A stretch of 64,000 nucleotides of DNA from [Clostridium] saccharolyticum WM1 (GTDB lineage Bacteria > Bacillota > Clostridia > Lachnospirales > Lachnospiraceae), in assembly GCF_000144625.1 (NCBI RefSeq), contig NC_014376.1, positions 3,100,001-3,164,000 of the forward strand, given 5' to 3'. The stretch's first letter is position 1, and every line of letters begins with the position of its first letter. A program made the translations under genes and the position numbers. A model generated the notes under the pieces. It was not told the DNA's origin, ran no database searches, and saw only the letters and a program-made list of their open reading frames with translations. This document shows, piece after piece, positions 1-64,000 of this stretch.

Positions 1-1905
1 GATGGAATACACCGGTGTGAATGTCATATACGGAAAGCCGTAATTTTCCGTCATCATTTTCAAAGAGTCACGGACCCTTCTCCAGTCCTTTTCTTCCTGT
101 TCTATGTATACGGAGAAAACAGTGCCCGCCGTATAAAGAGGCTGGACCGCATTCTGATTATCCAAAGCCTCTGATAGTGTTCCTTCAAAATCGGAGGAGA
201 GCTTGGTGCTGTTGGTATAATAAGGGACATCCCCTTGTTTTCCTCCTGTCCTGATGTCCGGGAACTCCTTTTTATCAATCATTGCCAGACGATAGGCGGC
301 TGATTCCGCAGGAGTCGCCTCCAGGCAGTACAGGCTTTGATACTCCAGCTGATATCCAATCAGTTTTTTCTTTAGGTGGTTCAGCACATCCGCCGCAAAA
401 TCCCTGGTCCGTCGAGAATCCATTCCAGCCTTCAGCCAGGAAGCATTAAGCCCTGCCTCGTTCATTCCAATGATGCCGATGGAAGAAAAGTGGTTTTCCA
501 GTGTTTCCAGATAACAGGCCGTATAAGGATACAGCCCATTTTTTAACAGCCTGCCGATCACATCCCGTTTGATCTTCAAGGATCTGGCAGCAATATCCGT
601 CACCTGATCCAGACGTTTATAAAAATCCGCTTCATCCGAAGATAAATATCCGATCCGGGGAAGATTAATGGTCACCACCCCAATGGATCCGGTATTTTCC
701 CCATAACCAAAGTATCCTCCTGCCTTTCTCCGAAGCTTTGTAAGATCGGGAGTAATGCCTTCATAGGAGATCCGTACATCCCCTGTCACCGGACCTCCTT
801 TGATATAATTGGAAAAATATGGGGTACCATAATGGGAAGCAAGGGAAAACAACAGGCGGTTATTCTCTGTATCCGACCAGTCAAAATCTTCAGACAGACC
901 ATAGACTGGAATGGGATACTGGAATCCCATTCCCCCTGCATCTCCTGCCATCATGGTCTCTAAAAAAGCGCGGTTTACCATATTCATCTCTGCCTGACAA
1001 TCCCCATAGGTAAAGTCCATCCGCCTGCCTCCCACAATGGCCTTTTCAGTCTTCATATCCTTCGGAACTGTTAAATCCAGGGAAATATGAGAAAACGGAG
1101 CCTGGGTTCCCCACCGGCTGGGCGTGTTTACCCCGAACACAAAAGCCTCCATGCATTTCTTAACCTTGTCATAGGAAAGGCCATCGGCCCTTACGAAAGG
1201 CGCCAGATATGTGTCAAAGGATGAGAAGGACTGGGAAGCGGCCCATTCGTTCTGCATGATCCCCAGAAAATTAACCATCTGGTTGCACAGGGTCGCCAGA
1301 TGCTTTGCAGGAGAGGCCGTAATCTTTCCTGTAATTCCTCCAAGTCCGTCCAGGAGAAGCCTTTTTAAGGACCAGCCGCAGCTATATCCCGTCAGCATGG
1401 ACAGGTCATGGATATGGATGTCGCCCCGGTTATAAGCATCTGCGATCTCTTTGTCGTATATTTCAGAAAGCCAGTAATTTGCCGTCACAGCCCCGGAATT
1501 GTTAAGGATCAGTCCTCCAACGGAATAGGTCACCGTAGAATTCTCCTTTACATGCCAATCCTCTACTTTTACGTAATTATCCACCACATCCTTATAATCC
1601 AAAGTGGTGCCTCCCAGGCTCCTGATCTTCGCCCTCTGCTTCCGGTAAAGGATGTATGCCTTTGCCACATCCGTATATCCCGTCTCCTCCAGAACCTTTT
1701 CTACACTGTCCTGGATCTCCTCTACTGCCACCCGGTCTTCCTTTACCTTATCCTTAAAATCAGAAGCCACTCTCAAGGCCAGCAGTTCCACAATGCTGTC
1801 CGTATAATATTTTCCGGTTGCAGTAAATGCTTTTTTCATGGCTTCTTTCACCTTAGACAAATCAAAGCCGGCTTCCGCTCCATCCCTTTTTATTACCTTC
1901 AACAT
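1..1905 (-). CDS. nrdD: Anaerobic ribonucleoside-triphosphate reductase, 5' part
   Basis: This is the oxygen-sensitive class III reductase that makes dNTPs from NTPs with a glycyl radical installed by NrdG. The frame is open from an ATG at 1905 to the window edge, giving 635 codons. The first ~90 residues look like an ATP-cone (start MLKVIKRDGAEAGF), the allosteric nucleotide sensor of NrdD. The NrdD core follows, with 'NRGDIHIHDLSMLTGYSCGW' and 'FGVNTPSRWGTQAPFSH'. The C-terminal zinc site and glycyl-radical loop lie beyond the window. An AGGAGA ribosome site sits 8 bases ahead of the ATG. The gene starts 22 bp after the stop of the FtsA-like gene, so the two may be co-transcribed. Confidence 0.93.
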   Translation of the reverse strand, partial: MLKVIKRDGAEAGFDLSKVKEAMKKAFTATGKYYTDSIVELLALRVASDFKDKVKEDRVAVEEIQDSVEKVLEETGYTDVAKAYILYRKQRAKIRSLGGTTLDYKDVVDNYVKVEDWHVKENSTVTYSVGGLILNNSGAVTANYWLSEIYDKEIADAYNRGDIHIHDLSMLTGYSCGWSLKRLLLDGLGGITGKITASPAKHLATLCNQMVNFLGIMQNEWAASQSFSSFDTYLAPFVRADGLSYDKVKKCMEAFVFGVNTPSRWGTQAPFSHISLDLTVPKDMKTEKAIVGGRRMDFTYGDCQAEMNMVNRAFLETMMAGDAGGMGFQYPIPVYGLSEDFDWSDTENNRLLFSLASHYGTPYFSNYIKGGPVTGDVRISYEGITPDLTKLRRKAGGYFGYGENTGSIGVVTINLPRIGYLSSDEADFYKRLDQVTDIAARSLKIKRDVIGRLLKNGLYPYTACYLETLENHFSSIGIIGMNEAGLNASWLKAGMDSRRTRDFAADVLNHLKKKLIGYQLEYQSLYCLEATPAESAAYRLAMIDKKEFPDIRTGGKQGDVPYYTNSTKLSSDFEGTLSEALDNQNAVQPLYTAGTVFSVYIEQEEKDWRRVRDSLKMMTENYGFPYMTFTPVYSI

Positions 1906-1927
1906 GTCCGTCCTTCTCCTTTAAAAC

Positions 1928-3892
1928 CTATTTGACCTGGTAGATCATGATGCTGTCCCTGCTATGTAATTCCTGCTGGAAATATCCGCTTTCCCCATTG
2001 ACTTCCAATATCACCTGTCCGGTTACGTTTTTAAAATCCAGTCCGGAATATTCCAGCATGTCCATAAGATAATAAGGCTGGTGATCCGGTTTTAAAGGCA
2101 GCGTCAGAGGATTGTTATTTAAAAAAAATGTAATTTTCCCTTTGCTTATGCGGCTGTCAGCACCCTTGCCATTGCCGGCCTGGGGTATTGGACCAGTGCC
2201 TGATAATACCGGATTAACAGGATCCGGAACTGTTTCCTTTGGTTCCTTTTCACCATCCTTTTGTACCGGCTCTTCCTCTGATTCATCCGCTGGATCTTCA
2301 ATTTCAATAGCATCACCGGATTTTAACGGTATATCCTCCCTAACCGCCTCGCCGTTTACCAGGACTTTTCTCCCCTTGCCTATCTCCGTTACTTGAGAAA
2401 GCATGGCTGATGCACTCTTTCCATGGCTGGCAGGTATGAACACGATCCAGTCTTCTGTATTTACCGGATCAGAAAGCTGGGCTTCTTCTCCATTAAGCTT
2501 TAAGACAGACGGCTCCGCCTTTTCTCCATAAAAGACTGTCCTCTTCCCATTGACACTCACCACCAGGTTCTGGCCGGAACGTCCGATCATATCCTGGTAA
2601 TTGTAGCCATTCATCATAAGAACATCCATTACCGTAAAGCTGCCGCTTCGGAACAGTTTTGCCGGCTTGTCATTTAAAATGACACGGAAACTGTCATTGA
2701 CAATGTTAAAGCCTGCGGATATGACAATTCCAAGAGGGGTAGCATATTCCGGATTTTCAAGGTCATATTCATCGGAAAATGCGTTTATTTTAAAATTATT
2801 GCCCGCAATGGCTACCCGCTTGGGATCAATTTTCAAATGCTCTACGATTCCCTCCTTCAAGCCGGAGAGCCGGCTTCCTCCCCCAGCCAGGAATACCGCT
2901 GACGGCATACCTCCGTTTACCTCCAGGATCTTTGCGGATATCTCCTCGCAAAGCCTGGAGGATGCCTCCTTAATGCACTGAAAGATGGAATCCCTGGTGA
3001 TGGTTTGTTCAAATCCCAGAATATCAGAAAAATGAAGCTCTTCTGCTTCATCAATCTCTGATTTGATTTTCTCTGCAGTATCAAAATCCACCAAGTATTC
3101 CTTCATAATAGATTCTGTAATCTCATCTCCCGCGAGAATCGCCATAGTATAGCCGGTAACAGACCCATCCCGGCATACCGCAATATCTGAGGTTCCTGCG
3201 CCAATATCAACCATAGCCAGGTTTAACAGGCGGATATTCTGGGGAATTGCCGCATTGATGGCTGCAATCGGCTCCAGGGTCAGGCTCGCCACCTCCAGAC
3301 CGATTTTGTGCATGGCTGCATAAAGACTTTCCACCACCTCTGTTGGAAGGAAGGTGGCAATGATATCGGCCTTTAAGACCCTTCCGTGATGGTCAATCAG
3401 ATTGGAGATCATATAGTTATCCAGATAGTATCGGCTTACTGTATAGCCTACCAGGTAGAACTGCCGGTCTGATTCCCTGCCCTCTCTGTTCATGAATAAT
3501 TTTTCTGCTTCGCTGATCGCACCTGCTTCCAGACGGCTGACTGATTCTGCATCGATTTTCTGCGGCCTGGAAAGCTCCATTTCATACGTAACGCTCTCCG
3601 TCCGCAGCGCTCTTCCTGCAGCCGCTACACAGACTTTATTAAGCCTGCATCCCAGCTTTTTCTCCAGCCTGTCCTTGACCTGGCCTGCGATTTTTGCAAC
3701 CTGGTCAATATCCTCGATCTGGCCGTCAATCATCGCCCGTTTCGTGTGCTCGGCTCTCTCTATGGCAACGATATGAATTCTTTCCCCATCAGGCATTCCC
3801 ACCATGCCGATGATGCTCCGGGTACCAATATCCAAAGCAAAAACAGCCTGATCCGGAAGCGTGTCCGTCAAAATACTATGTCTGTTATCCAT
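1928..3892 (-). CDS. FtsA-like actin-fold ATPase with long C-terminal extension
   Basis: A 654-residue protein of the FtsA/PilM/MreB-type ATPase fold. The N-terminus has the phosphate-1 motif 'ALDIGTRSIIGMVG', then an SHS2-like insertion ('IDQVAKIAGQVKDRLEKKLG'), 'MVDIGAGTSDIAV' near residue 230 (phosphate 2) and 'VFLAGGGSRLSGLKEGI' near residue 335 (adenosine motif). FtsA is usually about 400-450 residues; here about 220 extra residues follow, with repeated beta-rich segments and a charged linker near residues 540-590. It has no FtsZ neighbour, so it is probably a paralogue and not the canonical division FtsA. Its exact role is unknown. Confidence 0.85.
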   Translation of the reverse strand: MDNRHSILTDTLPDQAVFALDIGTRSIIGMVGMPDGERIHIVAIERAEHTKRAMIDGQIEDIDQVAKIAGQVKDRLEKKLGCRLNKVCVAAAGRALRTESVTYEMELSRPQKIDAESVSRLEAGAISEAEKLFMNREGRESDRQFYLVGYTVSRYYLDNYMISNLIDHHGRVLKADIIATFLPTEVVESLYAAMHKIGLEVASLTLEPIAAINAAIPQNIRLLNLAMVDIGAGTSDIAVCRDGSVTGYTMAILAGDEITESIMKEYLVDFDTAEKIKSEIDEAEELHFSDILGFEQTITRDSIFQCIKEASSRLCEEISAKILEVNGGMPSAVFLAGGGSRLSGLKEGIVEHLKIDPKRVAIAGNNFKINAFSDEYDLENPEYATPLGIVISAGFNIVNDSFRVILNDKPAKLFRSGSFTVMDVLMMNGYNYQDMIGRSGQNLVVSVNGKRTVFYGEKAEPSVLKLNGEEAQLSDPVNTEDWIVFIPASHGKSASAMLSQVTEIGKGRKVLVNGEAVREDIPLKSGDAIEIEDPADESEEEPVQKDGEKEPKETVPDPVNPVLSGTGPIPQAGNGKGADSRISKGKITFFLNNNPLTLPLKPDHQPYYLMDMLEYSGLDFKNVTGQVILEVNGESGYFQQELHSRDSIMIYQVK

Positions 3893-3927
3893 AAATAATG
3901 CCCCATTCCCTTGTATATTTGTTTATT

Positions 3928-3956
3928 ATTCTACTAGTATAAGAAGCCTCCGTCAA
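3928..3956 (-). promoter_or_regulatory. Sigma-A-type promoter of the FtsA-like gene
   Basis: Read on the minus strand: TTGACG (3951-3956), a 17-bp spacer, then TAGAAT (3928-3933). It lies 36 bp upstream of the ATG at 3892. Confidence 0.65.
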
Positions 3957-4002
3957 TCGAATAAAAGAAACTTTTGCGGAAAAAGCTCGTAAATTGTCAA
4001 AG

Positions 4003-4044
4003 AAAAACAGACTGCAGCTTAAGAATATGCTGCAGCCTGTTTTT
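4003..4044 (-). terminator. Terminator after cotJC 3' segment
   Basis: An imperfect inverted repeat (arms 4003-4018 and 4029-4044, core CTGCAGC/GCTGCAG) is flanked by an A run on one side and a T run on the other, so it can act on either strand. It abuts the cotJC stop codon at 4046. Confidence 0.75.
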
Positions 4045-4045
4045 A

Positions 4046-4558
4046 TCAGCATTGATTTCTAATATCAAAGCTTGGATTGAATGCGTAGAAATTCCTGCTG
4101 TCCAGATTATCCTGAACAACTCTTAAGGCTTCCCCGAATCTCTGGAAATGAACTACTTCCCTCTCTCTCAAAAAGCGGATTGGATCACAGATTTCAGGAT
4201 CGGTTATTACACGAAGAATGTTATCGTAAGTACTCCTGGCCTTTTGCTCTGCTGCCATATCCTCTACCAGATCAGTGATGGGATCTCCCTTTGACTGAAA
4301 TTCACAGGCATTAAACGGGATTCCTCCTGCTGCCTGAGGCCAGATGCCTGTGGTATGGTCAATGTAGTAGGGACCAAAGCCGGAATCCACGACCTGATCC
4401 GGAGTTAAGTTTCTGGTCAGCTGGTGAACGATGGTTGCTACTATTTCTAAGTGGGCAAGTTCTTCTGTCCCGATATCCGTCAAAAGTCCTTTACATTCCT
4501 TATAGGGCATGGCATAACGCTGAGAGAGATAGCGCATGGAAGCTGCCATTTCTCCGTC
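4046..4558 (-). CDS. cotJC: CotJC spore coat protein (Mn-catalase family), C-terminal segment of split gene
   Basis: This codes for residues 33-202 of the reconstituted CotJC, a manganese-catalase-like inner spore coat protein. Visible motifs are 'DGEMAASMRYLSQRY', 'DIGTEELAHLE' (metal-binding Glu and His), 'AAEQKARSTY' (Glu) and 'REREVVHFQRF' (His). As it stands the frame has a stop just upstream, at 4568-4570. The first possible start, ATG at 4549, would drop the first metal-ligand Glu (the E of DGEM). The missing 32 N-terminal codons are at 7188-7283, on the far side of the inserted element, in the same phase at the shared GGACCA. Alone this segment is unlikely to make an active enzyme. 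Confidence 0.93.
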   Translation of the reverse strand, partial: DGEMAASMRYLSQRYAMPYKECKGLLTDIGTEELAHLEIVATIVHQLTRNLTPDQVVDSGFGPYYIDHTTGIWPQAAGGIPFNACEFQSKGDPITDLVEDMAAEQKARSTYDNILRVITDPEICDPIRFLREREVVHFQRFGEALRVVQDNLDSRNFYAFNPSFDIRNQC

Positions 4559-4564
4559 TGGTCC
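4559..4564 (-). repeat. Attachment-site core, low-coordinate end of cotJC element
   Basis: The gene-strand sequence GGACCA codes for Gly-Pro in the cotJC frame. It is repeated at 7188-7193 in the same codon phase. Recombination between the two copies removes 2,629 bp. Confidence 0.85.
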
Positions 4565-4667
4565 CCCTTATGCCAAAAACAGATAAACAGAGCTTGCGGC
4601 TCCCCTGCGCTCATAATTCATTCCTTTTCCCCATATATTATAAAAACATTTCTTTTCAGAGGCCCTT

Positions 4668-5327
4668 ATGCAGACAATCTCTCAAAGAACGCTGACCGAT
4701 ATTATGCGCTATCATGGGATCACTGTTTTCATCTATACAATCCATTATCCTTTTTTTGCCACCGCATGTGATCCTGCAGCCGCCCAGAGCATTAATATGT
4801 TCTATGAACTGCAAGCCAGGCAGACAGAGGCTTACTGCCGCAATGAGCTGTATGCCCAGGCCGTAGATCAGGTAAAATACGCACGGAAAAACCAGTTCCC
4901 CTTTCATAACTATGAATTCATATCGGTTTATAAAGTTACATACAATGAGGATTGCGTCACCAGCCTCTACACCGATCAATACTCCTACCTGGGTGGCGCC
5001 CATGGAAATACAATCCGGGATTCCCAGACCTGGGACTTCAGTACCGGCAAACAGATAAGACTCCCTGATTTTTTCCCAAACAATCCGAAATTTACAGACT
5101 TTATTTTTACAGGAATCCAGCAGCAGATAGAAGAACAGATAAAAACAGACTCAGCCGAATATTTTGATGATTTTCCATCACTTATTCGTGGTAATTTTAA
5201 TTTGAATGGATTTTATGTCCATCCCAATGGGATTGTCATCTATTATCAGCAGTATGATATTGCTCCCTATGTAAGGGGAATTCCGGAATTCTTCTTTCCT
5301 TTTCAAGACTGTTCTTTCAATACCTGA
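4668..5327 (+). CDS. RsiV-like DUF4163/DUF3298 domain protein, cargo of cotJC element
   Basis: A 219-residue protein with the DUF3298 (RsiV/PdaC C-terminal) signature: 'YSYLGGAHGNTIRDSQTWDFSTGK' in pieces near residues 105-130, and 'GFYVHPNGIVIYYQQYDIAPYVRG' near 180-205. A DUF4163-like segment precedes it. Family members occur in anti-sigma factor RsiV and in peptidoglycan deacetylases, usually outside the membrane. Here no clear signal peptide is visible, only a weakly hydrophobic stretch at residues 17-33. The ATG at 4668 has a poor ribosome site (CAGAGG). It lies 104 bp inside the element, so it would be removed on excision. Confidence 0.75.
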   Translation: MQTISQRTLTDIMRYHGITVFIYTIHYPFFATACDPAAAQSINMFYELQARQTEAYCRNELYAQAVDQVKYARKNQFPFHNYEFISVYKVTYNEDCVTSLYTDQYSYLGGAHGNTIRDSQTWDFSTGKQIRLPDFFPNNPKFTDFIFTGIQQQIEEQIKTDSAEYFDDFPSLIRGNFNLNGFYVHPNGIVIYYQQYDIAPYVRGIPEFFFPFQDCSFNT

Positions 5328-5429
5328 CCTTGATCTGTCTCCTGGCCGGTTCCCTGGTTCTTTGGTTCCGGCCGGGCATAAGTTCATACTTATTCTATGG
5401 TAGAATGTCCGGCCATCCGCCCTCAAGTA

Positions 5430-5588
5430 TCAGCCAGAAGCCGTCAATCTTCGAAATCCCATAGATTCCATCATGTTATCCTGAAGCATCAAAGCAATTT
5501 CTTTACGCTTTTCCTCTGGCAAAGTATCCATAAGAACATCTTTCCCTTTCATTTCTATGTAATTTTTTATAATTGGTTTTTTGTTCAT
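5430..5588 (-). CDS. 52-residue protein divergent from recombinase, candidate directionality factor
   Basis: A small, highly charged protein starting MNKKPIIKNYIEMKGKDVLM and ending near 'MGFRRLTASG'. The ATG at 5588 has a strong ribosome site, AAGGAAGGGGG, 7 bases ahead; a longer frame to 5624 is open but less likely. It is transcribed away from the recombinase gene, with 90 bp between the two starts. A mother-cell-like minus-10 (CATACATT, 5609-5616 region) lies just upstream. I know no named family for it. By position and size it resembles SprB, the small directionality factor of the B. subtilis spsM/SP-beta system, so an excision-factor role is a reasonable but unproven guess. Confidence 0.7.
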   Translation of the reverse strand: MNKKPIIKNYIEMKGKDVLMDTLPEEKRKEIALMLQDNMMESMGFRRLTASG

Positions 5589-5604
5589 ATTTTCGCCCCC
5601 TTCC

Positions 5605-5618
5605 TTGTAAAATGTATG
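5605..5618 (-). promoter_or_regulatory. Possible sigma-E/K-type minus-10 for the 52-residue gene
   Basis: The minus strand reads CATACATTTTA about 20-30 bp upstream of the ATG at 5588. This agrees with the sigma-E minus-10 pattern CATACA-T and partly with the sigma-K pattern. I see no convincing minus-35, so this is only a hint. Confidence 0.3.
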
Positions 5619-5678
5619 TGACACGGATTGTACTTGTTTCCTGATATTTCCCAGGAGTACAGGAAAGAGGGGTTGGTA

Positions 5679-7136
5679 TTGAACAGAAATAAAACAATGG
5701 AAATTGGAGCAGCTTACGTTCGCGTAAGCACAAATGACCAGACAGAGCTTTCTCCTGATGCCCAGTTAAGAGAAATTAAAAAAGCAGCAAAAGCAGACGG
5801 GATCCTGATCCCGGAAGAATTTATATTTATAGAAGAAAAAGGAGTCAGCGGACGCAGGGCGGACAACCGGAAGCAGTTTCAGAAAATGATCTCCATTGCC
5901 AAGTCCCAGCCTTCTCCCTTTCAGTATCTCTACCTCTGGAAGTTTTCCCGGTTTGCGAGAAACCAGGAAGAGAGCATGTTTTATAAAGGCGTTCTCAGAA
6001 AAAAATGCGGGGTGACCATCAAAAGCGTATCCGAACCCATTATGGAAGGCATGTTCGGCCGTCTGATAGAAAGCATCATCGAATGGTTTGATGAATACTA
6101 TTCCATCAATTTATCCGGTGAGGTTACCAGAGGCATGACAGAAAAAGCCTTAAAAGAAGGATACCAGGCTTCTCCCTGCCTGGGATACCGGGCGGTTGGT
6201 GAGGGAAAGCCCTTTCTAATAGACGAGAATGAATATAAGATCGTGGAATACATCCACCAGTCCTACCATAACGGAATGGATTTATCGGCTATTGCAAGAA
6301 ATGCAAATTTACAGGGATTTCTCACAAAAAGAGGAAACCGGTTTGACCGCAGGGCCGTTGAACGCATATTAAAAAACAGGTTTTATGACGGGATGGTCAT
6401 CTGGAAAGACATCTCCTTTCACGGACAGCATGAAACCAGGCAGACTGTAACATCAGTGTTTAAAGACAATCAGAACCGCCTGCAAAGGGAATACAGGCCC
6501 AGGAACCGCCGGGAAGTGTCCAACTGCAGGCATTGGGCGTCCGGTCTCTTGAAATGCGGATACTGCGGAGCAAGTCTGGTATTTAATAAAGCCCCGGATA
6601 CAGGCCGTCATCCCAGCTGTTTCCAGTGCTGGCGTTACGCCAAAGGACTTCATGAGGAATCCTGCAGCATAACTGCCAGAAAAACAGAAGATCTTATTAT
6701 GGAATCTCTTCGCAATGCTCTTTCCATGGAAGAGATAACGTACGGCTATGTACCAAAGCCTGTTATCCTAACGATGGGGGAAGAAGAACACATACAGGCG
6801 GCCCTGTCAAGGATCAGCCGCAAAAAACAGCGGATAAAGGAAGCTTATGAAAATGGAATTGATACACTGGAAGAGTATCACGCAGGTAAAACACGGCTGG
6901 AAAAGGAGCAGGAAGAGCTTAGGAACCGCTTGATGGATTTGAATCGCTGCCCCGCCCGGGATAAGACGGCTGATAAGCTGCTGCTGGCAGACAGGATCCG
7001 GAATGTCTGTGACATTCTTTCCGATCCTGAGGTGAGTTATGAGATGAAAGGAAATGCTTTAAGAAGTGTGGTAAAGAAAATTGTTTATGATAAACAGGAA
7101 GGAACGATGAAATTTTTCTATTACATCTCCCGGTGA
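5679..7136 (+). CDS. Large serine recombinase of the cotJC element
   Basis: A 485-residue site-specific recombinase of the large serine family (phage integrases, SpoIVCA, SprA). The resolvase domain holds the catalytic serine in 'AAYVRVSTNDQ', then 'EKGVSGRRADNR' and 'WKFSRFARNQEES'. A recombinase domain follows ('GYQASPCLGYRAVG'), then a zinc ribbon ('LKCGYCGASL' with later Cys pairs near residues 285-320), and a coiled coil near residues 370-425. The TTG at 5679 is chosen because AGAGGGG lies 6 bases ahead; the first ATG (5697) has no ribosome site at proper distance. It is the obvious enzyme for moving the element in and out of cotJC. Confidence 0.93.
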   Translation: MNRNKTMEIGAAYVRVSTNDQTELSPDAQLREIKKAAKADGILIPEEFIFIEEKGVSGRRADNRKQFQKMISIAKSQPSPFQYLYLWKFSRFARNQEESMFYKGVLRKKCGVTIKSVSEPIMEGMFGRLIESIIEWFDEYYSINLSGEVTRGMTEKALKEGYQASPCLGYRAVGEGKPFLIDENEYKIVEYIHQSYHNGMDLSAIARNANLQGFLTKRGNRFDRRAVERILKNRFYDGMVIWKDISFHGQHETRQTVTSVFKDNQNRLQREYRPRNRREVSNCRHWASGLLKCGYCGASLVFNKAPDTGRHPSCFQCWRYAKGLHEESCSITARKTEDLIMESLRNALSMEEITYGYVPKPVILTMGEEEHIQAALSRISRKKQRIKEAYENGIDTLEEYHAGKTRLEKEQEELRNRLMDLNRCPARDKTADKLLLADRIRNVCDILSDPEVSYEMKGNALRSVVKKIVYDKQEGTMKFFYYISR

Positions 7137-7187
7137 CCGGCATGAAATAATGTCTGCCTTATGGACTGATCATAGGTGATTGTCATA

Positions 7188-7193
7188 TGGTCC
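7188..7193 (-). repeat. Attachment-site core, high-coordinate end of cotJC element
   Basis: Gene-strand GGACCA following 'MSQYGG' codons; identical to 4559-4564 and in the same reading phase. Flanking bases differ between the two ends except for the core, as expected for attL and attR of a serine integrase. Confidence 0.85.
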
Positions 7194-7283
7194 GCCATAC
7201 TGGCTCATAATGAACATAGCAGCCTTGGGATTAGGAGTGGTAATATTGACCGGATACTGTAATCTCTTTTCATACCTCCACAT
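7188..7283 (-). CDS. cotJC: CotJC spore coat protein, N-terminal segment of split gene
   Basis: Thirty-two codons starting MWRYEKRLQYPVNITTPNPK and reaching 'MSQYGGP', the typical CotJC N-terminus. The ATG overlaps the cotJB stop (TAATG), showing tight translational coupling. Beyond the core the frame runs into the element and stops after five more codons (Y-D-N-H-L, stop at 7170-7172), so a 37-residue peptide is predicted before excision. After excision it joins the segment at 4046-4558 to give a 202-residue CotJC. Confidence 0.92.
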
Positions 7284-7558
7284 TAACCGCACACTCCTTC
7301 CCAGGGCCATGGATCTTCTATCCAGGTCCAGTAATTTTCATCCATTACTCCATCAGCCATAAGAGGACCGCACTGCTCTTCATAGGCCTGCATTGCCTGT
7401 AAACGCATGTTCACTACATAAAAGTAATAGTTCAAAGCTTCCTGATCATCTGGATGGGTGTCAAGATACAAAACCACATCATCCATTGCAAAGCTGGCTT
7501 CATACACCTGCCTTAACAGCATATCGCAATTAGCATTAGAACTCATCATCACCGGCAC
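7283..7558 (-). CDS. cotJB: Spore coat protein CotJB
   Basis: A small cytosolic-type spore coat protein of about 91 residues with the CotJB signature 'LLRQVYEASFAMDDVVLYLD' followed by 'THPDDQEALNYYFYV' and a C-terminal Trp-rich end. It overlaps the cotJA stop. The listed start is GTG at 7558; ATG codons at 7549 and 7546 are also possible and sit better behind the GGGGGGG run. In Bacillus the cotJABC operon is made in the mother cell under sigma-E, and CotJA and CotJC depend on each other for assembly. Confidence 0.92.
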   Translation of the reverse strand: MPVMMSSNANCDMLLRQVYEASFAMDDVVLYLDTHPDDQEALNYYFYVVNMRLQAMQAYEEQCGPLMADGVMDENYWTWIEDPWPWEGVCG

Positions 7559-8469
7559 CCCCCCATAATAAATGGTTTATTCAAATCCGGGAAGATTGTA
7601 CCAACGTCTATGGCCACCTCTACCGAGTATACCTGCTGCCACCTTTGCCATGGCACATAAGTCATCCCCACCGGGAACAGATCGATATTTTCAGCAGGAG
7701 AAGGCCGGCCCGGACATCTGACCGGGGCTTTGTATGCGGGCATTTCCGGACATTTCACAGGCATCGCTTCTTTTACTTTTTCCGGACATTTCACCGGCAT
7801 TGGACAAACGGGCATTTCGGGACACTTCATTGTCATGGATTCCCTAACTTTTTCCGGGCACTTCGGGGGCATTGGGCACATGGGCATTTCCGGACACTTC
7901 ATTGTCATGGATTCCCTAACCTTTTCCGGGCACTTCGGGGGCATTGGGCACATGGGCATTTCCGGACACTTCATTGTCATGGATTCCCTAATCTTTTCCG
8001 GGCATTTCGGGGGCATTGGGCACATGGGCATTTCCGGACACTTCATTGTCACGGCTTCCTTAACCTTTTCCGGGCACTTCGGGGGCATTGGGCACATGGG
8101 CATTTCCGGACATTTCATTGTCACGGCTTCCTTAACCTTTTCCGGGCACTTCGGGGGCATTGGGCATACCGGCATTTCCGGGCAAATCATGCAAACGGGC
8201 GCGGTTTCCGATTCCCCCTTTGTGTCTGAACACTTGGTTTTTTTAGGTGGCATCCACGGACAAGGACCTGCGGACATTCCCTGCTGTCGCATAAGTATGG
8301 GGGATGCCGCAGTGTCTGCGGATTTTGCCGGACCTGAGCCAAGGGGCATGTCGGGACGGATCACCGTACCAGGGCTGGCAGACATATCAAGCCCCATAGC
8401 CGTTTCCCATCCGGTTGAGCCGGTGCCGGTCTTATATCCGGGACACCATTGCTTCGTATAACAATCCAT
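7549..8469 (-). CDS. cotJA: CotJA with a cysteine/proline-rich repeat expansion
   Basis: The last ~45 residues are a normal CotJA ('MTYVPWQRWQQVYSVEVAID' then 'GTIFPDLNKPF'). Ahead of it is a ~95-residue Gly/Ser/Pro-rich head and six tandem 24-residue repeats (residues 95-238) of the type 'KCPEMPMCPMPPKCPEK'. CotJA is normally about 80 residues; this one is 306. Each repeat carries three Cys-Pro motifs, so the segment could cross-link by disulfides or bind metal. The ATG at 8469 follows AAAGGAG at somewhat long spacing. It heads cotJA-cotJB-cotJC. Confidence 0.9.
   Translation of the reverse strand: MDCYTKQWCPGYKTGTGSTGWETAMGLDMSASPGTVIRPDMPLGSGPAKSADTAASPILMRQQGMSAGPCPWMPPKKTKCSDTKGESETAPVCMICPEMPVCPMPPKCPEKVKEAVTMKCPEMPMCPMPPKCPEKVKEAVTMKCPEMPMCPMPPKCPEKIRESMTMKCPEMPMCPMPPKCPEKVRESMTMKCPEMPMCPMPPKCPEKVRESMTMKCPEMPVCPMPVKCPEKVKEAMPVKCPEMPAYKAPVRCPGRPSPAENIDLFPVGMTYVPWQRWQQVYSVEVAIDVGTIFPDLNKPFIMGGCR
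7756..8187 (-). repeat. Six 72-bp tandem repeats inside cotJA
   Basis: In-frame 72-bp units, near identical at the DNA level in the middle copies, coding for a 24-residue Cys/Pro/Met-rich unit. Copy number is likely to vary between strains by slippage. Confidence 0.9.
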
Positions 8470-8508
8470 AGGATGTGTGACTCCTTTCGCTATTGAAAGT
8501 TTCTAATA

Positions 8509-9843
8509 TCAATCTATGAAAGGAATACTCTGTTGTGCAGGGCCTGCTGATATTTTTCCATTAATTTCGAAAGAAGATCCGTGGCAGGGGCACTCCCAGC
8601 GCTTATCGTAACGGTTCCATACCAGACGGCAGCCCATATGGGGACAATTTACGGCTCCGGGTATGGTTCCGGCTGAAAGTCCTTTCACTGATTCCAGACC
8701 GTGGGAAGCCAGAGTGCCGGCAGCTGCCTTCAGATGATGCCTTTGAGGAGAAAAAACTCCGTCATAGGGCGTCTTTCTTCCTGTTATCTGAGCACTCAAT
8801 ATTTTAGCCGCCGCCATGGAGGAGCTCATCCCCCATTTCCCAAAGCCTGTGGCAACATACCAGTCCGGTCTTAAGGACGAAAACGGTCCGATATAGGGGA
8901 TACTATCCAGTGTCATACAGTCCTGAGCCGTCCACCTTCTGATTTCCCTTGCCTCTGGAAACAGATGACCACCCGCACGTTTTATAGTGGAAAAGGGACT
9001 ATCCTTGGGGGCTTTCCCTGTCCTGTGGCTCCCATATCCTAAAAGAAGTTTATCGCCCACATTCCGGAAGGAGTATGCTCTTTCATCAATTCCAAGATAC
9101 ATGCCATGCAAAGACTCCACCGGCTCAAACTCCATAACATAGCTTTTTTCCTGATACATTTTCGCAAAATAAAATCCAGGCATATTAACAAAGGGATAAT
9201 GTGAGGCAAACACTACTTTTTCAGCCTTTATCACGCCTTTGTCCGTTACAACGTCATGCCCCTGAACCTTAATGACCTTTGTCCGCTCAAAAATCGTAAG
9301 CTCTGCAGAAATATCTCTTAAAAATTCCAGAGGATGAAACTGGGCCTGTCCGGTAAAACGGACCGCACCATGTACCGGAAAGGGAAGTCCGGTCTGCCTG
9401 ACGAAGGAAGCAGGCAGTCCAAGCCTGGCTGCACACTCTGCTTCTCTTAAAAGCACCTCCGACTCCTGCACAGAATACAAATAGGCGTCCATTGGTTCGT
9501 AATGGCAGTGTATGGAATAACGTTTAATCAGCTTTCCATACTCTTCTACTGCCATCTGGTTTGCCTTTCCATACAGCCTTGCCGTTTCCTCCCCGACTGT
9601 TCGCACCAGCTTGTCGTAGATCAGGTTGTGCTGGGACGTAATTTTTGCCGTTGTATATCCCGTCTGTCCGCTTCCGATACGGTTAGCCTCCACCACCACC
9701 ACATGCAGCCCGTGCCTTTGCAGATAAAAAGCCGTGAGAATTCCTGCCAATCCTGCTCCAATTACTACAACCTCTGTCCGTTTGTTTCCCGGCAAAGGAT
9801 TCCTTCCTGGTATTACGGATGATTCAGTCCAGACTGATTTCAT
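8509..9843 (-). CDS. FAD-dependent oxidoreductase with C-terminal Rieske domain
   Basis: A 444-residue DAO-family flavoprotein. It starts near the FAD-binding motif 'VVVIGAGLAGILTAFYLQ' and has 'TGFGKWGMSSSMAAAKIL' near residue 340. The last 60 residues are a Rieske [2Fe-2S] domain with 'CPHMGCRLVWN' and 'CPCHGSSFEING' ligands. Such fusions oxidise amines or similar substrates; the substrate is not evident. The ATG at 9843 is preferred over 9891 because ATGAGGTGA precedes it. It ends 39 bp ahead of cotJA on the same strand. Confidence 0.85.
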   Translation of the reverse strand: MKSVWTESSVIPGRNPLPGNKRTEVVVIGAGLAGILTAFYLQRHGLHVVVVEANRIGSGQTGYTTAKITSQHNLIYDKLVRTVGEETARLYGKANQMAVEEYGKLIKRYSIHCHYEPMDAYLYSVQESEVLLREAECAARLGLPASFVRQTGLPFPVHGAVRFTGQAQFHPLEFLRDISAELTIFERTKVIKVQGHDVVTDKGVIKAEKVVFASHYPFVNMPGFYFAKMYQEKSYVMEFEPVESLHGMYLGIDERAYSFRNVGDKLLLGYGSHRTGKAPKDSPFSTIKRAGGHLFPEAREIRRWTAQDCMTLDSIPYIGPFSSLRPDWYVATGFGKWGMSSSMAAAKILSAQITGRKTPYDGVFSPQRHHLKAAAGTLASHGLESVKGLSAGTIPGAVNCPHMGCRLVWNRYDKRWECPCHGSSFEINGKISAGPAQQSIPFID

Positions 9844-9950
9844 TTTCTTCACCTCATTCTTTATGTTAAAATACCAAAAAATTCTTACCATGTCCTTATT
9901 ATTCTCCCAATTTTCAGATTAATGCCTGTTATCTCTCTTCCAATTATTTC

Positions 9951-9979
9951 TTGATTTCCCCCTGCTTTTATACTACAAT
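9951..9979 (+). promoter_or_regulatory. Sigma-A promoter of the GGDEF-EAL gene
   Basis: TTGATT (9951-9956), 17-bp spacer, TACAAT (9974-9979), 36 bp ahead of the ATG. Confidence 0.65.
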
Positions 9980-10014
9980 AAAATCAAACAGCCGATGAAC
10001 AGGAGGTAATCCAT

Positions 10015-11388
10015 ATGAGTTGGTTTCAAAAAAAAACAGCTCCGGCCCTGCAAACTGAACGAAACGTGCAGGCTGTGGAAAAAACAGCTACAGAAAGCAT
10101 TCCGGATCGGGATGCCTGTTTAAAACATTTAAGCCGGGCATTGGATTCCGGCGAGCGGGGCGCTGTATTAAAGCTTCATATTGAGAACTTTAAACGTCTG
10201 AACCAGGTATTTGGTTATGAGTATTGTGAAAACCTTCTGGAACAGATCCTTACATATTTAAAAGAGATGACTGGAAAAAATGTCTATCATTATATCGGTG
10301 TGGAATATATCCTCATACTGGACAAATATTCCCAGGGACAGACGTTGGAACTAGCTGAAGAAATCGCAGGAAGATTTGACCGCGTCTGGAAAGTCAGCGG
10401 CACAGACTGTTTATGCTCCGCACAAATGGGCATTTGCTCCTACCCAGGACATGCCGGCTCTCCGGACCAGATGTTAAAGTGCCTGGACCTGGCAGTTATA
10501 AAAGCGGAAGAAGGCGGCCCCAATCAGGCGGTGGTCTTTGACAGCGCCCTGCAAAAGCAGCTGCAGCGGCGGCAGACCATTGCCCTTTATCTGAGGACAG
10601 CCCTGGAAAAAGAAGAGGTGGAAGTCCGTTACCGCCCTACTCTTTCTACTGATACAGGAATTTTTACCCGTGCCGAGCTTTATATGCGCATCTTTATAAA
10701 AGGGCTTGGGCTGGTGGGAGCCAGCGAATTCTTACCTGTAGCAGAAGATTCGGGACAGATCCGGGCGATTGAATACTATGCCCTGGAAAAAACGGCACAG
10801 TGCATTGCAGGATTGACAGAAGCAGGAAATACCTTTGAATCCATTGCCCTTCCTATATCTCCCATCCTTTTTTTGCAGGAAGATTTCCTCGACGAAGTGG
10901 GCCGTATCATACATGCATACCACATTCCAAAAGGGAAGCTTGCTCTGGAAATCCAGGAAAGTGCCCTTACCATGGCTTATTTAAACATCAATGTAACCCT
11001 TCAGCAGCTTCAGGAAATGGGCGTGGAGATCATTCTCAATGAATTCGGTTCCGGTCATTCCGGCATCTCCTCAATCCTGGAGCTGCCAATGGATACCTTA
11101 AAGCTTGAACGCCTGTTTGTGTGGCAGCTTGAAACAAATCCAAGATCCCGGTATGTGATTGAAGGACTGGTCCGGATGGCAAGAGATCTTAACATAACCA
11201 TCATTGCCGAAGGAGTGGAAACAGAGAATCAGGTGAAAATTCTGACAGAAGCCGGCTGTAATTATCAGCAGGGATTTTATTATTCACCTACTTTGGAAAA
11301 AGATATCCTGTTAAAGATTCTCGGTACGTCCTTATCAGAATCCAGTCAACTCTTAACAGAAGAAAAGGAAAAAATGAGCCGTTTCTAA
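10015..11388 (+). CDS. Degenerate GGDEF-EAL domain protein
   Basis: A 457-residue soluble protein with no membrane segment. Residues ~30-185 are a GGDEF-like domain in which the active-site loop reads 'GVEYI' where GGDEF would be. Residues ~195-440 are an EAL-like domain: the EAL motif is 'ELYMR', the DDFGTG loop is 'NEFGSG', and 'IIAEGVET' and 'QGFYYS' are kept. Loss of the metal-binding acidic pair suggests it neither makes nor cleaves c-di-GMP and may be a nucleotide-sensing or docking protein. Strong ribosome site AGGAGGTAAT. Confidence 0.88.
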   Translation: MSWFQKKTAPALQTERNVQAVEKTATESIPDRDACLKHLSRALDSGERGAVLKLHIENFKRLNQVFGYEYCENLLEQILTYLKEMTGKNVYHYIGVEYILILDKYSQGQTLELAEEIAGRFDRVWKVSGTDCLCSAQMGICSYPGHAGSPDQMLKCLDLAVIKAEEGGPNQAVVFDSALQKQLQRRQTIALYLRTALEKEEVEVRYRPTLSTDTGIFTRAELYMRIFIKGLGLVGASEFLPVAEDSGQIRAIEYYALEKTAQCIAGLTEAGNTFESIALPISPILFLQEDFLDEVGRIIHAYHIPKGKLALEIQESALTMAYLNINVTLQQLQEMGVEIILNEFGSGHSGISSILELPMDTLKLERLFVWQLETNPRSRYVIEGLVRMARDLNITIIAEGVETENQVKILTEAGCNYQQGFYYSPTLEKDILLKILGTSLSESSQLLTEEKEKMSRF

Positions 11389-11424
11389 AACAAAAAGCAA
11401 AACAGATTATAAATTTCTATAATC

Positions 11425-11467
11425 AAAAAAAGCATCTTCTGCCATCACGGGCGAAAATGCTTTTTTT
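11425..11467. terminator. Bidirectional terminator between the EAL and CBS genes
   Basis: Arms AAAAAAAGCAT (11425-11435) and ATGCTTTTTTT (11457-11467) with a small GC helix inside the loop. It lies between converging genes and can serve both. Confidence 0.75.
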
Positions 11468-11474
11468 TATTTTT

Positions 11475-11921
11475 TTAGTTCATAGCCGAAGCCTGGCAGT
11501 CTGCTGCCGGCTTCAGTACCTCCAGGGACTTATTATAGAAATAACGGATGACATCCTTGCGGGTGATGATCCCGATAAAATTCTTCTGATCATCAACCAC
11601 CGGCACAAAATTCTGGTTCAATGCCTTATCAATCAGGTCTTCCATATTGGAATCCGCATACACCGGACGGTTGTCAGATCTTCTGTCAATAGCAGCAACC
11701 GTTACCTGCTCCGCTTCCTTTAAGCTGAGATTGAATTTGTTCTTAATCCCCCAAAGCATGTCTCCTTCGGTGATAGTCCCTACATATTTGCCCCTCCTGT
11801 TGATAACAGGTACGGCTGAGTATTTGTGATACTCCATCTTCTCAAGCGCCTGGCGCAGAGATTCATCTTCAAAAATATAAGCCACTTCATTTTTAGGCGT
11901 TAAAAAAAACAGTATGTTCAT
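11475..11921 (-). CDS. CBS-pair domain protein
   Basis: A 148-residue protein made only of two CBS motifs ('AVPVINRRGKYVGTITEGDM' and 'VPVVDDQKNFIGIITRKDVI'), a fold that binds adenine nucleotides. The start MNILFFLTPKNEVAY at 11921 is taken over the longer frame because GGGGAG precedes it and the shorter start fits the family. Stand-alone CBS pairs often sense AMP/ATP or c-di-AMP; the partner is not clear here. A structured leader lies upstream. Confidence 0.85.
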   Translation of the reverse strand: MNILFFLTPKNEVAYIFEDESLRQALEKMEYHKYSAVPVINRRGKYVGTITEGDMLWGIKNKFNLSLKEAEQVTVAAIDRRSDNRPVYADSNMEDLIDKALNQNFVPVVDDQKNFIGIITRKDVIRYFYNKSLEVLKPAADCQASAMN

Positions 11922-11961
11922 AGCCACACTCCCCGTTGATTCTCGCAAAGACAATCAACTA

Positions 11962-12032
11962 AAATCAGGTTCCCTGATTTAAGCGACTGCTCACGGCATC
12001 AAATACTCCACCGTTTACTGTGGGGTATTTGA
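11962..12032 (-). promoter_or_regulatory. Structured leader of the CBS-protein gene
   Basis: Two hairpins lie in the 5' region: a perfect 8-bp stem AAATCAGG/CCTGATTT with a 3-base loop (11962-11980), and a 13-bp stem (one wobble) from TCAAATAC to GTATTTGA (11999-12032). There is no U-tract, so these are not simple terminators. I cannot match them to a named riboswitch. Confidence 0.5.
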
Positions 12033-12123
12033 CTGATCGGTTATAGTATAGCAGATGACTCTTAATCACATATGAACATTTTATTATTTTTTTATAACTT
12101 TTTCCTGAGAATTCCTTTAGGGC

Positions 12124-12894
12124 TTACTGCATATGATCCAGGGGATCAATGGCCTTATCATTATAAGTTAATTCAAAGAATACGTTGGAGCCTTCCACGG
12201 AATAATACTTGGTAGGCTCGGCCACATAGCCTAAGACCTGACCTTCCTTCACATATTCATTTTCCACAACCTGCACTTCCTTTAACTGGCCGCAGATTGC
12301 CGTATAATTGTTGCCCATATTTAAGACAACGTAGCTTCCAATTTCTTCATTGGAGCCGATTTCCTGCACCTTTGCATTGGCGGGTGCCACAACCGGAGTG
12401 CTTACATCACCCTGGATCACAAGCCCTGGATTGCATTTGTATTGATCCAGAGTTGGGAAGTAGATGGTGGACTCCATGCTGTAGTCCAAGATGACATTTC
12501 CGCGTATGGGCCATGTCATTCTGCTGGCGTCATTAAAATCAAGCACCAGAGACTTTGCCGCATTTTTATCTGTTCCGGCCTTTACTGCAGGCTCTTTTGT
12601 TTCCTGCTCTGCAGTCGCTTTGTTGGAATCAGCCGCCTGCATTTCCTCTTCCATATTCTGCGTTGCATTGGAATCTCCAGCAACTGCCACTTGTGTTTCC
12701 TGGGGGATAGATTCTTCTACAATCATATTGCTCTGATCCGGTACTTGCAGATAAGGGCTTTCTCCTCCACCATTTCCTCTTTGAACGGTAATGACTCCTG
12801 CTGCAGCTACTATAGTCAGCAGGCCTAGAACCAACAGGACAAGGAATACTTTATCCTTGAACAATTGACTTATTTTCTCCTTCACGTTTATCAC
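12124..12894 (-). CDS. spoIIQ: SpoIIQ-like membrane-anchored LytM (M23) protein
   Basis: A 256-residue protein with an N-terminal membrane segment (residues ~17-37), an acidic linker and a C-terminal LytM domain. The usual zinc ligands are missing: the first-His position reads 'NPGLVIQG' and the HLH motif reads 'NVFFEL', so it is probably a non-enzymatic scaffold. In Clostridia spoIIQ usually sits beside spoIID; here spoIID is the next host gene upstream, separated by a 4.1-kb insertion. This supports SpoIIQ, the forespore half of the SpoIIQ-SpoIIIAH engulfment channel. Confidence 0.78.
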   Translation of the reverse strand: MINVKEKISQLFKDKVFLVLLVLGLLTIVAAAGVITVQRGNGGGESPYLQVPDQSNMIVEESIPQETQVAVAGDSNATQNMEEEMQAADSNKATAEQETKEPAVKAGTDKNAAKSLVLDFNDASRMTWPIRGNVILDYSMESTIYFPTLDQYKCNPGLVIQGDVSTPVVAPANAKVQEIGSNEEIGSYVVLNMGNNYTAICGQLKEVQVVENEYVKEGQVLGYVAEPTKYYSVEGSNVFFELTYNDKAIDPLDHMQ

Positions 12895-12923
12895 CTCGAT
12901 AATATTCTTACCAAGAGTGAAAG

Positions 12924-12942
12924 AGTTATTCAGAAATTAAAA
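12924..12942. repeat. Island boundary repeat (distal copy)
   Basis: AGTTATTCAGAAATTAAAA, identical over 19 bp to 17058-17076, where it covers the last codons of spoIID. The two copies bound a 4,134-bp segment and act as candidate attL and attR of a tyrosine integrase. Confidence 0.85.
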
Positions 12943-13007
12943 GAAAAATTTTCAAATATATTGGCCTAATACTGTACACCCTGTAACTACGGCATTTCGT
13001 TCTGTTT

Positions 13008-13262
13008 TTATCCAATAAATTTCAATATTCCACCTGATGTCACAGTGTAGTCATTGATTTCATGTGCCTGAAATTTGTTTCTACTATTGTCAACTAAATT
13101 GTCCACTGTTTTTTCGCTTCTTATACTGACATAATATGTGTCCAGTGTAACTGAAGAATTATTTTTGTGTCCTGCCAACGCCGCCACATCTGGTAATGGC
13201 ATACCACTGTTAAGTAACTTTGTAACGATTGTCTTCTTAATTTATGCGGTGTGCGATTTCGC
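13008..13262 (-). pseudogene. Tyrosine integrase remnant (C-terminal part)
   Basis: The minus strand codes for 'RTPHKLRR' (the His-x-x-Arg box) in one frame. A one-base shift later it continues as 'TIVTKLLNSGMPLPDVAALA' and 'GHKNNSSVTLDTYYV', which carries the GH box and the catalytic Tyr region. Upstream the frame is broken by stops. It is a degraded integrase, probably the one that brought in the island. Confidence 0.72.
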
Positions 13263-13329
13263 TTGCTTCCGTAAGCTGCAAGCGGTCCTCTTCCGCAAGC
13301 GAATTTTAATCCAGTGCTTGCTAGGAAAA

Positions 13330-13570
13330 TTCACTATGTAAGGCTTTCCTCGATTCCTTCTTCGACCTTTTTACCTGCCGAAGCTAATTTCATCTTGCGA
13401 AGTTTATCAGCTCCTTTTCCTTTGCTAATGTATTGCACTCTTGAGCATGAATCGCCTTTAGCCGCATAGCGACTTCTTTCATCTTATTACGAGGTATATA
13501 AATAATTCCGGAATGGATTTGAGCATCTCAAGGCATTTATCACAAATAAATGGGTGCACTCCAGTCAGGT
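13330..13570 (-). pseudogene. IS256-family transposase fragment
   Basis: Several minus-strand frames show pieces: 'YIPRNKMKEVAMRLKAIHAQ' and, after a shift, 'DKLRKMKLASAGKKVEEGIE'. This order and wording resemble the middle of IS256-type (Mutator-like) transposases, just ahead of the usual 'ETLTYY' segment. Stops and frameshifts break it and no terminal repeats are seen, so it is a dead fragment. Assignment by eye only. Confidence 0.5.
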
Positions 13571-13670
13571 CTTATATACGATGCACGAAAATATCTTATG
13601 ATATATTACATATTTTGGTCAATTTGAGAGATTATAAATGATAATAATAAATCAAAGGAAAGGAATGATA

Positions 13671-16600
13671 ACCATGGACTCAAACATCCTAAAATGGATT
13701 GATAATTATGAGATAGATAATTCTTCAAAAATGTCATCCTCTATTTTATTTAAAGATACATTATATTGTTTTTGCAGATATATGGGTAATTTGAAATACT
13801 TTTACAGCAAAGATGGAATTCATTGGACAAAGTCAGCTTTAGGAACTTATACTGACTTAACATCCACATCAATTGTCTTTAACGATAAATTGTATTTTTT
13901 TCACCCAGGAGACGTTTATGGCATATCAAGTCTTTGGTATACCATCAGTCCAGATGGAATTAACTGGAGTCAGGATAAAAAAATAGAGCAGGTAGAAATA
14001 ATATGGAAACTAGCCGCATCAGTTTTCAATGGCAGGTTATATTTGTTTTTCAATAAATATTTATCAGAAAATGAGCTGTGGTATACTTCAAGCTCAGATG
14101 GTTTAAATTGGGAAGTTCCAAGAATTATCAAAAGCAACCTGACCTCGCCAACAACATCATTAATATTTAATAATACAATGTATTGTTTCTACTCTAATCA
14201 AACAGGTTTTAGCTGCTGTTATAGTACGGATGGTACCAATTGGGCAGAGAGACAAATTAAGGAAAGCTCAGCACAAATAAAAAAGGCCATTATTTTTAAC
14301 AATATTTTATATTTATTTTATGAAAAATACACTGATAATATCAGTAAACTTTTTTACATCACCAGTAAAGACGGTATTAACTGGGATTCGGAAGAAATAA
14401 TAAGTGAAAATTTTCAGTATTCTTTTTCTTTTGATATGACCGTATTTCAAAATAGAATTTACTGTTTTAAAGACATTAATACAGTATTATATTGTACCAC
14501 TTTAGAAACCGTGGAGCGTCCATTTAATGTAGTTGAAAATGTCGATGAATATACCCTAAATAACGAATTGGATCATCTAAAGGATAACATATTTGCATAT
14601 TTTCCTCTAAAAAATGATTGTATTGATTACAGTGCAACAAAAATGGAAACAAAAAGCTCCCCCTATGTAAAATATACGCCTGGTAGATTGCAGAACGGAA
14701 ATGCGGCAGATTTTACAGCAGATCAATCTTTTATTCGCATAATTATGCCGCAATATTATTATGTCACCGATTATGCTATCAGCTGCTGGATAAATATAAG
14801 CCGGAGTATGTCTAAAACTATCGGAACGATCATAGGTGATTTGCTAATTGATATGAACAACGGTCATCTAACGCTTAATTTTAACTACTGCGATAAAGAC
14901 AAAGTTAAAAAGGCCATTTTTCAATCGAAAAAAAGCTTATCAATCGATACATGGTATCATATCATCATTACCTATAACCATCCTACCAAAAAGTTGGTAT
15001 TTTATATCGATGGCGAAATAGATAGTGTTCATGACCTCTCTATGATTTTGTCTGACAATATGTCAATTATACTTCCGATCACAGAAACAATCGGAGGAAA
15101 CGCATTTAAAGGTTATATAAGTGATGTTATTATTTTCACCTCTTATCTAAATCCGCTTGCAGCAAAATTTTTATTATCATTTATTACTGATGAAAATTAT
15201 ACGAATATCATTGGTAAGAAACGATTTGCTCTTTTTACAATTTTAATTTTTGCTTTAGTTGCAGAAGTTATTGTTTCGGTTATTATGTATAGTCAATTAC
15301 CAGATGATCCGGTTATTCCACCCTCAACTATTACACCTATTGATATTATAGGTATATCAGACTTACATGGTCGGCTTGAATCAACGGATGATAAACCTGT
15401 AACAGCTGTAATGGCTGCGAGTATTAAAAAAATCTATTCCGAAAATCCTAATCGTAGCCTGGTTCTTGGAGTTGGGGATTTATATACGGGAACTCCTTTG
15501 TCTCTTTATAACTATGGTGAGATCGTTATGCAAGCAATGAATTCCATAAAAATGGAAGCAACTGCATTAGGAAATCATGAATTTGACTGGGGACTTACTA
15601 ATATTATAAATAAAAGGGCAGGGGAACAATACTATCTGTGTGCAAACTTATTAACAAAAAGCGGGGAAACAATTCAGAATATAGTTCCTTATAAAATAGT
15701 TGAAAAAGATGGCATAAAAATTGCTATCATAGGCGCCATTACCCAACGGCTAATAGAACTAATGCCCCAAGTAAAAAATGATTATAAAGTAGATAAAATA
15801 GCCATTAACGTAAATAATTGTGCTAAGCTTGCAAAAACAAATGGTGCAAACATCGTAATTGCCGTTATACACGAGGGGACAAAGGATAAGTTAGTAGGTG
15901 ATTTGATCACAACACTTACCGAACTGGAAAATGTAGATTTTGTTTTAGGCGGTCATTCTCATAATGAAATGATTATAACTCCTTTAAGTTCTGTAAAGCG
16001 TGCCTTTATTTCAGAGGAGAATGGTAAATCTTTTATTCATTTAAGGATATTATACGATAAAAAGAACAAATCTATTTTTGATCATAACGGCTATCTATTT
16101 AAAAACAAATATTATGATCCATCATCTCAAAGTGATGCAGAAGTTAAAAGGATTGTGTCAAATGGAAGACAAAAGCCCGAAGTATCTAAATACTATTCCC
16201 CATATTTGTCAAATTGTATTACAGAATTATTGATACCAAAACATTCGCCTGCATTGGAGTCGACTGCTGGTGATTTTGTAACTGATTTGATAAGAACTTA
16301 TGACCATCAAACGATAGATTTTGCATTTTATAATAATGGAGGTCTCAGGGATAATATTCCTACGGGAAATGTATGCAAAGCGAATATTTATTATTTAGTG
16401 CCATTCAACAATTATGTGATGGAGGGAGAAATAACAAAAGATTCAATAAAAATTGCATTGGAGTTTGCAGCAAGTTTTAATCATTTAGACGAAATAAAGA
16501 AATATGGACTTCAGATATCCGGTTTAAAAGTCAAATATGATTTTTCCAAGCCAATCGGTCAAAGAGTAATTAAGTTAAGCGATCTAAATAATTATGAATT

Positions 16601-16796
16601 AAAACCAAATATACTTTATAAAGTACGAATCATTGATTATTTATATTATGGAGGTGATAATTATAATTTTAATATTATAAATGCAAGACAATTATCTGGT
16701 GATAATATATGCGATATAATAAGTGATAATATACCGTCTAAAATTAATGTCCAAATTGATAATAGAATAACTTTTACTAATTTTTCCAACTTATAA
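13671..16796 (+). CDS. Chimeric Asp-box propeller / LamG / transmembrane / 5'-nucleotidase protein
   Basis: About 1,041 residues from an ATG at 13671 (GGAAAGGA ahead; an upstream start at 13638 is possible). Residues ~1-290 hold five Asp-box repeats such as 'SKDGIHW', 'SPDGINW', 'SSDGLNW', 'STDGTNW' and 'SKDGINW', indicating a sialidase-like beta propeller. Residues ~300-510 are LamG/ConA-like. One membrane segment follows near 515-540. Then a metallophosphatase ('SDLHGR', 'GNHEFDWG', 'GGHSHNEM') and a 5'-nucleotidase C-terminal domain ('YNNGGLRDNIP') reach the end. There is no signal peptide, so which half lies outside is unclear. Codon use is strongly AT-biased, unlike the neighbours; it is the only intact gene of the island. 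Confidence 0.82.
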   Translation, partial: TMDSNILKWIDNYEIDNSSKMSSSILFKDTLYCFCRYMGNLKYFYSKDGIHWTKSALGTYTDLTSTSIVFNDKLYFFHPGDVYGISSLWYTISPDGINWSQDKKIEQVEIIWKLAASVFNGRLYLFFNKYLSENELWYTSSSDGLNWEVPRIIKSNLTSPTTSLIFNNTMYCFYSNQTGFSCCYSTDGTNWAERQIKESSAQIKKAIIFNNILYLFYEKYTDNISKLFYITSKDGINWDSEEIISENFQYSFSFDMTVFQNRIYCFKDINTVLYCTTLETVERPFNVVENVDEYTLNNELDHLKDNIFAYFPLKNDCIDYSATKMETKSSPYVKYTPGRLQNGNAADFTADQSFIRIIMPQYYYVTDYAISCWINISRSMSKTIGTIIGDLLIDMNNGHLTLNFNYCDKDKVKKAIFQSKKSLSIDTWYHIIITYNHPTKKLVFYIDGEIDSVHDLSMILSDNMSIILPITETIGGNAFKGYISDVIIFTSYLNPLAAKFLLSFITDENYTNIIGKKRFALFTILIFALVAEVIVSVIMYSQLPDDPVIPPSTITPIDIIGISDLHGRLESTDDKPVTAVMAASIKKIYSENPNRSLVLGVGDLYTGTPLSLYNYGEIVMQAMNSIKMEATALGNHEFDWGLTNIINKRAGEQYYLCANLLTKSGETIQNIVPYKIVEKDGIKIAIIGAITQRLIELMPQVKNDYKVDKIAINVNNCAKLAKTNGANIVIAVIHEGTKDKLVGDLITTLTELENVDFVLGGHSHNEMIITPLSSVKRAFISEENGKSFIHLRILYDKKNKSIFDHNGYLFKNKYYDPSSQSDAEVKRIVSNGRQKPEVSKYYSPYLSNCITELLIPKHSPALESTAGDFVTDLIRTYDHQTIDFAFYNNGGLRDNIPTGNVCKANIYYLVPFNNYVMEGEITKDSIKIALEFAASFNHLDEIKKYGLQISGLKVKYDFSKPIGQRVIKLSDLNNYELKPNILYKVRIIDYLYYGGDNYNFNIINARQLSGDNICDIISDNIPSKINVQIDNRITFTNFSNL

Positions 16797-16810
16797 AGAG
16801 ATAATTAATC

Positions 16811-16838
16811 AGGTCCATCCATTTTAAGGGGTGGACCT
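16811..16838 (+). terminator. Hairpin after the giant gene
   Basis: AGGTCCATCC and GGGGTGGACCT pair 15 bp after the stop codon. No U-tract follows, so termination is likely weak or factor-aided. Confidence 0.4.
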
Positions 16839-16931
16839 AAATCAGATTCTACAGTAATGGCATTTCTAAATACGAAGACGTGTTTGTATCTGGAAGTGAA
16901 AGGAACAGAAGGATGCCACCAATCCAATAAA

Positions 16932-17007
16932 ACTCCTATGTATGGAAAATAACTGAGTATAAAACTGTTACTCCTATGTATGGAAAATAACTGAGTATAA
17001 AACTGTT
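16932..17007. repeat. Two tandem 38-bp copies near the island end
   Basis: The unit beginning ACTCCTATGTATGGAAAATA occurs twice back to back (16932-16969 and 16970-17007) without visible differences, 51 bp from the attachment repeat. It could be a recent slippage product or integrase arm sites. Confidence 0.85.
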
Positions 17008-17057
17008 TTTGAGGTCGTCAAGTAAAACTCCTTTTAACTCTCTCAAAAATGATTTGT

Positions 17058-17076
17058 AGTTATTCAGAAATTAAAA
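17058..17076. repeat. Island boundary repeat (spoIID copy)
   Basis: Same 19-bp sequence as 12924-12942. On the minus strand it codes for the last five codons and stop of spoIID. Confidence 0.85.
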
Positions 17077-17980
17077 CAATATTTTTATAAAAATTAGGGA
17101 GAATTTGTTCCGCCGTCCATCCTTCCTCTGCTTCGCATTTGGCCCCATACTGGCTCATGCCGTATCCGTGCCCGATCCCCTGGCAGATCACCCGGATTCC
17201 CCCTTCATATTCCTCAAATCCATAAGCTGAGGATGGAAGTCCAAGGGCACGCTGGATCTCTTCTCCCGTATAGACCCTTGTGCCTATCTGGATCTGGCCC
17301 ACATAACCGCCCTCATCCCGCAGAATGATCTGAATGCTTCCTGGAACCTGATCCGCCTTTACAGGCACGTCCCCGGAGATCTGATTGATCTTTTCCGCAA
17401 AATCCTCCTTTTTGTAAGATATTACGGTAAGAAAGCCTTCCACTTCTACATCCCTGGGGCAGGCAACCGGCTGTAAATAGGAATGGTTTTCATCCCCGGT
17501 TCTGGTCTTACCAGTACTGGCCCGATGGAACAAGGGATCAATCAGCTTACCGTCATACATCATGACCATTTTAGACGTGGACCGGACCGCTTCCTCTACC
17601 GCCTGATAGCTGGCCACAAAGGCTTCGCTTCCCCACAGTTTTTCCATCTGACGCTCCTCCAGATACTCCATGTGAAGCTCTGATTCCTTCACTTCATTCT
17701 GCCCGTTCATTTTTCCGTATATGTATGTCCTTGCAATGATTGCCTGGGCCCTCAATGCCTCTTTCCCATAGTCGGCCGGCATCTGCTTTGCCACCACGCC
17801 AGGCAGGTATTCTTCCACATCCATATAAGATTCCCCATTTTTCCGGTCCAGGATGATCTTCTTTCCGCTGGAGATGATAGGGATCTCTTTCCTCTCCTCT
17901 ATTTTTCCCGTCCATGCAAGAGTGATTATATATGGAAACAACAGTGCAAGAATACACGCCATAACCGTCTTTTTTATCAT
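17060..17980 (-). CDS. spoIID: Stage II sporulation protein D
   Basis: A 306-residue lytic transglycosylase anchored by an N-terminal membrane segment (residues 4-24). It degrades septal peptidoglycan during engulfment with SpoIIP and SpoIIM in the mother cell. Family marks are 'DVEEYLPGVVAKQMPADYG' followed by 'KEALRAQAIIARTY' with the catalytic-region Glu, 'HRASTGKTRT' and the C-terminal 'GIGHGYGMSQYGA'. The ATG at 17980 has AAGGA upstream. The gene's last codons form one attachment repeat of the adjoining island, yet the frame remains intact. Confidence 0.93.
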   Translation of the reverse strand: MIKKTVMACILALLFPYIITLAWTGKIEERKEIPIISSGKKIILDRKNGESYMDVEEYLPGVVAKQMPADYGKEALRAQAIIARTYIYGKMNGQNEVKESELHMEYLEERQMEKLWGSEAFVASYQAVEEAVRSTSKMVMMYDGKLIDPLFHRASTGKTRTGDENHSYLQPVACPRDVEVEGFLTVISYKKEDFAEKINQISGDVPVKADQVPGSIQIILRDEGGYVGQIQIGTRVYTGEEIQRALGLPSSAYGFEEYEGGIRVICQGIGHGYGMSQYGAKCEAEEGWTAEQILPNFYKNIVLISE

Positions 17981-18071
17981 TCTGAATCACCGTCCTTACT
18001 TTTTTTGCTGCTCACGGGTTTGCTTCCCTGACTGAAACCCTTATTCCAGAAAACCCTTGTTCAATATATGC

Positions 18072-18107
18072 AAAAAAACGTCCCGGAATCACTTCCGGAA
18101 CGTTTTT
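18072..18107 (-). terminator. Terminator of ileS-glgP
   Basis: Near-perfect hairpin (ACGTCCCGGAA / TTCCGGAACGT) with A and T runs at its ends, 6 bp past the glgP stop. Confidence 0.85.
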
Positions 18108-18113
18108 ACAAAT

Positions 18114-20579
18114 CTATGCCTCTTCCTCCAGCTCCACCTTCACCTTTTCCAGGTGCCAGATGTCCTTTACATATTCCTCAATGGTACGGTCTGAGGTAAA
18201 TTTGCCGCTGGAGGCCACATTTAAAATAGCTGCTTTTGCCCACCATGCTTCATCCCGGTACGCCTGATCCACCCGGCGCTGGGCTTCTGCATAAGATGGT
18301 AAATCCCTTAATATAAAGTAAGTATCCGCCCGGTCACTGCTCTTGGTATTTAATAAGGAGTTATAAATATCCCGGAACAGCTCCGGATCCTGGGGAGAAT
18401 AATAGCCGTTAATAAGCTGCATCAGTACCCTGCGGATCTCAAAGTTGTTGTTGAAGATTTCCATCGGATTATACCCGCCCTCGTTTTCGTAACGGATCAC
18501 CTCATCGGAAGACATGCCAAAGATAAAGGCATTCTCTGCTCCCACTTCCTCTACAATTTCCACATTGGCTCCATCCATGGTTCCCAGGGTCAGAGCGCCG
18601 TTTAACATAAATTTCATATTTCCCGTACCAGAGGCCTCCTTGCTGGCCGTGGATATCTGTTCGCTGACATCTGCCGCTGCAAAAATGATTTCCGCATTGG
18701 ATACCTTGTAATCCTCAATGAAAACCACCTTAATCTTGCCTCCTATGCTTCTGTCATTATTAATAACATCAGCCACCGCATTGATCAGTTTAATGGTCAG
18801 CTTTGCACGCTTATATCCTGCCGCTGCCTTTGCACCAAACAAAAAGGTTCTGGGCACCATGTCAAGGTTAGGGTTATCCTTCAGTTGATTGTACAAATAC
18901 ATCACGTGCAGGATGTTCATTAACTGCCGCTTATATTCATGGAGACGCTTTACCTGCACATCAAACATGGATCTGGGATCCAGCTCAATGCCGTTATGCT
19001 CTTTCACATAGTCTGCCAGACGTACCTTATTCTGGTATTTAATGTCCATAAATTCCTGTCTGCACCTGGGATCTTCTGCATAAATTGCCAGACGGTGTAT
19101 ATGGGGCAGATTGGTGATCCAGTCGCTGCCGATCTTTTTCGTAACCCATTGGGCTAATAGCGGATTTCCATGAAGAAGGAATCGTCTCTGGGTGATGCCA
19201 TTGGTCTTGTTGTTGAATTTTTCCGGCATCATCTGATAGAAATCTTTTAATTCCTGATTTTTTAAAATCTCTGTGTGAAGCCTGGCAACGCCGTTTACGG
19301 AAAAGCCTCCTAAAATTGCCAGATTGGCCATGCGGACCTGACCATCGTAAACGATGGACATTTTGCGCAGCTTATCCTGGTTGCCCGGGTACATTTCCGT
19401 GATTTTTTGCTGAAATCTCCGGTTAATTTCTTCCACAATCTGGTAGATTCTGGGAAGCAGCCTGGAAAACAGCTCAATCGGCCACTTTTCCAATGCCTCT
19501 GACATAATGGTATGGTTCGTATAGGCACAGGTTTTGGTGGTGATCTCCCATGCTTCATCCCAGCTTAAGCCGTAATCATCAAGTAGGATTCGCATAAGCT
19601 CCGGGACTGCTACGGTTGGATGAGTGTCATTTAGCTGGAATACTGTTTTTTCGTAGAATTTATGTATGTCGTCATGCTTTTCCATGTACTTCATAACCGC
19701 TCTCTGTACGCTTGCGGAAATAAAGAAGTACTGCTGTTTCAAACGGAGCTCTTTTCCTGCATAGTGGTTGTCATTGGGATAAAGGACCTCTACAATGGTT
19801 TTAGCCAGGTTTTCCTGTTCCACAGCCTTCTGGTAGTCTCCTCTGTCAAAGGAATCCAGGCTGAAGGTATTGATTGCCTGGGCATCCCAGATCCTTAAGG
19901 TATTCACCACATTGTTTCCATATCCCACGATGGGCATATCGTAGGGAACAGCAAGGACGGACTGGTATCCTTCCTGAACAAACCGTTCCTTTCCATTTTC
20001 CCATACCGTATTCACATATCCGCCGAATTTAACCTCTGTGGCATATTCTGCACGGCGAAGCTCAAAGGGATAACCGTTCTTCAGCCAGTCGTCAGGCACT
20101 TCTAACTGATATCCGCCTTCAATTTTCTGTTTGAACATGCCGTAGCGGTAACGGATTCCGCATCCATAAGCCGGATAGCCAAGGGTTGCCAGGGAATCCA
20201 GGAAGCAGGCCGCAAGACGGCCCAGCCCCCCGTTTCCAAGAGCCGGGTCCGGCTCCTGGTCCTCGATGACGTTTAAGTCAAAGCCCAGTTCTTCAAGGAT
20301 TTCCTTTACTTCCGGCTGAGCCATAATGCTTATAATGTTATTGCCAAGGGCACGGCCCATGAGGAATTCCATGGAAAGATAATACAGGGTCTTTACATCC
20401 TGCTTCTCGTACTCCTTATGGGTTGCGATCCATTCGTCTATGATAACATCCTTTACCGCATAGGCTACTGCCTGGTACATCTGTTCCGGAGTGGCTTCAT
20501 CAACCGTCTTCCGGAACACATTCTTCATATTAAACAGAACACTTTTCTTAAAGGTCTCCTTATCAAATCCCATACTCAT
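18114..20579 (-). CDS. glgP: Glycogen/alpha-glucan phosphorylase
   Basis: An 821-residue GT35 phosphorylase that releases glucose-1-phosphate from alpha-1,4-glucans. Landmarks are 'YYLSMEFLMGRALGNN' near residue 45, 'DPALGNGGLGRLAACFLDSL' near residue 110, and the pyridoxal-phosphate site 'EASGTGNMKFMLNGALTLG' near residue 650. Full length for the family. It starts 21 bp after ileS, so it likely shares the ileS transcript, an unusual pairing with a T-box-controlled synthetase gene. Confidence 0.96.
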   Translation of the reverse strand: MSMGFDKETFKKSVLFNMKNVFRKTVDEATPEQMYQAVAYAVKDVIIDEWIATHKEYEKQDVKTLYYLSMEFLMGRALGNNIISIMAQPEVKEILEELGFDLNVIEDQEPDPALGNGGLGRLAACFLDSLATLGYPAYGCGIRYRYGMFKQKIEGGYQLEVPDDWLKNGYPFELRRAEYATEVKFGGYVNTVWENGKERFVQEGYQSVLAVPYDMPIVGYGNNVVNTLRIWDAQAINTFSLDSFDRGDYQKAVEQENLAKTIVEVLYPNDNHYAGKELRLKQQYFFISASVQRAVMKYMEKHDDIHKFYEKTVFQLNDTHPTVAVPELMRILLDDYGLSWDEAWEITTKTCAYTNHTIMSEALEKWPIELFSRLLPRIYQIVEEINRRFQQKITEMYPGNQDKLRKMSIVYDGQVRMANLAILGGFSVNGVARLHTEILKNQELKDFYQMMPEKFNNKTNGITQRRFLLHGNPLLAQWVTKKIGSDWITNLPHIHRLAIYAEDPRCRQEFMDIKYQNKVRLADYVKEHNGIELDPRSMFDVQVKRLHEYKRQLMNILHVMYLYNQLKDNPNLDMVPRTFLFGAKAAAGYKRAKLTIKLINAVADVINNDRSIGGKIKVVFIEDYKVSNAEIIFAAADVSEQISTASKEASGTGNMKFMLNGALTLGTMDGANVEIVEEVGAENAFIFGMSSDEVIRYENEGGYNPMEIFNNNFEIRRVLMQLINGYYSPQDPELFRDIYNSLLNTKSSDRADTYFILRDLPSYAEAQRRVDQAYRDEAWWAKAAILNVASSGKFTSDRTIEEYVKDIWHLEKVKVELEEEA

Positions 20580-20600
20580 TCTACCAAGCCTCCTAACCGA

Positions 20601-23600
20601 TTACTGAAACTTCTCCACACCCAATGTTACATTTTCGCCGTTAATGTTCCATTCTTTTACATAACCGGCCAGCGTTTCAAGGATAATGTCTTCCGCAAGT
20701 ACCTCACGTTTCACTTCTTCCTCATGGATCTTTAATATACCGGCAATTTTATCATTGCCCTTGCTGTATACTGCAATATGATCCGTTACCTCAAAACCTG
20801 CTTCCTTACGCATGGTCTGGATCTTGCTGATCAGCTCGCGCACAAAGCCCTCTGCCAAAAGCTCGGGTGTGAGATTGGTATCTAAAACAACGGTGATGGC
20901 ATTGTCTCCCTCAGATACATAACCCTCCGTCTGAGCCGTATCAATAAGAAGGTCATCCCTGGTGAGTACGACTTCGGTATCGCCGAATAGGAAGGTGAGG
21001 GCGCCAGTTTCATTTAAGGTGTCCATGGCTTCATTGCCGTTGATCTCTGAAAGTGCCTTTTTAATATCTCCCAGCTGCTTGCCGTATTTCGGTCCGACGG
21101 TTTTTAACTGGGGCTTAAAGCTATAGGAGGTGAAATCCCTTATATCATCAGTAAATACTACCTTTTTCACATTCAGCTCTTCCTCAATGATCTCCTGGTA
21201 AAATACAGGGAGGGCGTGAGGTGCTTTTACAAACATCTGGCCAATAGGCTGGCGGTTCTTTACATTCGCCGTATTTCTGGCGGCCCTGCCCATGACGACG
21301 ATTTTCAGCACTTCATCCATATCCGTTTCCAGCTGCCTGTCAATATAGGCCTGGTTTGCAGCAGGATAATCACACAAATGGATGCTCTCCGGCGCTGACT
21401 GGTCCACACTGCATACCATGTTCTGATAGATCTCCTCAGTCATAAAGGGGATGAGGGGAGCCGCTGTCTTGCTTACGGTAATAAGGGCCGTGTAAAGGGT
21501 CATATAGGCATTGATCTTATCCTGCTCCATCCCCTTTGCCCAGAAGCGTTCCCTGCTTCTGCGGACATACCAGTTGCTCATATCATCGACAAATTCCTGA
21601 AGGGCTCTTGCTGCCTCCGGAATCTGATAGCCGTTCAGGCATGCATCCACTTCTCCTACCAGAGTATTCAGCTTGGATAAAAGCCATTTGTCCATGACGG
21701 GAAGTTTTTCGTATTCCAGGCTGTATTTTGTAGGGTCAAATTCATCAATATTCGCGTAGAGCACAAAGAATGCATAGGTATTCCAAAGGGTGCCCATAAA
21801 TTTGCGCTGGCCTTCCATGACCGCTTTCCCATGGAAACGGTTTGGAAGCCAAGGGGCACTGTTTACGTAGAAATACCAGCGGATGGCATCGGCTCCGTAG
21901 GTTTCCAGTGCATCAAAGGGATCTACGGCATTTCCCTTTGATTTACTCATCTTCTGCCCGTTCTCATCCTGGACATGCCCCAGAACGATTACATTTTTAT
22001 AAGGGGCCTTGTTGAAAATCAGGGTGGAAATTGCAAGGAGAGAATAAAACCAGCCTCTTGTCTGGTCCACGGCCTCTGAAATAAAGTCAGCCGGGAACTG
22101 TTTCTCAAACAGTTCTTTGTTTTCAAAAGGATAATGGTGCTGGGCAAACGGCATGGAACCGGAATCAAACCAGCAGTCGATCACCTCCGGCACCCTTTTC
22201 ATCTGCTTCCCGCACTTTTCACAAGTAATTGTCACTGTGTCAATATAGGGACGGTGAAGCTCAATGTCTTCCGGGCAGTTGGGTGACATTGCCTTTAATT
22301 CATCAATGCTTCCTATGGAGTGCTGATGACCGCACTGGCATTCCCACACATTCAGGGGTGTACCCCAGTAACGGTTTCTGCTGATGCCCCAGTCCTGGAC
22401 ATTTTCCAGCCAGTCGCCGAAACGTCCTTTTCCAATGCTTTCGGGGATCCAGTTGATGGTATTGTTGTTACGGATCAAGTCTTCCTTTACGTCCGTCATC
22501 TTAATGAACCAGGACTCTCTTGCATAATAGATCAGCGGAGTATCGCATCTCCAGCAGTGGGGATAACTGTGTTCAAATAAAGGCGCAGAGAATAAAAGAC
22601 CCCTTTCCTTTAAATCCTTTAAAATCATTGGATCCGCTTTTTTGCAGAAGACGCCTGCCCATTTGGTTTCCTCTGTCATCTCGCCAGCCGCATTGACCAG
22701 CTGCACAAAGGGAAGATCATATTTTCTTCCCACCTTGGAGTCATCCTCACCAAAGGCCGGGGCAATGTGTACTACGCCGGTACCGTCAGTCAGGGTGACA
22801 TAATGGTCACATGTCACATAATGTGCTTTCTTATTTGGTTTAACAAAATCAAATAAAGGCTCGTATTCTTTATACTCTAAATCCTTTCCCTGATATCGTT
22901 CTAAAACCGTGTACTCCCCTTCCAGAACCTTTTCGCAGAGAGCCTCTGCCAGATAATAGGTATGGTCTCCATTTTGTACCTTCACATAGGTCTCATCCGG
23001 ATTCACACAAAGGCCCACGTTGGAGGGAAGGGTCCAGGGAGTTGTGGTCCAAGCCAGTATATAGGCTTCCTCTCCCTTTACCTTGAACCGGACAATGGCG
23101 GAATGTTCTTTTACATCCTTATATCCCTGAGCGACCTCATGGCTGGATAAAGGAGTTCCGCAGCGGGGACAGTAGGGAACGATTTTAAACCCTTTGTACA
23201 AAAGACCTCTTTCCCAGATCTGCTTTAATGCCCACCACTCGGATTCAATAAAATTATTTTCATAGGTCACATATGGGTCATCCATATCAGCCCAAAAGCC
23301 GACGGTTTTTGAAAAATCCTCCCACATGCCTTTGTATTTCCAAACACTTTCCTTGCAATACTTGATAAATGGCTCCAGGCCATATTCCTCGATCTGTTCC
23401 TTTCCGTCAAGGCCCAGCATTTTTTCCACTTCCAGCTCCACCGGAAGTCCGTGGGTATCCCAGCCTGCTTTACGGGGAACGTCATAACCCTTCATGGTAC
23501 GGTATCTTGGGATCATATCCTTGATGACCCTGGTCAGTACGTGCCCGATATGGGGTTTCCCATTGGCCGTGGGCGGACCGTCATAAAACGTATAGGTTTC

Positions 23601-23714
23601 TGCCTCCCTGCGGTTTTCCATGCTCTTTTTAAAAATCTGATGATCTTCCCAGAACGTTTCAACCTCTTTTTCTCGTGCTACAAAATTCAAGTCTGTAGGG
23701 ACTTTCTTGTACAT
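20601..23714 (-). CDS. ileS: Isoleucyl-tRNA synthetase
   Basis: A 1,037-residue class I synthetase that charges tRNA-Ile and edits valine. It has the HIGH motif 'PPTANGKPHIGHVLTR' near residue 48, 'AWTTTPWTLPSN' in the editing domain, and 'GQKMSKSKGNAVDP' near residue 592. The C-terminal region is the long form typical of type 2 (eukaryote-like) IleRS. AGGTGG-like ribosome site AATGGAGGTCG is upstream. Controlled by the T-box leader at 23743-24019. Confidence 0.96.
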   Translation of the reverse strand: MYKKVPTDLNFVAREKEVETFWEDHQIFKKSMENRREAETYTFYDGPPTANGKPHIGHVLTRVIKDMIPRYRTMKGYDVPRKAGWDTHGLPVELEVEKMLGLDGKEQIEEYGLEPFIKYCKESVWKYKGMWEDFSKTVGFWADMDDPYVTYENNFIESEWWALKQIWERGLLYKGFKIVPYCPRCGTPLSSHEVAQGYKDVKEHSAIVRFKVKGEEAYILAWTTTPWTLPSNVGLCVNPDETYVKVQNGDHTYYLAEALCEKVLEGEYTVLERYQGKDLEYKEYEPLFDFVKPNKKAHYVTCDHYVTLTDGTGVVHIAPAFGEDDSKVGRKYDLPFVQLVNAAGEMTEETKWAGVFCKKADPMILKDLKERGLLFSAPLFEHSYPHCWRCDTPLIYYARESWFIKMTDVKEDLIRNNNTINWIPESIGKGRFGDWLENVQDWGISRNRYWGTPLNVWECQCGHQHSIGSIDELKAMSPNCPEDIELHRPYIDTVTITCEKCGKQMKRVPEVIDCWFDSGSMPFAQHHYPFENKELFEKQFPADFISEAVDQTRGWFYSLLAISTLIFNKAPYKNVIVLGHVQDENGQKMSKSKGNAVDPFDALETYGADAIRWYFYVNSAPWLPNRFHGKAVMEGQRKFMGTLWNTYAFFVLYANIDEFDPTKYSLEYEKLPVMDKWLLSKLNTLVGEVDACLNGYQIPEAARALQEFVDDMSNWYVRRSRERFWAKGMEQDKINAYMTLYTALITVSKTAAPLIPFMTEEIYQNMVCSVDQSAPESIHLCDYPAANQAYIDRQLETDMDEVLKIVVMGRAARNTANVKNRQPIGQMFVKAPHALPVFYQEIIEEELNVKKVVFTDDIRDFTSYSFKPQLKTVGPKYGKQLGDIKKALSEINGNEAMDTLNETGALTFLFGDTEVVLTRDDLLIDTAQTEGYVSEGDNAITVVLDTNLTPELLAEGFVRELISKIQTMRKEAGFEVTDHIAVYSKGNDKIAGILKIHEEEVKREVLAEDIILETLAGYVKEWNINGENVTLGVEKFQ

Positions 23715-23742
23715 CTTTAGCGACCTCCATTTCTACATATAT

Positions 23743-24019
23743 AAAAAAAGCCCTCATCCCGTAATCAGGACGAAAGCCTCACTATATCTCCGTTAAACCA
23801 CCTATTACCGCATACCAGCATATGCTTTCCCTTAACGCGGAAACTACGTCCTGACCTACTGCCAACGCTTTCAGCCGGAAACTCCGGAGTGATATTCGAA
23901 CCCATGCTACTTTCGCCAGGCTTCCACCATCCCCGGCTCTCTTTGGATTTCTCATGGTTCTACTGTCTCCATCAAAGTTTTTCTTCTTATTATGATATGG
24001 TCCTACTATTTATTCTGTA
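23743..24019 (-). ncRNA. T-box leader (Ile specifier) of ileS
   Basis: The leader has stem I with an AGAGAG segment and 'GGGATGGTGGAAGCCTGG', a specifier region with ATC (Ile) at 23891-23893 inside 'CGAATATCACTCCGG', the T-box AGGTGGTTTAACG at 23791-23803, and a terminator helix followed by seven T's (23743-23749). Uncharged tRNA-Ile should favour the antiterminator and switch on ileS and glgP. Confidence 0.9.
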
Positions 24020-24026
24020 TTTTCTA

Positions 24027-24055
24027 ATTATAGGGATTCAGAAAAGAAATGTCAA
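24027..24055 (-). promoter_or_regulatory. Consensus sigma-A promoter of the T-box/ileS transcript
   Basis: TTGACA (24050-24055), 17-bp spacer, TATAAT (24027-24032): a full consensus match. Confidence 0.9.
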
Positions 24056-24079
24056 GGCTAATTTGATTTTCATACCAAA

Positions 24080-24607
24080 GCCAAAAGGGCACAAAGGTGA
24101 ACGGGTACCGAATCATTTTCAATCCGATACCCGTTCTACATGCTTTCATCCATTGGTTCTTAATTACCTCTCTAGTTCCGTTTCTTACTTCTTGTTCTCC
24201 GGATGCTCTATATGAATTTTTCCCGTTACCTTTCGCCTAAAACCATCTACAGTCCGAATCTCTGCATCGTTGTTCCATTCTACTATATTGTTATCCAGCT
24301 ACCAAATAAAAAATTCAACCCGGTCGAATCAAAATTAACCATCCGATGAATATTTCTCTGCAGTTATAACGAATGATAGGCATATAAGAGATTGGTAGAT
24401 TTTTATTCCGGCTTTATCCATGCTTTCGTATGGATCCATCGCCCTTTTCGGTTTTCTGCTAAGGTTAAACGGCTTTGCCTTTTGTCTGAACTTATAAATT
24501 AACGGTTCAGACGAAACTTATGTTTTCGGTGGAATCAACCTCCTTTTCCCTGACATCCTCCGAAATAAATTTGGATATCGGATTCGATATTTTTTTCTTT
24601 TGTTTAT
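24080..24607 (-). ncRNA. Candidate large structured non-coding RNA
   Basis: A half-kilobase with no convincing gene but its own promoter and many helices. These are 24575-24580/24585-24590 (ATATCG/CGATAT), 24484-24491/24505-24512 (GTCTGAAC/GTTCAGAC), 24471-24479 (GGC-3-GCC), 24416-24421/24430-24435 (ATCCAT/ATGGAT), 24299-24305/24392-24398 (CTACCAA/TTGGTAG, long range), 24313-24319/24323-24329, and a large hairpin at 24099-24136. Minus-strand loops are rich in A (GAAA, CAAAG), which favours that strand as the RNA. CTTTTG near the 3' end can pair with CAAAAG near the 5' end. The class is unknown to me. Confidence 0.55.
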
Positions 24608-24613
24608 GGCTTT

Positions 24614-24642
24614 ATTATATACCATCCCTCTTTGTTTTGCAA
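24614..24642 (-). promoter_or_regulatory. Promoter of the candidate structured RNA
   Basis: TTGCAA (24637-24642), 17-bp spacer, TATAAT (24614-24619), reading into the helix-rich region. No coding frame follows. Confidence 0.65.
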
Positions 24643-24777
24643 GACTTTTTTTATAAATTTTGCAAATTAATTATTAACTTTCTAATTGTATTAAATTATT
24701 TAGATTATTCGATTATTTAAAATTATTTATTTGATTTTTTCAGCTTCATTAACATTGTTACTTTTTTGTCAATTCCA

Positions 24778-24805
24778 TTGTTTTTTTGTAAACTTATGGT
24801 ATAAT
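24778..24805 (+). promoter_or_regulatory. Promoter of pncB
   Basis: TTGTTT (24778-24783), 16-bp spacer, TATAAT (24800-24805), 38 bp ahead of the ATG. Confidence 0.65.
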
Positions 24806-24843
24806 GTGCGAAAAGGTTTAGTAAAAGAAAAAGGAGAACAGCT

Positions 24844-26304
24844 ATGAGCCAGCGCAACTTAACTTTATTAACAGACCTCTATGAATTAACCATGATGCAG
24901 GGATATTTTAAAGAAAAAAACGCCAACGAGACCGTTATATTCGATGTTTTCTACCGCAGCAATCCGGGCGGCAACGGGTACGCGATCTGCGCAGGCTTGG
25001 AACAGGTCATTGAATACGTAAATGAACTTCATTTCAGCCAGGAGGATGTGGATTATTTACGGTCCACCGGCCTGTTTGAAGAAGACTTTCTGGAATATCT
25101 TCATCATTTTAAATTTTCCGGCGATATCTACGCCATTCCTGAGGGTACGGTCGTATTCCCTCGAGAACCCTTGGTAAAAGTCATTGCACCGATAATGGAA
25201 GCCCAGCTGATCGAAACCGCTTTGCTCAACATCATCAACCACCAGAGCCTGATTGCCACCAAAACAGCCAGAGTCGTATTCGCTGCAGCCGGAGACGGGG
25301 TTATGGAATTCGGCCTGCGCCGTGCCCAGGGACCTGATGCGGGAATTTACGGTGCCAGAGCCGCCATGATCGCCGGCTGTATCGGCACCTCCAACGTGCT
25401 GGCCGGAAAAATGTTTCATGTTCCGGTGAGAGGGACTCATGCCCACAGCTGGATCATGAGTTTTCCTGACGAATTAAGCGCTTTCCGCAGCTATGCAAAG
25501 CTTTATCCCACTGCCTGCATCCTTCTGGTGGATACCTATGATACATTAAAATCCGGCGTTCCCAATGCCATTCAGGTATTTAAGGAAATGCGGAAAGCAG
25601 GAATCCCACTGACCACTTATGGGATCCGTCTGGACAGCGGAGACCTGGCATACCTCTCTAAAAAGGCCAAGAAAATGCTTGACGAGGCCGGTTTTTCAGA
25701 CGCTGTGATCTCTGCCTCCAATGACCTTGATGAGACTTTGATCAACAGCTTAAAGATCCAGGGAGCTACCATAAATTCCTGGGGCGTTGGAACCAATTTA
25801 ATCACCTCCAAGGACTGCCCTTCCTTTGGCGGAGTCTACAAGCTGGCGGCCGTTATGGATAAAAAGACCGGTCAGTTCGTCCCTAAAATCAAGCTATCTG
25901 AAAATGCAGAAAAGATCACCAATCCGGGCAACAAGATCATCAAGCGTATTTACAGCAGGGAAACCGGTAAAATCATTGCTGACTTAATCTGCCTGGATGG
26001 GGAGATCTTCAAGGAGAATCATTCCATGCTTCTATTCGACCCCATTGAGACATGGAAAAAGACCCATCTGGCGCCTAACAGCTATACCATGAGGGATCTT
26101 CTGGTTCAGATATTCAAAGGTGGGAAATGTATCTACAAGAGCCCGGCGGTCATGGACATCCAGATCTACTGCAAAAAGGAGCTTGATACCCTTTGGGATG
26201 AGTCCCGCCGTCTGGTAAATCCGCACGAGGTTCACGTTGACTTATCCAATGAGCTTTGGCATATGAAAAATCAGCTGCTGGACAGCTATCATTTCAGAGA
26301 CTGA
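24844..26304 (+). CDS. pncB: Nicotinate phosphoribosyltransferase
   Basis: A 486-residue enzyme that makes nicotinate mononucleotide from nicotinic acid and PRPP in NAD salvage. Family marks are the start 'LTLLTDLYELTMMQGYF', 'FGLRRAQGPDAGIYGARA' near residue 158, 'GTHAHSWIMSFPDE' near residue 197 and 'TYGIRLDSGDLAYLSKKA' near residue 259. Ribosome site AAAAGGAGAAC. Monocistronic, with its own promoter and terminator. Confidence 0.95.
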   Translation: MSQRNLTLLTDLYELTMMQGYFKEKNANETVIFDVFYRSNPGGNGYAICAGLEQVIEYVNELHFSQEDVDYLRSTGLFEEDFLEYLHHFKFSGDIYAIPEGTVVFPREPLVKVIAPIMEAQLIETALLNIINHQSLIATKTARVVFAAAGDGVMEFGLRRAQGPDAGIYGARAAMIAGCIGTSNVLAGKMFHVPVRGTHAHSWIMSFPDELSAFRSYAKLYPTACILLVDTYDTLKSGVPNAIQVFKEMRKAGIPLTTYGIRLDSGDLAYLSKKAKKMLDEAGFSDAVISASNDLDETLINSLKIQGATINSWGVGTNLITSKDCPSFGGVYKLAAVMDKKTGQFVPKIKLSENAEKITNPGNKIIKRIYSRETGKIIADLICLDGEIFKENHSMLLFDPIETWKKTHLAPNSYTMRDLLVQIFKGGKCIYKSPAVMDIQIYCKKELDTLWDESRRLVNPHEVHVDLSNELWHMKNQLLDSYHFRD

Positions 26305-26353
26305 CCGGACAGGGCTGTCCATTGTTCACATTCTGGTCATAATCTTTTTACAG

Positions 26354-26390
26354 CCTGGTCAAATTTTCTTCATATTTAACCGATATACTG
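26354..26390 (+). promoter_or_regulatory. Response-regulator-like direct repeat, copy 1
   Basis: CCTGGTCAAATTTTCTTCAT and the next 8 bases match 32773-32800 at 25 of 28 positions. The segment holds two TCAxATTT units 11 bp apart, the layout of OmpR-family operators. No gene clearly follows it on this strand. Confidence 0.4.
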
Positions 26391-26448
26391 AAAACATCAG
26401 AAAAAGATGTTGCCAACATACTTTGAGATAAAAATTTTTTTCATAATT

Positions 26449-26486
26449 GCCGGTATTCCTTCGAGGGATACCGGCTCCTCCCTTTT
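26449..26486. terminator. Terminator between pncB and the DUF6472 gene
   Basis: GCCGGTATTCC pairs with GGGATACCGGC (loop TTCGA-like), followed by a T-rich tail at 26476-26486. Confidence 0.75.
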
Positions 26487-26510
26487 TCAGAGTCTTTTCA
26501 TCATTTCTCT

Positions 26511-26693
26511 TTACATCTGCTTTTTGACTACGGAGTATTCATCCCCATATTTAAAATGAGGACAGCTCTGGAAGGAGTTGCTTAAAAAACGTATCATCTC
26601 ATCCTCATCCAGATCAATCTCACATTCATAGCATTCGTATTCTTCATTGTAATCATAGTGTATACAATATTCACAGCTTACTTTCCGCTCCAT
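26511..26693 (-). CDS. Small cysteine-rich DUF6472-like protein
   Basis: A 60-residue protein with Cys pairs 'CEYCIHYDY' and 'YECYECEIDLDEDEM' plus a later 'SCPHF', suggesting a metal-binding knuckle. Similar short proteins are common in Lachnospiraceae, but no function is known to me. Its ATG directly follows the acyltransferase stop (TAAATG) with GGAGGG ahead, so the two are translated together. Confidence 0.8.
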   Translation of the reverse strand: MERKVSCEYCIHYDYNEEYECYECEIDLDEDEMIRFLSNSFQSCPHFKYGDEYSVVKKQM

Positions 26694-27806
26694 TTAACGC
26701 CCTCCTTTTATGTTTATCTTCCTATAACAAACCCGGCCCACTGATTTTTTCAGCAGCTTCCCTATGGTACCATCAATGATCCATGCGGCTGCCAGGGAAA
26801 TAAGAAATGTAAGAATGGTCTCGCAAAGGATTCTCGGCACGAAATAATGCCTTATGAAAGTCTTATCCACCAGTTTTCCGGCAATCTGTCCCAAAACCAG
26901 ATAATGGATCAGATAGACGGAATAGCTGTACCGGCTGATAAAACCGGCAGCCTTAACAAGAGCAGGGGCCTTTCTATCTCCGAAATGTTCAAAAAACAGA
27001 AAAATAGCCGCAGCCATTGCCATCATTGTGGGAGCTAAATCGTGGATCCCCGGTGTAAAGGATGGGATGAATAATTTTTGTACCATGGTGATAATAAAAC
27101 CGGCCATGCCCATGAGCCCAAAGGGGAGATACCTGCTGCTTCCATACAGCCGCTTTAATGCATATCCCAGGACAAAATAAATAAGCCAGCCCTTAAAAAT
27201 CATATATTGAAGGCTCTCTCCCACCTCCAGGCCAAAGGCCGGAAGATAGGTGCAGATCCCCTGGATGACCACCATAAGGACCAGAAGGATTTTTAAATCC
27301 CTGTCGTTGATAGACTTCATCATCCTGGCCAGAAACGGCGCACAAAGATACAGCGCCATGATCACGTACATGAACCACAGATGAGGGGTCATGGGAATGT
27401 TTCCTGTTAATAGCCCTTTTCCAAAAGCCGCCAGATGCTCCTGCCACTTAAGAGAATCCTCTCTTAAATAAATTTCAAAATACCAATAATAGATCCCGCT
27501 GTAATATGCAAAGGGAATAAAAATCGTCAGAAACCGGCTGCGGTAAAAACCATGGATATCCTCTGTCCCTGAGTTTAAAAGGAAGAGGCCGCTTAACATA
27601 AAATAAATCCCTACAAATGCCAGAAGCACCGGTGAAAGGGCTGCTGAAAACAGCCACTGCCTGAAATTTATGGTTTCTGCGGGAATGGCATGAACCATGA
27701 TGATGGCAAAGACCGCAAGGGTCCTTAAATATTCATATTTCACTTCTCTTTTCGTAAGCCCCATATCTTTCCTCCCGATTCCTATGGACTTAGAAAAGTA
27801 TAGCAT
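26694..27806 (-). CDS. Acyltransferase 3 family membrane protein
   Basis: A 370-residue integral membrane protein with about ten hydrophobic segments, of the OafA/YrhL acyltransferase-3 family, which O-acylates sugars or wall components. Visible marks are 'YLRTLAVFAIIMVHA' near residue 25, 'HLWFMYVIMALYLCAPFL' near residue 142, and 'SYSVYLIHYLVLGQI'. The start could be the internal ATG of 'MGLTKREVKYEYLRT'. The substrate cannot be told from sequence. Confidence 0.85.
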   Translation of the reverse strand: MLYFSKSIGIGRKDMGLTKREVKYEYLRTLAVFAIIMVHAIPAETINFRQWLFSAALSPVLLAFVGIYFMLSGLFLLNSGTEDIHGFYRSRFLTIFIPFAYYSGIYYWYFEIYLREDSLKWQEHLAAFGKGLLTGNIPMTPHLWFMYVIMALYLCAPFLARMMKSINDRDLKILLVLMVVIQGICTYLPAFGLEVGESLQYMIFKGWLIYFVLGYALKRLYGSSRYLPFGLMGMAGFIITMVQKLFIPSFTPGIHDLAPTMMAMAAAIFLFFEHFGDRKAPALVKAAGFISRYSYSVYLIHYLVLGQIAGKLVDKTFIRHYFVPRILCETILTFLISLAAAWIIDGTIGKLLKKSVGRVCYRKINIKGGR

Positions 27807-27851
27807 ACAAAATCGGATTTTGACAAATTTTTTATTTCATTAAAAAAAGTG

Positions 27852-27880
27852 TAGACAAATGGAAATTCCTATGGTATTAT
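27852..27880 (+). promoter_or_regulatory. Promoter of tRNA-Glu
   Basis: TAGACA (27852-27857), 17-bp spacer, TATTAT (27875-27880), about 30 bp ahead of the tRNA. Confidence 0.6.
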
Positions 27881-27910
27881 AATGAAGCTGTCAGAGACAG
27901 CACACACAAC

Positions 27911-27982
27911 GGCCTATTGGTCAAGCGGTCAAGACGCCGCCCTCTCACGGCGGAAACCCGGGTTCGATTCCCGGATAGGTCA
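27911..27982 (+). tRNA. tRNA-Glu (anticodon CTC)
   Basis: A 72-base cloverleaf: acceptor GGCCTAT/ATAGGTC, anticodon arm CCGCC-CTCTCAC-GGCGG with CTC, and T arm with GGTTCGATTCC. No encoded CCA. Confidence 0.95.
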
Positions 27983-28353
27983 TAATTGAAGCACTGTATT
28001 TTCCTTGTATTTACTGGGATTATGCGGTGTTTTTCTTTTTATTATATTAATACACCTGACTACAAATTGCGGAATGAAAAAGAATCTCCTATCATTTCTA
28101 AAGTTATCTTTTTGGAAGTGGATTATGGATGTAACTTAGTGTTGCAAACGTCTTTCTTATCTTATGAGACGATTTCTTTTCGATTCCAGAGGCTTCACAG
28201 ACTCTCCATAATGACTGGTTGATTTGCTCTTCATTTAGATATGTCCCATTTCTTGTGAATAAGAAGTTTTCTTTTCCTATATTGCTACCAGGCTCACTTA
28301 TTATTTTTATTTATATGTCTTTTGCCTTTGGGATTAACGGAACAAAACGATAT
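27983..28353. other. Stretch without a supported gene
   Basis: AT-rich DNA between tRNA-Glu and rplY. Two short plus-strand frames (27986-28222 and 28219-28440) lack ribosome sites and recognisable domains. I see nothing functional except the terminator at its end. Confidence 0.5.
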
Positions 28354-28397
28354 AAAAAAAGAAAGCATCTAATATCTAAATTAGAGCTTTCTTTTTT
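28354..28397. terminator. Terminator of rplY
   Basis: Long hairpin with arms AAAAGAAAGC...CTAAT and ATTAG...GCTTTCTTTT, ending in a T run; can act both ways. Confidence 0.8.
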
Positions 28398-28455
28398 CAC
28401 CTTTATCATCAGGCTCATAATATTTTCATACGAAAAGTGAATACCGTTCTTCCTC

Positions 28456-29046
28456 TTAGCTTTCTTCTTCACCTTCAACTGCTCCACGTATCTTAGAGCC
28501 AACAACGGTTATCATTTTTTGTTCCGGATCAATCGTTGAGGTAAGTCCTTCCGGAAGTTTAATATCACTAAATTGAATACTTTCACCAGCCTCCATATTA
28601 GAAACATCAATTTCTATTTCATCTGGAATATCCTGAGGTAAGCCCTCCAGTAAAATTGAATCTATGGTACTGTTAATCAATAATCTTTTTGACTCAAGAA
28701 GTTCTGCTCCGGTAAATTTTATAGCCACTTCTTGTTTGATTTTTTCCGAAAAAGATACCATTTGAAAATCCAAATGAGAGATTTCGTTCTTAACAGGTTC
28801 AATGTGTATTTCTTTTGCCATTACGGTATAACTCTGGCCATCAGGAACAACCAGTTTAAAAACGCCATTCCGGCCAAACTCTTTCATTGATCTTCTAAAT
28901 ACATCTTTCTTAACAGCTATTGAGATTGAATCAACACCTTTACCAGCTATGTTTCCCAGTAAATATCCTTCTCTTTTTAACTGATTATTGTCACCCTTTC
29001 TGGTACTTTTTCTTAACTCAACGTTCATAACTCCAGTATTTTCCAT
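28456..29046 (-). CDS. rplY: Ribosomal protein bL25, Ctc-like
   Basis: A 196-residue two-domain L25 (Ctc/TL5 form) that binds 5S rRNA. The N-terminal L25 domain runs to about residue 95 ('HIEPVKNEISHLDFQMV'), followed by the beta domain with 'LEGLPQDIPDEIEIDVSNM' and an acidic tail. Ribosome site AAGGAGG. Ctc forms are stress-linked in Firmicutes. Confidence 0.92.
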   Translation of the reverse strand: MENTGVMNVELRKSTRKGDNNQLKREGYLLGNIAGKGVDSISIAVKKDVFRRSMKEFGRNGVFKLVVPDGQSYTVMAKEIHIEPVKNEISHLDFQMVSFSEKIKQEVAIKFTGAELLESKRLLINSTIDSILLEGLPQDIPDEIEIDVSNMEAGESIQFSDIKLPEGLTSTIDPEQKMITVVGSKIRGAVEGEEES

Positions 29047-29140
29047 AGTTATAAGCCTCCTTGATTAATAATAATATGATGGCAATCATCTAAAATCTTA
29101 TGATTCAATGATGAAAACCTGTTACCTAAATTTCATTGTG

Positions 29141-29169
29141 ATTTAACATAACAAACTATAAATTGTCAA
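29141..29169 (-). promoter_or_regulatory. Promoter of rplY
   Basis: TTGACA (29164-29169), 17-bp spacer, TTAAAT (29141-29146). A second TTGACA with TATACT 16 bp away lies further upstream, near 29297-29325. Confidence 0.55.
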
Positions 29170-29450
29170 AAGAAAATATACTTCCCAAAGAAAATGTTTT
29201 TTAAATAAGTTATCATAGAATTATTTTGAATTTATTTCTTTAATACAAATTTATTTTATTTATTATTTAAAAAATCACATAGAATTTAAAATAACATATA
29301 ATTAATAGTATAGTATAAATCTGATAATTGTCAAGTTTTCGATTGGTATAACAGAAATTTATCCTAATGAAAAGATTAAAAGATTATAAAGGTGCAGTTG
29401 GAGAAACTCAAGTTCTAGAACGGATTACCCAAAGGATCTCGGTTAACCGG
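29170..29450. other. AT-rich stretch without a gene
   Basis: Very AT-rich spacer. Apart from promoter-like motifs reading toward rplY and a CGGTTAACCG palindrome near 29442-29451, I see nothing in it. Confidence 0.5.
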
Positions 29451-29451
29451 A

Positions 29452-29997
29452 ATGGCAAAAATTCAATCTAATGCGTATACTGCCTGCAGAGCGGTTCTTG
29501 GCGTAAGGCTGAACTTAATCATACCGGAATCCACGGTGAAAATTCTTCTTTTTATGGTGGTTCTTTTATCAGGAATTTCCATTCTTCTCAGGAAAGACCA
29601 GACGGAAGAGGAAGGAAACAAAGGATATGTCATATCAGACCACCTGGCTGCGACTATGGTTCTTGGGTTTGTGACAGGTATGATCTGCGCTCTTTCCGGG
29701 GCAGGAGGGCCTGTCCTGGTCATGCCTCTGTTGGTGGTCCTGGGGATCGGTATCAGAACTGCAGTGGGTGTTGCCCTGTTTAATTCGGTGTTTATAGGAA
29801 TTCCTGCCTGTATTGGATACATGATGCAATGCGATATGAAATCCCTTTTGCCGGTGATGGCAGCAGCACTGGTATTTCACGGTGTGGGAGTTTCCTTTGG
29901 AAGCAGAAATGCGGTCAGGATAAACCAGAATTTTTTAAAGAAAGGGATCGCTGTCTTTTCCATATTGATTGCCTTATGGAAGCTGTTCTTCTCATAA
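29452..29997 (+). pseudogene. TSUP (TauE/SafE) permease, N-terminally truncated
   Basis: Codes for the C-terminal ~170 residues of a TSUP-family anion permease: 'GVRLNLIIPESTVKILLFMV' and 'GFVTGMICALSGAGGPVLVM' (the second GAGGG-type motif), ending normally. The first half, with the first repeat unit of ~80-90 residues, is missing, and there is no good ribosome site. It runs against the truncated partner of the DUF3100 gene. Probably a remnant. Confidence 0.7.
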
Positions 29998-30146
29998 GGG
30001 GTATGTGATATCTTAATAAAAATCACAATAAGTACTGTTAAGCCCGGAAGGGATGTGCCAAATCCTGCTCCGTACCCGATAAAATTGGCAAGCCCTGTGC
30101 CGCAGGCAGCAATTACAAATAAGATAAGCCATTCTATGTATCTCAT
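29877..30146 (-). pseudogene. Small membrane partner of DUF3100 protein, 3'-truncated
   Basis: The first ~45 residues ('MRYIEWLILFVIAACGTGLA', then 'NFIGYGAGFG') look like the start of the membrane protein that usually follows DUF3100 genes. After 'VLIVIFIK' the sequence turns into the antisense of the TSUP remnant and loses membrane character. Its ATG overlaps the DUF3100 stop. The 3' end was apparently lost when the two sequences were joined. Confidence 0.55.
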
Positions 30147-31003
30147 ACCGTCTCCTTTTTCTCCTTATTCTTAAGGGTGATTTTCCCCAGCTTCGGCTCT
30201 AAGAACCTATAAAGCCTGTCCGTCATGGGAATAGCAATCAACATGGTGATATACATTCCGGTAATTCCAGCTATGGTTTCTCCCACACTGGCCATAGCAG
30301 AAATGGTATCAGCCCATTCAGGATAAATAGCGCATAAGCTGGCGCTGGAGCTTGCCATCATGATGCCCGCGCCCACACCGGAGGCCAGTCCCAATGCCTG
30401 GGGATGGAACAGGCCTGTCATACCTACCACAGAAGCCATAAGCCCGAAATATATTGTCCCCACCATACCGCCTACGATATAGATGGAAAGGCTCCCCCTG
30501 GCCTCAGCGGAATCAGGGCCGTAAATATTATTGATCAGTGCCATGTGGTATTCCCTGTTAATAGAATGACAGGATCCTATGGCCTCTCTCTTCATTCCCA
30601 GAAGAATAGCAACCGGCAGCGCCAGCAAAGGCCCTAACAAGTTGCCGAATCCATGGAACAGAAGCACCGGGCCGGACTGTAAAATAGTGTCAATGTTGGC
30701 TCCTGCCGTGATCCCCAGCTTGGCAATAAACGGACAGATGCCCACCACAACCAGCCTGGAGGCCGCCTTCACATGCTTGCTGTCTGCGATCTTAAGCACT
30801 TGAGGCCCGCTTAACACGCCTAAAATAATTGCATAAAAAATCGGAAACAGAATAAACATTCCTTTTCCAACGGGGATCTTAATCTGCCCTATATTATCCG
30901 CAATAAGGATAAAGACGAATGCCAGGGCAAATATCTTCCACTCCACCGTAAACCGTTCCTTCAGGGAACCATACACATAAGTTTCTTTTTTGTTGCCGCT
31001 CAT
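30143..31003 (-). CDS. DUF3100 family membrane protein
   Basis: A 286-residue integral membrane protein with about nine hydrophobic segments and the motif 'IYGPDSAEARGSLSIYIVGG' near residue 155. DUF3100 proteins are putative transporters often found near amidohydrolases. A Crp/Fnr-type regulator is transcribed divergently 193 bp away, and a GTATTTTATAC palindrome lies between them, which may be its operator. Ribosome site AAGGAGGGG. Confidence 0.82.
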   Translation of the reverse strand: MSGNKKETYVYGSLKERFTVEWKIFALAFVFILIADNIGQIKIPVGKGMFILFPIFYAIILGVLSGPQVLKIADSKHVKAASRLVVVGICPFIAKLGITAGANIDTILQSGPVLLFHGFGNLLGPLLALPVAILLGMKREAIGSCHSINREYHMALINNIYGPDSAEARGSLSIYIVGGMVGTIYFGLMASVVGMTGLFHPQALGLASGVGAGIMMASSSASLCAIYPEWADTISAMASVGETIAGITGMYITMLIAIPMTDRLYRFLEPKLGKITLKNKEKKETV

Positions 31004-31196
31004 AAGAGCCCCTCCTTTCCAGCCTGCAACTTTCTCCTATGCCGGCTGTTACAATCTCCTTGTGTTGAGTATTTTATACAAAACATCGTCTTGAAAAAAG
31101 GACAAATGAGCACTTCCCACAAAAAATCCTGATTGATTTTATCTTTTAGATGATGGTATACTGGATGCAAATCAAAAGAATTGAGGGGATATGTGA

Positions 31197-31904
31197 ATGA
31201 CACTGACTGAGCTGGAAGACCGGGTTCCCGCTTTATGGGAATATACAAAAAATATGCCCCAGGATATACGAAGCCGCTGCACGGTCCGGACCCATGCCCC
31301 AGGTTCCATCATACACCAGAAGGATATGGAGCTGAATTATTTTGGAATCGTAGCGGCAGGTGAAAATCGGGTCATCAACGAATTTGAAAACGGAAATGTT
31401 TATATGATCGAGGGTAACCAGGCCATAGATTTTATCGGAGAAGTCACCATACTCGCCTGTATGGAGCGCACCTCCGTGACCATTGAAGCTGTGACGGATA
31501 ATGTGGTTGCCTATATCAGCCGGAAGGATGCAGAGCGCTGGCTTTCGGAGGATATCAATATCCTGCGCCTGGCCTCCAAACACACTGCATTCAAACTGTA
31601 CCGTTCCTCTTACACCAACGGTGCAAAGCTGTTTTACCCTCCAGCCTATCTCCTGTTAGACTATATAGTGCGTTTCGGAAGGCAGAATGGCATGGACAAT
31701 CATAAATCCTCGAAAAACCTGATCATCAACCGCACACGCCAGCTTCTCCAGGAAGAGATCGGGGTCAATGTAAAAACTCTCAACCGTACCATTTATCAGC
31801 TGAAGCAGGAAGGATTCTTTGATGTCTGCAAAGGCAAGATTTCATTTTCCAGGGAACAGTATGAGGCTGCTGTCACATGGCTGAATGCATCCAAGGATAA
31901 ATAA
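31197..31904 (+). CDS. Crp/Fnr family transcription regulator
   Basis: A 235-residue regulator: a cyclic-nucleotide-binding-like beta roll (residues ~20-120, 'IEGNQAIDFIGEVTILACME') and a C-terminal winged helix ('LLQEEIGVNVKTLNRTIYQL' near residue 185). The usual cAMP-contacting residues are not obvious and there is no Fnr Cys cluster. It probably controls the divergent DUF3100 gene. Ribosome site GAGGGGAT. Confidence 0.85.
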   Translation: MTLTELEDRVPALWEYTKNMPQDIRSRCTVRTHAPGSIIHQKDMELNYFGIVAAGENRVINEFENGNVYMIEGNQAIDFIGEVTILACMERTSVTIEAVTDNVVAYISRKDAERWLSEDINILRLASKHTAFKLYRSSYTNGAKLFYPPAYLLLDYIVRFGRQNGMDNHKSSKNLIINRTRQLLQEEIGVNVKTLNRTIYQLKQEGFFDVCKGKISFSREQYEAAVTWLNASKDK

Positions 31905-32005
31905 TGCAGTCCGTGATATTTTATGTAAGGAACTTCCGCCTTTGGTTCTTCCCTTGGTTAATAGAAAGGCAATGTTTGTCATAGCCTGTCAGCATATGTC
32001 GTCAT

Positions 32006-32060
32006 AAGGCGAAAAACCCTGGATTTTTCTGAAGGAAAACCAGGGTTTTTCGCCTTTTTT
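32006..32060. terminator. Bidirectional terminator between crp-like and DUF3793 genes
   Basis: Perfect 17-bp arms (32006-32022 and 32040-32056; AAGGCGAAAAACCCTGG) followed by T's; lies between converging genes. Confidence 0.9.
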
Positions 32061-32064
32061 CTCT

Positions 32065-32628
32065 TTATTTGTCAGAGGAGGACACCGTAAGCTGCCAGAC
32101 AGTCCTTCCAGCCTGCCAAAGGCGGGCATACACTGTCCGGCATTTCCGGAATCTGGCAAACACCCGGGCGGCCTCCCGCTCATCGGCGTATACCTTCCAG
32201 TAGCCGGTGCATTTGCTGTTCTTTCCTCCATTTTGGATAAACCCCACCACATCTTCCAGGGGGTAACCGAGAAAAACCCCGATCTCATGGGGAAAATCTC
32301 CTTCCTGGTTCAGCCGTTCTTTTAGTCTGTTAAGCGCAGCCTCCACTTCCATTTGCTCATAGCCGTAGGCTTTTAGGAACCTACCCACTTCCGGCCTGCT
32401 TAAATCCGCCTGAAGACGGGATTTCCGGCAGACATAGATAAGCGCCTTATTCCTGCGCCTGCACAACACCAGCAGGGATATTCCTTTCCCCTCCAGCTGG
32501 CTGTTTAAGCCTGCCAACTGGTCTTCCAGTTCCTTTTCCGAGGAAAAGGGATGATTAAACAAGCTTGCCGTTTTTAAGGAGGCCAGTGTGGGAGAACAAT
32601 ATTCAATTAAATTTTTTTCAAGCAGCAT
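32065..32628 (-). CDS. DUF3793 family protein
   Basis: A 187-residue soluble protein with the family pattern 'CSPTLASLKTASLF' near the start, 'HEIGVFLGYPLEDVVGFIQN' near residue 115 and 'CTGYWKVYADEREA'. DUF3793 genes are often beside flavodoxin genes in Clostridia, with no settled function. No flavodoxin gene is visible next to this one. Confidence 0.85.
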   Translation of the reverse strand: MLLEKNLIEYCSPTLASLKTASLFNHPFSSEKELEDQLAGLNSQLEGKGISLLVLCRRRNKALIYVCRKSRLQADLSRPEVGRFLKAYGYEQMEVEAALNRLKERLNQEGDFPHEIGVFLGYPLEDVVGFIQNGGKNSKCTGYWKVYADEREAARVFARFRKCRTVYARLWQAGRTVWQLTVSSSDK

Positions 32629-32772
32629 ATCCGCACCTCCGCCTGCGTTCCTGTTTCATGGAACTTGCCTTCGCAGGAATCATCCTGTTATGAATATTAT
32701 AAGCAGCATCGGCTTGGATACTTTTCCAATTTTTGTCAGAATTTCTTTATTTCTTTCATACTTTCTTTATAA

Positions 32773-32812
32773 CCTGGTCAAATTTCCTTCACATTTATCC
32801 TGTATGATAATA
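32773..32812 (+). promoter_or_regulatory. Response-regulator-like direct repeat, copy 2, with a minus-10
   Basis: Second copy of the sequence at 26354. Two TCAxATTT units 11 bp apart are followed by a TATGATAAT minus-10-like stretch. The gene it once drove is not apparent; only remnants follow. Confidence 0.4.
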
Positions 32813-32983
32813 TTATAAACATAAGAAATCAAGAGAAAGCGGTCAGAGCGCTTACATACATGTTTTTACTAAGTCGGCAGAGTTGCCCTGAAAGGCTTCT
32901 TTGCCGGCTCAACCTAATAATCAGGACCGGGATCACCGGTTTTATATTCCCATACCAAGGAATTTCATATATAAAAAAGAGAA

Positions 32984-33012
32984 GCAGCCCCATCAGATTA
33001 TTGATGGGGCTG
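32984..33012 (-). terminator. Terminator of the FMN-binding remnant
   Basis: CAGCCCCATCA pairs with TGATGGGGCTG (loop GATTAT); on the minus strand a T-rich tail follows. Confidence 0.7.
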
Positions 33013-33075
33013 TTCGCCTTTCCCGGAATGGCCGTTTGATCCATATAATGAATGCAGAAGACTCCTCCTGATCAT

Positions 33076-33273
33076 CTACTTTTCAGCTTCAACAATGCCA
33101 AGCGAAGTATCTCCTTTTCTGGCTTTTTCCAGGAGAAGGGAAGCCATTTTCTGAAAATTACCTCCCGAAGTAGAAGCTCCGCTTACGGTATCGATTCCCC
33201 TGTCGCTTTGAACCGCAAGAAAACTGGCGGCATATGCCCGGGTATAGCGGTTTGGATATGTCCCTTTTTGGTC
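33076..33273 (-). pseudogene. FMN-binding-domain protein, C-terminal remnant
   Basis: The minus strand codes for 65 residues including 'TYPNRYTRAYAASFLAVQSD' and 'DTVSGASTSGGNF', the flavin-attachment-type motif of FMN_bind domains (as in RnfG/NqrC-like and lipoprotein forms). An in-frame stop at 33274-33276 and unrelated DNA beyond show the N-terminal part is gone. Confidence 0.65.
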
Positions 33274-33349
33274 TTATGCATTCGTCATGTTAAAAACTGC
33301 CGGTCAGCTATGGTGCTGCTATGGAAATGCCTCTAGAATCCGGACAGTC

Positions 33350-33376
33350 ACCATCTCCTTTTACGGACATACTATA
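33350..33376 (+). promoter_or_regulatory. Sigma-K-like promoter ahead of the surface/glycan cluster
   Basis: AC (33350-33351), 16-bp spacer, CATACTATA (33368-33376), which fits the sigma-K pattern AC-16-CATAnnnTA. It lies 46 bp ahead of the 94-residue gene. Short consensus, so chance matches are possible. Confidence 0.4.
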
Positions 33377-33380
33377 TAAG

Positions 33381-33396
33381 AGAAATACGTATTTCT
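33381..33396. promoter_or_regulatory. 16-bp perfect palindrome in the leader
   Basis: AGAAATACGTATTTCT lies just after the promoter and ahead of the AAAGGGGGG ribosome site. It could be an operator or a 5' mRNA-stabilising hairpin. Confidence 0.55.
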
Positions 33397-33422
33397 ATCA
33401 TTGTTAAAAGGGGGGCAACCTT

Positions 33423-33707
33423 ATGGCTAACTATAAGCCAATAGCTAAAACTGTTTCATCCGCTTCTGCAATTTCAGGAGTGCTGGTACCTGCTAATCTT
33501 TCGACTACAAGCTGGGGATTACTTTTATTAAGAGGTTCTGCTATCTTCAGCAATACCATTCTTCGAAGCGGTGCTGTGGCAGTTTGGGAAAGTACGAAAC
33601 CCACGACTGCTGCTCCAAGCCGGGAAACATTTACTGATGCAAATGCCATATACGGCATTACCTGCAGAGCCGGAGTAAAGCTGATATTTAAGTTCTATGC
33701 TCACTAA
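33423..33707 (+). CDS. 94-residue Ser/Thr-rich protein of unknown family
   Basis: I do not recognise this protein. It starts MANYKPIAKTVSSASAISGV, is rich in Ser, Thr and Ala, has a short hydrophobic stretch (WGLLLLRG) and ends in 'GVKLIFKFYAH'; there is no cysteine-anchor or sorting signal and no classical signal peptide. A strong ribosome site (AAAAGGGGGG) precedes it. As first gene of a cluster with a Maf-type glycosyltransferase and nonulosonate genes, it may be an abundant surface or spore-coat protein and possibly a glycosylation target. Confidence 0.65.
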   Translation: MANYKPIAKTVSSASAISGVLVPANLSTTSWGLLLLRGSAIFSNTILRSGAVAVWESTKPTTAAPSRETFTDANAIYGITCRAGVKLIFKFYAH

Positions 33708-33716
33708 CTTTTAAAC

Positions 33717-33829
33717 AGGCGCCTCAAAGGCCATAATCCTACATCACGCTCACCAAATACGAACGAGCTCAGGCTAATATGAAAATATCTGGCATGTATG
33801 GGATTTGGAAAGAAACCTTTGAGGCGCCT
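33717..33829. repeat. Widely spaced 14-bp perfect inverted repeat
   Basis: AGGCGCCTCAAAGG (33717-33730) and CCTTTGAGGCGCCT (33816-33829) flank 85 bp between the first and second genes of the cluster. A T-containing tail follows the second arm, so it may terminate part of the transcription. Confidence 0.75.
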
Positions 33830-33872
33830 TTCCTATAAAAACTTCATTGATCACAAAGGAGGGAAAGAACGT

Positions 33873-34163
33873 TTGCCAAAAGTCATTTTAACCGGCTGTC
33901 AGATCATTTGCTCCGGAATCGTAACAGCGGATTTTAATTTATCAAATCATACGTATTTATTAATCACAGGAACTGTTTACAGTCCCACAGGAAAGCCTCT
34001 GCCAAATGCTGCCGTTGAAATACGACTAGTAGATGATTCCCTGGTACCACCGGATGAAAAAAGTTTAGGTGTGACATTTACCCTTCATGATGGTTCCTAC
34101 GGAATATCACTTCCCAGGATCAGCGGGAAGCAATACAAATTAATTGCTTATTCACCTATATAA
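33873..34163 (+). CDS. Small carboxypeptidase-regulatory-like (Ig-fold) protein
   Basis: A 96-residue protein. The TTG at 33873 is chosen because AAAGGAGGG lies 8 bases upstream; an ATG at 33798 is in the hairpin region with no ribosome site. The core 'ITGTVYSPTGKPLPNAAVEI' followed by 'TFTLHDGSYGISLPRISGKQ' is the beta-sandwich pattern of carboxypeptidase-regulatory/CNA-B-like domains. Similar cores recur in the genes at 36167, 36490 and 36799. Confidence 0.75.
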   Translation: MPKVILTGCQIICSGIVTADFNLSNHTYLLITGTVYSPTGKPLPNAAVEIRLVDDSLVPPDEKSLGVTFTLHDGSYGISLPRISGKQYKLIAYSPI

Positions 34164-34202
34164 ACGGCAGCAAAAGAAAGAGCAAAAAACAGGGAGGATA
34201 TC

Positions 34203-35918
34203 ATGAAAATATATAAAACGTCAGATGGATATTGCGTCTATGGGATTAAAAAAGATAAAAAGCTGTGTTTTTTGGCTGACCGGTTTGATTATGGAAATGA
34301 GATTAAAAAATTACTGGATACCCTGGAAGGTCTGACATTTGATTCTCTGATTTTTATATTTGGGTTGGATACAGGATCATACCTTCCATTTATGAAGGAA
34401 TTGCTGTGTGAAAGAAACCGGGTGATCATTTTCGAACCCAACCCTGAAATCTGTAAAAAATCAGGAACTAAATTAGAGGATAATATCACTCTTGTTCCCT
34501 TTGAAGAAAATCAGGTGAAACAAATTTTTGAAAATACCATACATTTTAAAAATATCAATCATATTTATTTTTACGCATTTGGCAATTATTCCAGCATTTA
34601 TAAGGAAGAATACGAACGTTTGATTGAGCTTTTGGATTGGACCATGATCAATGCTGCATCCCAGGTGGATCTTGCAAAACGCTTTAAGAAAATTTTCATC
34701 CAGAATATGATTGCCAATATGAATGCTTTAAACCGGTGTACTCCCATTCACCGCTGCAGGCTTTCCAATCTCAATGTGCCCGCTCTTGTGGTATCCGGAG
34801 GCCCCTCCCTGGATTCAAACATCAGGGATATGCTCAGCCATAAGGATAAGCTTGACCGGTATTTTATCATTACCGGCAGCAGAACCGTGGAAGCTCTGAC
34901 GAAAAACGGGATTTTACCTGATATGATCGTGTCCGTGGATCCGGTGGATGCAAACTTTGATATGATGAAGAGCTGTCTGGATCTGGAAGCCCCCCTTGCT
35001 TTTTATGAATACAGCAACAGGTATTTAGTAAAAAACTATAAAGGAGAGAAAATCTTCATTTCCCTCTTGTTCTCTCAGACCGTGGAAGGCTTTGAGAATT
35101 ACCAGGGGGTATTCTGCGGTGGATCTGTGGCCCATGCCTGTATTGACATTGCAAATTTAATTGGCTGCTCTCCCATCATATTCCTGGGCCAGGATTTTGC
35201 CCATACCTACCAAAAGCACCATGCCGACAGTGCTGTTTTTGATTATGATAAAAACCTGCCTTACCAAACCACGGTTGTGGTAAAGGATGTGTACGGAAAC
35301 CCGGTGGGTACCACCGTTACCCTGGATCATTACCGGCGAAGACTGGAACACTACATCTCCCTTTATAAGGATCAGAAACGAATCCGGTTTATTAATTGTT
35401 CCTACGGTGCGGAAATAGAAGGTGCGCCACATAAGGAGCTGGCTGAAGTATTTGAGGATGAACCAACCGTAAGGCAAAAGAGAAATTTTATCCCAAGCCG
35501 GGAGATCCATATGGATGGCAAAAAGACCATTGACTCTCTTCTTCAATTCATCGAAGAATACAGAGTTAAAGCAAGCCAGTGCCTGGAATTATGTGAAATC
35601 ATACGTTCTGAAAACCAGACCAAATCTCTCATAGAGGTGGAGGAAACAGACATTGACTTACAACGGATCCTGTACATCCTTAAGGTTGTAAGCGATTTTG
35701 AAAATCATACAAATACCAAATACCTGGGAGGATATTTCAGTGAATTTGTGTTTGAAATGAAGGAAAAAACCTTTCATATGCCTGCAGAGGATTATAATGA
35801 GCTGACCTCTGATCTGCAGCATCAGGCAAAGTCCTTCCATATATATTTTGAACAAATGAAAGAAATGCTGGAAAATGTTAACCAAATCATTCTGGAGACC
35901 GTAACAGAATTCTATTGA
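34203..35918 (+). CDS. Maf-type (DUF115) glycosyltransferase
   Basis: A 571-residue protein of the motility-associated-factor family, which transfers nonulosonic acids (pseudaminic or legionaminic) to Ser/Thr of proteins, classically flagellin. The DUF115 core lies near residues 180-350 with 'NVPALVVSGGPSLDSNIRDM', 'GILPDMIVSVDPVDAN' and 'GGSVAHACIDIANLIGCSP'. It sits inside the cluster of small Ig-fold proteins and upstream of the legionaminate genes; no flagellin gene is visible, so the acceptor may be one of these neighbours. Ribosome site GGGAGG. Confidence 0.87.
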   Translation: MKIYKTSDGYCVYGIKKDKKLCFLADRFDYGNEIKKLLDTLEGLTFDSLIFIFGLDTGSYLPFMKELLCERNRVIIFEPNPEICKKSGTKLEDNITLVPFEENQVKQIFENTIHFKNINHIYFYAFGNYSSIYKEEYERLIELLDWTMINAASQVDLAKRFKKIFIQNMIANMNALNRCTPIHRCRLSNLNVPALVVSGGPSLDSNIRDMLSHKDKLDRYFIITGSRTVEALTKNGILPDMIVSVDPVDANFDMMKSCLDLEAPLAFYEYSNRYLVKNYKGEKIFISLLFSQTVEGFENYQGVFCGGSVAHACIDIANLIGCSPIIFLGQDFAHTYQKHHADSAVFDYDKNLPYQTTVVVKDVYGNPVGTTVTLDHYRRRLEHYISLYKDQKRIRFINCSYGAEIEGAPHKELAEVFEDEPTVRQKRNFIPSREIHMDGKKTIDSLLQFIEEYRVKASQCLELCEIIRSENQTKSLIEVEETDIDLQRILYILKVVSDFENHTNTKYLGGYFSEFVFEMKEKTFHMPAEDYNELTSDLQHQAKSFHIYFEQMKEMLENVNQIILETVTEFY

Positions 35919-35961
35919 CCGCATATAGTTTAGTAAAAAATGGAGAAAAGGGGATAGGACC

Positions 35962-36210
35962 ATGGAAGATGAAATCAAAAATAGAGAAATCAATGATACT
36001 CAGTATAAGGAAGTAGAAATCAATAAAATGATTATTAACGGGAAGGAACAGGCGGGAAACATTATCAATGCGGAGGATACCAGGGGCAAACAGGAAATCA
36101 ATGTGACCGTATACACCCGCAGCATGCCCCAGGTTCAAAAAGACGGGGGGAGGAATAACCGATTCTATGAACTGCTTCAAAAAGTCCTCTTTCATAATAA
36201 ACGGAGCTAA
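35962..36210 (+). CDS. 82-residue protein of unknown family
   Basis: I do not recognise it. It is very hydrophilic and Asn/Lys/Glu-rich ('MEDEIKNREINDTQYKEVEI'), with no cysteine or membrane segment. It overlaps the next start by 44 bp. Ribosome site AAAAGGGGATAGG. Part of the same operon by spacing. Confidence 0.6.
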   Translation: MEDEIKNREINDTQYKEVEINKMIINGKEQAGNIINAEDTRGKQEINVTVYTRSMPQVQKDGGRNNRFYELLQKVLFHNKRS

Positions 36211-36493
36211 ACTCCAGTCCCGCCCGGAATATCATTTTCGCATCCAGTTGGATAAGCAGAACTTCCAGATCATCAATGGAACCGTGTACGGTCAGGACCA
36301 GAACCCCTGTGCAGGTGCTGCGGTCCGGATTACCCAGATCAGCTGCAGGGACAATACCAGAAGACTTCTTGGCTACACTGTGACGGATGAGAACGGGTAT
36401 TATTTATTTTCCATTAAAGCAAAGGCGGACAGGAAATATGAGCTATCTGTCTACGCCCCCCTTATCACTTATGGGAAGGAGGCCCCCCATTGA
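36167..36493 (+). CDS. Carboxypeptidase-regulatory-like small protein
   Basis: A 108-residue protein with the Ig-like core 'IINGTVYGQDQNPCAGAAVR' and 'GYTVTDENGYYLFSIKAKAD'. The start overlaps the preceding gene and the stop overlaps the next TTG (TTGA), so translation is coupled. No export signal is visible. Confidence 0.75.
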   Translation: MNCFKKSSFIINGAKLQSRPEYHFRIQLDKQNFQIINGTVYGQDQNPCAGAAVRITQISCRDNTRRLLGYTVTDENGYYLFSIKAKADRKYELSVYAPLITYGKEAPH

Positions 36494-36789
36494 GCGGATA
36501 TACTGAGATCATTTTAACACCAAGGCATTTGAAAAACCGTGACATTTTGAGAACCACCATAATAATGGAGAAATCTGATGAGGTTTTACTGACAGGAACG
36601 ATTTATAATTCGCGCCAGAAGGCCATGGAGGGTGCTGTTGTCCGTGTCATAAAAATTACCCAGGAAAATCAAAGAGTGAGCAAAGGCTATGTGATCACCA
36701 ACCAGTCCGGTGAATTTGCCATAACCGTGGAAAAAGACAAGTATGCCGATTATCAGCTGGATATTTACGAGCCGCTGGTATCCGGTTAA
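36490..36789 (+). CDS. Carboxypeptidase-regulatory-like small protein
   Basis: A 99-residue protein from a TTG overlapping the previous stop. Core 'LLTGTIYNSRQKAMEGAVVR' and 'GYVITNQSGEFAITVEKDKY'. Same fold family as its two neighbours, suggesting tandem duplication and divergence. Confidence 0.75.
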   Translation: MSGYTEIILTPRHLKNRDILRTTIIMEKSDEVLLTGTIYNSRQKAMEGAVVRVIKITQENQRVSKGYVITNQSGEFAITVEKDKYADYQLDIYEPLVSG

Positions 36790-36798
36790 AGGGGGCAC

Positions 36799-37065
36799 AT
36801 GATGGAACAGATGAATCATGAATGTCATATGGAAGGGATATTAATAAAAGGAAAGGTCCGCTATAAAGATTCCTGTCCGGTTAAGGGAGCTGTTGTACTA
36901 TTAGAAAAGCTGGTTCCCTGCTCTGAGGAAGGAGCTGAGGAACAAGGAACGGCGGGGACTTATTTGGAGCATGCACTCACCAACGGACAAGGAGAATTCT
37001 GCTTTTCTATCTCAGATCGGTTGAGCAGTTATAAAATAAAGATTTTTGATAACCGTCACAGGTAA
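36799..37065 (+). CDS. Carboxypeptidase-regulatory-like small protein
   Basis: An 88-residue protein with 'LIKGKVRYKDSCPVKGAVVL' and 'HALTNGQGEFCFSISDRL', again the Ig-like regulatory-domain pattern. It sits 10 bp after the previous gene and 10 bp before the dehydratase gene. Confidence 0.72.
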   Translation: MMEQMNHECHMEGILIKGKVRYKDSCPVKGAVVLLEKLVPCSEEGAEEQGTAGTYLEHALTNGQGEFCFSISDRLSSYKIKIFDNRHR

Positions 37066-37075
37066 GGGAGGAAAT

Positions 37076-38056
37076 ATGAAGAAAGTTCTGGTTACAGGAG
37101 CAGATGGGTTTATAGGCAGTCACTTGACGGAAACACTTGTGGAACGCGGGTATGAAGTAAGGGCCTTTACTTTTTATAATTCCTTTAATACCTGGGGATG
37201 GCTGGACACCCTTCCTGATGCGATAAAGAAGGAAATAGAAATACAGGCAGGGGACATCCGGGATCCAAACGGCGTAAGAAACGCCATGACTGGGATGGAA
37301 TCCGTTTTTCATCTGGCCGCACTCATCGCCATCCCTTTCAGCTACCACTCTCCTGATTCCTATGTGGACACCAATATCAAGGGTACCTTAAACGTTCTCC
37401 AGGCAGCAAGAAGCCTTGGCACGGACAGGGTGCTGGTCACTTCAACTTCCGAGGTTTACGGCACTGCCAGATACGTCCCCATAGACGAAACCCATCCCTT
37501 CCAGGGACAATCGCCTTATTCGGCTACAAAGATCGGTGCCGACCGTCTGGCAGAAGCCTTTTACAGAAGCTTTTCTCTTCCGGTCACCATAGTCCGGCCC
37601 TTTAATACTTACGGACCGAGACAGTCTGCAAGGGCTGTCATACCCTCCATCATCAGCCAGCTGTTATCAGGCACCATGGAGATACGCCTTGGCAGCCTGA
37701 CACCTACCAGGGATTTTAATTATGTAAAGGATACTGTAAACGGATTTATAGAAATAGAAAAGTCAGAGAACACCCTGGGGGAAGAAATCAACATTGCCAG
37801 CCAGAAAGAAATTTCCATCGGCGGCCTTGCCGGAGAGCTGATCAGCCAAATCAACCCTCAGGCCAGAATCATCTGTGAGCCGCAAAGGCTGCGCCCTGAA
37901 AAGAGCGAGGTAAACCGGCTTTTAGGTTCTAATAAAAAGCTGAAAGAGCTAACCGGCTGGAATCAGGAATACAGCCTTTCCCTTGGCTTAGAAAAAACCA
38001 TCCGCTGGATGGAGAAAAACCTGGATAAATATAAGGCAGGAATCTATAACCTTTAG
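37076..38056 (+). CDS. legB: NAD-dependent sugar 4,6-dehydratase, LegB-like
   Basis: A 326-residue extended SDR enzyme. It has the NAD motif 'VTGADGFIGSHLTETL', 'STSEVYGTARYVPIDE' and the catalytic YxxxK in 'SPYSATKIGADRLAEAFYRS'. By position first in a nonulosonate pathway it should be the GDP- or UDP-GlcNAc 4,6-dehydratase LegB, making the 4-keto substrate for LegC. The start at 37076 has GGGAGGAAAT upstream. Confidence 0.82.
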   Translation: MKKVLVTGADGFIGSHLTETLVERGYEVRAFTFYNSFNTWGWLDTLPDAIKKEIEIQAGDIRDPNGVRNAMTGMESVFHLAALIAIPFSYHSPDSYVDTNIKGTLNVLQAARSLGTDRVLVTSTSEVYGTARYVPIDETHPFQGQSPYSATKIGADRLAEAFYRSFSLPVTIVRPFNTYGPRQSARAVIPSIISQLLSGTMEIRLGSLTPTRDFNYVKDTVNGFIEIEKSENTLGEEINIASQKEISIGGLAGELISQINPQARIICEPQRLRPEKSEVNRLLGSNKKLKELTGWNQEYSLSLGLEKTIRWMEKNLDKYKAGIYNL

Positions 38057-38080
38057 TAACAATTCGGTGGGAGGACCAAT

Positions 38081-39229
38081 ATGATACCTTTATCTGTTCC
38101 CAACCTAATGGGGAACGAAAAACAATATATCTTAGATGCACTGGACAGCGGCTGGATATCAACCGCAGGAAGCTATGTGGCTAGGTTTGAGAAGGACCTG
38201 GCTTCTTATTTAGGGACAGCCGGCGGGGCGGCCGTTCAAAGCGGAACTGCCGCAATCCATTTAGCCCTGCTCTTATCCGGTGTAAAACCCGGGCAGGAAG
38301 TAATTGTTCCCACCCTTACCTTTATAGCTTCCGTCAATCCGGTGTCCTACATAGGCGCTGTCCCCGTTTTTATGGATTGTGACGATTCCATGAACATGGA
38401 CTGTGACAAGCTGGAGGACTTTTTAAAAAGAGAATGTACCAAGACCCTTTCCGGTCCGGTAAACAAGCGAACCGGCCGGCTCATTCAGGCGGTTGTCATT
38501 GTCCATATTTTCGGCAATATGGCAGATATGGAACGGCTGAAAGCAATGTCGGAAGAATACGGATTCCATTTGATCGAAGATGCGGCGGAAGCACTGGGAA
38601 CCTGTTACAATCAGGGAAAATACCAGGGAAAGTTTGCCGGGACCATAGGGGATTTCGGTGCCTATTCCTTTAACGGCAACAAGATCATCACCACAGGGGG
38701 TGGAGGGATGCTGACGGCAAAGGAGGGAAGCACCTTAGAAAAGGCCAGGTACCTTGCTTCCCAGGCAAAGGATGATCCCGTCTTCTATACCCATAAGGAA
38801 GTGGGCTATAATTACCGTATGACAAACTTACAGGCTGCCATGGGCGTAGCCCAGCTGGAGTGTCTGGAAGAATTTATCCGGATCAAGGAAAAAAATTTTG
38901 AATACTACAACAATGCCATACAATCTATGGAAAACTTTGAACTGGTTCCCTTTAACCGAAAAGCACGGAATAACCGGTGGTTTTATTCCCTGTTTTTGAA
39001 AAACAGCGCATTGGACCGGAATGACGTTATGAAACAGCTTAGAGATAAAGCCATTGAAACAAGGCCCATCTGGCAGCTTATTCATACCCAGAAGATGTAT
39101 GAGGGCTGCCAGACCTATTTCATAGAAAAGGCCCCTTTCTACTGGAGCCGGATCATTAATATCCCCTGCAGCACCGGACTTTTAAGAAAGGATATGGATT
39201 ATATTATAGAAGCATTAGACTGCATCTAG
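38081..39229 (+). CDS. legC: PLP-dependent sugar aminotransferase, LegC-like
   Basis: A 382-residue DegT/DnrJ/EryC1 aminotransferase. 'AAVQSGTAAIHLALLLSGVK' near residue 50, 'HLIEDAAEALGTCYNQ' near residue 165 and the PLP-lysine region 'YSFNGNKIITTGGGGML' near residue 195. It should aminate the 4-keto product of LegB. The gene follows legB by 24 bp. Confidence 0.87.
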   Translation: MIPLSVPNLMGNEKQYILDALDSGWISTAGSYVARFEKDLASYLGTAGGAAVQSGTAAIHLALLLSGVKPGQEVIVPTLTFIASVNPVSYIGAVPVFMDCDDSMNMDCDKLEDFLKRECTKTLSGPVNKRTGRLIQAVVIVHIFGNMADMERLKAMSEEYGFHLIEDAAEALGTCYNQGKYQGKFAGTIGDFGAYSFNGNKIITTGGGGMLTAKEGSTLEKARYLASQAKDDPVFYTHKEVGYNYRMTNLQAAMGVAQLECLEEFIRIKEKNFEYYNNAIQSMENFELVPFNRKARNNRWFYSLFLKNSALDRNDVMKQLRDKAIETRPIWQLIHTQKMYEGCQTYFIEKAPFYWSRIINIPCSTGLLRKDMDYIIEALDCI

Positions 39230-39250
39230 CAGACGGAAGGATGGATAGGA

Positions 39251-40297
39251 ATGGAAGTTGGTAAATTTATCATCACACCGGATTGTTCCATTCGGGAGGC
39301 GATCAGACAACTGGACCAGACTGCGAAAAAAATACTTGTAGTTGAGGAAGATCATAAGCTGGCCGGTGTTCTCACAGATGGGGATATCAGGCGGTGGATA
39401 TTAAAAAACAAAGATATTTCCATGCCTGTCCGCCTGATCATGAACACCTCTCCGATTGTTATAAAAAAGGAAAAAAGCCATCTGGCCCTGGAGATCATGA
39501 GAGAAAAGCAAATCGAAGGACTGCCCCTGGTAAATGACAACAACCAGGTTACTGATATTCTGTTTTGGAATGAGCTAAGCAGTCATGATCCGGAATGTCC
39601 CAAACCGACTGCCACACCGGTAGTGATCATGGCGGGAGGCAAAGGCTCCCGGCTATACCCATACACAAAAATCATTCCAAAACCCCTGATCCCCATTGGG
39701 GACACTCCCATTGTGGAGCGGATCATGAATCAGATGATGGAGTACGGGTTCCATGAATTTTATCTCACCATCAATTATAAAAAAGAGCTGATAAAAGCCT
39801 ATTTTAATGATGATCATGGTTATCATCTCCACCTGATCGAAGAGGATGAACCCCTGGGAACAGCCGGTTCCTTACAACTGGCAAAAAAAGTGTTAACGGG
39901 AAGCTTTCTTGTAAGCAACTGCGACATTTTGGTAGATGTCAATTACACCAAGCTCCTCATGCACCACAAGGCTCATAAAAACAAAATCACTCTAGTCACA
40001 GCCATGAAAAGCTATGAGATCCCTTACGGGGTTGTCAACCTGGGGGAAAACGGAAGCATTGACGCCTTAATGGAAAAACCCAGATATGAGCTTCTGGTAA
40101 GCACCGGGCTTTACGTGCTGGAGGAAGAAATATTAAAATACATTCCTTCGGACCAGTATTTTGATATGACAGACCTGATCCGTAAATGCTTGAAACATGG
40201 GGAACAGGTAGGCGCCTATCCGGTCATGGACAGCGCCTGGCTTGACATGGGGGAATTCAGTGAAATGAAAAAAATGGCGGAGAGAATGAAATTATGA
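39251..40297 (+). CDS. ptmE: CBS-pair nucleotidyltransferase, PtmE-like
   Basis: A 348-residue protein. A CBS pair fills residues ~1-115 ('LAGVLTDGDIRRWILKN'), and an NTP transferase domain follows with 'VIMAGGKGSRLYPYTKIIPK' near residue 128. This arrangement is that of Campylobacter PtmE, which makes GDP-glucosamine for legionaminic acid synthesis. That suggests the GDP-linked route here. It overlaps the next gene by 4 bp. Confidence 0.82.
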   Translation: MEVGKFIITPDCSIREAIRQLDQTAKKILVVEEDHKLAGVLTDGDIRRWILKNKDISMPVRLIMNTSPIVIKKEKSHLALEIMREKQIEGLPLVNDNNQVTDILFWNELSSHDPECPKPTATPVVIMAGGKGSRLYPYTKIIPKPLIPIGDTPIVERIMNQMMEYGFHEFYLTINYKKELIKAYFNDDHGYHLHLIEEDEPLGTAGSLQLAKKVLTGSFLVSNCDILVDVNYTKLLMHHKAHKNKITLVTAMKSYEIPYGVVNLGENGSIDALMEKPRYELLVSTGLYVLEEEILKYIPSDQYFDMTDLIRKCLKHGEQVGAYPVMDSAWLDMGEFSEMKKMAERMKL

Positions 40298-40941
40298 AAG
40301 AGGATCTGATCCTCATCGGCGGAGGCGGCCATGGGGAAAGCATCATAGATACGATCCGGGGACAGGATAAATACGGTATTGCAGGTATTATAGATTCCTT
40401 CAAAAAGGTAGGCTCAGAGGTGCAGGGCGTAAAGGTAATTGGAAGGGATGAAGATCTGACGGCCTGTTTTACCCGCGGGATCCGTCATGCGGTAATCGCT
40501 GTCGGTAGTGTGGGAAATCCCGGCCCTAGGCGGAAGCTGTACCGGCTATGCAAGGACATCGGCTACGAATTCCCCAACATTATTGATAAAAGCTCCGTCC
40601 TTTCTCAAACTCTTATCATGGGGGAAGGCAATTTCATCGGCAAAGGGGTCCTTATCAATACCGGCGTTACCTTAGGAAATGGTACCATCATCAATACGGG
40701 AGCCATTCTGGAACATGGCTGCCGGATCGAAGACTTTGTTCACATTGCCCCCGGAAGCGTCTTATGCGGAAATGTCCAGGTCAAAGCCAATGCCCATATT
40801 GGCGCCCATTCCACCATCCTGCAGGGCGTTACGATTGGAAGTGATACTATGATCGGTGCAGGAAGCCTGGTAATCAAAAACATATCATCAAAAACGCTGG
40901 CCTATGGAAGTCCGGCAAAGGAGGTAGGTTTCCGTGAGTAA
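40294..40941 (+). CDS. neuD: NeuD/LegH-like sugar O/N-acetyltransferase
   Basis: A 215-residue left-handed beta-helix transferase. The N-terminus 'LILIGGGGHGESIIDTIRGQ' is the PglD/NeuD substrate-binding domain, followed by hexapeptide repeats with 'HIAPGSVLCGNVQVKANAHI'. Candidate for the 4-N-acetyltransferase (LegH) step. Overlaps neighbours on both sides. Confidence 0.82.
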   Translation: MKEDLILIGGGGHGESIIDTIRGQDKYGIAGIIDSFKKVGSEVQGVKVIGRDEDLTACFTRGIRHAVIAVGSVGNPGPRRKLYRLCKDIGYEFPNIIDKSSVLSQTLIMGEGNFIGKGVLINTGVTLGNGTIINTGAILEHGCRIEDFVHIAPGSVLCGNVQVKANAHIGAHSTILQGVTIGSDTMIGAGSLVIKNISSKTLAYGSPAKEVGFRE

Positions 40942-41929
40942 AATCATGATAATCGCCGAAGCAGGGGTAAACCACAACGGCGACATAACAATAGCCAAAC
41001 AATTGATTGATGCTGCAAGCGTTACAGGTGCAGATGCCATCAAGTTCCAGACCTTTAAGACGGATCTTCTTGTGGTCCCTGCTTCAGGAAAGGCGGAATA
41101 TCAGATAAAAAATACCGGCGGGGCCATGTCCCAGTATGAAATGTTAAAAAATCTGGAATTATCCTGGCAGGCATTTGAAGAGCTGTATCATTACTGTGCC
41201 TTACGGCATATAAAATTCCTCTCCTCTCCCTTTGATGAGGAAAGCATTCTGTTCCTTGACCGCCTTGGCGTTGATCCTATAAAAATTCCCTCCGGAGAGA
41301 TTACAAACTATGGATATTTAAAAAAAACAGCCTCCTTAAAAAAGCAGGTCCTGTTGTCAACCGGAATGTCCACGGAGGCTGAAATCGGGGAAGCGTTAGA
41401 AATTCTGGAAGAAAGCGGAAAGGAAATCATACTGCTCCATTGTTCCAGCGCTTACCCCACCATGATGGAGGATGTGAATCTGAATGCCATGGCCACCTTA
41501 AAAGACAGATTTCACAAACAGGTTGGATATTCCGACCATACTCCGGGGATTGAAGTCCCCATTGCCGCTGCAGCCCTTGGTGCCTGCGTTATAGAAAAGC
41601 ATATGACCCTGGATAAAACCATGCCCGGTCCGGATCACAAAGCCAGTCTGGAGCCGGATGAATTCAAGCATATGGCAGACAGCATCCGGAACATTGAACA
41701 GGCTCTTGGAGACGGAGTAAAAAGGCCAACACTGGCGGAGCTAAAGAACAGAGATTATGTAAGGAAATATCTGGTAGCCGCCAGGGAGATCAGAAAGGGA
41801 GAAGCCTTTACCCTTCATAACCTGTGTGCCAAACGCTGCGGGTATGGGATCTCTCCCATGGAGCTCCACAGCCTGTTGGGAAAGACCGCGGATAGAAACT
41901 ATCAAAAGGATGAAAGGATTGTCCTATGA
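40934..41929 (+). CDS. neuB: N-acetylneuraminate/legionaminate synthase
   Basis: A 331-residue NeuB-family synthase that condenses a six-carbon sugar with phosphoenolpyruvate. Marks are 'IIAEAGVNHNGDITIAKQLI', 'GADAIKFQTFK', 'KIPSGEITNYGYL', 'GYSDHTPGIEVPIAAAALGA' with metal-binding His, and a C-terminal SAF (antifreeze-like) domain. With LegB/LegC/PtmE-like genes it is best read as LegI. Confidence 0.92.
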   Translation: MSKIMIIAEAGVNHNGDITIAKQLIDAASVTGADAIKFQTFKTDLLVVPASGKAEYQIKNTGGAMSQYEMLKNLELSWQAFEELYHYCALRHIKFLSSPFDEESILFLDRLGVDPIKIPSGEITNYGYLKKTASLKKQVLLSTGMSTEAEIGEALEILEESGKEIILLHCSSAYPTMMEDVNLNAMATLKDRFHKQVGYSDHTPGIEVPIAAAALGACVIEKHMTLDKTMPGPDHKASLEPDEFKHMADSIRNIEQALGDGVKRPTLAELKNRDYVRKYLVAAREIRKGEAFTLHNLCAKRCGYGISPMELHSLLGKTADRNYQKDERIVL

Positions 41930-43089
41930 TCAAATTGTGCGCAGTAACCGGAAACAGGGCAGAATACGGATTATTAAAGCCGGTAATGGAACGGGCCGTA
42001 CTAGATCCTGATTTTATGTTGCAGGTAATTGCTACCGGAAGCCATCTGGATACAAGATACGGGAATGGATGGGAGGATATTGAAAACAGCGGCATAACTA
42101 TCGATGAGAAAATTGAGATGAACCTGGCATCTGACACATCCCTTGGCATCTGCAAATCCATGGGCCTGGAAATGATCAGCATATCCGAAGCCTACCATCG
42201 GTTAAAACCGGATATGGTCCTGCTTCTTGGAGACCGGTATGAAACCTTTACCGCTGCAACCGCTGCTGTTATCTGCAAAATTCCCATAGCCCATATTCAC
42301 GGAGGAGAAATCACAAAGGGGGCATACGATGACTGTATGAGGCATGCCATCACCAAGATGAGCCATCTTCACTTCACCAGCACAAAAGAATACAGGAGAC
42401 GGGTCATTCAGTTAGGGGAAGCTCCTGATAGGGTCCATTGGGTAGGTGCCCTTGGGATCGAAAACATAAAGACCATTAAGCTGCTGACCAGACAGGAATT
42501 AGAGACAGCATTGCAAATTCCACTGGACCCGCCATTAGCCCTGATTACCTTTCATCCAGCCACTCTGGATCATGACAGCGCCACGGCCCAGTTTCAGCCA
42601 TTGGAAGAAGCCCTTTTCCAATTTCCAGACCTGTTTACGGTCTTTACAAGAAGCAATTCCGATACTGGGGGAAACAGCATCAATCAAATGATCGATGCTT
42701 ATGTAAAGGAACATCCGGATAAATCCGCAGTATTCCCTTCCCTGGGAGTCCGGTGCTATTTAAGCCTGATGAAGTGCTGCCAGGCCGTGATCGGAAACTC
42801 CTCCAGCGGGATCATGGAGGCGCCCTTCCTTAAAATCCCCTCCGTAAACATCGGAACCCGGCAGGAGGGACGGATAAAACCTTCCTCTGTCATAAGCTGC
42901 GGTTCTTCTGTAAATGAGATTGCTGCGGCTGTTCAAAAAGCGCTGAACTATTCTATTCATCAGGAAGATGGCCCAAACCCCTACCTGGGCCAGGATACCA
43001 GCAAACAGATTCTTTCAGTGATAAAGCAGGAATTTGATAAGGGAATTCAACTGGAAAAAAATTTTTATGATGTGGAATGGAGGCTGTAA
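41926..43089 (+). CDS. neuC: Hydrolysing sugar 2-epimerase, NeuC/LegG-like
   Basis: A 387-residue member of the UDP-GlcNAc 2-epimerase family. 'AVTGNRAEYGLLKPVMERAV' at the start, 'PDMVLLLGDRYETFTAATAA' near residue 85, 'IPIAHIHGGEITKGAYDD' and 'VIGNSSSGIMEAPFLKIPSV'. It releases the nucleotide and inverts C2 to give the NeuB substrate. ATG overlaps the neuB stop. Confidence 0.9.
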   Translation: MIKLCAVTGNRAEYGLLKPVMERAVLDPDFMLQVIATGSHLDTRYGNGWEDIENSGITIDEKIEMNLASDTSLGICKSMGLEMISISEAYHRLKPDMVLLLGDRYETFTAATAAVICKIPIAHIHGGEITKGAYDDCMRHAITKMSHLHFTSTKEYRRRVIQLGEAPDRVHWVGALGIENIKTIKLLTRQELETALQIPLDPPLALITFHPATLDHDSATAQFQPLEEALFQFPDLFTVFTRSNSDTGGNSINQMIDAYVKEHPDKSAVFPSLGVRCYLSLMKCCQAVIGNSSSGIMEAPFLKIPSVNIGTRQEGRIKPSSVISCGSSVNEIAAAVQKALNYSIHQEDGPNPYLGQDTSKQILSVIKQEFDKGIQLEKNFYDVEWRL

Positions 43090-43802
43090 TGTATAAAAAT
43101 AAGACTTTTTTAGCGATCATACCTGCCCGAAGCGGTTCCAAGGGAGTTAAGGATAAAAATATCAAAGAAATCAACCGTAAGCCGCTTATGGCATATACAA
43201 TAGAAGCCTGCAAGAACTCCGGAATATTCGATGAGATCCTGGTTTCCACAGACTCAGTCAGATACGCAAGGATCGCAGAAGGTTTCGGAGCCAGTGTTCC
43301 CTTTCTGCGCCCTGAGAAGCTGGCATCTGACCAGGCTTCCTCAAATGATGTCATTCTCCACGCCTTAGATGAAATGATGTGCATAGGAAAAACCTTTGAC
43401 TGCTTCATGCTTTTGCAGCCTACCTCACCTCTCAGAAATGAGATTCACATAATAGAAAGCGCTGATCTCCTGATAAAGCATAAGGCCGATTCCGTTATCA
43501 GCGTCTGCAAGTCAGATCCCACCTCTTACTTAACCGTCCAGCTTACGGATGAGGGGACCGTGAGGGTCCCATTCCTAAATAAAAAACAGGTCAGAAGACA
43601 GGATATCCAGCCCGAATACCGCATCAACGGGGCTATTTATCTGGCTCTGACCAGTTATTATATCAATCATAAAAGCTTTTATGAGGGAAGAACCCTGCCT
43701 TACTTTATGAGTGCCTTTGATTCGGTTGATATTGACAATGATTTTCAGCTAAAAATAGCGGAACTGCTTTTGCTTGACAAATATTCCTCAACCAGGGCTT
43801 AA
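43077..43802 (+). CDS. neuA: CMP-nonulosonate cytidylyltransferase, NeuA/LegF-like
   Basis: A 241-residue enzyme with the signature 'AIIPARSGSKGVKDKNIKEI' and 'LQPTSPLRNEIHIIESADLL'. It activates the nine-carbon sugar with CTP to CMP-sugar, the donor used by Maf-type transferases. Last gene of the pathway; a second ATG five bases later is possible. It converges on the M20 peptidase gene. Confidence 0.9.
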   Translation: MEAVMYKNKTFLAIIPARSGSKGVKDKNIKEINRKPLMAYTIEACKNSGIFDEILVSTDSVRYARIAEGFGASVPFLRPEKLASDQASSNDVILHALDEMMCIGKTFDCFMLLQPTSPLRNEIHIIESADLLIKHKADSVISVCKSDPTSYLTVQLTDEGTVRVPFLNKKQVRRQDIQPEYRINGAIYLALTSYYINHKSFYEGRTLPYFMSAFDSVDIDNDFQLKIAELLLLDKYSSTRA

Positions 43803-43812
43803 AAATGGTCCG

Positions 43813-44955
43813 TCAATTTTTATCGGTGATCAGGCCCAAAGCAAGAAGTGCACTTTTTTCAAGTTCTTCCACGGTTGTAAATTCATTTGGCGTATGAACT
43901 TCATTCATTCCGCAGGCCACCACGATCCCCCGGATCCCGTTGCGGACGAAGTGGTTGTTATCGCTGCCGCCCAGGGTATACTGAGTGGAGCCTTTTAAGC
44001 CCAGGGATAAGCATACCCGCTTAAACCGTTCCACCACCTCTTCGCTTCCGCCTATTTCATAGGCTTCGATCTGCTTTTCCACAGCGGTTTCCAGGCTTCC
44101 CCCGAATTCTGCCGCCGTTTGTTCAAATACGGCTTTCAGCTTATCCCATTCCTCCAGCGCCCTGTGATTCTTTAAACTCCGGATCTCACCTAACACAACG
44201 CACTCGCCGGATACAATGTTGGTCTGCTTTCCGCCGGCTATTTTTCCGATGTTCACGGTGGTATCTTCATCCACCCACCCTTGCTTAAGCCGGGAAACAG
44301 CATGGGCTGTGAGCTCAATGGCATTGATCCCAAGCTGGGGGCAAAAGCCTGCATGGGCATTTTTCCCCTTTACCTTGATTTCAAAGGAAAGAAGGGTGGG
44401 CGCTGCTGTTGCCGCCAGGCCGGTCTCCCCGCTTAAGTCGAATACATAGGCCTGTTTTGATTTTATCCTGGAATAGTCAATAAGCTGGCTTCCTTTTCCG
44501 TAATTCTCTTCCGCTACAGGAAACAGGACTTCAATATCGGGATGGGGCAGGCTGTTTTCCTTTGCCGCCCGGACAGCCTCCAATATGGCGGCGATCCCGG
44601 AAAGGTCATCGGCTCCAAGGACAGTATTACCTTCCGAAGTGATCCTTCCCTGCTCATCCTCCACCGCTCTCTTTACCTTACCAGGCTTTACCGTATCCAT
44701 ATGGGCCGAAAGCAATATTGGTGCGGAATTTAAGGTTCCCTTTAGAAAGCCGTAAAGATTTCCCGTAGGCGCCCCGGTTCCATATTCCGGCAACTTTTCT
44801 TTCAGCCGGTAACCGGCATCATCCTCCCACACTTCAAATCCAAGCTGCTTTAATTCTCCTGTCAGATAGTCTGCAATTTCCCGTTCCTGATAGGTTTCTG
44901 AATCAAATTCCACCATTTTTTTAAATTGGCCAACAAGCCTGCTTCTATGAATCAT
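43813..44955 (-). CDS. M20-family metallopeptidase, PepT-like
   Basis: A 380-residue zinc peptidase. 'LLSAHMDTVKPGK' (His/Asp metal site) near residue 80, 'NTVLGADDLSGIAAILEAV' near residue 112 and 'LFPVAEENYGKGSQLIDYSR' with the catalytic Glu near residue 148. The insertion domain follows ('GKNAHAGFCPQLGINAIELT'). Similar to tripeptidase PepT/PepT2. Cytosolic, stand-alone gene. Confidence 0.87.
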   Translation of the reverse strand: MIHRSRLVGQFKKMVEFDSETYQEREIADYLTGELKQLGFEVWEDDAGYRLKEKLPEYGTGAPTGNLYGFLKGTLNSAPILLSAHMDTVKPGKVKRAVEDEQGRITSEGNTVLGADDLSGIAAILEAVRAAKENSLPHPDIEVLFPVAEENYGKGSQLIDYSRIKSKQAYVFDLSGETGLAATAAPTLLSFEIKVKGKNAHAGFCPQLGINAIELTAHAVSRLKQGWVDEDTTVNIGKIAGGKQTNIVSGECVVLGEIRSLKNHRALEEWDKLKAVFEQTAAEFGGSLETAVEKQIEAYEIGGSEEVVERFKRVCLSLGLKGSTQYTLGGSDNNHFVRNGIRGIVVACGMNEVHTPNEFTTVEELEKSALLALGLITDKN

Positions 44956-45137
44956 ACGGTCACCTGCTCTTTTCCTATGAGTTTGTTTTTATCCTAATTA
45001 TACACGAACTCCCAGCCGTATGCACTATTTTCTCTGCTGTGGATGACGACATTAATCCGATGGCTTTAAAAAGGTCCGGGGATCTGTCTCCGAGAGCAAC
45101 GCCAAGGACAGGCATGCTAGACTCTGGCTCATTACCT

Positions 45138-46070
45138 TCACGAGAATAAGGGGGTGGACAGATATCGGTCACCGGAGTCCGGCAACAGGACCACAATGGT
45201 CTTTCCCTTGTTTTCCGGTCTCTCTGCCAGAAGCTTTGCAGCCTTCAGTGCAGCTCCTGAGGAGATTCCTACCAGAATACCTTCTGATACTGCAAATGCC
45301 TTTCCTTCCTTAAATGCGTCCTCGTTTTCAACTGTAATAATTTCATCGTAAATTCCCGTATCCAGCACTTCCGGGACAAAGCCTGCACCGATTCCCTGGA
45401 TCTTGTGAGGACCTGGCTTGCCTCCGGAAAGCACCGGGCTGCTTGCCGGTTCCACGGCTACGATTTTGACCTCCGGTTTCTTTTCTTTTAAATATTCTCC
45501 CACACCTGTGATGGTTCCGCCTGTACCGACGCCGGCAACAAAAATATCCACAGCCCCGTCTGTCTGTTCCCAGATCTCCGGGCCGGTAGTTTCCTTGTGT
45601 ACTTTAGGATTTGCCGGGTTTACAAACTGTCCCAGGATGATGGAACCAGGTATGCTGGCTTTCAGCTCCTCTGCTTTCTCAATGGCACCCTTCATGCCCT
45701 TTGCACCTTCCGTCAGCTCCAGCTCTGCGCCGTAGGCTTTTAATAAGTTTCTCCGTTCCACACTCATGGTGTCAGGAAGTGTCAGAATGGTTCTGTAGCC
45801 TTTGGCTGCCGCTACTGCAGCCAGACCGATTCCCGTGTTACCTGATGTTGGTTCAATGATGGTCGCCCCGGGTTTTAAAACTCCTTTTTCCTCTGCATCC
45901 CGGATCATAGCAAGGGCAATCCTGTCTTTTACGGAACCTGCCGGATTTAAGTATTCCAGCTTAGCCAAAAGTGTAGCGCCTTCGATCCCTTCCTTTGCAC
46001 TGTATCGGTTTAATTTAAGGATCGGGGTTCCACCAATAAGCTCCACTGCACTTTCTTTCATTGTACCCAT
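45138..46070 (-). CDS. cysK: Cysteine synthase A
   Basis: A 310-residue O-acetylserine sulfhydrylase, the last step of cysteine synthesis. The PLP lysine is in '[18 protein letters not shown]', the substrate loop is '[20 protein letters not shown]' and the phosphate loop is '[15 protein letters not shown]'. Ribosome site ACGGAGGTAAAG. The C-terminus ends '[13 protein letters not shown]', normal for the family. An upstream leader with a Cys-codon peptide and a terminator points to attenuation. Confidence 0.95.
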
Positions 46071-46117
46071 ATTCTTTACCTCCGTTTTTATATGATATTT
46101 ATTAGTTTGATTGATAT

Positions 46118-46200
46118 AAAAATAGCAGCCGCCAATTACGGCACCTGCTCTTTTGTTCCACTTGTAATAGGAAAGCTTCTCCTATACTAAGCTGCCAGGT
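46118..46200 (-). promoter_or_regulatory. Attenuator hairpins in the cysK leader
   Basis: Transcript order: ACCTGGCAGC (46191-46200), an ATAGGA/TCCTAT hairpin (46167-46185), then a terminator helix GCAGGTGCC/GGCGGCTGC (46125-46148) followed by T's (46118-46123). The ACCTG of the first segment can instead pair with CAGGT of the terminator's left arm, giving mutually exclusive folds. Confidence 0.6.
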
Positions 46201-46213
46201 ATCATAATAAGCA

Positions 46214-46309
46214 TTACAACAAAACTGTATCCATTTTCATACAGACTGTCTGACAACAACATCCATTATTTAAAAATTCATAATGATTTATTCCCTTATT
46301 TATTTTCAT
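46214..46309 (-). CDS. Cysteine-rich leader peptide of cysK
   Basis: A 31-residue frame starting MKINKGINHYEFLNNG and continuing with three consecutive TGT Cys codons (17-19), then Q-T-V and a fourth Cys. It begins about 45-50 bp after the promoter's predicted start and ends 144 bp ahead of cysK. The ribosome site (AAGAGATG) is weak. Ribosome stalling at the Cys codons when Cys-tRNA is low would change folding of the downstream leader. Confidence 0.6.
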   Translation of the reverse strand: MKINKGINHYEFLNNGCCCQTVCMKMDTVLL

Positions 46310-46362
46310 AGGATCATCTCTTTTCATTGCATATATGTTTAATAGGTTTATATGTTATAATT

Positions 46363-46391
46363 ATATTAATCCATCAGCAGAAATGTGTCAA
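46363..46391 (-). promoter_or_regulatory. Promoter of the cysK leader transcript
   Basis: TTGACA (46386-46391), 17-bp spacer, TAATAT (46363-46368). AT-rich sequence downstream (46325-46360) could hold a regulator site. Confidence 0.6.
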
Positions 46392-46543
46392 TACCTTTTT
46401 GCAATATTTTAAATTCTTTCCTTCCCCGGCAACTGCATTCCAAAGCTACCTGGCTGCCTTTTGTTCGATTTATTCTAGTTTTTTCTGATATAACAGGATA
46501 AATCTGGCAATACTAATGGAAAACAAAATTAGGAGGATGTACA

Positions 46544-47137
46544 ATGGTTACACTGAAAGACAGCATGACAAAAGAAAATCTTTTAAAAGCCTTTGCTGGA
46601 GAATGCCAGGCCTGGCGGCGTTACGAATTTGCCGCATCCCAGTCTAAAAACCAGAATCTTCAGGTTTTATACTGGCTTTTCCATTATACCGGAAGCCAGG
46701 AAAAGGAGCACGCAGAAATATTTTATAACCATTTAAGAGAATTCCACGGACAGGAAATCTCCATAAGTGCCGATTATCCTATTGACAATTCCAATAACAT
46801 ACTGGAGCTTCTGCAGCTTTCCGCCAAGCATGAAGCGGCCGAGCATGATACGATTTACAAATCCTTCGGTGACATCGCAAAGGAGGAGGGTTTTTCCCAT
46901 ATCGCGAATTCCTTTTATATGATTGCCGAGATTGAACAGATACACAGCCAGCGGTTTGCCCAATACGCACAGCTGGTTCAGAATAACAAGCTGTTTGAAA
47001 ACGAAACACCTACAGAATATATCTGCTTAAACTGCGGCCACGTCCACAAGGGCAACAAGGCTCCGCAAGTCTGTCCGGTCTGCAGTCATAACCAGGGATT
47101 CTTTGTCCGCCGGGATGACTCACCCTTTGGAAAATAA
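46544..47137 (+). CDS. rbr: Rubrerythrin
   Basis: A 197-residue diiron protein that removes peroxide in anaerobes. Ligand motifs 'KAFAGECQAWRRYEFAA' and 'YTGSQEKEHAEIFYNHL' in the first half, 'KHEAAEHDTIYKSFGDIA' and 'MIAEIEQIHSQRF' in the second, then a rubredoxin-like C-terminus with 'CLNCGHVHKG' and 'CPVCSH'. Ribosome site AGGAGG. Divergent from cysK. Confidence 0.95.
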   Translation: MVTLKDSMTKENLLKAFAGECQAWRRYEFAASQSKNQNLQVLYWLFHYTGSQEKEHAEIFYNHLREFHGQEISISADYPIDNSNNILELLQLSAKHEAAEHDTIYKSFGDIAKEEGFSHIANSFYMIAEIEQIHSQRFAQYAQLVQNNKLFENETPTEYICLNCGHVHKGNKAPQVCPVCSHNQGFFVRRDDSPFGK

Positions 47138-47157
47138 AAAGGATCTAACAATAAGGA

Positions 47158-47211
47158 AAAACGCAAAAAAGCCTGCAAAACATAATGTTTATGCAGGTTT
47201 TTGCGTTTTTT
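47158..47211 (+). terminator. Terminator of rubrerythrin gene
   Basis: Long hairpin with arms AAAACGCAAAAA...CCTGCA and TGCAGG...TTTTTGCGTTTT, ending in T's, 20 bp after the stop. Confidence 0.88.
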
Positions 47212-47261
47212 AATAGATCCGGCTTAAATGACAAAGGATGAAAGAAATTCCCACAAATCCG

Positions 47262-48446
47262 TTACAGCTCTTTTACGGCCCGCTCCAGGCTTTCCATCGC
47301 CTGCTTCAGCAGAGACCGGGGACATGCGGGATTGATCCTTTCGAATCCTTCTCCTGCAGAACCGAACATGGCACCGCTGTCCAGCCAAAGCCCAGCCTTC
47401 TTTATGATCAGGTCTTCTCTTTCCTCCTCCGTAAGATCCAGCTCTCTGAAATCCAGCCATACCAGATAGGTCCCTTCCGGTTCTATGAGCCTGATCCCGG
47501 GTATTTTTTCCTTTAAAAAATCCCGTACATAGGAAATGTTTGCTCTTAAGTATTCCATAAGCTGATTATGCCAATCTCCTCCATAGCGGTACGCCGCTTC
47601 ACATGCGGTCAGGCCCAGGGTGTTAAGCTGGCTGTATCCGGCCGCTCCCATCTGTCTGCGAAATCTCCGCCTTAGCTTCTGATCGGCAATAAAGATATTG
47701 GAAATCTGCAGGCCCGCCAGGTTAAAGGTCTTACTGGGCGAGGTGCAGGTAATGGTCCTTTTTCTCAGTTCTTCGCTTAAGTCTGCAAAAACCTGGTGTT
47801 TTCCCTCAAAGACAAAATCCTGGTGAATTTCGTCACTGACCACTATGATGTTTCTTCGAATGCAGATCTCTCCTAACCGTTCCAGTTCTTCCCTGGTCCA
47901 GACCCTCCCTACCGGATTATGGGGATTGCATAATAAAAATAATTTAACCTGGAATTGCTCTGCTTTTCTTTCAAGGTCTTCAAAATCCATATGGTACCTG
48001 CCGTCTTCTCCAAGATACAGGGGATTGTCCACAAGGATTCTGTCATTCTCTTCAATGACTTCGCTGAAGGGATAATACACTGGCTTCTGGATCATGATCC
48101 CTTCCCCGGGATCTGTAAACGCCTGGACTGCCATAGCTAAGGCAAATACCACCCCAGGTGTTTTGACCAGCCAACTGCTTTCTACATTCCAGTTATGTCT
48201 TTTTTTCATCCAGTCCTGAACTGCTTCAAAATAGTCATCCTGGACCTCACTGTAGCCGAAAATCCCATGCTCCACTCTCTCATGAAGAGCTTCCAGGATT
48301 TTTCCGCATACCTTAAAATCCATATCCGCCACCCACAGGGGAAGGAGGTTTTCCGGCTTTCCACTCTGCAGGGCAAAATCATACTTAATGCTGTTTGTAT
48401 TGTTACGGTCAATTATCTTGTCAAAATCAATGGTTTCCTTACACAT
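47262..48446 (-). CDS. patB: MalY/PatB-family cystathionine beta-lyase
   Basis: A 394-residue class I/II aminotransferase-fold lyase that cleaves cystathionine to homocysteine. 'LPLWVADMDFKVCGKILEAL' near residue 35, 'LCNPHNPVGRVWTREELERL' near residue 170, 'VSDEIHQDFVF' and the PLP lysine 'CTSPSKTFNLAGLQISNIFI' near residue 235. Its start overlaps the end of the gamma-synthase-like gene by 8 bp, so they form an operon for transsulfuration. Confidence 0.88.
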   Translation of the reverse strand: MCKETIDFDKIIDRNNTNSIKYDFALQSGKPENLLPLWVADMDFKVCGKILEALHERVEHGIFGYSEVQDDYFEAVQDWMKKRHNWNVESSWLVKTPGVVFALAMAVQAFTDPGEGIMIQKPVYYPFSEVIEENDRILVDNPLYLGEDGRYHMDFEDLERKAEQFQVKLFLLCNPHNPVGRVWTREELERLGEICIRRNIIVVSDEIHQDFVFEGKHQVFADLSEELRKRTITCTSPSKTFNLAGLQISNIFIADQKLRRRFRRQMGAAGYSQLNTLGLTACEAAYRYGGDWHNQLMEYLRANISYVRDFLKEKIPGIRLIEPEGTYLVWLDFRELDLTEEEREDLIIKKAGLWLDSGAMFGSAGEGFERINPACPRSLLKQAMESLERAVKEL

Positions 48447-49593
48447 AAAATATCCGCTCCAATTCCTCTATCAAATCTTCTGTATCTTCAATTCCCACGG
48501 ACAGCCTTAAAATTCTGTCAGTGACACCGTTGGCGGCCAGAATCTCCCTGGGTACATCGGCATGGGTCTGGGTAATGGGATAAGTGACCAGGGTTTCCAC
48601 ACCGCCCAGGCTTTCCGCAAAGTGAATGAGCTTTACATCCTTTAGGATCCGGTGGGCCAGTTCTTTTGTCTCCACTTCAAAGGTGACCATGCATCCAAAT
48701 CCCCTTGCCTGCTTTTTGCAGACCTCATGGCCGGGATGGTCTGGGATTCCAGGATAATACACCTTTGTCACCTTCTTTTCCCGACGCAGCCATTCAACCA
48801 TCCTTCTGGCATTTACCTCTCCCCGTTCCATGCGGATAGCAAGGGTTTTGATTCCTCTTAACAGGAGCCAGCTGTCAAATGGAGCCAGACCGGAACCCAC
48901 TGTCTTTATGATAAATCTCAGCCTCCCGGCTATCTCTGCTGAAGAAGTGACCAGAAAGCCTGCCATGGTATCGTTATGACCGCCTAAGTATTTGGTTCCG
49001 CTGTGAACCACAAGATCAGCCCCAAGTGTTAAGGGGTTCTGGAAATAGGGAGATAAAAACGTATTGTCAACGATCAATAGCAGATGGTTCTTCTTCGCTA
49101 TTTCTGCCAGTTTTTCAATGTCTATGACATTCATCATGGGATTGGTGGGTGTCTCAATAAAGATGGCTTTCGTGTTCTCTCCCACCAGCTTTTCAAATTC
49201 CCTTAAATCCCCGGCGGAACAGTCCACAGAGCTGAACAAAATCCCGTTCTTTTTGCTGATATTATCGAAAAGGCGGATGCTTCCCCCATATAAATCACAG
49301 TCCGTAATGATATGATCTCCCGGCTGAAACAATTCCATCATAGCCGTGATCGCTGCCATTCCGCTGGAAAATGCAAGAGCATCCATTCCGTGTTCAAGGG
49401 AGGATACCACCTTTTCCAACTGCTCCCTGGTAGGATTCTGCAGACGGCTGTAATCATAACCGGTGCTTTCCCCGATTCCTTTGTGAGCAAAGGTAGCTGT
49501 CTGGTAAATAGGAAAGCTGATGGCCCCGGACTTGTCCGTAGAACTTCCTTCCCCATTGCCGTATAAACACTTTGTAGAAATTCCGTATTCCAT
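48439..49593 (-). CDS. metB: Cystathionine gamma-synthase/lyase family enzyme
   Basis: A 384-residue Cys/Met-metabolism PLP enzyme. 'SFPIYQTATFAHKGIGES' near residue 25, 'DYSRLQNPTREQLEKVVSSL', and the PLP lysine 'VVHSGTKYLGGHNDTMAG' near residue 195. Synthase and lyase activities cannot be told apart by eye; the patB neighbour favours the synthase direction. The ATG at 49593 follows AAAGAGGGG; the longer frame to 49668 has none. A TTGACA lies upstream near 49650. Confidence 0.85.
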   Translation of the reverse strand: MEYGISTKCLYGNGEGSSTDKSGAISFPIYQTATFAHKGIGESTGYDYSRLQNPTREQLEKVVSSLEHGMDALAFSSGMAAITAMMELFQPGDHIITDCDLYGGSIRLFDNISKKNGILFSSVDCSAGDLREFEKLVGENTKAIFIETPTNPMMNVIDIEKLAEIAKKNHLLLIVDNTFLSPYFQNPLTLGADLVVHSGTKYLGGHNDTMAGFLVTSSAEIAGRLRFIIKTVGSGLAPFDSWLLLRGIKTLAIRMERGEVNARRMVEWLRREKKVTKVYYPGIPDHPGHEVCKKQARGFGCMVTFEVETKELAHRILKDVKLIHFAESLGGVETLVTYPITQTHADVPREILAANGVTDRILRLSVGIEDTEDLIEELERIFYV

Positions 49594-49732
49594 AATTATT
49601 CCCCTCTTTCCCATGCATGGAATCATGCTTTTATTCTTTCCATAAGTATACCAATCGTATGGTGTCAACCGTTATTACTTAAAAACAATAGTCTGTTATA
49701 GCTTATTCCTATTGAATAAAGAACTTTTTTCC

Positions 49733-49772
49733 TGGGTTGAATACCTATTCAACCCATGGTAAAATAGGTATT
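49733..49772. promoter_or_regulatory. Overlapping inverted repeats between metB-like and Rrf2 genes
   Basis: GGGTTGAA (49733-49740) pairs with TTCAACCC (49747-49754), and AATACCTATT (49740-49749) pairs with AATAGGTATT (49763-49772). Together they look like a regulator-binding region for the Rrf2 protein, possibly acting on both genes. Confidence 0.55.
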
Positions 49773-49804
49773 GACATACTATATTGTTTATAAGGTGGTA
49801 TCCT

Positions 49805-50236
49805 ATGAAAATATCTACACGAGGCCGTTATTCCCTACGGATGATGATTGATTTAGCCGAGCATTATAACGATGAGTTCATTGCTTTAAAGGACATTTCC
49901 AAAAGGCAGAATATTTCAAAAAAATATCTGGAACAAATTGTTCCATTCCTAAACCGCAGCAACCTTCTCACTACCTACCGGGGTCACATGGGAGGGTACA
50001 AACTGGCAAGACATCCTTCCCAGATAACCATTGGAGATATATTGCTCAGTTCAGAGGGGAGCTTGAATCCTGTCAGCTGCATGGACAATGATCCCAGCAT
50101 ATGTGCCAGACAGGAGGATTGTCTGACTCTTCCCATCTGGCAGGGACTGTCTGAAGTCATTGCTGATTATTTAAACGGCATTACCTTACAGGACATTCTT
50201 GACAGGCGCCCGGATTCTCCTGAATACTATATTTAA
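49805..50236 (+). CDS. Rrf2-family regulator with three cysteines
   Basis: A 143-residue winged-helix regulator starting MKISTRGRYSLRMMIDLAEH, with HTH 'KDISKRQNISKKYLEQIVPF' and wing 'GHMGGYKLAR'. It has Cys at 'CMDNDPSICARQEDC' (C-x7-C-x5-C), a spacing like the Fe-S cluster ligands of IscR/NsrR. So it may sense iron-sulfur status, although its place beside metB/patB recalls CymR of sulfur control. Start at 49805 follows AAGGTGG. Confidence 0.87.
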   Translation: MKISTRGRYSLRMMIDLAEHYNDEFIALKDISKRQNISKKYLEQIVPFLNRSNLLTTYRGHMGGYKLARHPSQITIGDILLSSEGSLNPVSCMDNDPSICARQEDCLTLPIWQGLSEVIADYLNGITLQDILDRRPDSPEYYI

Positions 50237-50240
50237 CTGG

Positions 50241-51149
50241 TCAGAGCACCTGTTTTTCGTATTTTTTCAGCTCCGTAATATATTTTTCACCCAGAATACT
50301 TAAGGGCATTTTCTTCTTTTTTATATAGCCGATCCTCATCTTGTCATGGGTATTAAGAGGAATTGCCCTGTATTCATTTCCGTTTAAATCTTCACAAATG
50401 ATCCCGGAGCAAAGGGTATAGCCGTTTAATCCCACCATAAGGTTTAATAGGGTGGCCCTGTCATCCGCTTTTATGATCTGCTTATATTCATAAGTGCTGA
50501 ACACTTCCTCCGCCAGGTAAAAGGAATTGTTGTTTCCCTGTTCAAAGGACAGGCAGGGATATATCTTTAAATCATCAAATTCAATCAGTTCCTTTTCTGC
50601 CAGGGGATTGCCCTTCCACAAAAATACGTAGATCCCGCACTGGAATAAGTCCACAAATTCCAGTTCCTTATCATAGAGGATCTTTTCTAAGGCTTTCTGG
50701 TTAAAATCATTTAAATACAGAATTCCCAATTCGCTTTTCTGGTTTCTCACATTTTCAATCACTTCATAGGTTTTGGTTTCATGGACAGCAAATTCATAAT
50801 CATCCATCCCAAATTCCTTTGCCATATGAATAAAGGCCTGGACTGCAAAGGTATAATGCTGCATGGATACACTGAATTTCTTCTTAAATTTTTCCCGCTT
50901 TACGAACCGTTCCTCCAACTGGCGGTATTGCTCCAGCATCTGTCTGGCATAGCCGAGAAATTCCTCTCCTTCCGGCGTGATCACGATTCCCCGGTTGGAG
51001 CGCAAAAAAAGCTTCATTCCGATTTCTTCTTCCAGATCCCGGATGGTGCTTGATAAGCTGGGCTGGGTGATAAACAGCTCAGCAGCTGCCTTGTTCATGG
51101 ATTTTCGATTTGAAATGCATATGGCATAACGCAGTTGCTGTAATGTCAT
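50241..51149 (-). CDS. LysR-family transcription regulator
   Basis: A 302-residue LTTR with N-terminal HTH 'MTLQQLRYAICISNRKSMNK' and 'AAAELFITQPSLSSTIRDLE', then a periplasmic-binding-like sensor domain. The start at 51149 follows AAAGGAGAG. It lies between metB/patB and metY and so may respond to a sulfur metabolite such as O-acetylserine or O-acetylhomoserine; that is inference. Confidence 0.88.
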   Translation of the reverse strand: MTLQQLRYAICISNRKSMNKAAAELFITQPSLSSTIRDLEEEIGMKLFLRSNRGIVITPEGEEFLGYARQMLEQYRQLEERFVKREKFKKKFSVSMQHYTFAVQAFIHMAKEFGMDDYEFAVHETKTYEVIENVRNQKSELGILYLNDFNQKALEKILYDKELEFVDLFQCGIYVFLWKGNPLAEKELIEFDDLKIYPCLSFEQGNNNSFYLAEEVFSTYEYKQIIKADDRATLLNLMVGLNGYTLCSGIICEDLNGNEYRAIPLNTHDKMRIGYIKKKKMPLSILGEKYITELKKYEKQVL

Positions 51150-51183
51150 GATCTCTCCTTTCCTCATACCTGGCGCTCAAAGA

Positions 51184-51206
51184 GCTGCCATAGAAGCTAT
51201 GGCAGC
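51184..51206 (-). terminator. Terminator of metY
   Basis: Perfect hairpin GCTGCCATA/TATGGCAGC with a 5-base loop, 28 bp past the metY stop; weak T tail. Confidence 0.65.
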
Positions 51207-51234
51207 CTGTTTTAAATCCTGTTAAGCTTAAGTG

Positions 51235-52542
51235 TTACTGAACTGCCTGAAATGCTTCCTCTAAATCTTCTATCATATCAGCCGCATGTTCGGTTCCTAT
51301 GGATAACCGGATGGTGTTGGGCTTTATTCCTGATTGCTCCAGTTCTTCTTCCGTCATCTGGGAATGAGTCGTGGAGGCTGGATGGATAACCAGGGATTTT
51401 ACATCTGCAACATTGGCCAACAGAGAAAACAATTCCAACTGGTCGATAAAATCCTTTGCCTTTCTGGCATCTCCCTTGATTTCAAAAGTAAATATAGAGC
51501 CCCCGCCATTTGGGAAATATTTGGCGTATAATTCTCGCTGCTCCGTCTCTTCTGAAACAGAGGGATGGTGCACCTTCTCCACCTGGGGATGGTTCTTTAA
51601 ATACTGAACCACCTTCTGCGCATTTTCCACGTGCCGCTCCACCCGGAGGGATAAGGTTTCTAAGCCCTGCAGGAAGAAAAACGCGTGGAAGGGAGATAAT
51701 GCGGCTCCCGTATCACGAAGCAGGATGGCACGGATCTTGGTCACATAAGCAGCCGCTCCTACTGCCTTGGTAAAACTGATTCCATGATAGCTTGGATTTG
51801 GCTCTGTAAGGGTGGAGAATTTACCGGAAGCTTCCCAATCAAATTTTCCGCTGTCAACAATGACGCCTCCGATTGAGGTTCCATGGCCCCCGATAAATTT
51901 TGTGGCGGAATGAACCACAACATCCGCCCCAAATTCAATGGGTCTGACCAGATAAGGAGTCGCAAAGGTATTGTCCACAATTAACGGAATTTTATGTGCA
52001 TGGGCGATGCCTGCCAGCTTTTCAATATCTACCACGTCAGAATTGGGATTGCCCAGAGTTTCAATGAATACCAGCTTTGTATTGTCCTGAATGGCCTTGT
52101 CAAAGGCTTCGTAATCAAAGGGATCCACAAAGGTAGTCTCTATGCCGTATTCCGGAAGAGTATGCTCCAGCAGGTTATAGGTGCCGCCATAAATATTCTT
52201 GGCCGCTACGATATGATCCCCGTTTCTTGCAATGTTTTCAATGGAATATGTAACTGCAGCCGCCCCGGATGCAACCGCAAGGGCTGCCGCTCCACCTTCC
52301 AAAGCAGCGATCCTGCGCTCAAAAACATCCTGGGTAGGGTTTGTCAGCCTTCCATAAATATTACCTGCATCCGAAAGATTGAACCTTGCCGCTGCGTGGT
52401 CACTGTTATGGAATACATAGGAAGAGGTCTGGTAAATCGGGACTGCTCTTGCATCGGTTACCGGATCTGCCTGTTCCTGCCCCACATGTAATTGTAATGT
52501 TTCAAATCTTAAATTCCTTTCTGTTCTTGTCTTCTTAGCCAT
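51235..52542 (-). CDS. metY: O-acetylhomoserine aminocarboxypropyltransferase (sulfhydrylase)
   Basis: A 435-residue PLP enzyme making homocysteine directly from O-acetylhomoserine and sulfide. 'FETLQLHVGQEQADPVTDAR' at the start, 'GRLTNPTQDVFERRIAALEG', and PLP lysine 'VVHSATKFIGGHGTSIGGVI' near residue 208. The ~55-residue insertion relative to MetB is typical of MetY. Strong AGGAGG site. Confidence 0.93.
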   Translation of the reverse strand: MAKKTRTERNLRFETLQLHVGQEQADPVTDARAVPIYQTSSYVFHNSDHAAARFNLSDAGNIYGRLTNPTQDVFERRIAALEGGAAALAVASGAAAVTYSIENIARNGDHIVAAKNIYGGTYNLLEHTLPEYGIETTFVDPFDYEAFDKAIQDNTKLVFIETLGNPNSDVVDIEKLAGIAHAHKIPLIVDNTFATPYLVRPIEFGADVVVHSATKFIGGHGTSIGGVIVDSGKFDWEASGKFSTLTEPNPSYHGISFTKAVGAAAYVTKIRAILLRDTGAALSPFHAFFFLQGLETLSLRVERHVENAQKVVQYLKNHPQVEKVHHPSVSEETEQRELYAKYFPNGGGSIFTFEIKGDARKAKDFIDQLELFSLLANVADVKSLVIHPASTTHSQMTEEELEQSGIKPNTIRLSIGTEHAADMIEDLEEAFQAVQ

Positions 52543-52765
52543 ATGAATTTCCTCCTGAATGTTATTGGATTATTTTCTTCGTCTTATCTTAGTTGGTATT
52601 ATACCTTGTTTTACGGCTAAGTGTTAATAGATATTATTATGACCTGGTTATAGGCAAAACCTATAGCAAAACCATCCTGGTTTTCTGCACCAAGCTCCTG
52701 CTTATCCATCATATATCATTGAGTTTTGAATATACTTGTATAAATTAATAGCGAGGACATTATCC

Positions 52766-53401
52766 ATGAATGAACATTATCCCTTTGTAAACCCGCCTCT
52801 GCCGTATGCATACGATGCACTTGAACCCTACATTGATACACAGACCATGTATCTGCACCACGACAGGCTGCAGCAGCGGTATGTGGTGAATCTAAACATA
52901 ATCCTGAAGGATTATCCACAGCTGCAAAGCTTATCTTTAGAGGAATTGATTTCAGATCCGGAATCTCTTCCTGCAGAGGTGCGTCAGGGCATTATCAATA
53001 ATGCCGGCGGGGTTTATAACCACATCATTTATTTCTCCGGAATGACCAACTCCATGACCAGATCACAGGCTGATGAATTGTATCCAGCCATCCAGCAGGA
53101 CTTTGGATCGGTGGAACAGTTCTTTGATGAATTCAAAAAATATGCGTTGTCTGTATTCGGTTCCGGATATGCATGGCTGGTGCTGGATTCCAACGGCAGA
53201 CTGAGGTTTGTAACAACCGCTAACCAGAACTCCCCTGTTACAGACGGCTTTTGTGTCATTGCCGGCATCGATGTCTGGGAGCATGCCTATTTTTTGAAGC
53301 GGTTCAATGACCGGGCTGCATACATAGAGGACTGGTTCCATGTGGTAAGCTGGGAGGCGGCAGACGAACGTTACAAGGCATGCATGAACGTTGAGTCCTA
53401 A
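52766..53401 (+). CDS. Fe/Mn superoxide dismutase family protein
   Basis: A 211-residue protein. The metal ligands seem to be present: His in 'MYLHHDRLQQRYV', His in 'VYNHIIYFSGM', Asp and His in 'GIDVWEHAYFLKRF'. It differs from usual SODs by a Cys-poor, acidic surface and a modified 'GSGYAWLVLD' segment. Start at 52766 follows GAGGA; the longer frame to 52736 is unlikely. Cytosolic, stand-alone. Confidence 0.87.
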   Translation: MNEHYPFVNPPLPYAYDALEPYIDTQTMYLHHDRLQQRYVVNLNIILKDYPQLQSLSLEELISDPESLPAEVRQGIINNAGGVYNHIIYFSGMTNSMTRSQADELYPAIQQDFGSVEQFFDEFKKYALSVFGSGYAWLVLDSNGRLRFVTTANQNSPVTDGFCVIAGIDVWEHAYFLKRFNDRAAYIEDWFHVVSWEAADERYKACMNVES

Positions 53402-53452
53402 GATGGACGGTCCGGATTATCTCATTCTAAACATCACATTATTACTGTTCTT

Positions 53453-53497
53453 AAAAACCTTCAAACCGATGAAACTGATCTGTTTGAAGGTTTTTAA
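53453..53497 (+). terminator. Terminator of the SOD gene
   Basis: AAAAACCTTCAAAC pairs perfectly with GTTTGAAGGTTTTT. Confidence 0.88.
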
Positions 53498-53540
53498 AAG
53501 CCGGTTATACGGGTTCCGCCCGGTCCTATTTTAATAATCA

Positions 53541-53574
53541 AAAAAGAGGAACCGGCCAAGCGACTCCTCTTTCT
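53541..53574 (-). terminator. Terminator of the GGGtGRT gene
   Basis: AAAGAGGA pairs with TCCTCTTT, flanked by A and T runs, ~40 bp past the stop codon. Confidence 0.7.
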
Positions 53575-53614
53575 CTTTTCTATCGTAAAATTTCCTGTAT
53601 AATCTAGGCTATTC

Positions 53615-54625
53615 TTAGAATTTACCTGCGTTAGCAGCCTCTTCAATCGAAACAGCTACAGCTACGGTAGCGCCTACCATAGGGTTATTTCCCATACCGA
53701 TCAGACCCATCATTTCCACGTGAGCCGGAACGGAGGAAGAACCTGCGAACTGGGCATCCGAGTGCATACGTCCCATGGTATCAGTCATACCGTAGGAAGC
53801 CGGGCCTGCTGCCATGTTGTCCGGATGAAGAGTACGTCCTGTACCGCCGCCGGAAGCTACGGAGAAGTACTTCTTGCCCTTTTCAGTACATTCCTTTTTG
53901 TAGGTTCCTGCTACCGGGTGCTGGAATCTGGTTGGGTTGGTGGAGTTACCTGTAATGGAAACGTCAACGCCTTCCTTCCACATAACTGCAACGCCTTCTG
54001 TTACATCGTTCGCGCCGTAGCAGTTTACCTTTGCTCTTAAGCCGTCAGAGTAGGACTTTCTCCAAAGCTCTTTTACTTCGCCTGTATAATAATCCATCTC
54101 TGTTTCTACGTATGTAAATCCATTGATTCTGGAAATGATCTGAGCCGCATCCTTTCCTAAACCGTTTAAAATAACTCTTAATGGTTTCTGACGAACCTTG
54201 TTTGCCTTCTCAGCGATACCAATAGCGCCTTCTGCTGCCGCAAAGGACTCATGGCCTGCTAAAAAGCAGAAACAGTCGGTCTCTTCTTCCAGAAGCATCT
54301 TTCCTAAATTCCCATGTCCAAGGCCTACTTTCCGCTGGTCTGCAACGGAGCCTGGAATACAGAAGGCCTGAAGACCTTCTCCAATAACTGCTGCAGCGTC
54401 TGCAGCCTTTCTGCAGCCCTTCTTGATTGCAATTGCTGCACCGACTATGTAAGCCCAGCAAGCATTTTCAAAACAGATGGGCTGGATCTTCTTCACCTGC
54501 TCATACACATCCAGACCTGCATCTTTTGTAATCTTTTCAGCTTCTTCGATAGAAGCAATGCCGTAGCTGTTTAATACAGAATTGATTTTGTCAATTCTTC
54601 TCTCATATGATTCAAATAATGCCAT
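53615..54625 (-). CDS. GGGtGRT family protein
   Basis: A 336-residue conserved protein of anaerobic Firmicutes named after its motif, here 'ASGGGTGRTLHPDNMAAGP' near residue 275. It also has 'IQPICFENACWAYIVGAAIA' and 'FLAGHESFAAAEGAIGIA'. Function not known to me; it is regularly paired with a NifU-like scaffold protein, as here, which suggests an iron-sulfur or sulfur-transfer task. The ATG at 54625 follows AAGGAGGAC; the longer frame to 54652 is less likely. Confidence 0.9.
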   Translation of the reverse strand: MALFESYERRIDKINSVLNSYGIASIEEAEKITKDAGLDVYEQVKKIQPICFENACWAYIVGAAIAIKKGCRKAADAAAVIGEGLQAFCIPGSVADQRKVGLGHGNLGKMLLEEETDCFCFLAGHESFAAAEGAIGIAEKANKVRQKPLRVILNGLGKDAAQIISRINGFTYVETEMDYYTGEVKELWRKSYSDGLRAKVNCYGANDVTEGVAVMWKEGVDVSITGNSTNPTRFQHPVAGTYKKECTEKGKKYFSVASGGGTGRTLHPDNMAAGPASYGMTDTMGRMHSDAQFAGSSSVPAHVEMMGLIGMGNNPMVGATVAVAVSIEEAANAGKF

Positions 54626-54700
54626 TATCTTGTCCTCCTTATTATTGGCCAAATATCTTCACTTTGATAACCGGAAAACCACAGTCTTGCGACAATCCGG

Positions 54701-55393
54701 TTATTCATGTCTTGGGTCAATGATCTTAGCAGCTTCAGCAACGCGGCCGTACTGTCCCTTTGCCTTTTCCCAAGCAGTATTCGGATCATCGCCTTTCTTG
54801 ATGAAATCAGTCATCTTTCCAAGGCTTACGAACTGATAGCCAATAATCTGATCTTCCTCGTCCAGGGCAATACCGGTAACATAGCCTTCCGCCATCTCTA
54901 AGTAACGGGGACCTTTCTTTAATGTTCCGTACATGGTACCAACCTGTGAACGGAGACCCTTTCCTAAGTCTTCCAGACCTGCGCCTACCGGAAGTCCGTC
55001 TTCAGAGAATGCACTCTGGGTTCTTCCGTATGCGATCTGTAAGAACAATTCTCTCATAGCGGTGTTAATGGCGTCACAGACAAGGTCTGTATTTAATGCT
55101 TCTAAAACGGTCAGCCCTGGCAAAATCTCTGCCGCCATAGCAGCGGAATGAGTCATGCCGGAACAGCCGATTGTCTCTACTAATGCTTCCTGAATAATAC
55201 CCTCTTTTACGTTAAGAGTCAGCTTGCATGCACCCTGCTGGGGAGCACACCAGCCAACGCCATGTGTCAGACCGGAAATATCTTTAACTTCTCTGGATTT
55301 TACCCATTTTGCTTCTTCTGGGATTGGAGCAGCGCCGTGATGAACGCCCTGTGCCACTGTGCACATCTCTTCTACTTCCTGTGAATAAATCAT
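54701..55393 (-). CDS. NifU-like iron-sulfur scaffold protein
   Basis: A 230-residue protein with Cys in 'GWCAPQQGACKLTL' and 'ETIGCSGMTHSAAMAAEILP', matching the scaffold fold of IscU/NifU N-terminal domains, plus a C-terminal extension. It precedes the GGGtGRT gene by 75 bp; the two form an operon. Ribosome site AAAGGAG. Confidence 0.85.
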   Translation of the reverse strand: MIYSQEVEEMCTVAQGVHHGAAPIPEEAKWVKSREVKDISGLTHGVGWCAPQQGACKLTLNVKEGIIQEALVETIGCSGMTHSAAMAAEILPGLTVLEALNTDLVCDAINTAMRELFLQIAYGRTQSAFSEDGLPVGAGLEDLGKGLRSQVGTMYGTLKKGPRYLEMAEGYVTGIALDEEDQIIGYQFVSLGKMTDFIKKGDDPNTAWEKAKGQYGRVAEAAKIIDPRHE

Positions 55394-55551
55394 GTTAATA
55401 CTCCTTTCAAATAAGTAATCATTGTGAACAGTACTTTGTTAATAAAATCACATCATACTTGATCATATTTTCTCATATATTGTCGGTTTCCGCAAGTAGT
55501 TTTTCCAAAAATAGGAGGGAGGAACGAATCCCTCCCTGCGTTTCCTTTTCT

Positions 55552-56802
55552 CTATAAAATTCTCCTGACGGAAAGAATCGTCCGGTAGGTGGCTGTTCCC
55601 ACTTTGATACCGGTTGCCGGGGAACTCGCATGAACAATTTGTCCATTGCCGATATAGATCCCGATATGGCCTGCATAGCAGATTAAGTCTCCCGGCTGGG
55701 CCTCGGAATAGGACACCTCACGGCCTGCCGACCGCTGCTCCGAAGAGCTTCTTGGAAGAGAATACCCGAAATGCCGGTAAACAGACTGTACAAATCCGGA
55801 ACAGTCAGCACCGCTGGTCAGGCTGGTTCCTCCAAAAACGTAAGGGTTCCCCACAAACTGAAGCCCGTAATCTGCAACTGCGCGGCCTTCGGCAGTTCCT
55901 CCATTGCTCTTGTTGGCGGTAGGACCGGTGTACTTGTTGTTGGCATTGGATGACTTGGGTTTGGAGCTGGCGTTAGCCGCTGCCTTTCTTCTGGCCTCTT
56001 CCTCCGCCTTTTTCCTGGCTTCTTCGGCTGCCTTCTTCCTGGCCTCCTCTTCCTTTGCCTTGCGGATCTCTTCATTCTTCTTGGCTACTGTCTGGGCATA
56101 AACGGCTGCATCCTGTTTGGCCTGTGCAAGCTGGCTGTCAAAATTGGTAACTTCCTTTTTCTTGGTGGAAATCAGAGTCTCAAGGGCCGACTGCTGTTCC
56201 TTGTACTCCAGCTCCATGACCTCCATCTCAGCCTTGTCCTCTTCTAAGTCTGACTTATAATCGGCCACCTTCTGTTTTGTCTCCTGGAAGGTGATCAGCA
56301 TATTCCGGTCGTATGTATAAATTCCTTCTACGTATTCCGCCTTATTAAGAAGATCCGACATGTTTTTCACCTGAAGGAAAATATCCAGATATTCCGTGTC
56401 TCCCTTCTCATACATGTACTGGATTCTCTTTTTCATGGAAGCATACTGCTTTTCTTCATCTTTCTTCGCTGCTGCATAGTCCAGCTCTGCCTGCTTGATC
56501 TCTGCTTCCTTGTTGGCCATATCACTTTCCAGGACCTTAATATCAGCCAAAAGAGCGGTCAGATCAGAGGTCAGCTTTGATACCTGATTCTGAGCAGCGC
56601 TCTTTTTGCTCTCTGCGTCCCGAGCTTTTTTATTTGCCTCTTCCAGCTTTTTCTGGGCTTCCTGTTTCTCCTTTTCCGCTTTTGACGTAGCCCAGGCGGG
56701 AACAGTCTGGCCGCAGACCATGGCACTTACCAGAAGGCCGCAGAGAAGCTTTTGCAGCATTTTTCTGCTTCTTTCATACATAATCTGTATTTTTCGTTTC
56801 AT
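55552..56802 (-). CDS. Secreted NlpC/P60 endopeptidase with coiled coil
   Basis: A 416-residue exported wall hydrolase. Signal peptide to about residue 40 ('KLLCGLLVSAMVCGQTVPAW'), a long coiled coil (~40-265, Lys/Glu/Ala-rich), a Ser/Asn-rich linker and a C-terminal NlpC/P60 domain with catalytic Cys in 'SGADCSGFVQSVYRHFG', and His in 'YAGHIGIYIGNGQIVHASS'. The layout is that of CwlO/PcsB-like enzymes activated by FtsEX. Its strand partner genes are unrelated. Confidence 0.9.
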   Translation of the reverse strand: MKRKIQIMYERSRKMLQKLLCGLLVSAMVCGQTVPAWATSKAEKEKQEAQKKLEEANKKARDAESKKSAAQNQVSKLTSDLTALLADIKVLESDMANKEAEIKQAELDYAAAKKDEEKQYASMKKRIQYMYEKGDTEYLDIFLQVKNMSDLLNKAEYVEGIYTYDRNMLITFQETKQKVADYKSDLEEDKAEMEVMELEYKEQQSALETLISTKKKEVTNFDSQLAQAKQDAAVYAQTVAKKNEEIRKAKEEEARKKAAEEARKKAEEEARRKAAANASSKPKSSNANNKYTGPTANKSNGGTAEGRAVADYGLQFVGNPYVFGGTSLTSGADCSGFVQSVYRHFGYSLPRSSSEQRSAGREVSYSEAQPGDLICYAGHIGIYIGNGQIVHASSPATGIKVGTATYRTILSVRRIL

Positions 56803-56957
56803 CGTCAGTCCCTTTTCCCCTTTTTTCTATCTTATATGTTACCGTAAAACCATGGTAAAGTTCAAGTCTTATTTTAGAAAAATTTGTTTTTTTATAAGCG
56901 AGACTAAATTTCTGCCTTTTCATTTCTCACAGGCAGCAACCGGTTAATAGAGGGAGT

Positions 56958-58337
56958 TTATTCAAACCCTTCTTCCATCAGAGTCTGGCATTTATCCTCA
57001 GGTAATTTTCCTGACACCACAAGGAAGCAGAGAAAAAATAAAATTCCTTTGATGATACTTGAGATGGTAAACGCCCACCATACCCCGTCAAGACCAAGCG
57101 CCGTACTGCTGAAAACCATGGCAAAAGGGATCCTGGCGGATGTAAACACAACACTGATGACTGAGCAGAGCAGAGTCTTTCCAAGGCCGGAAAGAGCCCC
57201 TATGGTTGTCAGCTCCATGCACATGAACATCTGGCAAAAGCCAAGAATCACCAGATAACGCACTCCCATGGGAATGACCTCTGCTTCGTGAATGAACAGA
57301 CCGAAGATATACTCCGGAAAGGCAATCAACAGGACTGAACAGAACAATCCCCAGACAAACATGACCCCGGCTGCTGTAAAATAGCCTTTTTTCACTCTTC
57401 CGTATTGCCCGGCTCCGTAGTTTTGCCCCACAAAGGAATTAATGGCAGCAGCAAATCCGTCTGCCGTCATCCATGATATGGACTCGATCTGCCCGCCTAC
57501 CCGTAAAACAGCTACGGCGGTATCCCCAAATCCGGTCACAAACCTGGTCAGAACCATGGAAATACTGGTATAGATAAGATTTTGCACGGAAGCGGGAAAT
57601 CCGATTTTTATTATGGCTTTCCTATGATCCCAGGAAACCTTATGGAATACCTTTACCCTATGAAACAGCAGCCGGTCCTTTTTCATAGCTGCAATAAATA
57701 CCATGGTAACAACTGCCTGAGCCATGACCGTGGCAATGGCAGCCCCTGCCACTCCGGCGCCCTTTATGGGACCCAGTCCAAAGATCAGGACAGGATCCAG
57801 AACCATATTCAAAACCAGGCCGATAACGTTCGCAAACAGCGGCGTCCTGCTGTCTCCCATGGCTGTCATGATCCCGGTAATAATCGAATTCAGAAAGGAA
57901 AATACGATCAAGCCGCAGGTGATCTTTAAATATACCTGGGCATTATGTACAATGGAAGCATCGTTCAGCCCGAAAAAGCCGATCAGAGGCTCCGCTCCGA
58001 AAAATGTTCCGGCTCCATACAGAAAAGCAAACAAAAGCCCCATCTGGAGGGCTCCGGAAGCATAGACTGCCGCGTCTTCCTTATCGCCTCTTCCCAGAGA
58101 ATGGGCCACCTTTACCTGTCCTCCCATTTTTGCCAGCGCAACAACGCCCTGGGAAAGCCAGACATACATCCCCCCTGCTCCCACCGCTGCAACCGCCGGG
58201 GAGCCAACCAGACCGATCCAGGCCATATCCGTCAGGTTATAGGCCATTTGGACAAGAGCCGTTGCCATAATGGGAAGGGCCAGACCGGTGAGGGAGGTGA
58301 ATATATTTCCTTTTAACAAATCAATTTTCTTATTCAT
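56958..58337 (-). CDS. MATE-family efflux transporter
   Basis: A 459-residue membrane protein with twelve likely helices and MATE features: 'LTDMAWIGLVGSPAVAAVGA' near residue 40, 'NVIGLVLNMVLDPVLIFGLG' near residue 170 and 'VGQNYGAGQYGRVKKGYF' near residue 295. Exports organic cations or drugs with Na+ or H+. Two starts are possible (TTG 58352, ATG 58337); neither has an ideal ribosome site. Confidence 0.9.
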   Translation of the reverse strand: MNKKIDLLKGNIFTSLTGLALPIMATALVQMAYNLTDMAWIGLVGSPAVAAVGAGGMYVWLSQGVVALAKMGGQVKVAHSLGRGDKEDAAVYASGALQMGLLFAFLYGAGTFFGAEPLIGFFGLNDASIVHNAQVYLKITCGLIVFSFLNSIITGIMTAMGDSRTPLFANVIGLVLNMVLDPVLIFGLGPIKGAGVAGAAIATVMAQAVVTMVFIAAMKKDRLLFHRVKVFHKVSWDHRKAIIKIGFPASVQNLIYTSISMVLTRFVTGFGDTAVAVLRVGGQIESISWMTADGFAAAINSFVGQNYGAGQYGRVKKGYFTAAGVMFVWGLFCSVLLIAFPEYIFGLFIHEAEVIPMGVRYLVILGFCQMFMCMELTTIGALSGLGKTLLCSVISVVFTSARIPFAMVFSSTALGLDGVWWAFTISSIIKGILFFLCFLVVSGKLPEDKCQTLMEEGFE

Positions 58338-58357
58338 AATTAATAGCCACAACCTTT

Positions 58358-58389
58358 CAAAAGGGCCGCCAGTAAAATGGCAGCCCTTT
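58358..58389 (-). terminator. Hairpin between nfnB and the MATE gene
   Basis: AAAGGGCTGCC pairs with GGCGGCCCTTT with one mismatch, followed by T's on the minus strand; about 110 bp after the nfnB stop. Confidence 0.6.
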
Positions 58390-58497
58390 CATTCTGCAAG
58401 CAATGAGCCAGGTACAATAATGCTTGCATTCCTGTATCCGGCAAATGCTGCAAGGGTCAAATACTCTCAATCAACCACAGATATTTGACGATCTTTA

Positions 58498-59886
58498 TTA
58501 TTCGTTTGCAGACAGGTATTCGTGAATTCCTCTTGCTCCAGCCCGTCCGGCTTCCATAGCCAGAATCACGGTTGCAGCTCCTGTCACTGCATCTCCTCCG
58601 GCATAAACGCCTTCCTTGCTGGTTTTTCCTGTGGATTCCTCCGCAATGATACATTTGCGCTTGTTAATATCAAGTCCCTTTGTCGTGTTGGAAATAAGCG
58701 GGTTAGGTGAAGTTCCCAATGACATGATAACAGTGTCCACATCAATGACGAATTCCGATCCCTCTACCTCCACAGGTCTTCTTCTGCCGGAAGCATCCGG
58801 TTCGCCAAGCTCCATCCTCACACATTTCATTCCATTTACCCAGCCTTTTTCATCGGTGAGAATCTCAACCGGGTTGGTTAAAAGGTTAAAAATGATTCCT
58901 TCTTCTTTTGCATGATGAACCTCTTCCACTCTTGCAGGAAGCTCTGCCTCGCTTCTTCGGTACACAACGTGTACTTCTGCGCCAAGACGAAGGGCTGTCC
59001 TTGCCGCATCCATAGCAACGTTTCCGCCGCCTACAACGGCTACCTTCTTTCCTGCCACGATTGGGGTATCATAATCACTGCGGAATGCCTTCATTAAATT
59101 GCTTCTGGTTAAATATTCGTTGGCCGAGAATACACCGTTGGCATTCTCTCCCGGAATTCCCATAAACATGGGAAGACCTGCTCCTGAGCCGATAAACACA
59201 GCCTGGAAGCCTTCTTCATCCAAAAGCTCATCAATGGTCACGGACTTTCCTACAATCACATTGGTCTCGATCTTAACGCCAAGCTTTCTTACGTTGTCGA
59301 TTTCCGGCTGAACTACCCCTTCCTTTGGAAGCCGGAATTCCGGAATGCCGTAGGTCAATACACCGCCCGGCTCATGAAGGGCTTCAAAAATAGTGACCTC
59401 ATAACCTAATTTTGCCAGGTCCCCGGCACAGGTCAGTCCGGAAGGACCGGAACCGATGACAGCAACCTTCTTGCCATTGGTCTTTTCCGGGGCTTCCGGT
59501 ACAAAGCCGTGCTCTCTGGACCAGTCTGCCACAAAACGCTCCAGCTTTCCGATGGAAATAGGTTCTCCCTTGATTCCGCGGATGCACTTGCCTTCGCACT
59601 GGCTCTCCTGCGGACACACACGGCCACAGACTGCCGGAAGAGCGGAGGACTGGGCAATAATCTTAGCAGCTTCCTCGTGATTTCCATTTTCCACTTCCTT
59701 AATAAAGCCTGGAATATTGATGGATACCGGACAGCCTGCCACACATTTCGGATTCTTGCACTGTATGCAGCGGCTGGCTTCTTCCTTTGCCTCTTCTTCA
59801 TTATATCCAAGACAAACCTCTTCAAAGTTTGTCGCTCTTACCTTTGGGTCCTGTTCTCTTACTGGTACTTTCTTTAATACATCCAT
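58498..59886 (-). CDS. nfnB: NfnB-like / glutamate synthase small-subunit-type flavoprotein
   Basis: A 462-residue protein. N-terminal Fe-S segment ('RCIQCKNPKCVAGCPVSINI', 'CGRVCPQESQCEGKCIRG'), then FAD site 'VAVIGSGPSGLTCAGDLAKL' and NADPH site 'VAVVGGGNVAMDAARTALRL'. Because it follows and overlaps (TAATG) the gene for the FAD/[2Fe-2S] subunit, it is best read as NfnB of the electron-bifurcating NADH-dependent ferredoxin:NADP oxidoreductase, not as GltB/D. Confidence 0.9.
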   Translation of the reverse strand: MDVLKKVPVREQDPKVRATNFEEVCLGYNEEEAKEEASRCIQCKNPKCVAGCPVSINIPGFIKEVENGNHEEAAKIIAQSSALPAVCGRVCPQESQCEGKCIRGIKGEPISIGKLERFVADWSREHGFVPEAPEKTNGKKVAVIGSGPSGLTCAGDLAKLGYEVTIFEALHEPGGVLTYGIPEFRLPKEGVVQPEIDNVRKLGVKIETNVIVGKSVTIDELLDEEGFQAVFIGSGAGLPMFMGIPGENANGVFSANEYLTRSNLMKAFRSDYDTPIVAGKKVAVVGGGNVAMDAARTALRLGAEVHVVYRRSEAELPARVEEVHHAKEEGIIFNLLTNPVEILTDEKGWVNGMKCVRMELGEPDASGRRRPVEVEGSEFVIDVDTVIMSLGTSPNPLISNTTKGLDINKRKCIIAEESTGKTSKEGVYAGGDAVTGAATVILAMEAGRAGARGIHEYLSANE

Positions 59887-60776
59887 TACTCGTTACCTCC
59901 ACACAATCCGCAGCCGCCGTGATGCGTATCGCCTTCACGCTCTTTTAAAACCGCGCGCCCTTCTTCTGATTTATACATCATCTGGCGCTTCATGGCTTCG
60001 TCAAAATTAACCAGATGTCCGTCAAATTCCGGTCCATCCACACAGGCAAATTTCACTTCCCCGCCAACTGTGACACGGCAGGCGCCGCACATGCCGGTTC
60101 CGTCTACCATGACCGGGTTTAAGCTGACAACCGTAGGAATGCCCAGTTCCTTGGTTACAAGGCAGGTAAACTTCATCATGATCATAGGTCCGATGGCTAC
60201 ACACACATCGTATTTTTTGCCCTGATTCTGAACCAGGTCCTTGATCACTTCCGTAACCAGGCCCTTTCTTTCATAGGAACCGTCATCTGTTGTCACATAT
60301 AAATTTCCGGCCTGCTCTCTCATGGCATCTTCCAGAATCAACAGATCCTTGGTCTTTGCTCCCATGATGACATCAACATCAATACCGTGTTCTCTCATCC
60401 ATTTCACCTGAGGATAAACAGGAGCCGTTCCCACACCTCCGGCTACAAATAAATATTTCTTATTCTTCAGTTCTTCTATATCCTCGTGTACGAATTCCGA
60501 CGCATTGCCCAAAGGACCCACCACATCTGCAAAGCTGCCGCCTGTCTTTAATTCAGCCATCTTTTCTGTGCTGGCGCCCACCGTCTGAAATACGATGGTA
60601 ATGCTCCCCTTCTCACGATCATAATCACAGATGGTAAGCGGAATTCTTTCTCCTCTGTCATCCATCTTGACGATAACAAATTCTCCAGGCTGGCAGGCTT
60701 TGGCAATCCGAGGGGCTTCCACATCCATCAGATAGATCTTGTCAGCTAACATCTCTGCTTTTAAAATCTTATACAT
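59886..60776 (-). CDS. nfnA: NfnA-like ferredoxin:NADP oxidoreductase subunit
   Basis: A 296-residue ferredoxin-reductase-fold protein with FAD motif 'RIPLTICDYDREKGSIT', 'FVAGGVGTAPVYPQVKWM' for pyridine nucleotide, and a C-terminal [2Fe-2S] site 'DGTGMCGACRVTVGGEVKFA' with further Cys. Same family as SudB and dihydroorotate dehydrogenase PyrK. The ATG at 60776 follows TAGGAGG; the longer frame to 60815 is rejected for that reason. Confidence 0.9.
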   Translation of the reverse strand: MYKILKAEMLADKIYLMDVEAPRIAKACQPGEFVIVKMDDRGERIPLTICDYDREKGSITIVFQTVGASTEKMAELKTGGSFADVVGPLGNASEFVHEDIEELKNKKYLFVAGGVGTAPVYPQVKWMREHGIDVDVIMGAKTKDLLILEDAMREQAGNLYVTTDDGSYERKGLVTEVIKDLVQNQGKKYDVCVAIGPMIMMKFTCLVTKELGIPTVVSLNPVMVDGTGMCGACRVTVGGEVKFACVDGPEFDGHLVNFDEAMKRQMMYKSEEGRAVLKEREGDTHHGGCGLCGGNE

Positions 60777-61033
60777 CTTTATCCTCCTAATGTCTTCGTG
60801 AATATACCTGTACACCGTTCCTGAAAGCCTTCCCCAACGATCAGGTGAATAGTACTCGTATCATATTACCATTTTTAAGGGGCACTGACAACATTTATTG
60901 AAAAATATCATTGAAATTTTATGGATACAGGGGATTTTCCGCTATTTTTTCCCAAATTCTGCATATTTATAAACCCAGCGGATATGCCTGAATATCCTGT
61001 TTATCGGAAGGCTGGGATTGAAAACGCCTTTTT

Positions 61034-61525
61034 TCAAGCTTTCCTCTGGTACATGCGGAAGGTATAGCATAAATCAAAATAAGTCTGTTCATCGCTCTCC
61101 GCCACCATTTCCCATGACAAATCCTGATCCAGATTGGGAAAATAGGTGTCAGCGCTGTACCTATAGTCAATATAAGTCACATGAGCCGTATTACAATATG
61201 GAAGGAACTGCTCATAGACGCTTTGTCCGCCTATGATAAAGCAATCCTCCTCAGGATATTTGCCAAGCTCTTCCATCGCCTCTGTAAGGCTGTGGCAGAC
61301 CACCGCTCCCTTTACTTTGTAATCCGGATTCTTCGTCAATACGATGTTGGTCCTTCCATAGAGCGGCTGTTTTCCGGGAAGGCTCTCCAGGGTCTTTCGT
61401 CCCATGACGATCACCTTTCCCATGGTTTCGTCCCGGAACAGCTTTTTATCCTCAGGAATGGAAACAAGAAGCTGGCCCTGATTGCCGATGGACCAGTTTT
61501 TATCCACTGCAACGATAATGTTCAC
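61034..61525 (-). CDS. folA: Dihydrofolate reductase
   Basis: A 163-residue enzyme reducing dihydrofolate with NADPH. 'IIVAVDKNWSIGNQGQLLVS' at the start, 'VIVMGRKTLESLPGKQPLYG' near residue 38, 'IIGGQSVYEQFLPYCNTAHV' near residue 97. Lies 22 bp after the ThyX-like gene, a fitting pair for thymidylate synthesis. Ribosome site AAAGGAGGGGG. Confidence 0.95.
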   Translation of the reverse strand: MNIIVAVDKNWSIGNQGQLLVSIPEDKKLFRDETMGKVIVMGRKTLESLPGKQPLYGRTNIVLTKNPDYKVKGAVVCHSLTEAMEELGKYPEEDCFIIGGQSVYEQFLPYCNTAHVTYIDYRYSADTYFPNLDQDLSWEMVAESDEQTYFDLCYTFRMYQRKA

Positions 61526-61546
61526 AAGTCACCCCCTCCTTTCCTT

Positions 61547-62170
61547 TTATTCTTCTTCCCCGATGATCAGCTCTTTTGCATAGGGAAGGGTTTCAATCCA
61601 CCGGCAGAAGGTATGCCACTCTTCCAGTTTGTGGCTCCGCCTTGCAAAGTAAATGTTGATCAGGGTTTCGTAATTTAAGGTGCATGTCCTCATCTGGTTG
61701 TAGCTGGAGGGAAGGAGCTGGATTAAATCATACCAGTCCTCCTTTTTCTTTGTCCCGACGTAACGGAGACGGATTCTTTCCAATTCAGCCACCACTGTTT
61801 CCATAAAGGCCAGCGTTCCCTCTGTCATATGGTCATGGCTGAAATCCTGAAGCTCAAAAGGCTTGCTGTGGATCTTATGCATGGTGCTGGTGGAATTGGC
61901 CACGGTAGCAACTTTGTAGGTATCGTATTCTTTCCACCAATACATAGGTGCCGTAATATCCACAGACACCAGTATCTGACGGATGTATTTGCGGTGGTCA
62001 CTTCCGGCCTTTCTTAAGCGTTTTGCAAGGCCAAGATCGTTGGGGCCAAGGATGTATTCTCCTTCTTCGTTATAGCTGCTGTCCATCCGGTCCCAGCTGT
62101 TCATAGGGTTTCTTGCGCCTCTGATGGCATTTTCTATGTTCATAACACTGACTCTTTCACAGTTTAACAT
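61547..62170 (-). CDS. ThyX-like protein (possible flavin-dependent thymidylate synthase)
   Basis: A 207-residue protein. 'DHRKYIRQILVSVDITAPMY' near residue 57 and 'YFARRSHKLEEWHTFCRWIE' near residue 172 recall ThyX, in which an RHRxxS motif and a C-terminal Arg-rich helix bind dUMP. The exact RHR motif is not present, so activity is uncertain. Its folA neighbour supports a thymidylate link. ATG follows AAAGGAAG. Confidence 0.6.
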   Translation of the reverse strand: MLNCERVSVMNIENAIRGARNPMNSWDRMDSSYNEEGEYILGPNDLGLAKRLRKAGSDHRKYIRQILVSVDITAPMYWWKEYDTYKVATVANSTSTMHKIHSKPFELQDFSHDHMTEGTLAFMETVVAELERIRLRYVGTKKKEDWYDLIQLLPSSYNQMRTCTLNYETLINIYFARRSHKLEEWHTFCRWIETLPYAKELIIGEEE

Positions 62171-62258
62171 GGTATCTTCCTTTCTGTTTGATGATTCTGC
62201 CTTTATGGTCCTATATAATTATAGAGCAAAACAACTGTTTCATCCATTGATTTATTTC

Positions 62259-64000
62259 TCAAAGATCCCACAGAATCCTGCTTCCTTTTTCCGTCTTGAT
62301 CACCTGCAGCTTCTTTCCCATTTGTTCCTTTAATTCTGTCACATGGGAAATGATCCCGATCAGTCTCCGTTCTCCGGCCAGCTCCTGAAGGATTTGGACA
62401 GCCTTAAGCCTGGATTCCTCATCCAGGGAACCGAAGCCCTCGTCAATAAAAAGAGCATCCATAGATACATTCCCTGCTGTGCTTTGGATGATATCCGCCA
62501 TACCAAGGGCCATGGCCAGAGCGGCCATAAAGGATTCTCCGCCGGAAAGGGTCTTCACATCCCTTACCTTATCAGTTGCCATGGTGTAAACGTCCAGATC
62601 CAGACCTACCTCTCCCTGCTTTCCAAGGGTCTCCAAATCCCTGCACTGAAGCAGGAACCGGCCGTCTGTCATAACATCCAGACGCTTGTTCGCAGCATGG
62701 ATCATCTGGTTAAAATACTGTCTCTGGACATAGGTCTGAAAATCCAGGCTGGCAGATCCGGTCATTTTCCCATTGGCAGTCTGGAATAGAGTATGATACA
62801 GCCGGTATGTTTCTTCCAGCTGCTCTCTCTCCTTCCACAACCGCCTTAAATTTTCCGCCGCCTGAAAAGCCCGGCTTCCAATAGCTGTGATCCTTGCCTC
62901 TTTCGTCTGCAGCTGTCTCTGCTCCTCCTTCAGTGCCTTTGCCTGCACTTTCCACTGCTCTGTTTCTATTCTTCCGCGCCCCTTTGTCTGTTCCTCATAC
63001 TGGCTGCAGACGGTGCGGGCTTTTAACACCTCTTTTTCATAATTCCCGGTCTCCTGCTCCCACTGCCTCATAATTTCAGGTGTCTGCTTTGCTCTTTGGT
63101 ACTCCTCTTCTCCGGAAAATCCCAGAGTCCCTAAGGCCGCCTGAAAGGCATGATGCGCCTGTTCCATTGCAAGCCTGCACCTCTCCCGGTTTTCCTTTTC
63201 CGAGGTTAAGCGTCCTTTTCCTTCCCTTTCCTTTTCCTGGATATCCCTAAACCGGTGATCCGCCTGCTCCTCTGCCCTTAAAAGCGCTTCCTTTCGTTTC
63301 TCAAACTGCTCCAGTTCTCCCGCAGCCTTTTCTTCTTCCGGATATGGCAGACGCTTCTTTACATGATCCGTCTCTGCCAGGAGGGCCGCCATGCTTACCT
63401 GTTTCTGCTGCCAGTCCTCCCTGCTCTTTTCTTTTTCAAGCTCCAGCTCCTCACGCCTGCTTCTGTCCGCTTTTCGTTCCTCAAGAATCTTCTTTAAAAG
63501 ATGGTCCGCAGCCAAGGCCTCCTCCTCTTCCTTCTCTGCTTCTTTAAGAAGGGAACTGATCTCCTTTTTTTCATGATACAGGCGAAGCTTAAGCTGTTCC
63601 TGAGGATAAGATGCTCCCAGCCATTTTACTTCCTCTTCTTCCAGAAGCCCCCTTAGGAGCTGGAAGGCTTCCACTACCCGGACGGCGGCCTGGGTGGCTT
63701 TGGAACGCTTTTCTTCCGCCTGGTTTCTTGCCCTTTTTGCCTGTTCCACCTCTTCCTGGGTGACTGCCCCCTCTTTCAGGTCCGCTTTTATGGGATGGTG
63801 GGTGGAGCCGCATACGGGACAGGCCTTCCCTTCTTCCAGATCCCTGGCCATAATTCCGGCCTGCACTGCCAGAAATTCCTGAAACTTAATATTGTAATGG
63901 CTTTCTTCCTGTTCATACTCCCTCTGGGCCTGCAAAACAGCTTCCTGGCATTTTTCTTTTTTTATCTCTGCCGCAGCTTCCTCCATGGCCGCCTTTTCAA
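62259..64000 (-). CDS. sbcC: Exonuclease SbcC, 3' part
   Basis: The frame is open to the window edge, covering the C-terminal ~580 residues of an SMC-like ATPase. It shows the zinc hook 'CPVCGSTHHP', long coiled coils on both sides, the signature 'TLSGGESFMAALAMALGMAD' and Walker B 'DALFIDEGFGSLDEESRLKA'. With SbcD it cleaves hairpin and protein-blocked DNA ends. The start and Walker A lie outside. Confidence 0.93.
   Translation of the reverse strand, partial: EKAAMEEAAAEIKKEKCQEAVLQAQREYEQEESHYNIKFQEFLAVQAGIMARDLEEGKACPVCGSTHHPIKADLKEGAVTQEEVEQAKRARNQAEEKRSKATQAAVRVVEAFQLLRGLLEEEEVKWLGASYPQEQLKLRLYHEKKEISSLLKEAEKEEEEALAADHLLKKILEERKADRSRREELELEKEKSREDWQQKQVSMAALLAETDHVKKRLPYPEEEKAAGELEQFEKRKEALLRAEEQADHRFRDIQEKEREGKGRLTSEKENRERCRLAMEQAHHAFQAALGTLGFSGEEEYQRAKQTPEIMRQWEQETGNYEKEVLKARTVCSQYEEQTKGRGRIETEQWKVQAKALKEEQRQLQTKEARITAIGSRAFQAAENLRRLWKEREQLEETYRLYHTLFQTANGKMTGSASLDFQTYVQRQYFNQMIHAANKRLDVMTDGRFLLQCRDLETLGKQGEVGLDLDVYTMATDKVRDVKTLSGGESFMAALAMALGMADIIQSTAGNVSMDALFIDEGFGSLDEESRLKAVQILQELAGERRLIGIISHVTELKEQMGKKLQVIKTEKGSRILWDL

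Follow-up and report, generated by a model that had tools for sequence, protein, structure and literature searches.

A probable skin-type intervening element in the spore coat gene cotJC of [Clostridium] saccharolyticum, and the splitting of cotJC at three sites among its relatives

Introduction

The locus described here raises the question of why a sporulating bacterium should carry a coat gene in two pieces with a recombinase gene between them, and whether the gene is made whole again. The gene is cotJC, whose manganese-catalase-like product belongs to a family with a role in the spore coat, and it was found in the window, which is the whole 64,000-nucleotide stretch of the [Clostridium] saccharolyticum WM1 genome that was analysed. 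An earlier note, made from the letters of this DNA, had read the locus as a skin-like intervening element that can be removed seamlessly.

Elements of this kind are known from a number of sporulation genes. The skin element in sigK of C. difficile is excised as a circle and uses the recombinase CD1231 together with a small recombination directionality factor (RDF), CD1234, which is encoded separately, according to the available part of the report (PMC5025042). In the parts of the literature consulted, SPbeta in spsM, vfbin in spoVFB, vrin in spoVR, gin in gerE and yin in yabG are likewise described as intervening elements (PMC4191935, PMC5595907, PMC10747680). Gene rebuilding in spore-formers has so far concerned a handful of genes with one element each, as far as these accounts extend, and cotJC is here observed to be split repeatedly over a class.

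Results and discussion

Organization of the split cotJC locus

The genes are arranged in the order cotJA-cotJB-cotJC on the minus strand, with cotJC broken after codon 32 (Table 1). The earlier note had placed the N-terminal 32 codons (7188-7283) behind cotJB with a TAATG overlap between cotJB and the start of cotJC, and the rest of the gene at 4046-4558; both placements were confirmed from the sequence, the 3' piece running over 4564..4046 when the core is included. The hexamer GGACCA is present at 7193..7188 and again at 4564..4559 in identical codon phase, and when the join through this hexamer was recomputed it gave, as had been claimed, a single unbroken CotJC frame of 202 codons with 2,629 bp left out. 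The complementary 12-bp arms claimed for the circle junction were also found, as a dyad matching at 9 of 12 positions which was the best of a scan.

Table 1. Features of the split cotJC locus (positions in the window)
Feature	Position	Strand	Remarks
cotJC 3' piece, GGACCA core to stop	4046..4564	-	167-aa ORF matches Mn_catalase, E 6e-35
Intervening element, 2,629 bp	4559..7187		exact limits ambiguous within the 6-bp core (4559-4564 / 7188-7193)
Cargo ORF with PdaC and DUF3298 domains	4668..5327	+	Pfam
52-aa ORF, putative recombination directionality factor, divergent from recombinase	5430..5588	-	relatives in 19/20 site-1 element records
Conserved block ACAAGTAC-N11-CATA, upstream of small ORF	5615..5637	-	sole match in window
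Large serine recombinase, antisense to cotJC	5628..7136	+	Pfam Resolvase, Recombinase, Zn_ribbon_recom; in-frame ATG at 5697
cotJC 5' piece, codons 1-32, ending GGACCA	7188..7283	-	PF05067 positions 1-32 matched
cotJB	7283..7558	-	PF12652, E 4e-30
cotJA, N-terminal part repetitive, Cys/Met/Pro-rich	7549..8469	-	PF11007 at residues 266-300

In the absence of the join, the 5' piece reaches a stop 5 codons inside the element and the 3' ORF begins at an ATG at 4549, which is located downstream of Glu35. The joined protein matches PF05067 and manganese catalases in the PDB, and E35, E65, H68 and E136 as well as a REREVVH motif were all found in it. We take these four residues to be the metal ligands, as in manganese catalases, and the earlier claim that the unexcised C-terminal product lacks the first metal-ligand Glu is upheld on this prediction. 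The large serine recombinase of the earlier note was likewise recognised, by its Resolvase, Recombinase and zinc-ribbon domains.

Four features were noticed beyond that first reading, namely the small divergent ORF, the PdaC/DUF3298 cargo gene, a CotJC paralogue and a split sigK. The host genome is a single 4,662,871-bp contig where an intact CotJC paralogue, 68.5% identical, is encoded at 1,384,991. The two pieces of sigK lie about 5.7 kb apart and are separated by a 562-aa ORF which appears by eye to be serine recombinase-like, and joining them at a common ATCCTA gives one open frame.

Contents of the element

Relatives of the recombinase adjoin split cotJC in several genera. When compared with plasmid and phage collections, it matched 20 and 74 records respectively, none at more than 60% identity, and no recognised phage gene was found in the window element apart from the recombinase itself. 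The other two ORFs were followed in 20 annotated records of elements at the same site (site 1, defined below), two of which, L025 and L077, are one contig and some of which come from near-identical sisters. A relative of the 52-aa ORF is kept in 19 of the 20, the exception being L062, a distant Bacilli bin, and a relative of the PdaC ORF is present in 15, being absent from L072 (of the same genus), L031, L044, L046 and L062. Beside site-1 recombinases of other genera, a 52-aa-type ORF was often not seen within the stretch examined.

The 52-aa protein gave no Pfam match up to E 0.1. Its predicted fold is a beta hairpin followed by a helix (mean pLDDT 89.5), and a search of the PDB with this model returned 32 matches, all of them weaker than E 0.001. 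From its place and its retention in these records, it is likely to be the recombination directionality factor of the element. CD1234 of the C. difficile skin element has 72 aa in the available text, a comparison in which the sizes alone are set side by side.

Distribution of split cotJC and in-frame joining

The breaks in cotJC were observed to fall at three places, site 1 at codons 30-32, site 2 at codons 62-65 (G008, G010, G014, G040 and G308) and site 3 at codons 134-136 (G052 and G036; G046 was left out of the site-3 joins). All three sites adjoin the codons of the predicted metal ligands E35, E65, H68 and E136.

Within the genus, cotJC is split in 18 of 25 genomes, the window's genome included. 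Both site-1 pieces are located on one contig in 15 of the 25, three of which (G008, G010 and G015) are additionally split at site 2; G019 and G021 show the site-1 pieces by way of separate or cut contigs, and G014 is broken at site 2 only. A search for intact cotJC in related genomes, which the earlier note had proposed as a check, found an intact operon copy in four genomes of the genus (G006, G007, G011 and G013), and an operon-type copy was not seen in G005 and G017. G018 was counted neither as split nor as intact. At the level of the family, 150 genomes from 150 genera were sampled and a CotJC match was obtained in 99. By hand count among the matches listed, about 40 of these 99 have cotJC pieces broken at one of the three places, 24 with complementary pieces and about 16 with a single fragment of which one end falls at a site, and some of the roughly 40 breaks may be due to contig ends. 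Identical break points recur beyond the family, elsewhere in the order and the class, as for example in the single-contig genome G308.

To describe the joins at site 1, 22 loci were selected for having both pieces on one stretch, several of them from near-identical sister genomes. All 22 pairs have a common GG at codon 31 and join in codon register, and these joins are therefore not a matter of chance. The joined frames reach 190-217 codons in 17 pairs, and in the other five they pass codon 65 into a second element. One further genome, G220, has a middle piece of codons 30-57 with no clean join at site 2 and was left out of the counts.

Stacked elements and separate recombinase lineages

A single cotJC can hold more than one element. 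In G052, a draft with the pieces on three contigs, all three sites are occupied and the four pieces give a CotJC of 200 aa. Two elements of about 4.7 and 10.6 kb are present in G308 (202 aa when joined), and two per gene are also found in G008 (202 aa joined) and G010 (203 aa joined). The site-2 pieces of G027 join through a 13-bp repeat.

In a tree of 55 chosen recombinases the grouping was observed to follow the insertion site, where site 3 forms one side of a branch, site 1 requires two changes and site 2 requires three, and none of 500 label shuffles was equally low. Site 2 is served by at least two recombinase lineages. Separate recombinase lineages thus target one gene. This fits the pattern of a large recombinase survey in which, in the portion available, target genes were described as common to distantly related serine recombinases (PMC10083194).

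Signs of excision in relatives

In the assembly of [Clostridium] aerotolerans DSM 5434, the element is found as a separate contig of 3,417 bp (L017), the limits of which coincide exactly with the cores, with GGTGGGCCATATTG at the start of one end and AACTCAGGTGG at the finish of the other. It overlaps the contig of the 3' flank by 95 bp; a contig of the 5' flank was not found in the assembly examined. These ends are the exact points where attL and attR would each diverge from attP, which fits attP reads coexisting with those of attL and attR. The integrated form alone would give no evident reason for a contig break at these points, and tandem copies could explain the ends instead.

Two other genomes of the genus are also relevant here. 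In G018, one contig starts exactly at the attB/attR divergence point, for which the attR sequence of the related G003 was used, and on a second contig the 5' piece continues into the 3' piece with a single C added. No recombinase more than 31% identical was found in that assembly, and in view of this and of the extra C at the join we regard the case as suggestive and not as proof of excision. In G001, a predicted attP junction is present between element copies, and the scaffold has three recombinase copies together with an N and a repeated segment suggestive of a misjoin, so that this attP may be an assembly product.

Furthermore, 14 loci with site-1 recombinases were found on viral contigs between 7 and 43 kb long. 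Seven of these loci have cotJC pieces, and two (L172 and L183) have a free attP junction instead, next to which the sequence on the recombinase side is 92% identical to the cotJC elements of Hungatella hathewayi and L. celerecrescens. Any single case could be mimicked by tandem copies or by assembly errors; taken together, they make it very likely that excised forms exist in relatives.

A conserved block upstream of the small ORF

We noticed that the small ORF is preceded by a block of the form ACA[AG]GTAC, 11 bases and CATA. This block precedes 26 of 31 distinct small ORFs and is absent before the other five, and a scan of 14 loci on both strands, 469,574 nt in all, gave 12 matches. The same block is found in the site-2 elements of G014, G008, G010 and G015, where the small ORF behind it is an unrelated one of about 54 aa, before another small ORF in G168 and before that of G006. 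It also precedes the small ORF of a prophage in G009 which was not found inside any split gene. When 24 further loci, with elements at site 2, at site 3 or at site 1 in distant genomes, were scanned with a relaxed pattern, three matches were obtained and only the one in G168 looks real. The stretches examined of the site-3 elements, and of most elements at site 2 outside Lacrimispora, did not contain the block.

A -10-like CATACAAT and an AC located 17 bp upstream are reminiscent of the sigma-K motif of C. difficile, as given in the accessible part of its description (PMC3789822), and the ACARG of the block resembles the SpoIIID motif KRTAACARK in the available text (PMC5025042). SpoIIID is encoded in the genome. 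Neither likeness fits fully to these motifs as far as the sources give them, and an assignment of the block to sigma-E or sigma-K was therefore set aside. A wider role as a general mother-cell promoter or regulon motif found no support, as G000 has two matches to the pattern versus three to its reversed form. The block may drive the excision-factor genes, probably in the mother cell.

These observations can be drawn together in a model to which we give about even odds, in which cotJC would be a hub with three sockets for programmed DNA splicing. Separate recombinase lineages would each have come to occupy one of the three sites, which adjoin the metal-ligand codons, and a gene would hold as many as three elements, so that each sporulation would require one to three DNA splices, and the excision-factor genes of several unrelated elements would stand behind the same block, allowing the cuts to be made together in the mother cell.

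Selection on the pieces and the proposed mechanism

Both pieces of split cotJC are under strong purifying selection, like the intact copies. The dN/dS ratio was computed for 11 of the 15 genomes of the genus in which one contig holds both site-1 pieces, G003, G004 and G023 among the 11 being close sisters. It is 0.033 for codons 1-30 of the 5' piece and again 0.033 for the 3' piece, at pooled dS of 1.24 and 1.39 respectively. The corresponding parts of intact cotJC in four genomes gave 0.039 and 0.035. In the same 11 genomes the distances of the recombinase and of cotJC are correlated (Mantel r 0.93, p 0.0001), which indicates that the element is old and was mostly inherited together with cotJC.

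Together with the 22 in-frame joins, the intact relatives and the signs of excision in relatives, this selection makes the seamlessly removable, skin-like element of the earlier note the best reading of the locus. The 2,629-bp element is very probably a skin-type intervening element, likely to be cut out in the sporulating mother cell by the large serine recombinase that it encodes. In the mechanism that we propose, the recombinase would release the element as a circle, would require the 52-aa protein as its directionality factor, and would depend on mother-cell control of that protein. Cutting and joining at the core would restore the 202-codon cotJC, the product of which would then work in the coat, and the spore would inherit the unexcised copy so that the split persists across generations. 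The control by the mother cell is suggested by the nature of the target gene, by analogy with the known elements and by the conserved block.

The alternative that deserves most weight, which we consider unlikely, is that the recombinase is active and that excision happens at random or as a step in a prophage cycle, with cotJC restored by accident in a few cells and no tie to sporulation. Such a cycle would suit the 14 viral-contig loci and the free attP junctions, as well as the block that stands before a prophage ORF outside any split gene seen, and the contigs that suggest excision derive from DNA of unknown growth stage. However, the purifying selection on both pieces is about equal to that on intact genes, and the joined gene must therefore matter regularly; the window element keeps a recombinase and a small ORF with no other recognised phage gene; and the target is a coat gene in a genome where sigK is split too.

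It is far less probable that the insertion killed cotJC, leaving the pieces as remnants while the paralogue takes over its function. With an intact paralogue present at 1,384,991, loss of the split copy might be tolerated, but a dN/dS of 0.033 at a pooled dS above 1.2 in split genomes speaks against a dead gene, and all 22 chosen pairs join open. Decay is seen in G007, a natural control in which a whole cotJC is followed downstream by an element remnant without the recombinase and by a decayed 3' copy with stops. We give just as little credence to the idea that the 3' piece works from its ATG, alone or with a short N-terminal peptide and with no rearrangement, since the 167-aa ORF that starts at 4549 is without residues 1-35, among them the predicted ligand Glu35, and sites 2 and 3 cut the protein elsewhere so that no single fragment could be functional in all genomes.

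Relation to known intervening elements

Like the C. difficile skin element as described in the available text (PMC5025042), the skin-type element proposed here interrupts a mother-cell gene and encodes a large serine recombinase; it differs in the gene that is split and in its size of only 2.6 kb. The likeness to SPbeta, vfbin, vrin, gin and yin is that sporulation genes are split and, where studied, rebuilt by serine-recombinase excision, as far as the consulted parts of the reports describe (PMC4191935, PMC5595907, PMC10747680). Those elements occur one per gene in the same accounts, whereas cotJC has three sites, different recombinase lineages, up to three elements and a spread over many families of a class.

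In the open-access literature, to which the search was confined with subscription papers outside its scope, we found no account of a cotJC element in the text available. The nearest is a report that prophage phi027 of C. difficile R20291 adjoins CDR20291_1465, a cotJC homologue; in its available part this gene is termed an adjacent putative catalase gene and is not stated to be split (PMC11222575). The kind of element is known; what appears to be new, as far as was searched, is that cotJC is the target, that it is split at three sites, that elements are stacked in it and that the splits are so widespread.

The cotJC splits amount to a large set of natural replicates in which to ask why elements of this kind reside in sporulation genes. 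They bear on whether the splitting serves adaptive timing or offers a safe home for mobile DNA, and on how directionality factors come under host developmental control. They are also a warning for annotation, in that a working coat gene may appear in a genome as two to four fragments.

A related recombinase was also observed at a different gene. In G006, a recombinase 45% identical abuts a fragment of a peptidoglycan-binding gene, which is whole in G013 as a 429-aa ORF and forms an open frame of 440 in G000.

Split cotJC genes with irregular or distant pieces

Widely separated pieces of cotJC were observed in two relatives of the window's genome. In G287 (loci L154 and L155), a genome with a listed contamination of 11%, they lie about 227 kb apart and on opposite strands, so that simple excision would be unable to join them, and this arrangement implies an inversion or a later rearrangement. 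In G229 (L156 and L157), whose genome is a single contig, about 157 kb lies between the pieces of a gene split at site 2 (codons 62-65).

Two further loci are irregular in their content. In G220 (L148 6826-7371, and L149) a diverged CotJC copy, 36% identical over query residues 1-182, is located between the split cotJC pieces, and no clean join at site 2 was found for the middle cotJC piece. A tandem arrangement with two cotJC 5' pieces and three equal-scoring recombinase copies was observed in G001 (L066); the tandem copies, with an N at one of the seams, are likely to be in part a scaffold artefact.

Intact CotJC paralogue and the cotJA of the window

Among the 25 genomes of the genus, 24 have a listed full-length CotJC, and G012 is the exception. 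The copy in the window's own genome (G000, contig C1) is included in the table together with cotJA, whose N-terminal repeats may bind metal.

Coordinates of cotJA and of the intact CotJC paralogue
Feature	Position	Strand	Description
cotJA	window 7549-8469	-	long array of Cys/Met/Pro-rich repeats, N-terminal to the CotJA domain
second CotJC, intact	G000:C1:1384991-1385596	-	68.5% identical to the CotJC restored by joining both pieces at GGACCA

Element cargo and other genes beside recombinases

The site-2 element of G014 (L135 5350-8053) carries genes for a sigma-70-family factor and a subtilase-family protease. In G006 (L121 4449-6375) a related serine recombinase adjoins a gene fragment that encodes the C-terminal part of a protein with a peptidoglycan-binding domain. 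The gene is present whole in G013 as a 429-aa ORF; for the G006 fragment no 5' piece was located. A prophage in G009 (L171 5586-9600) adjoins a membrane-protein gene, and the conserved block ACA[AG]GTAC, 11 bases, CATA precedes a 53-aa ORF in it. By eye, its recombinase resembles the site-2 type.

A second split gene in the window's genome is sigK, which is interrupted by about 5.7 kb (L191, G000:C1:2336300-2344300), with a recombinase-like ORF adjoining its 3' piece. The remaining large ORFs between the sigK pieces resemble, as judged by eye, subunits of a [NiFe]-hydrogenase together with a maturation protease.
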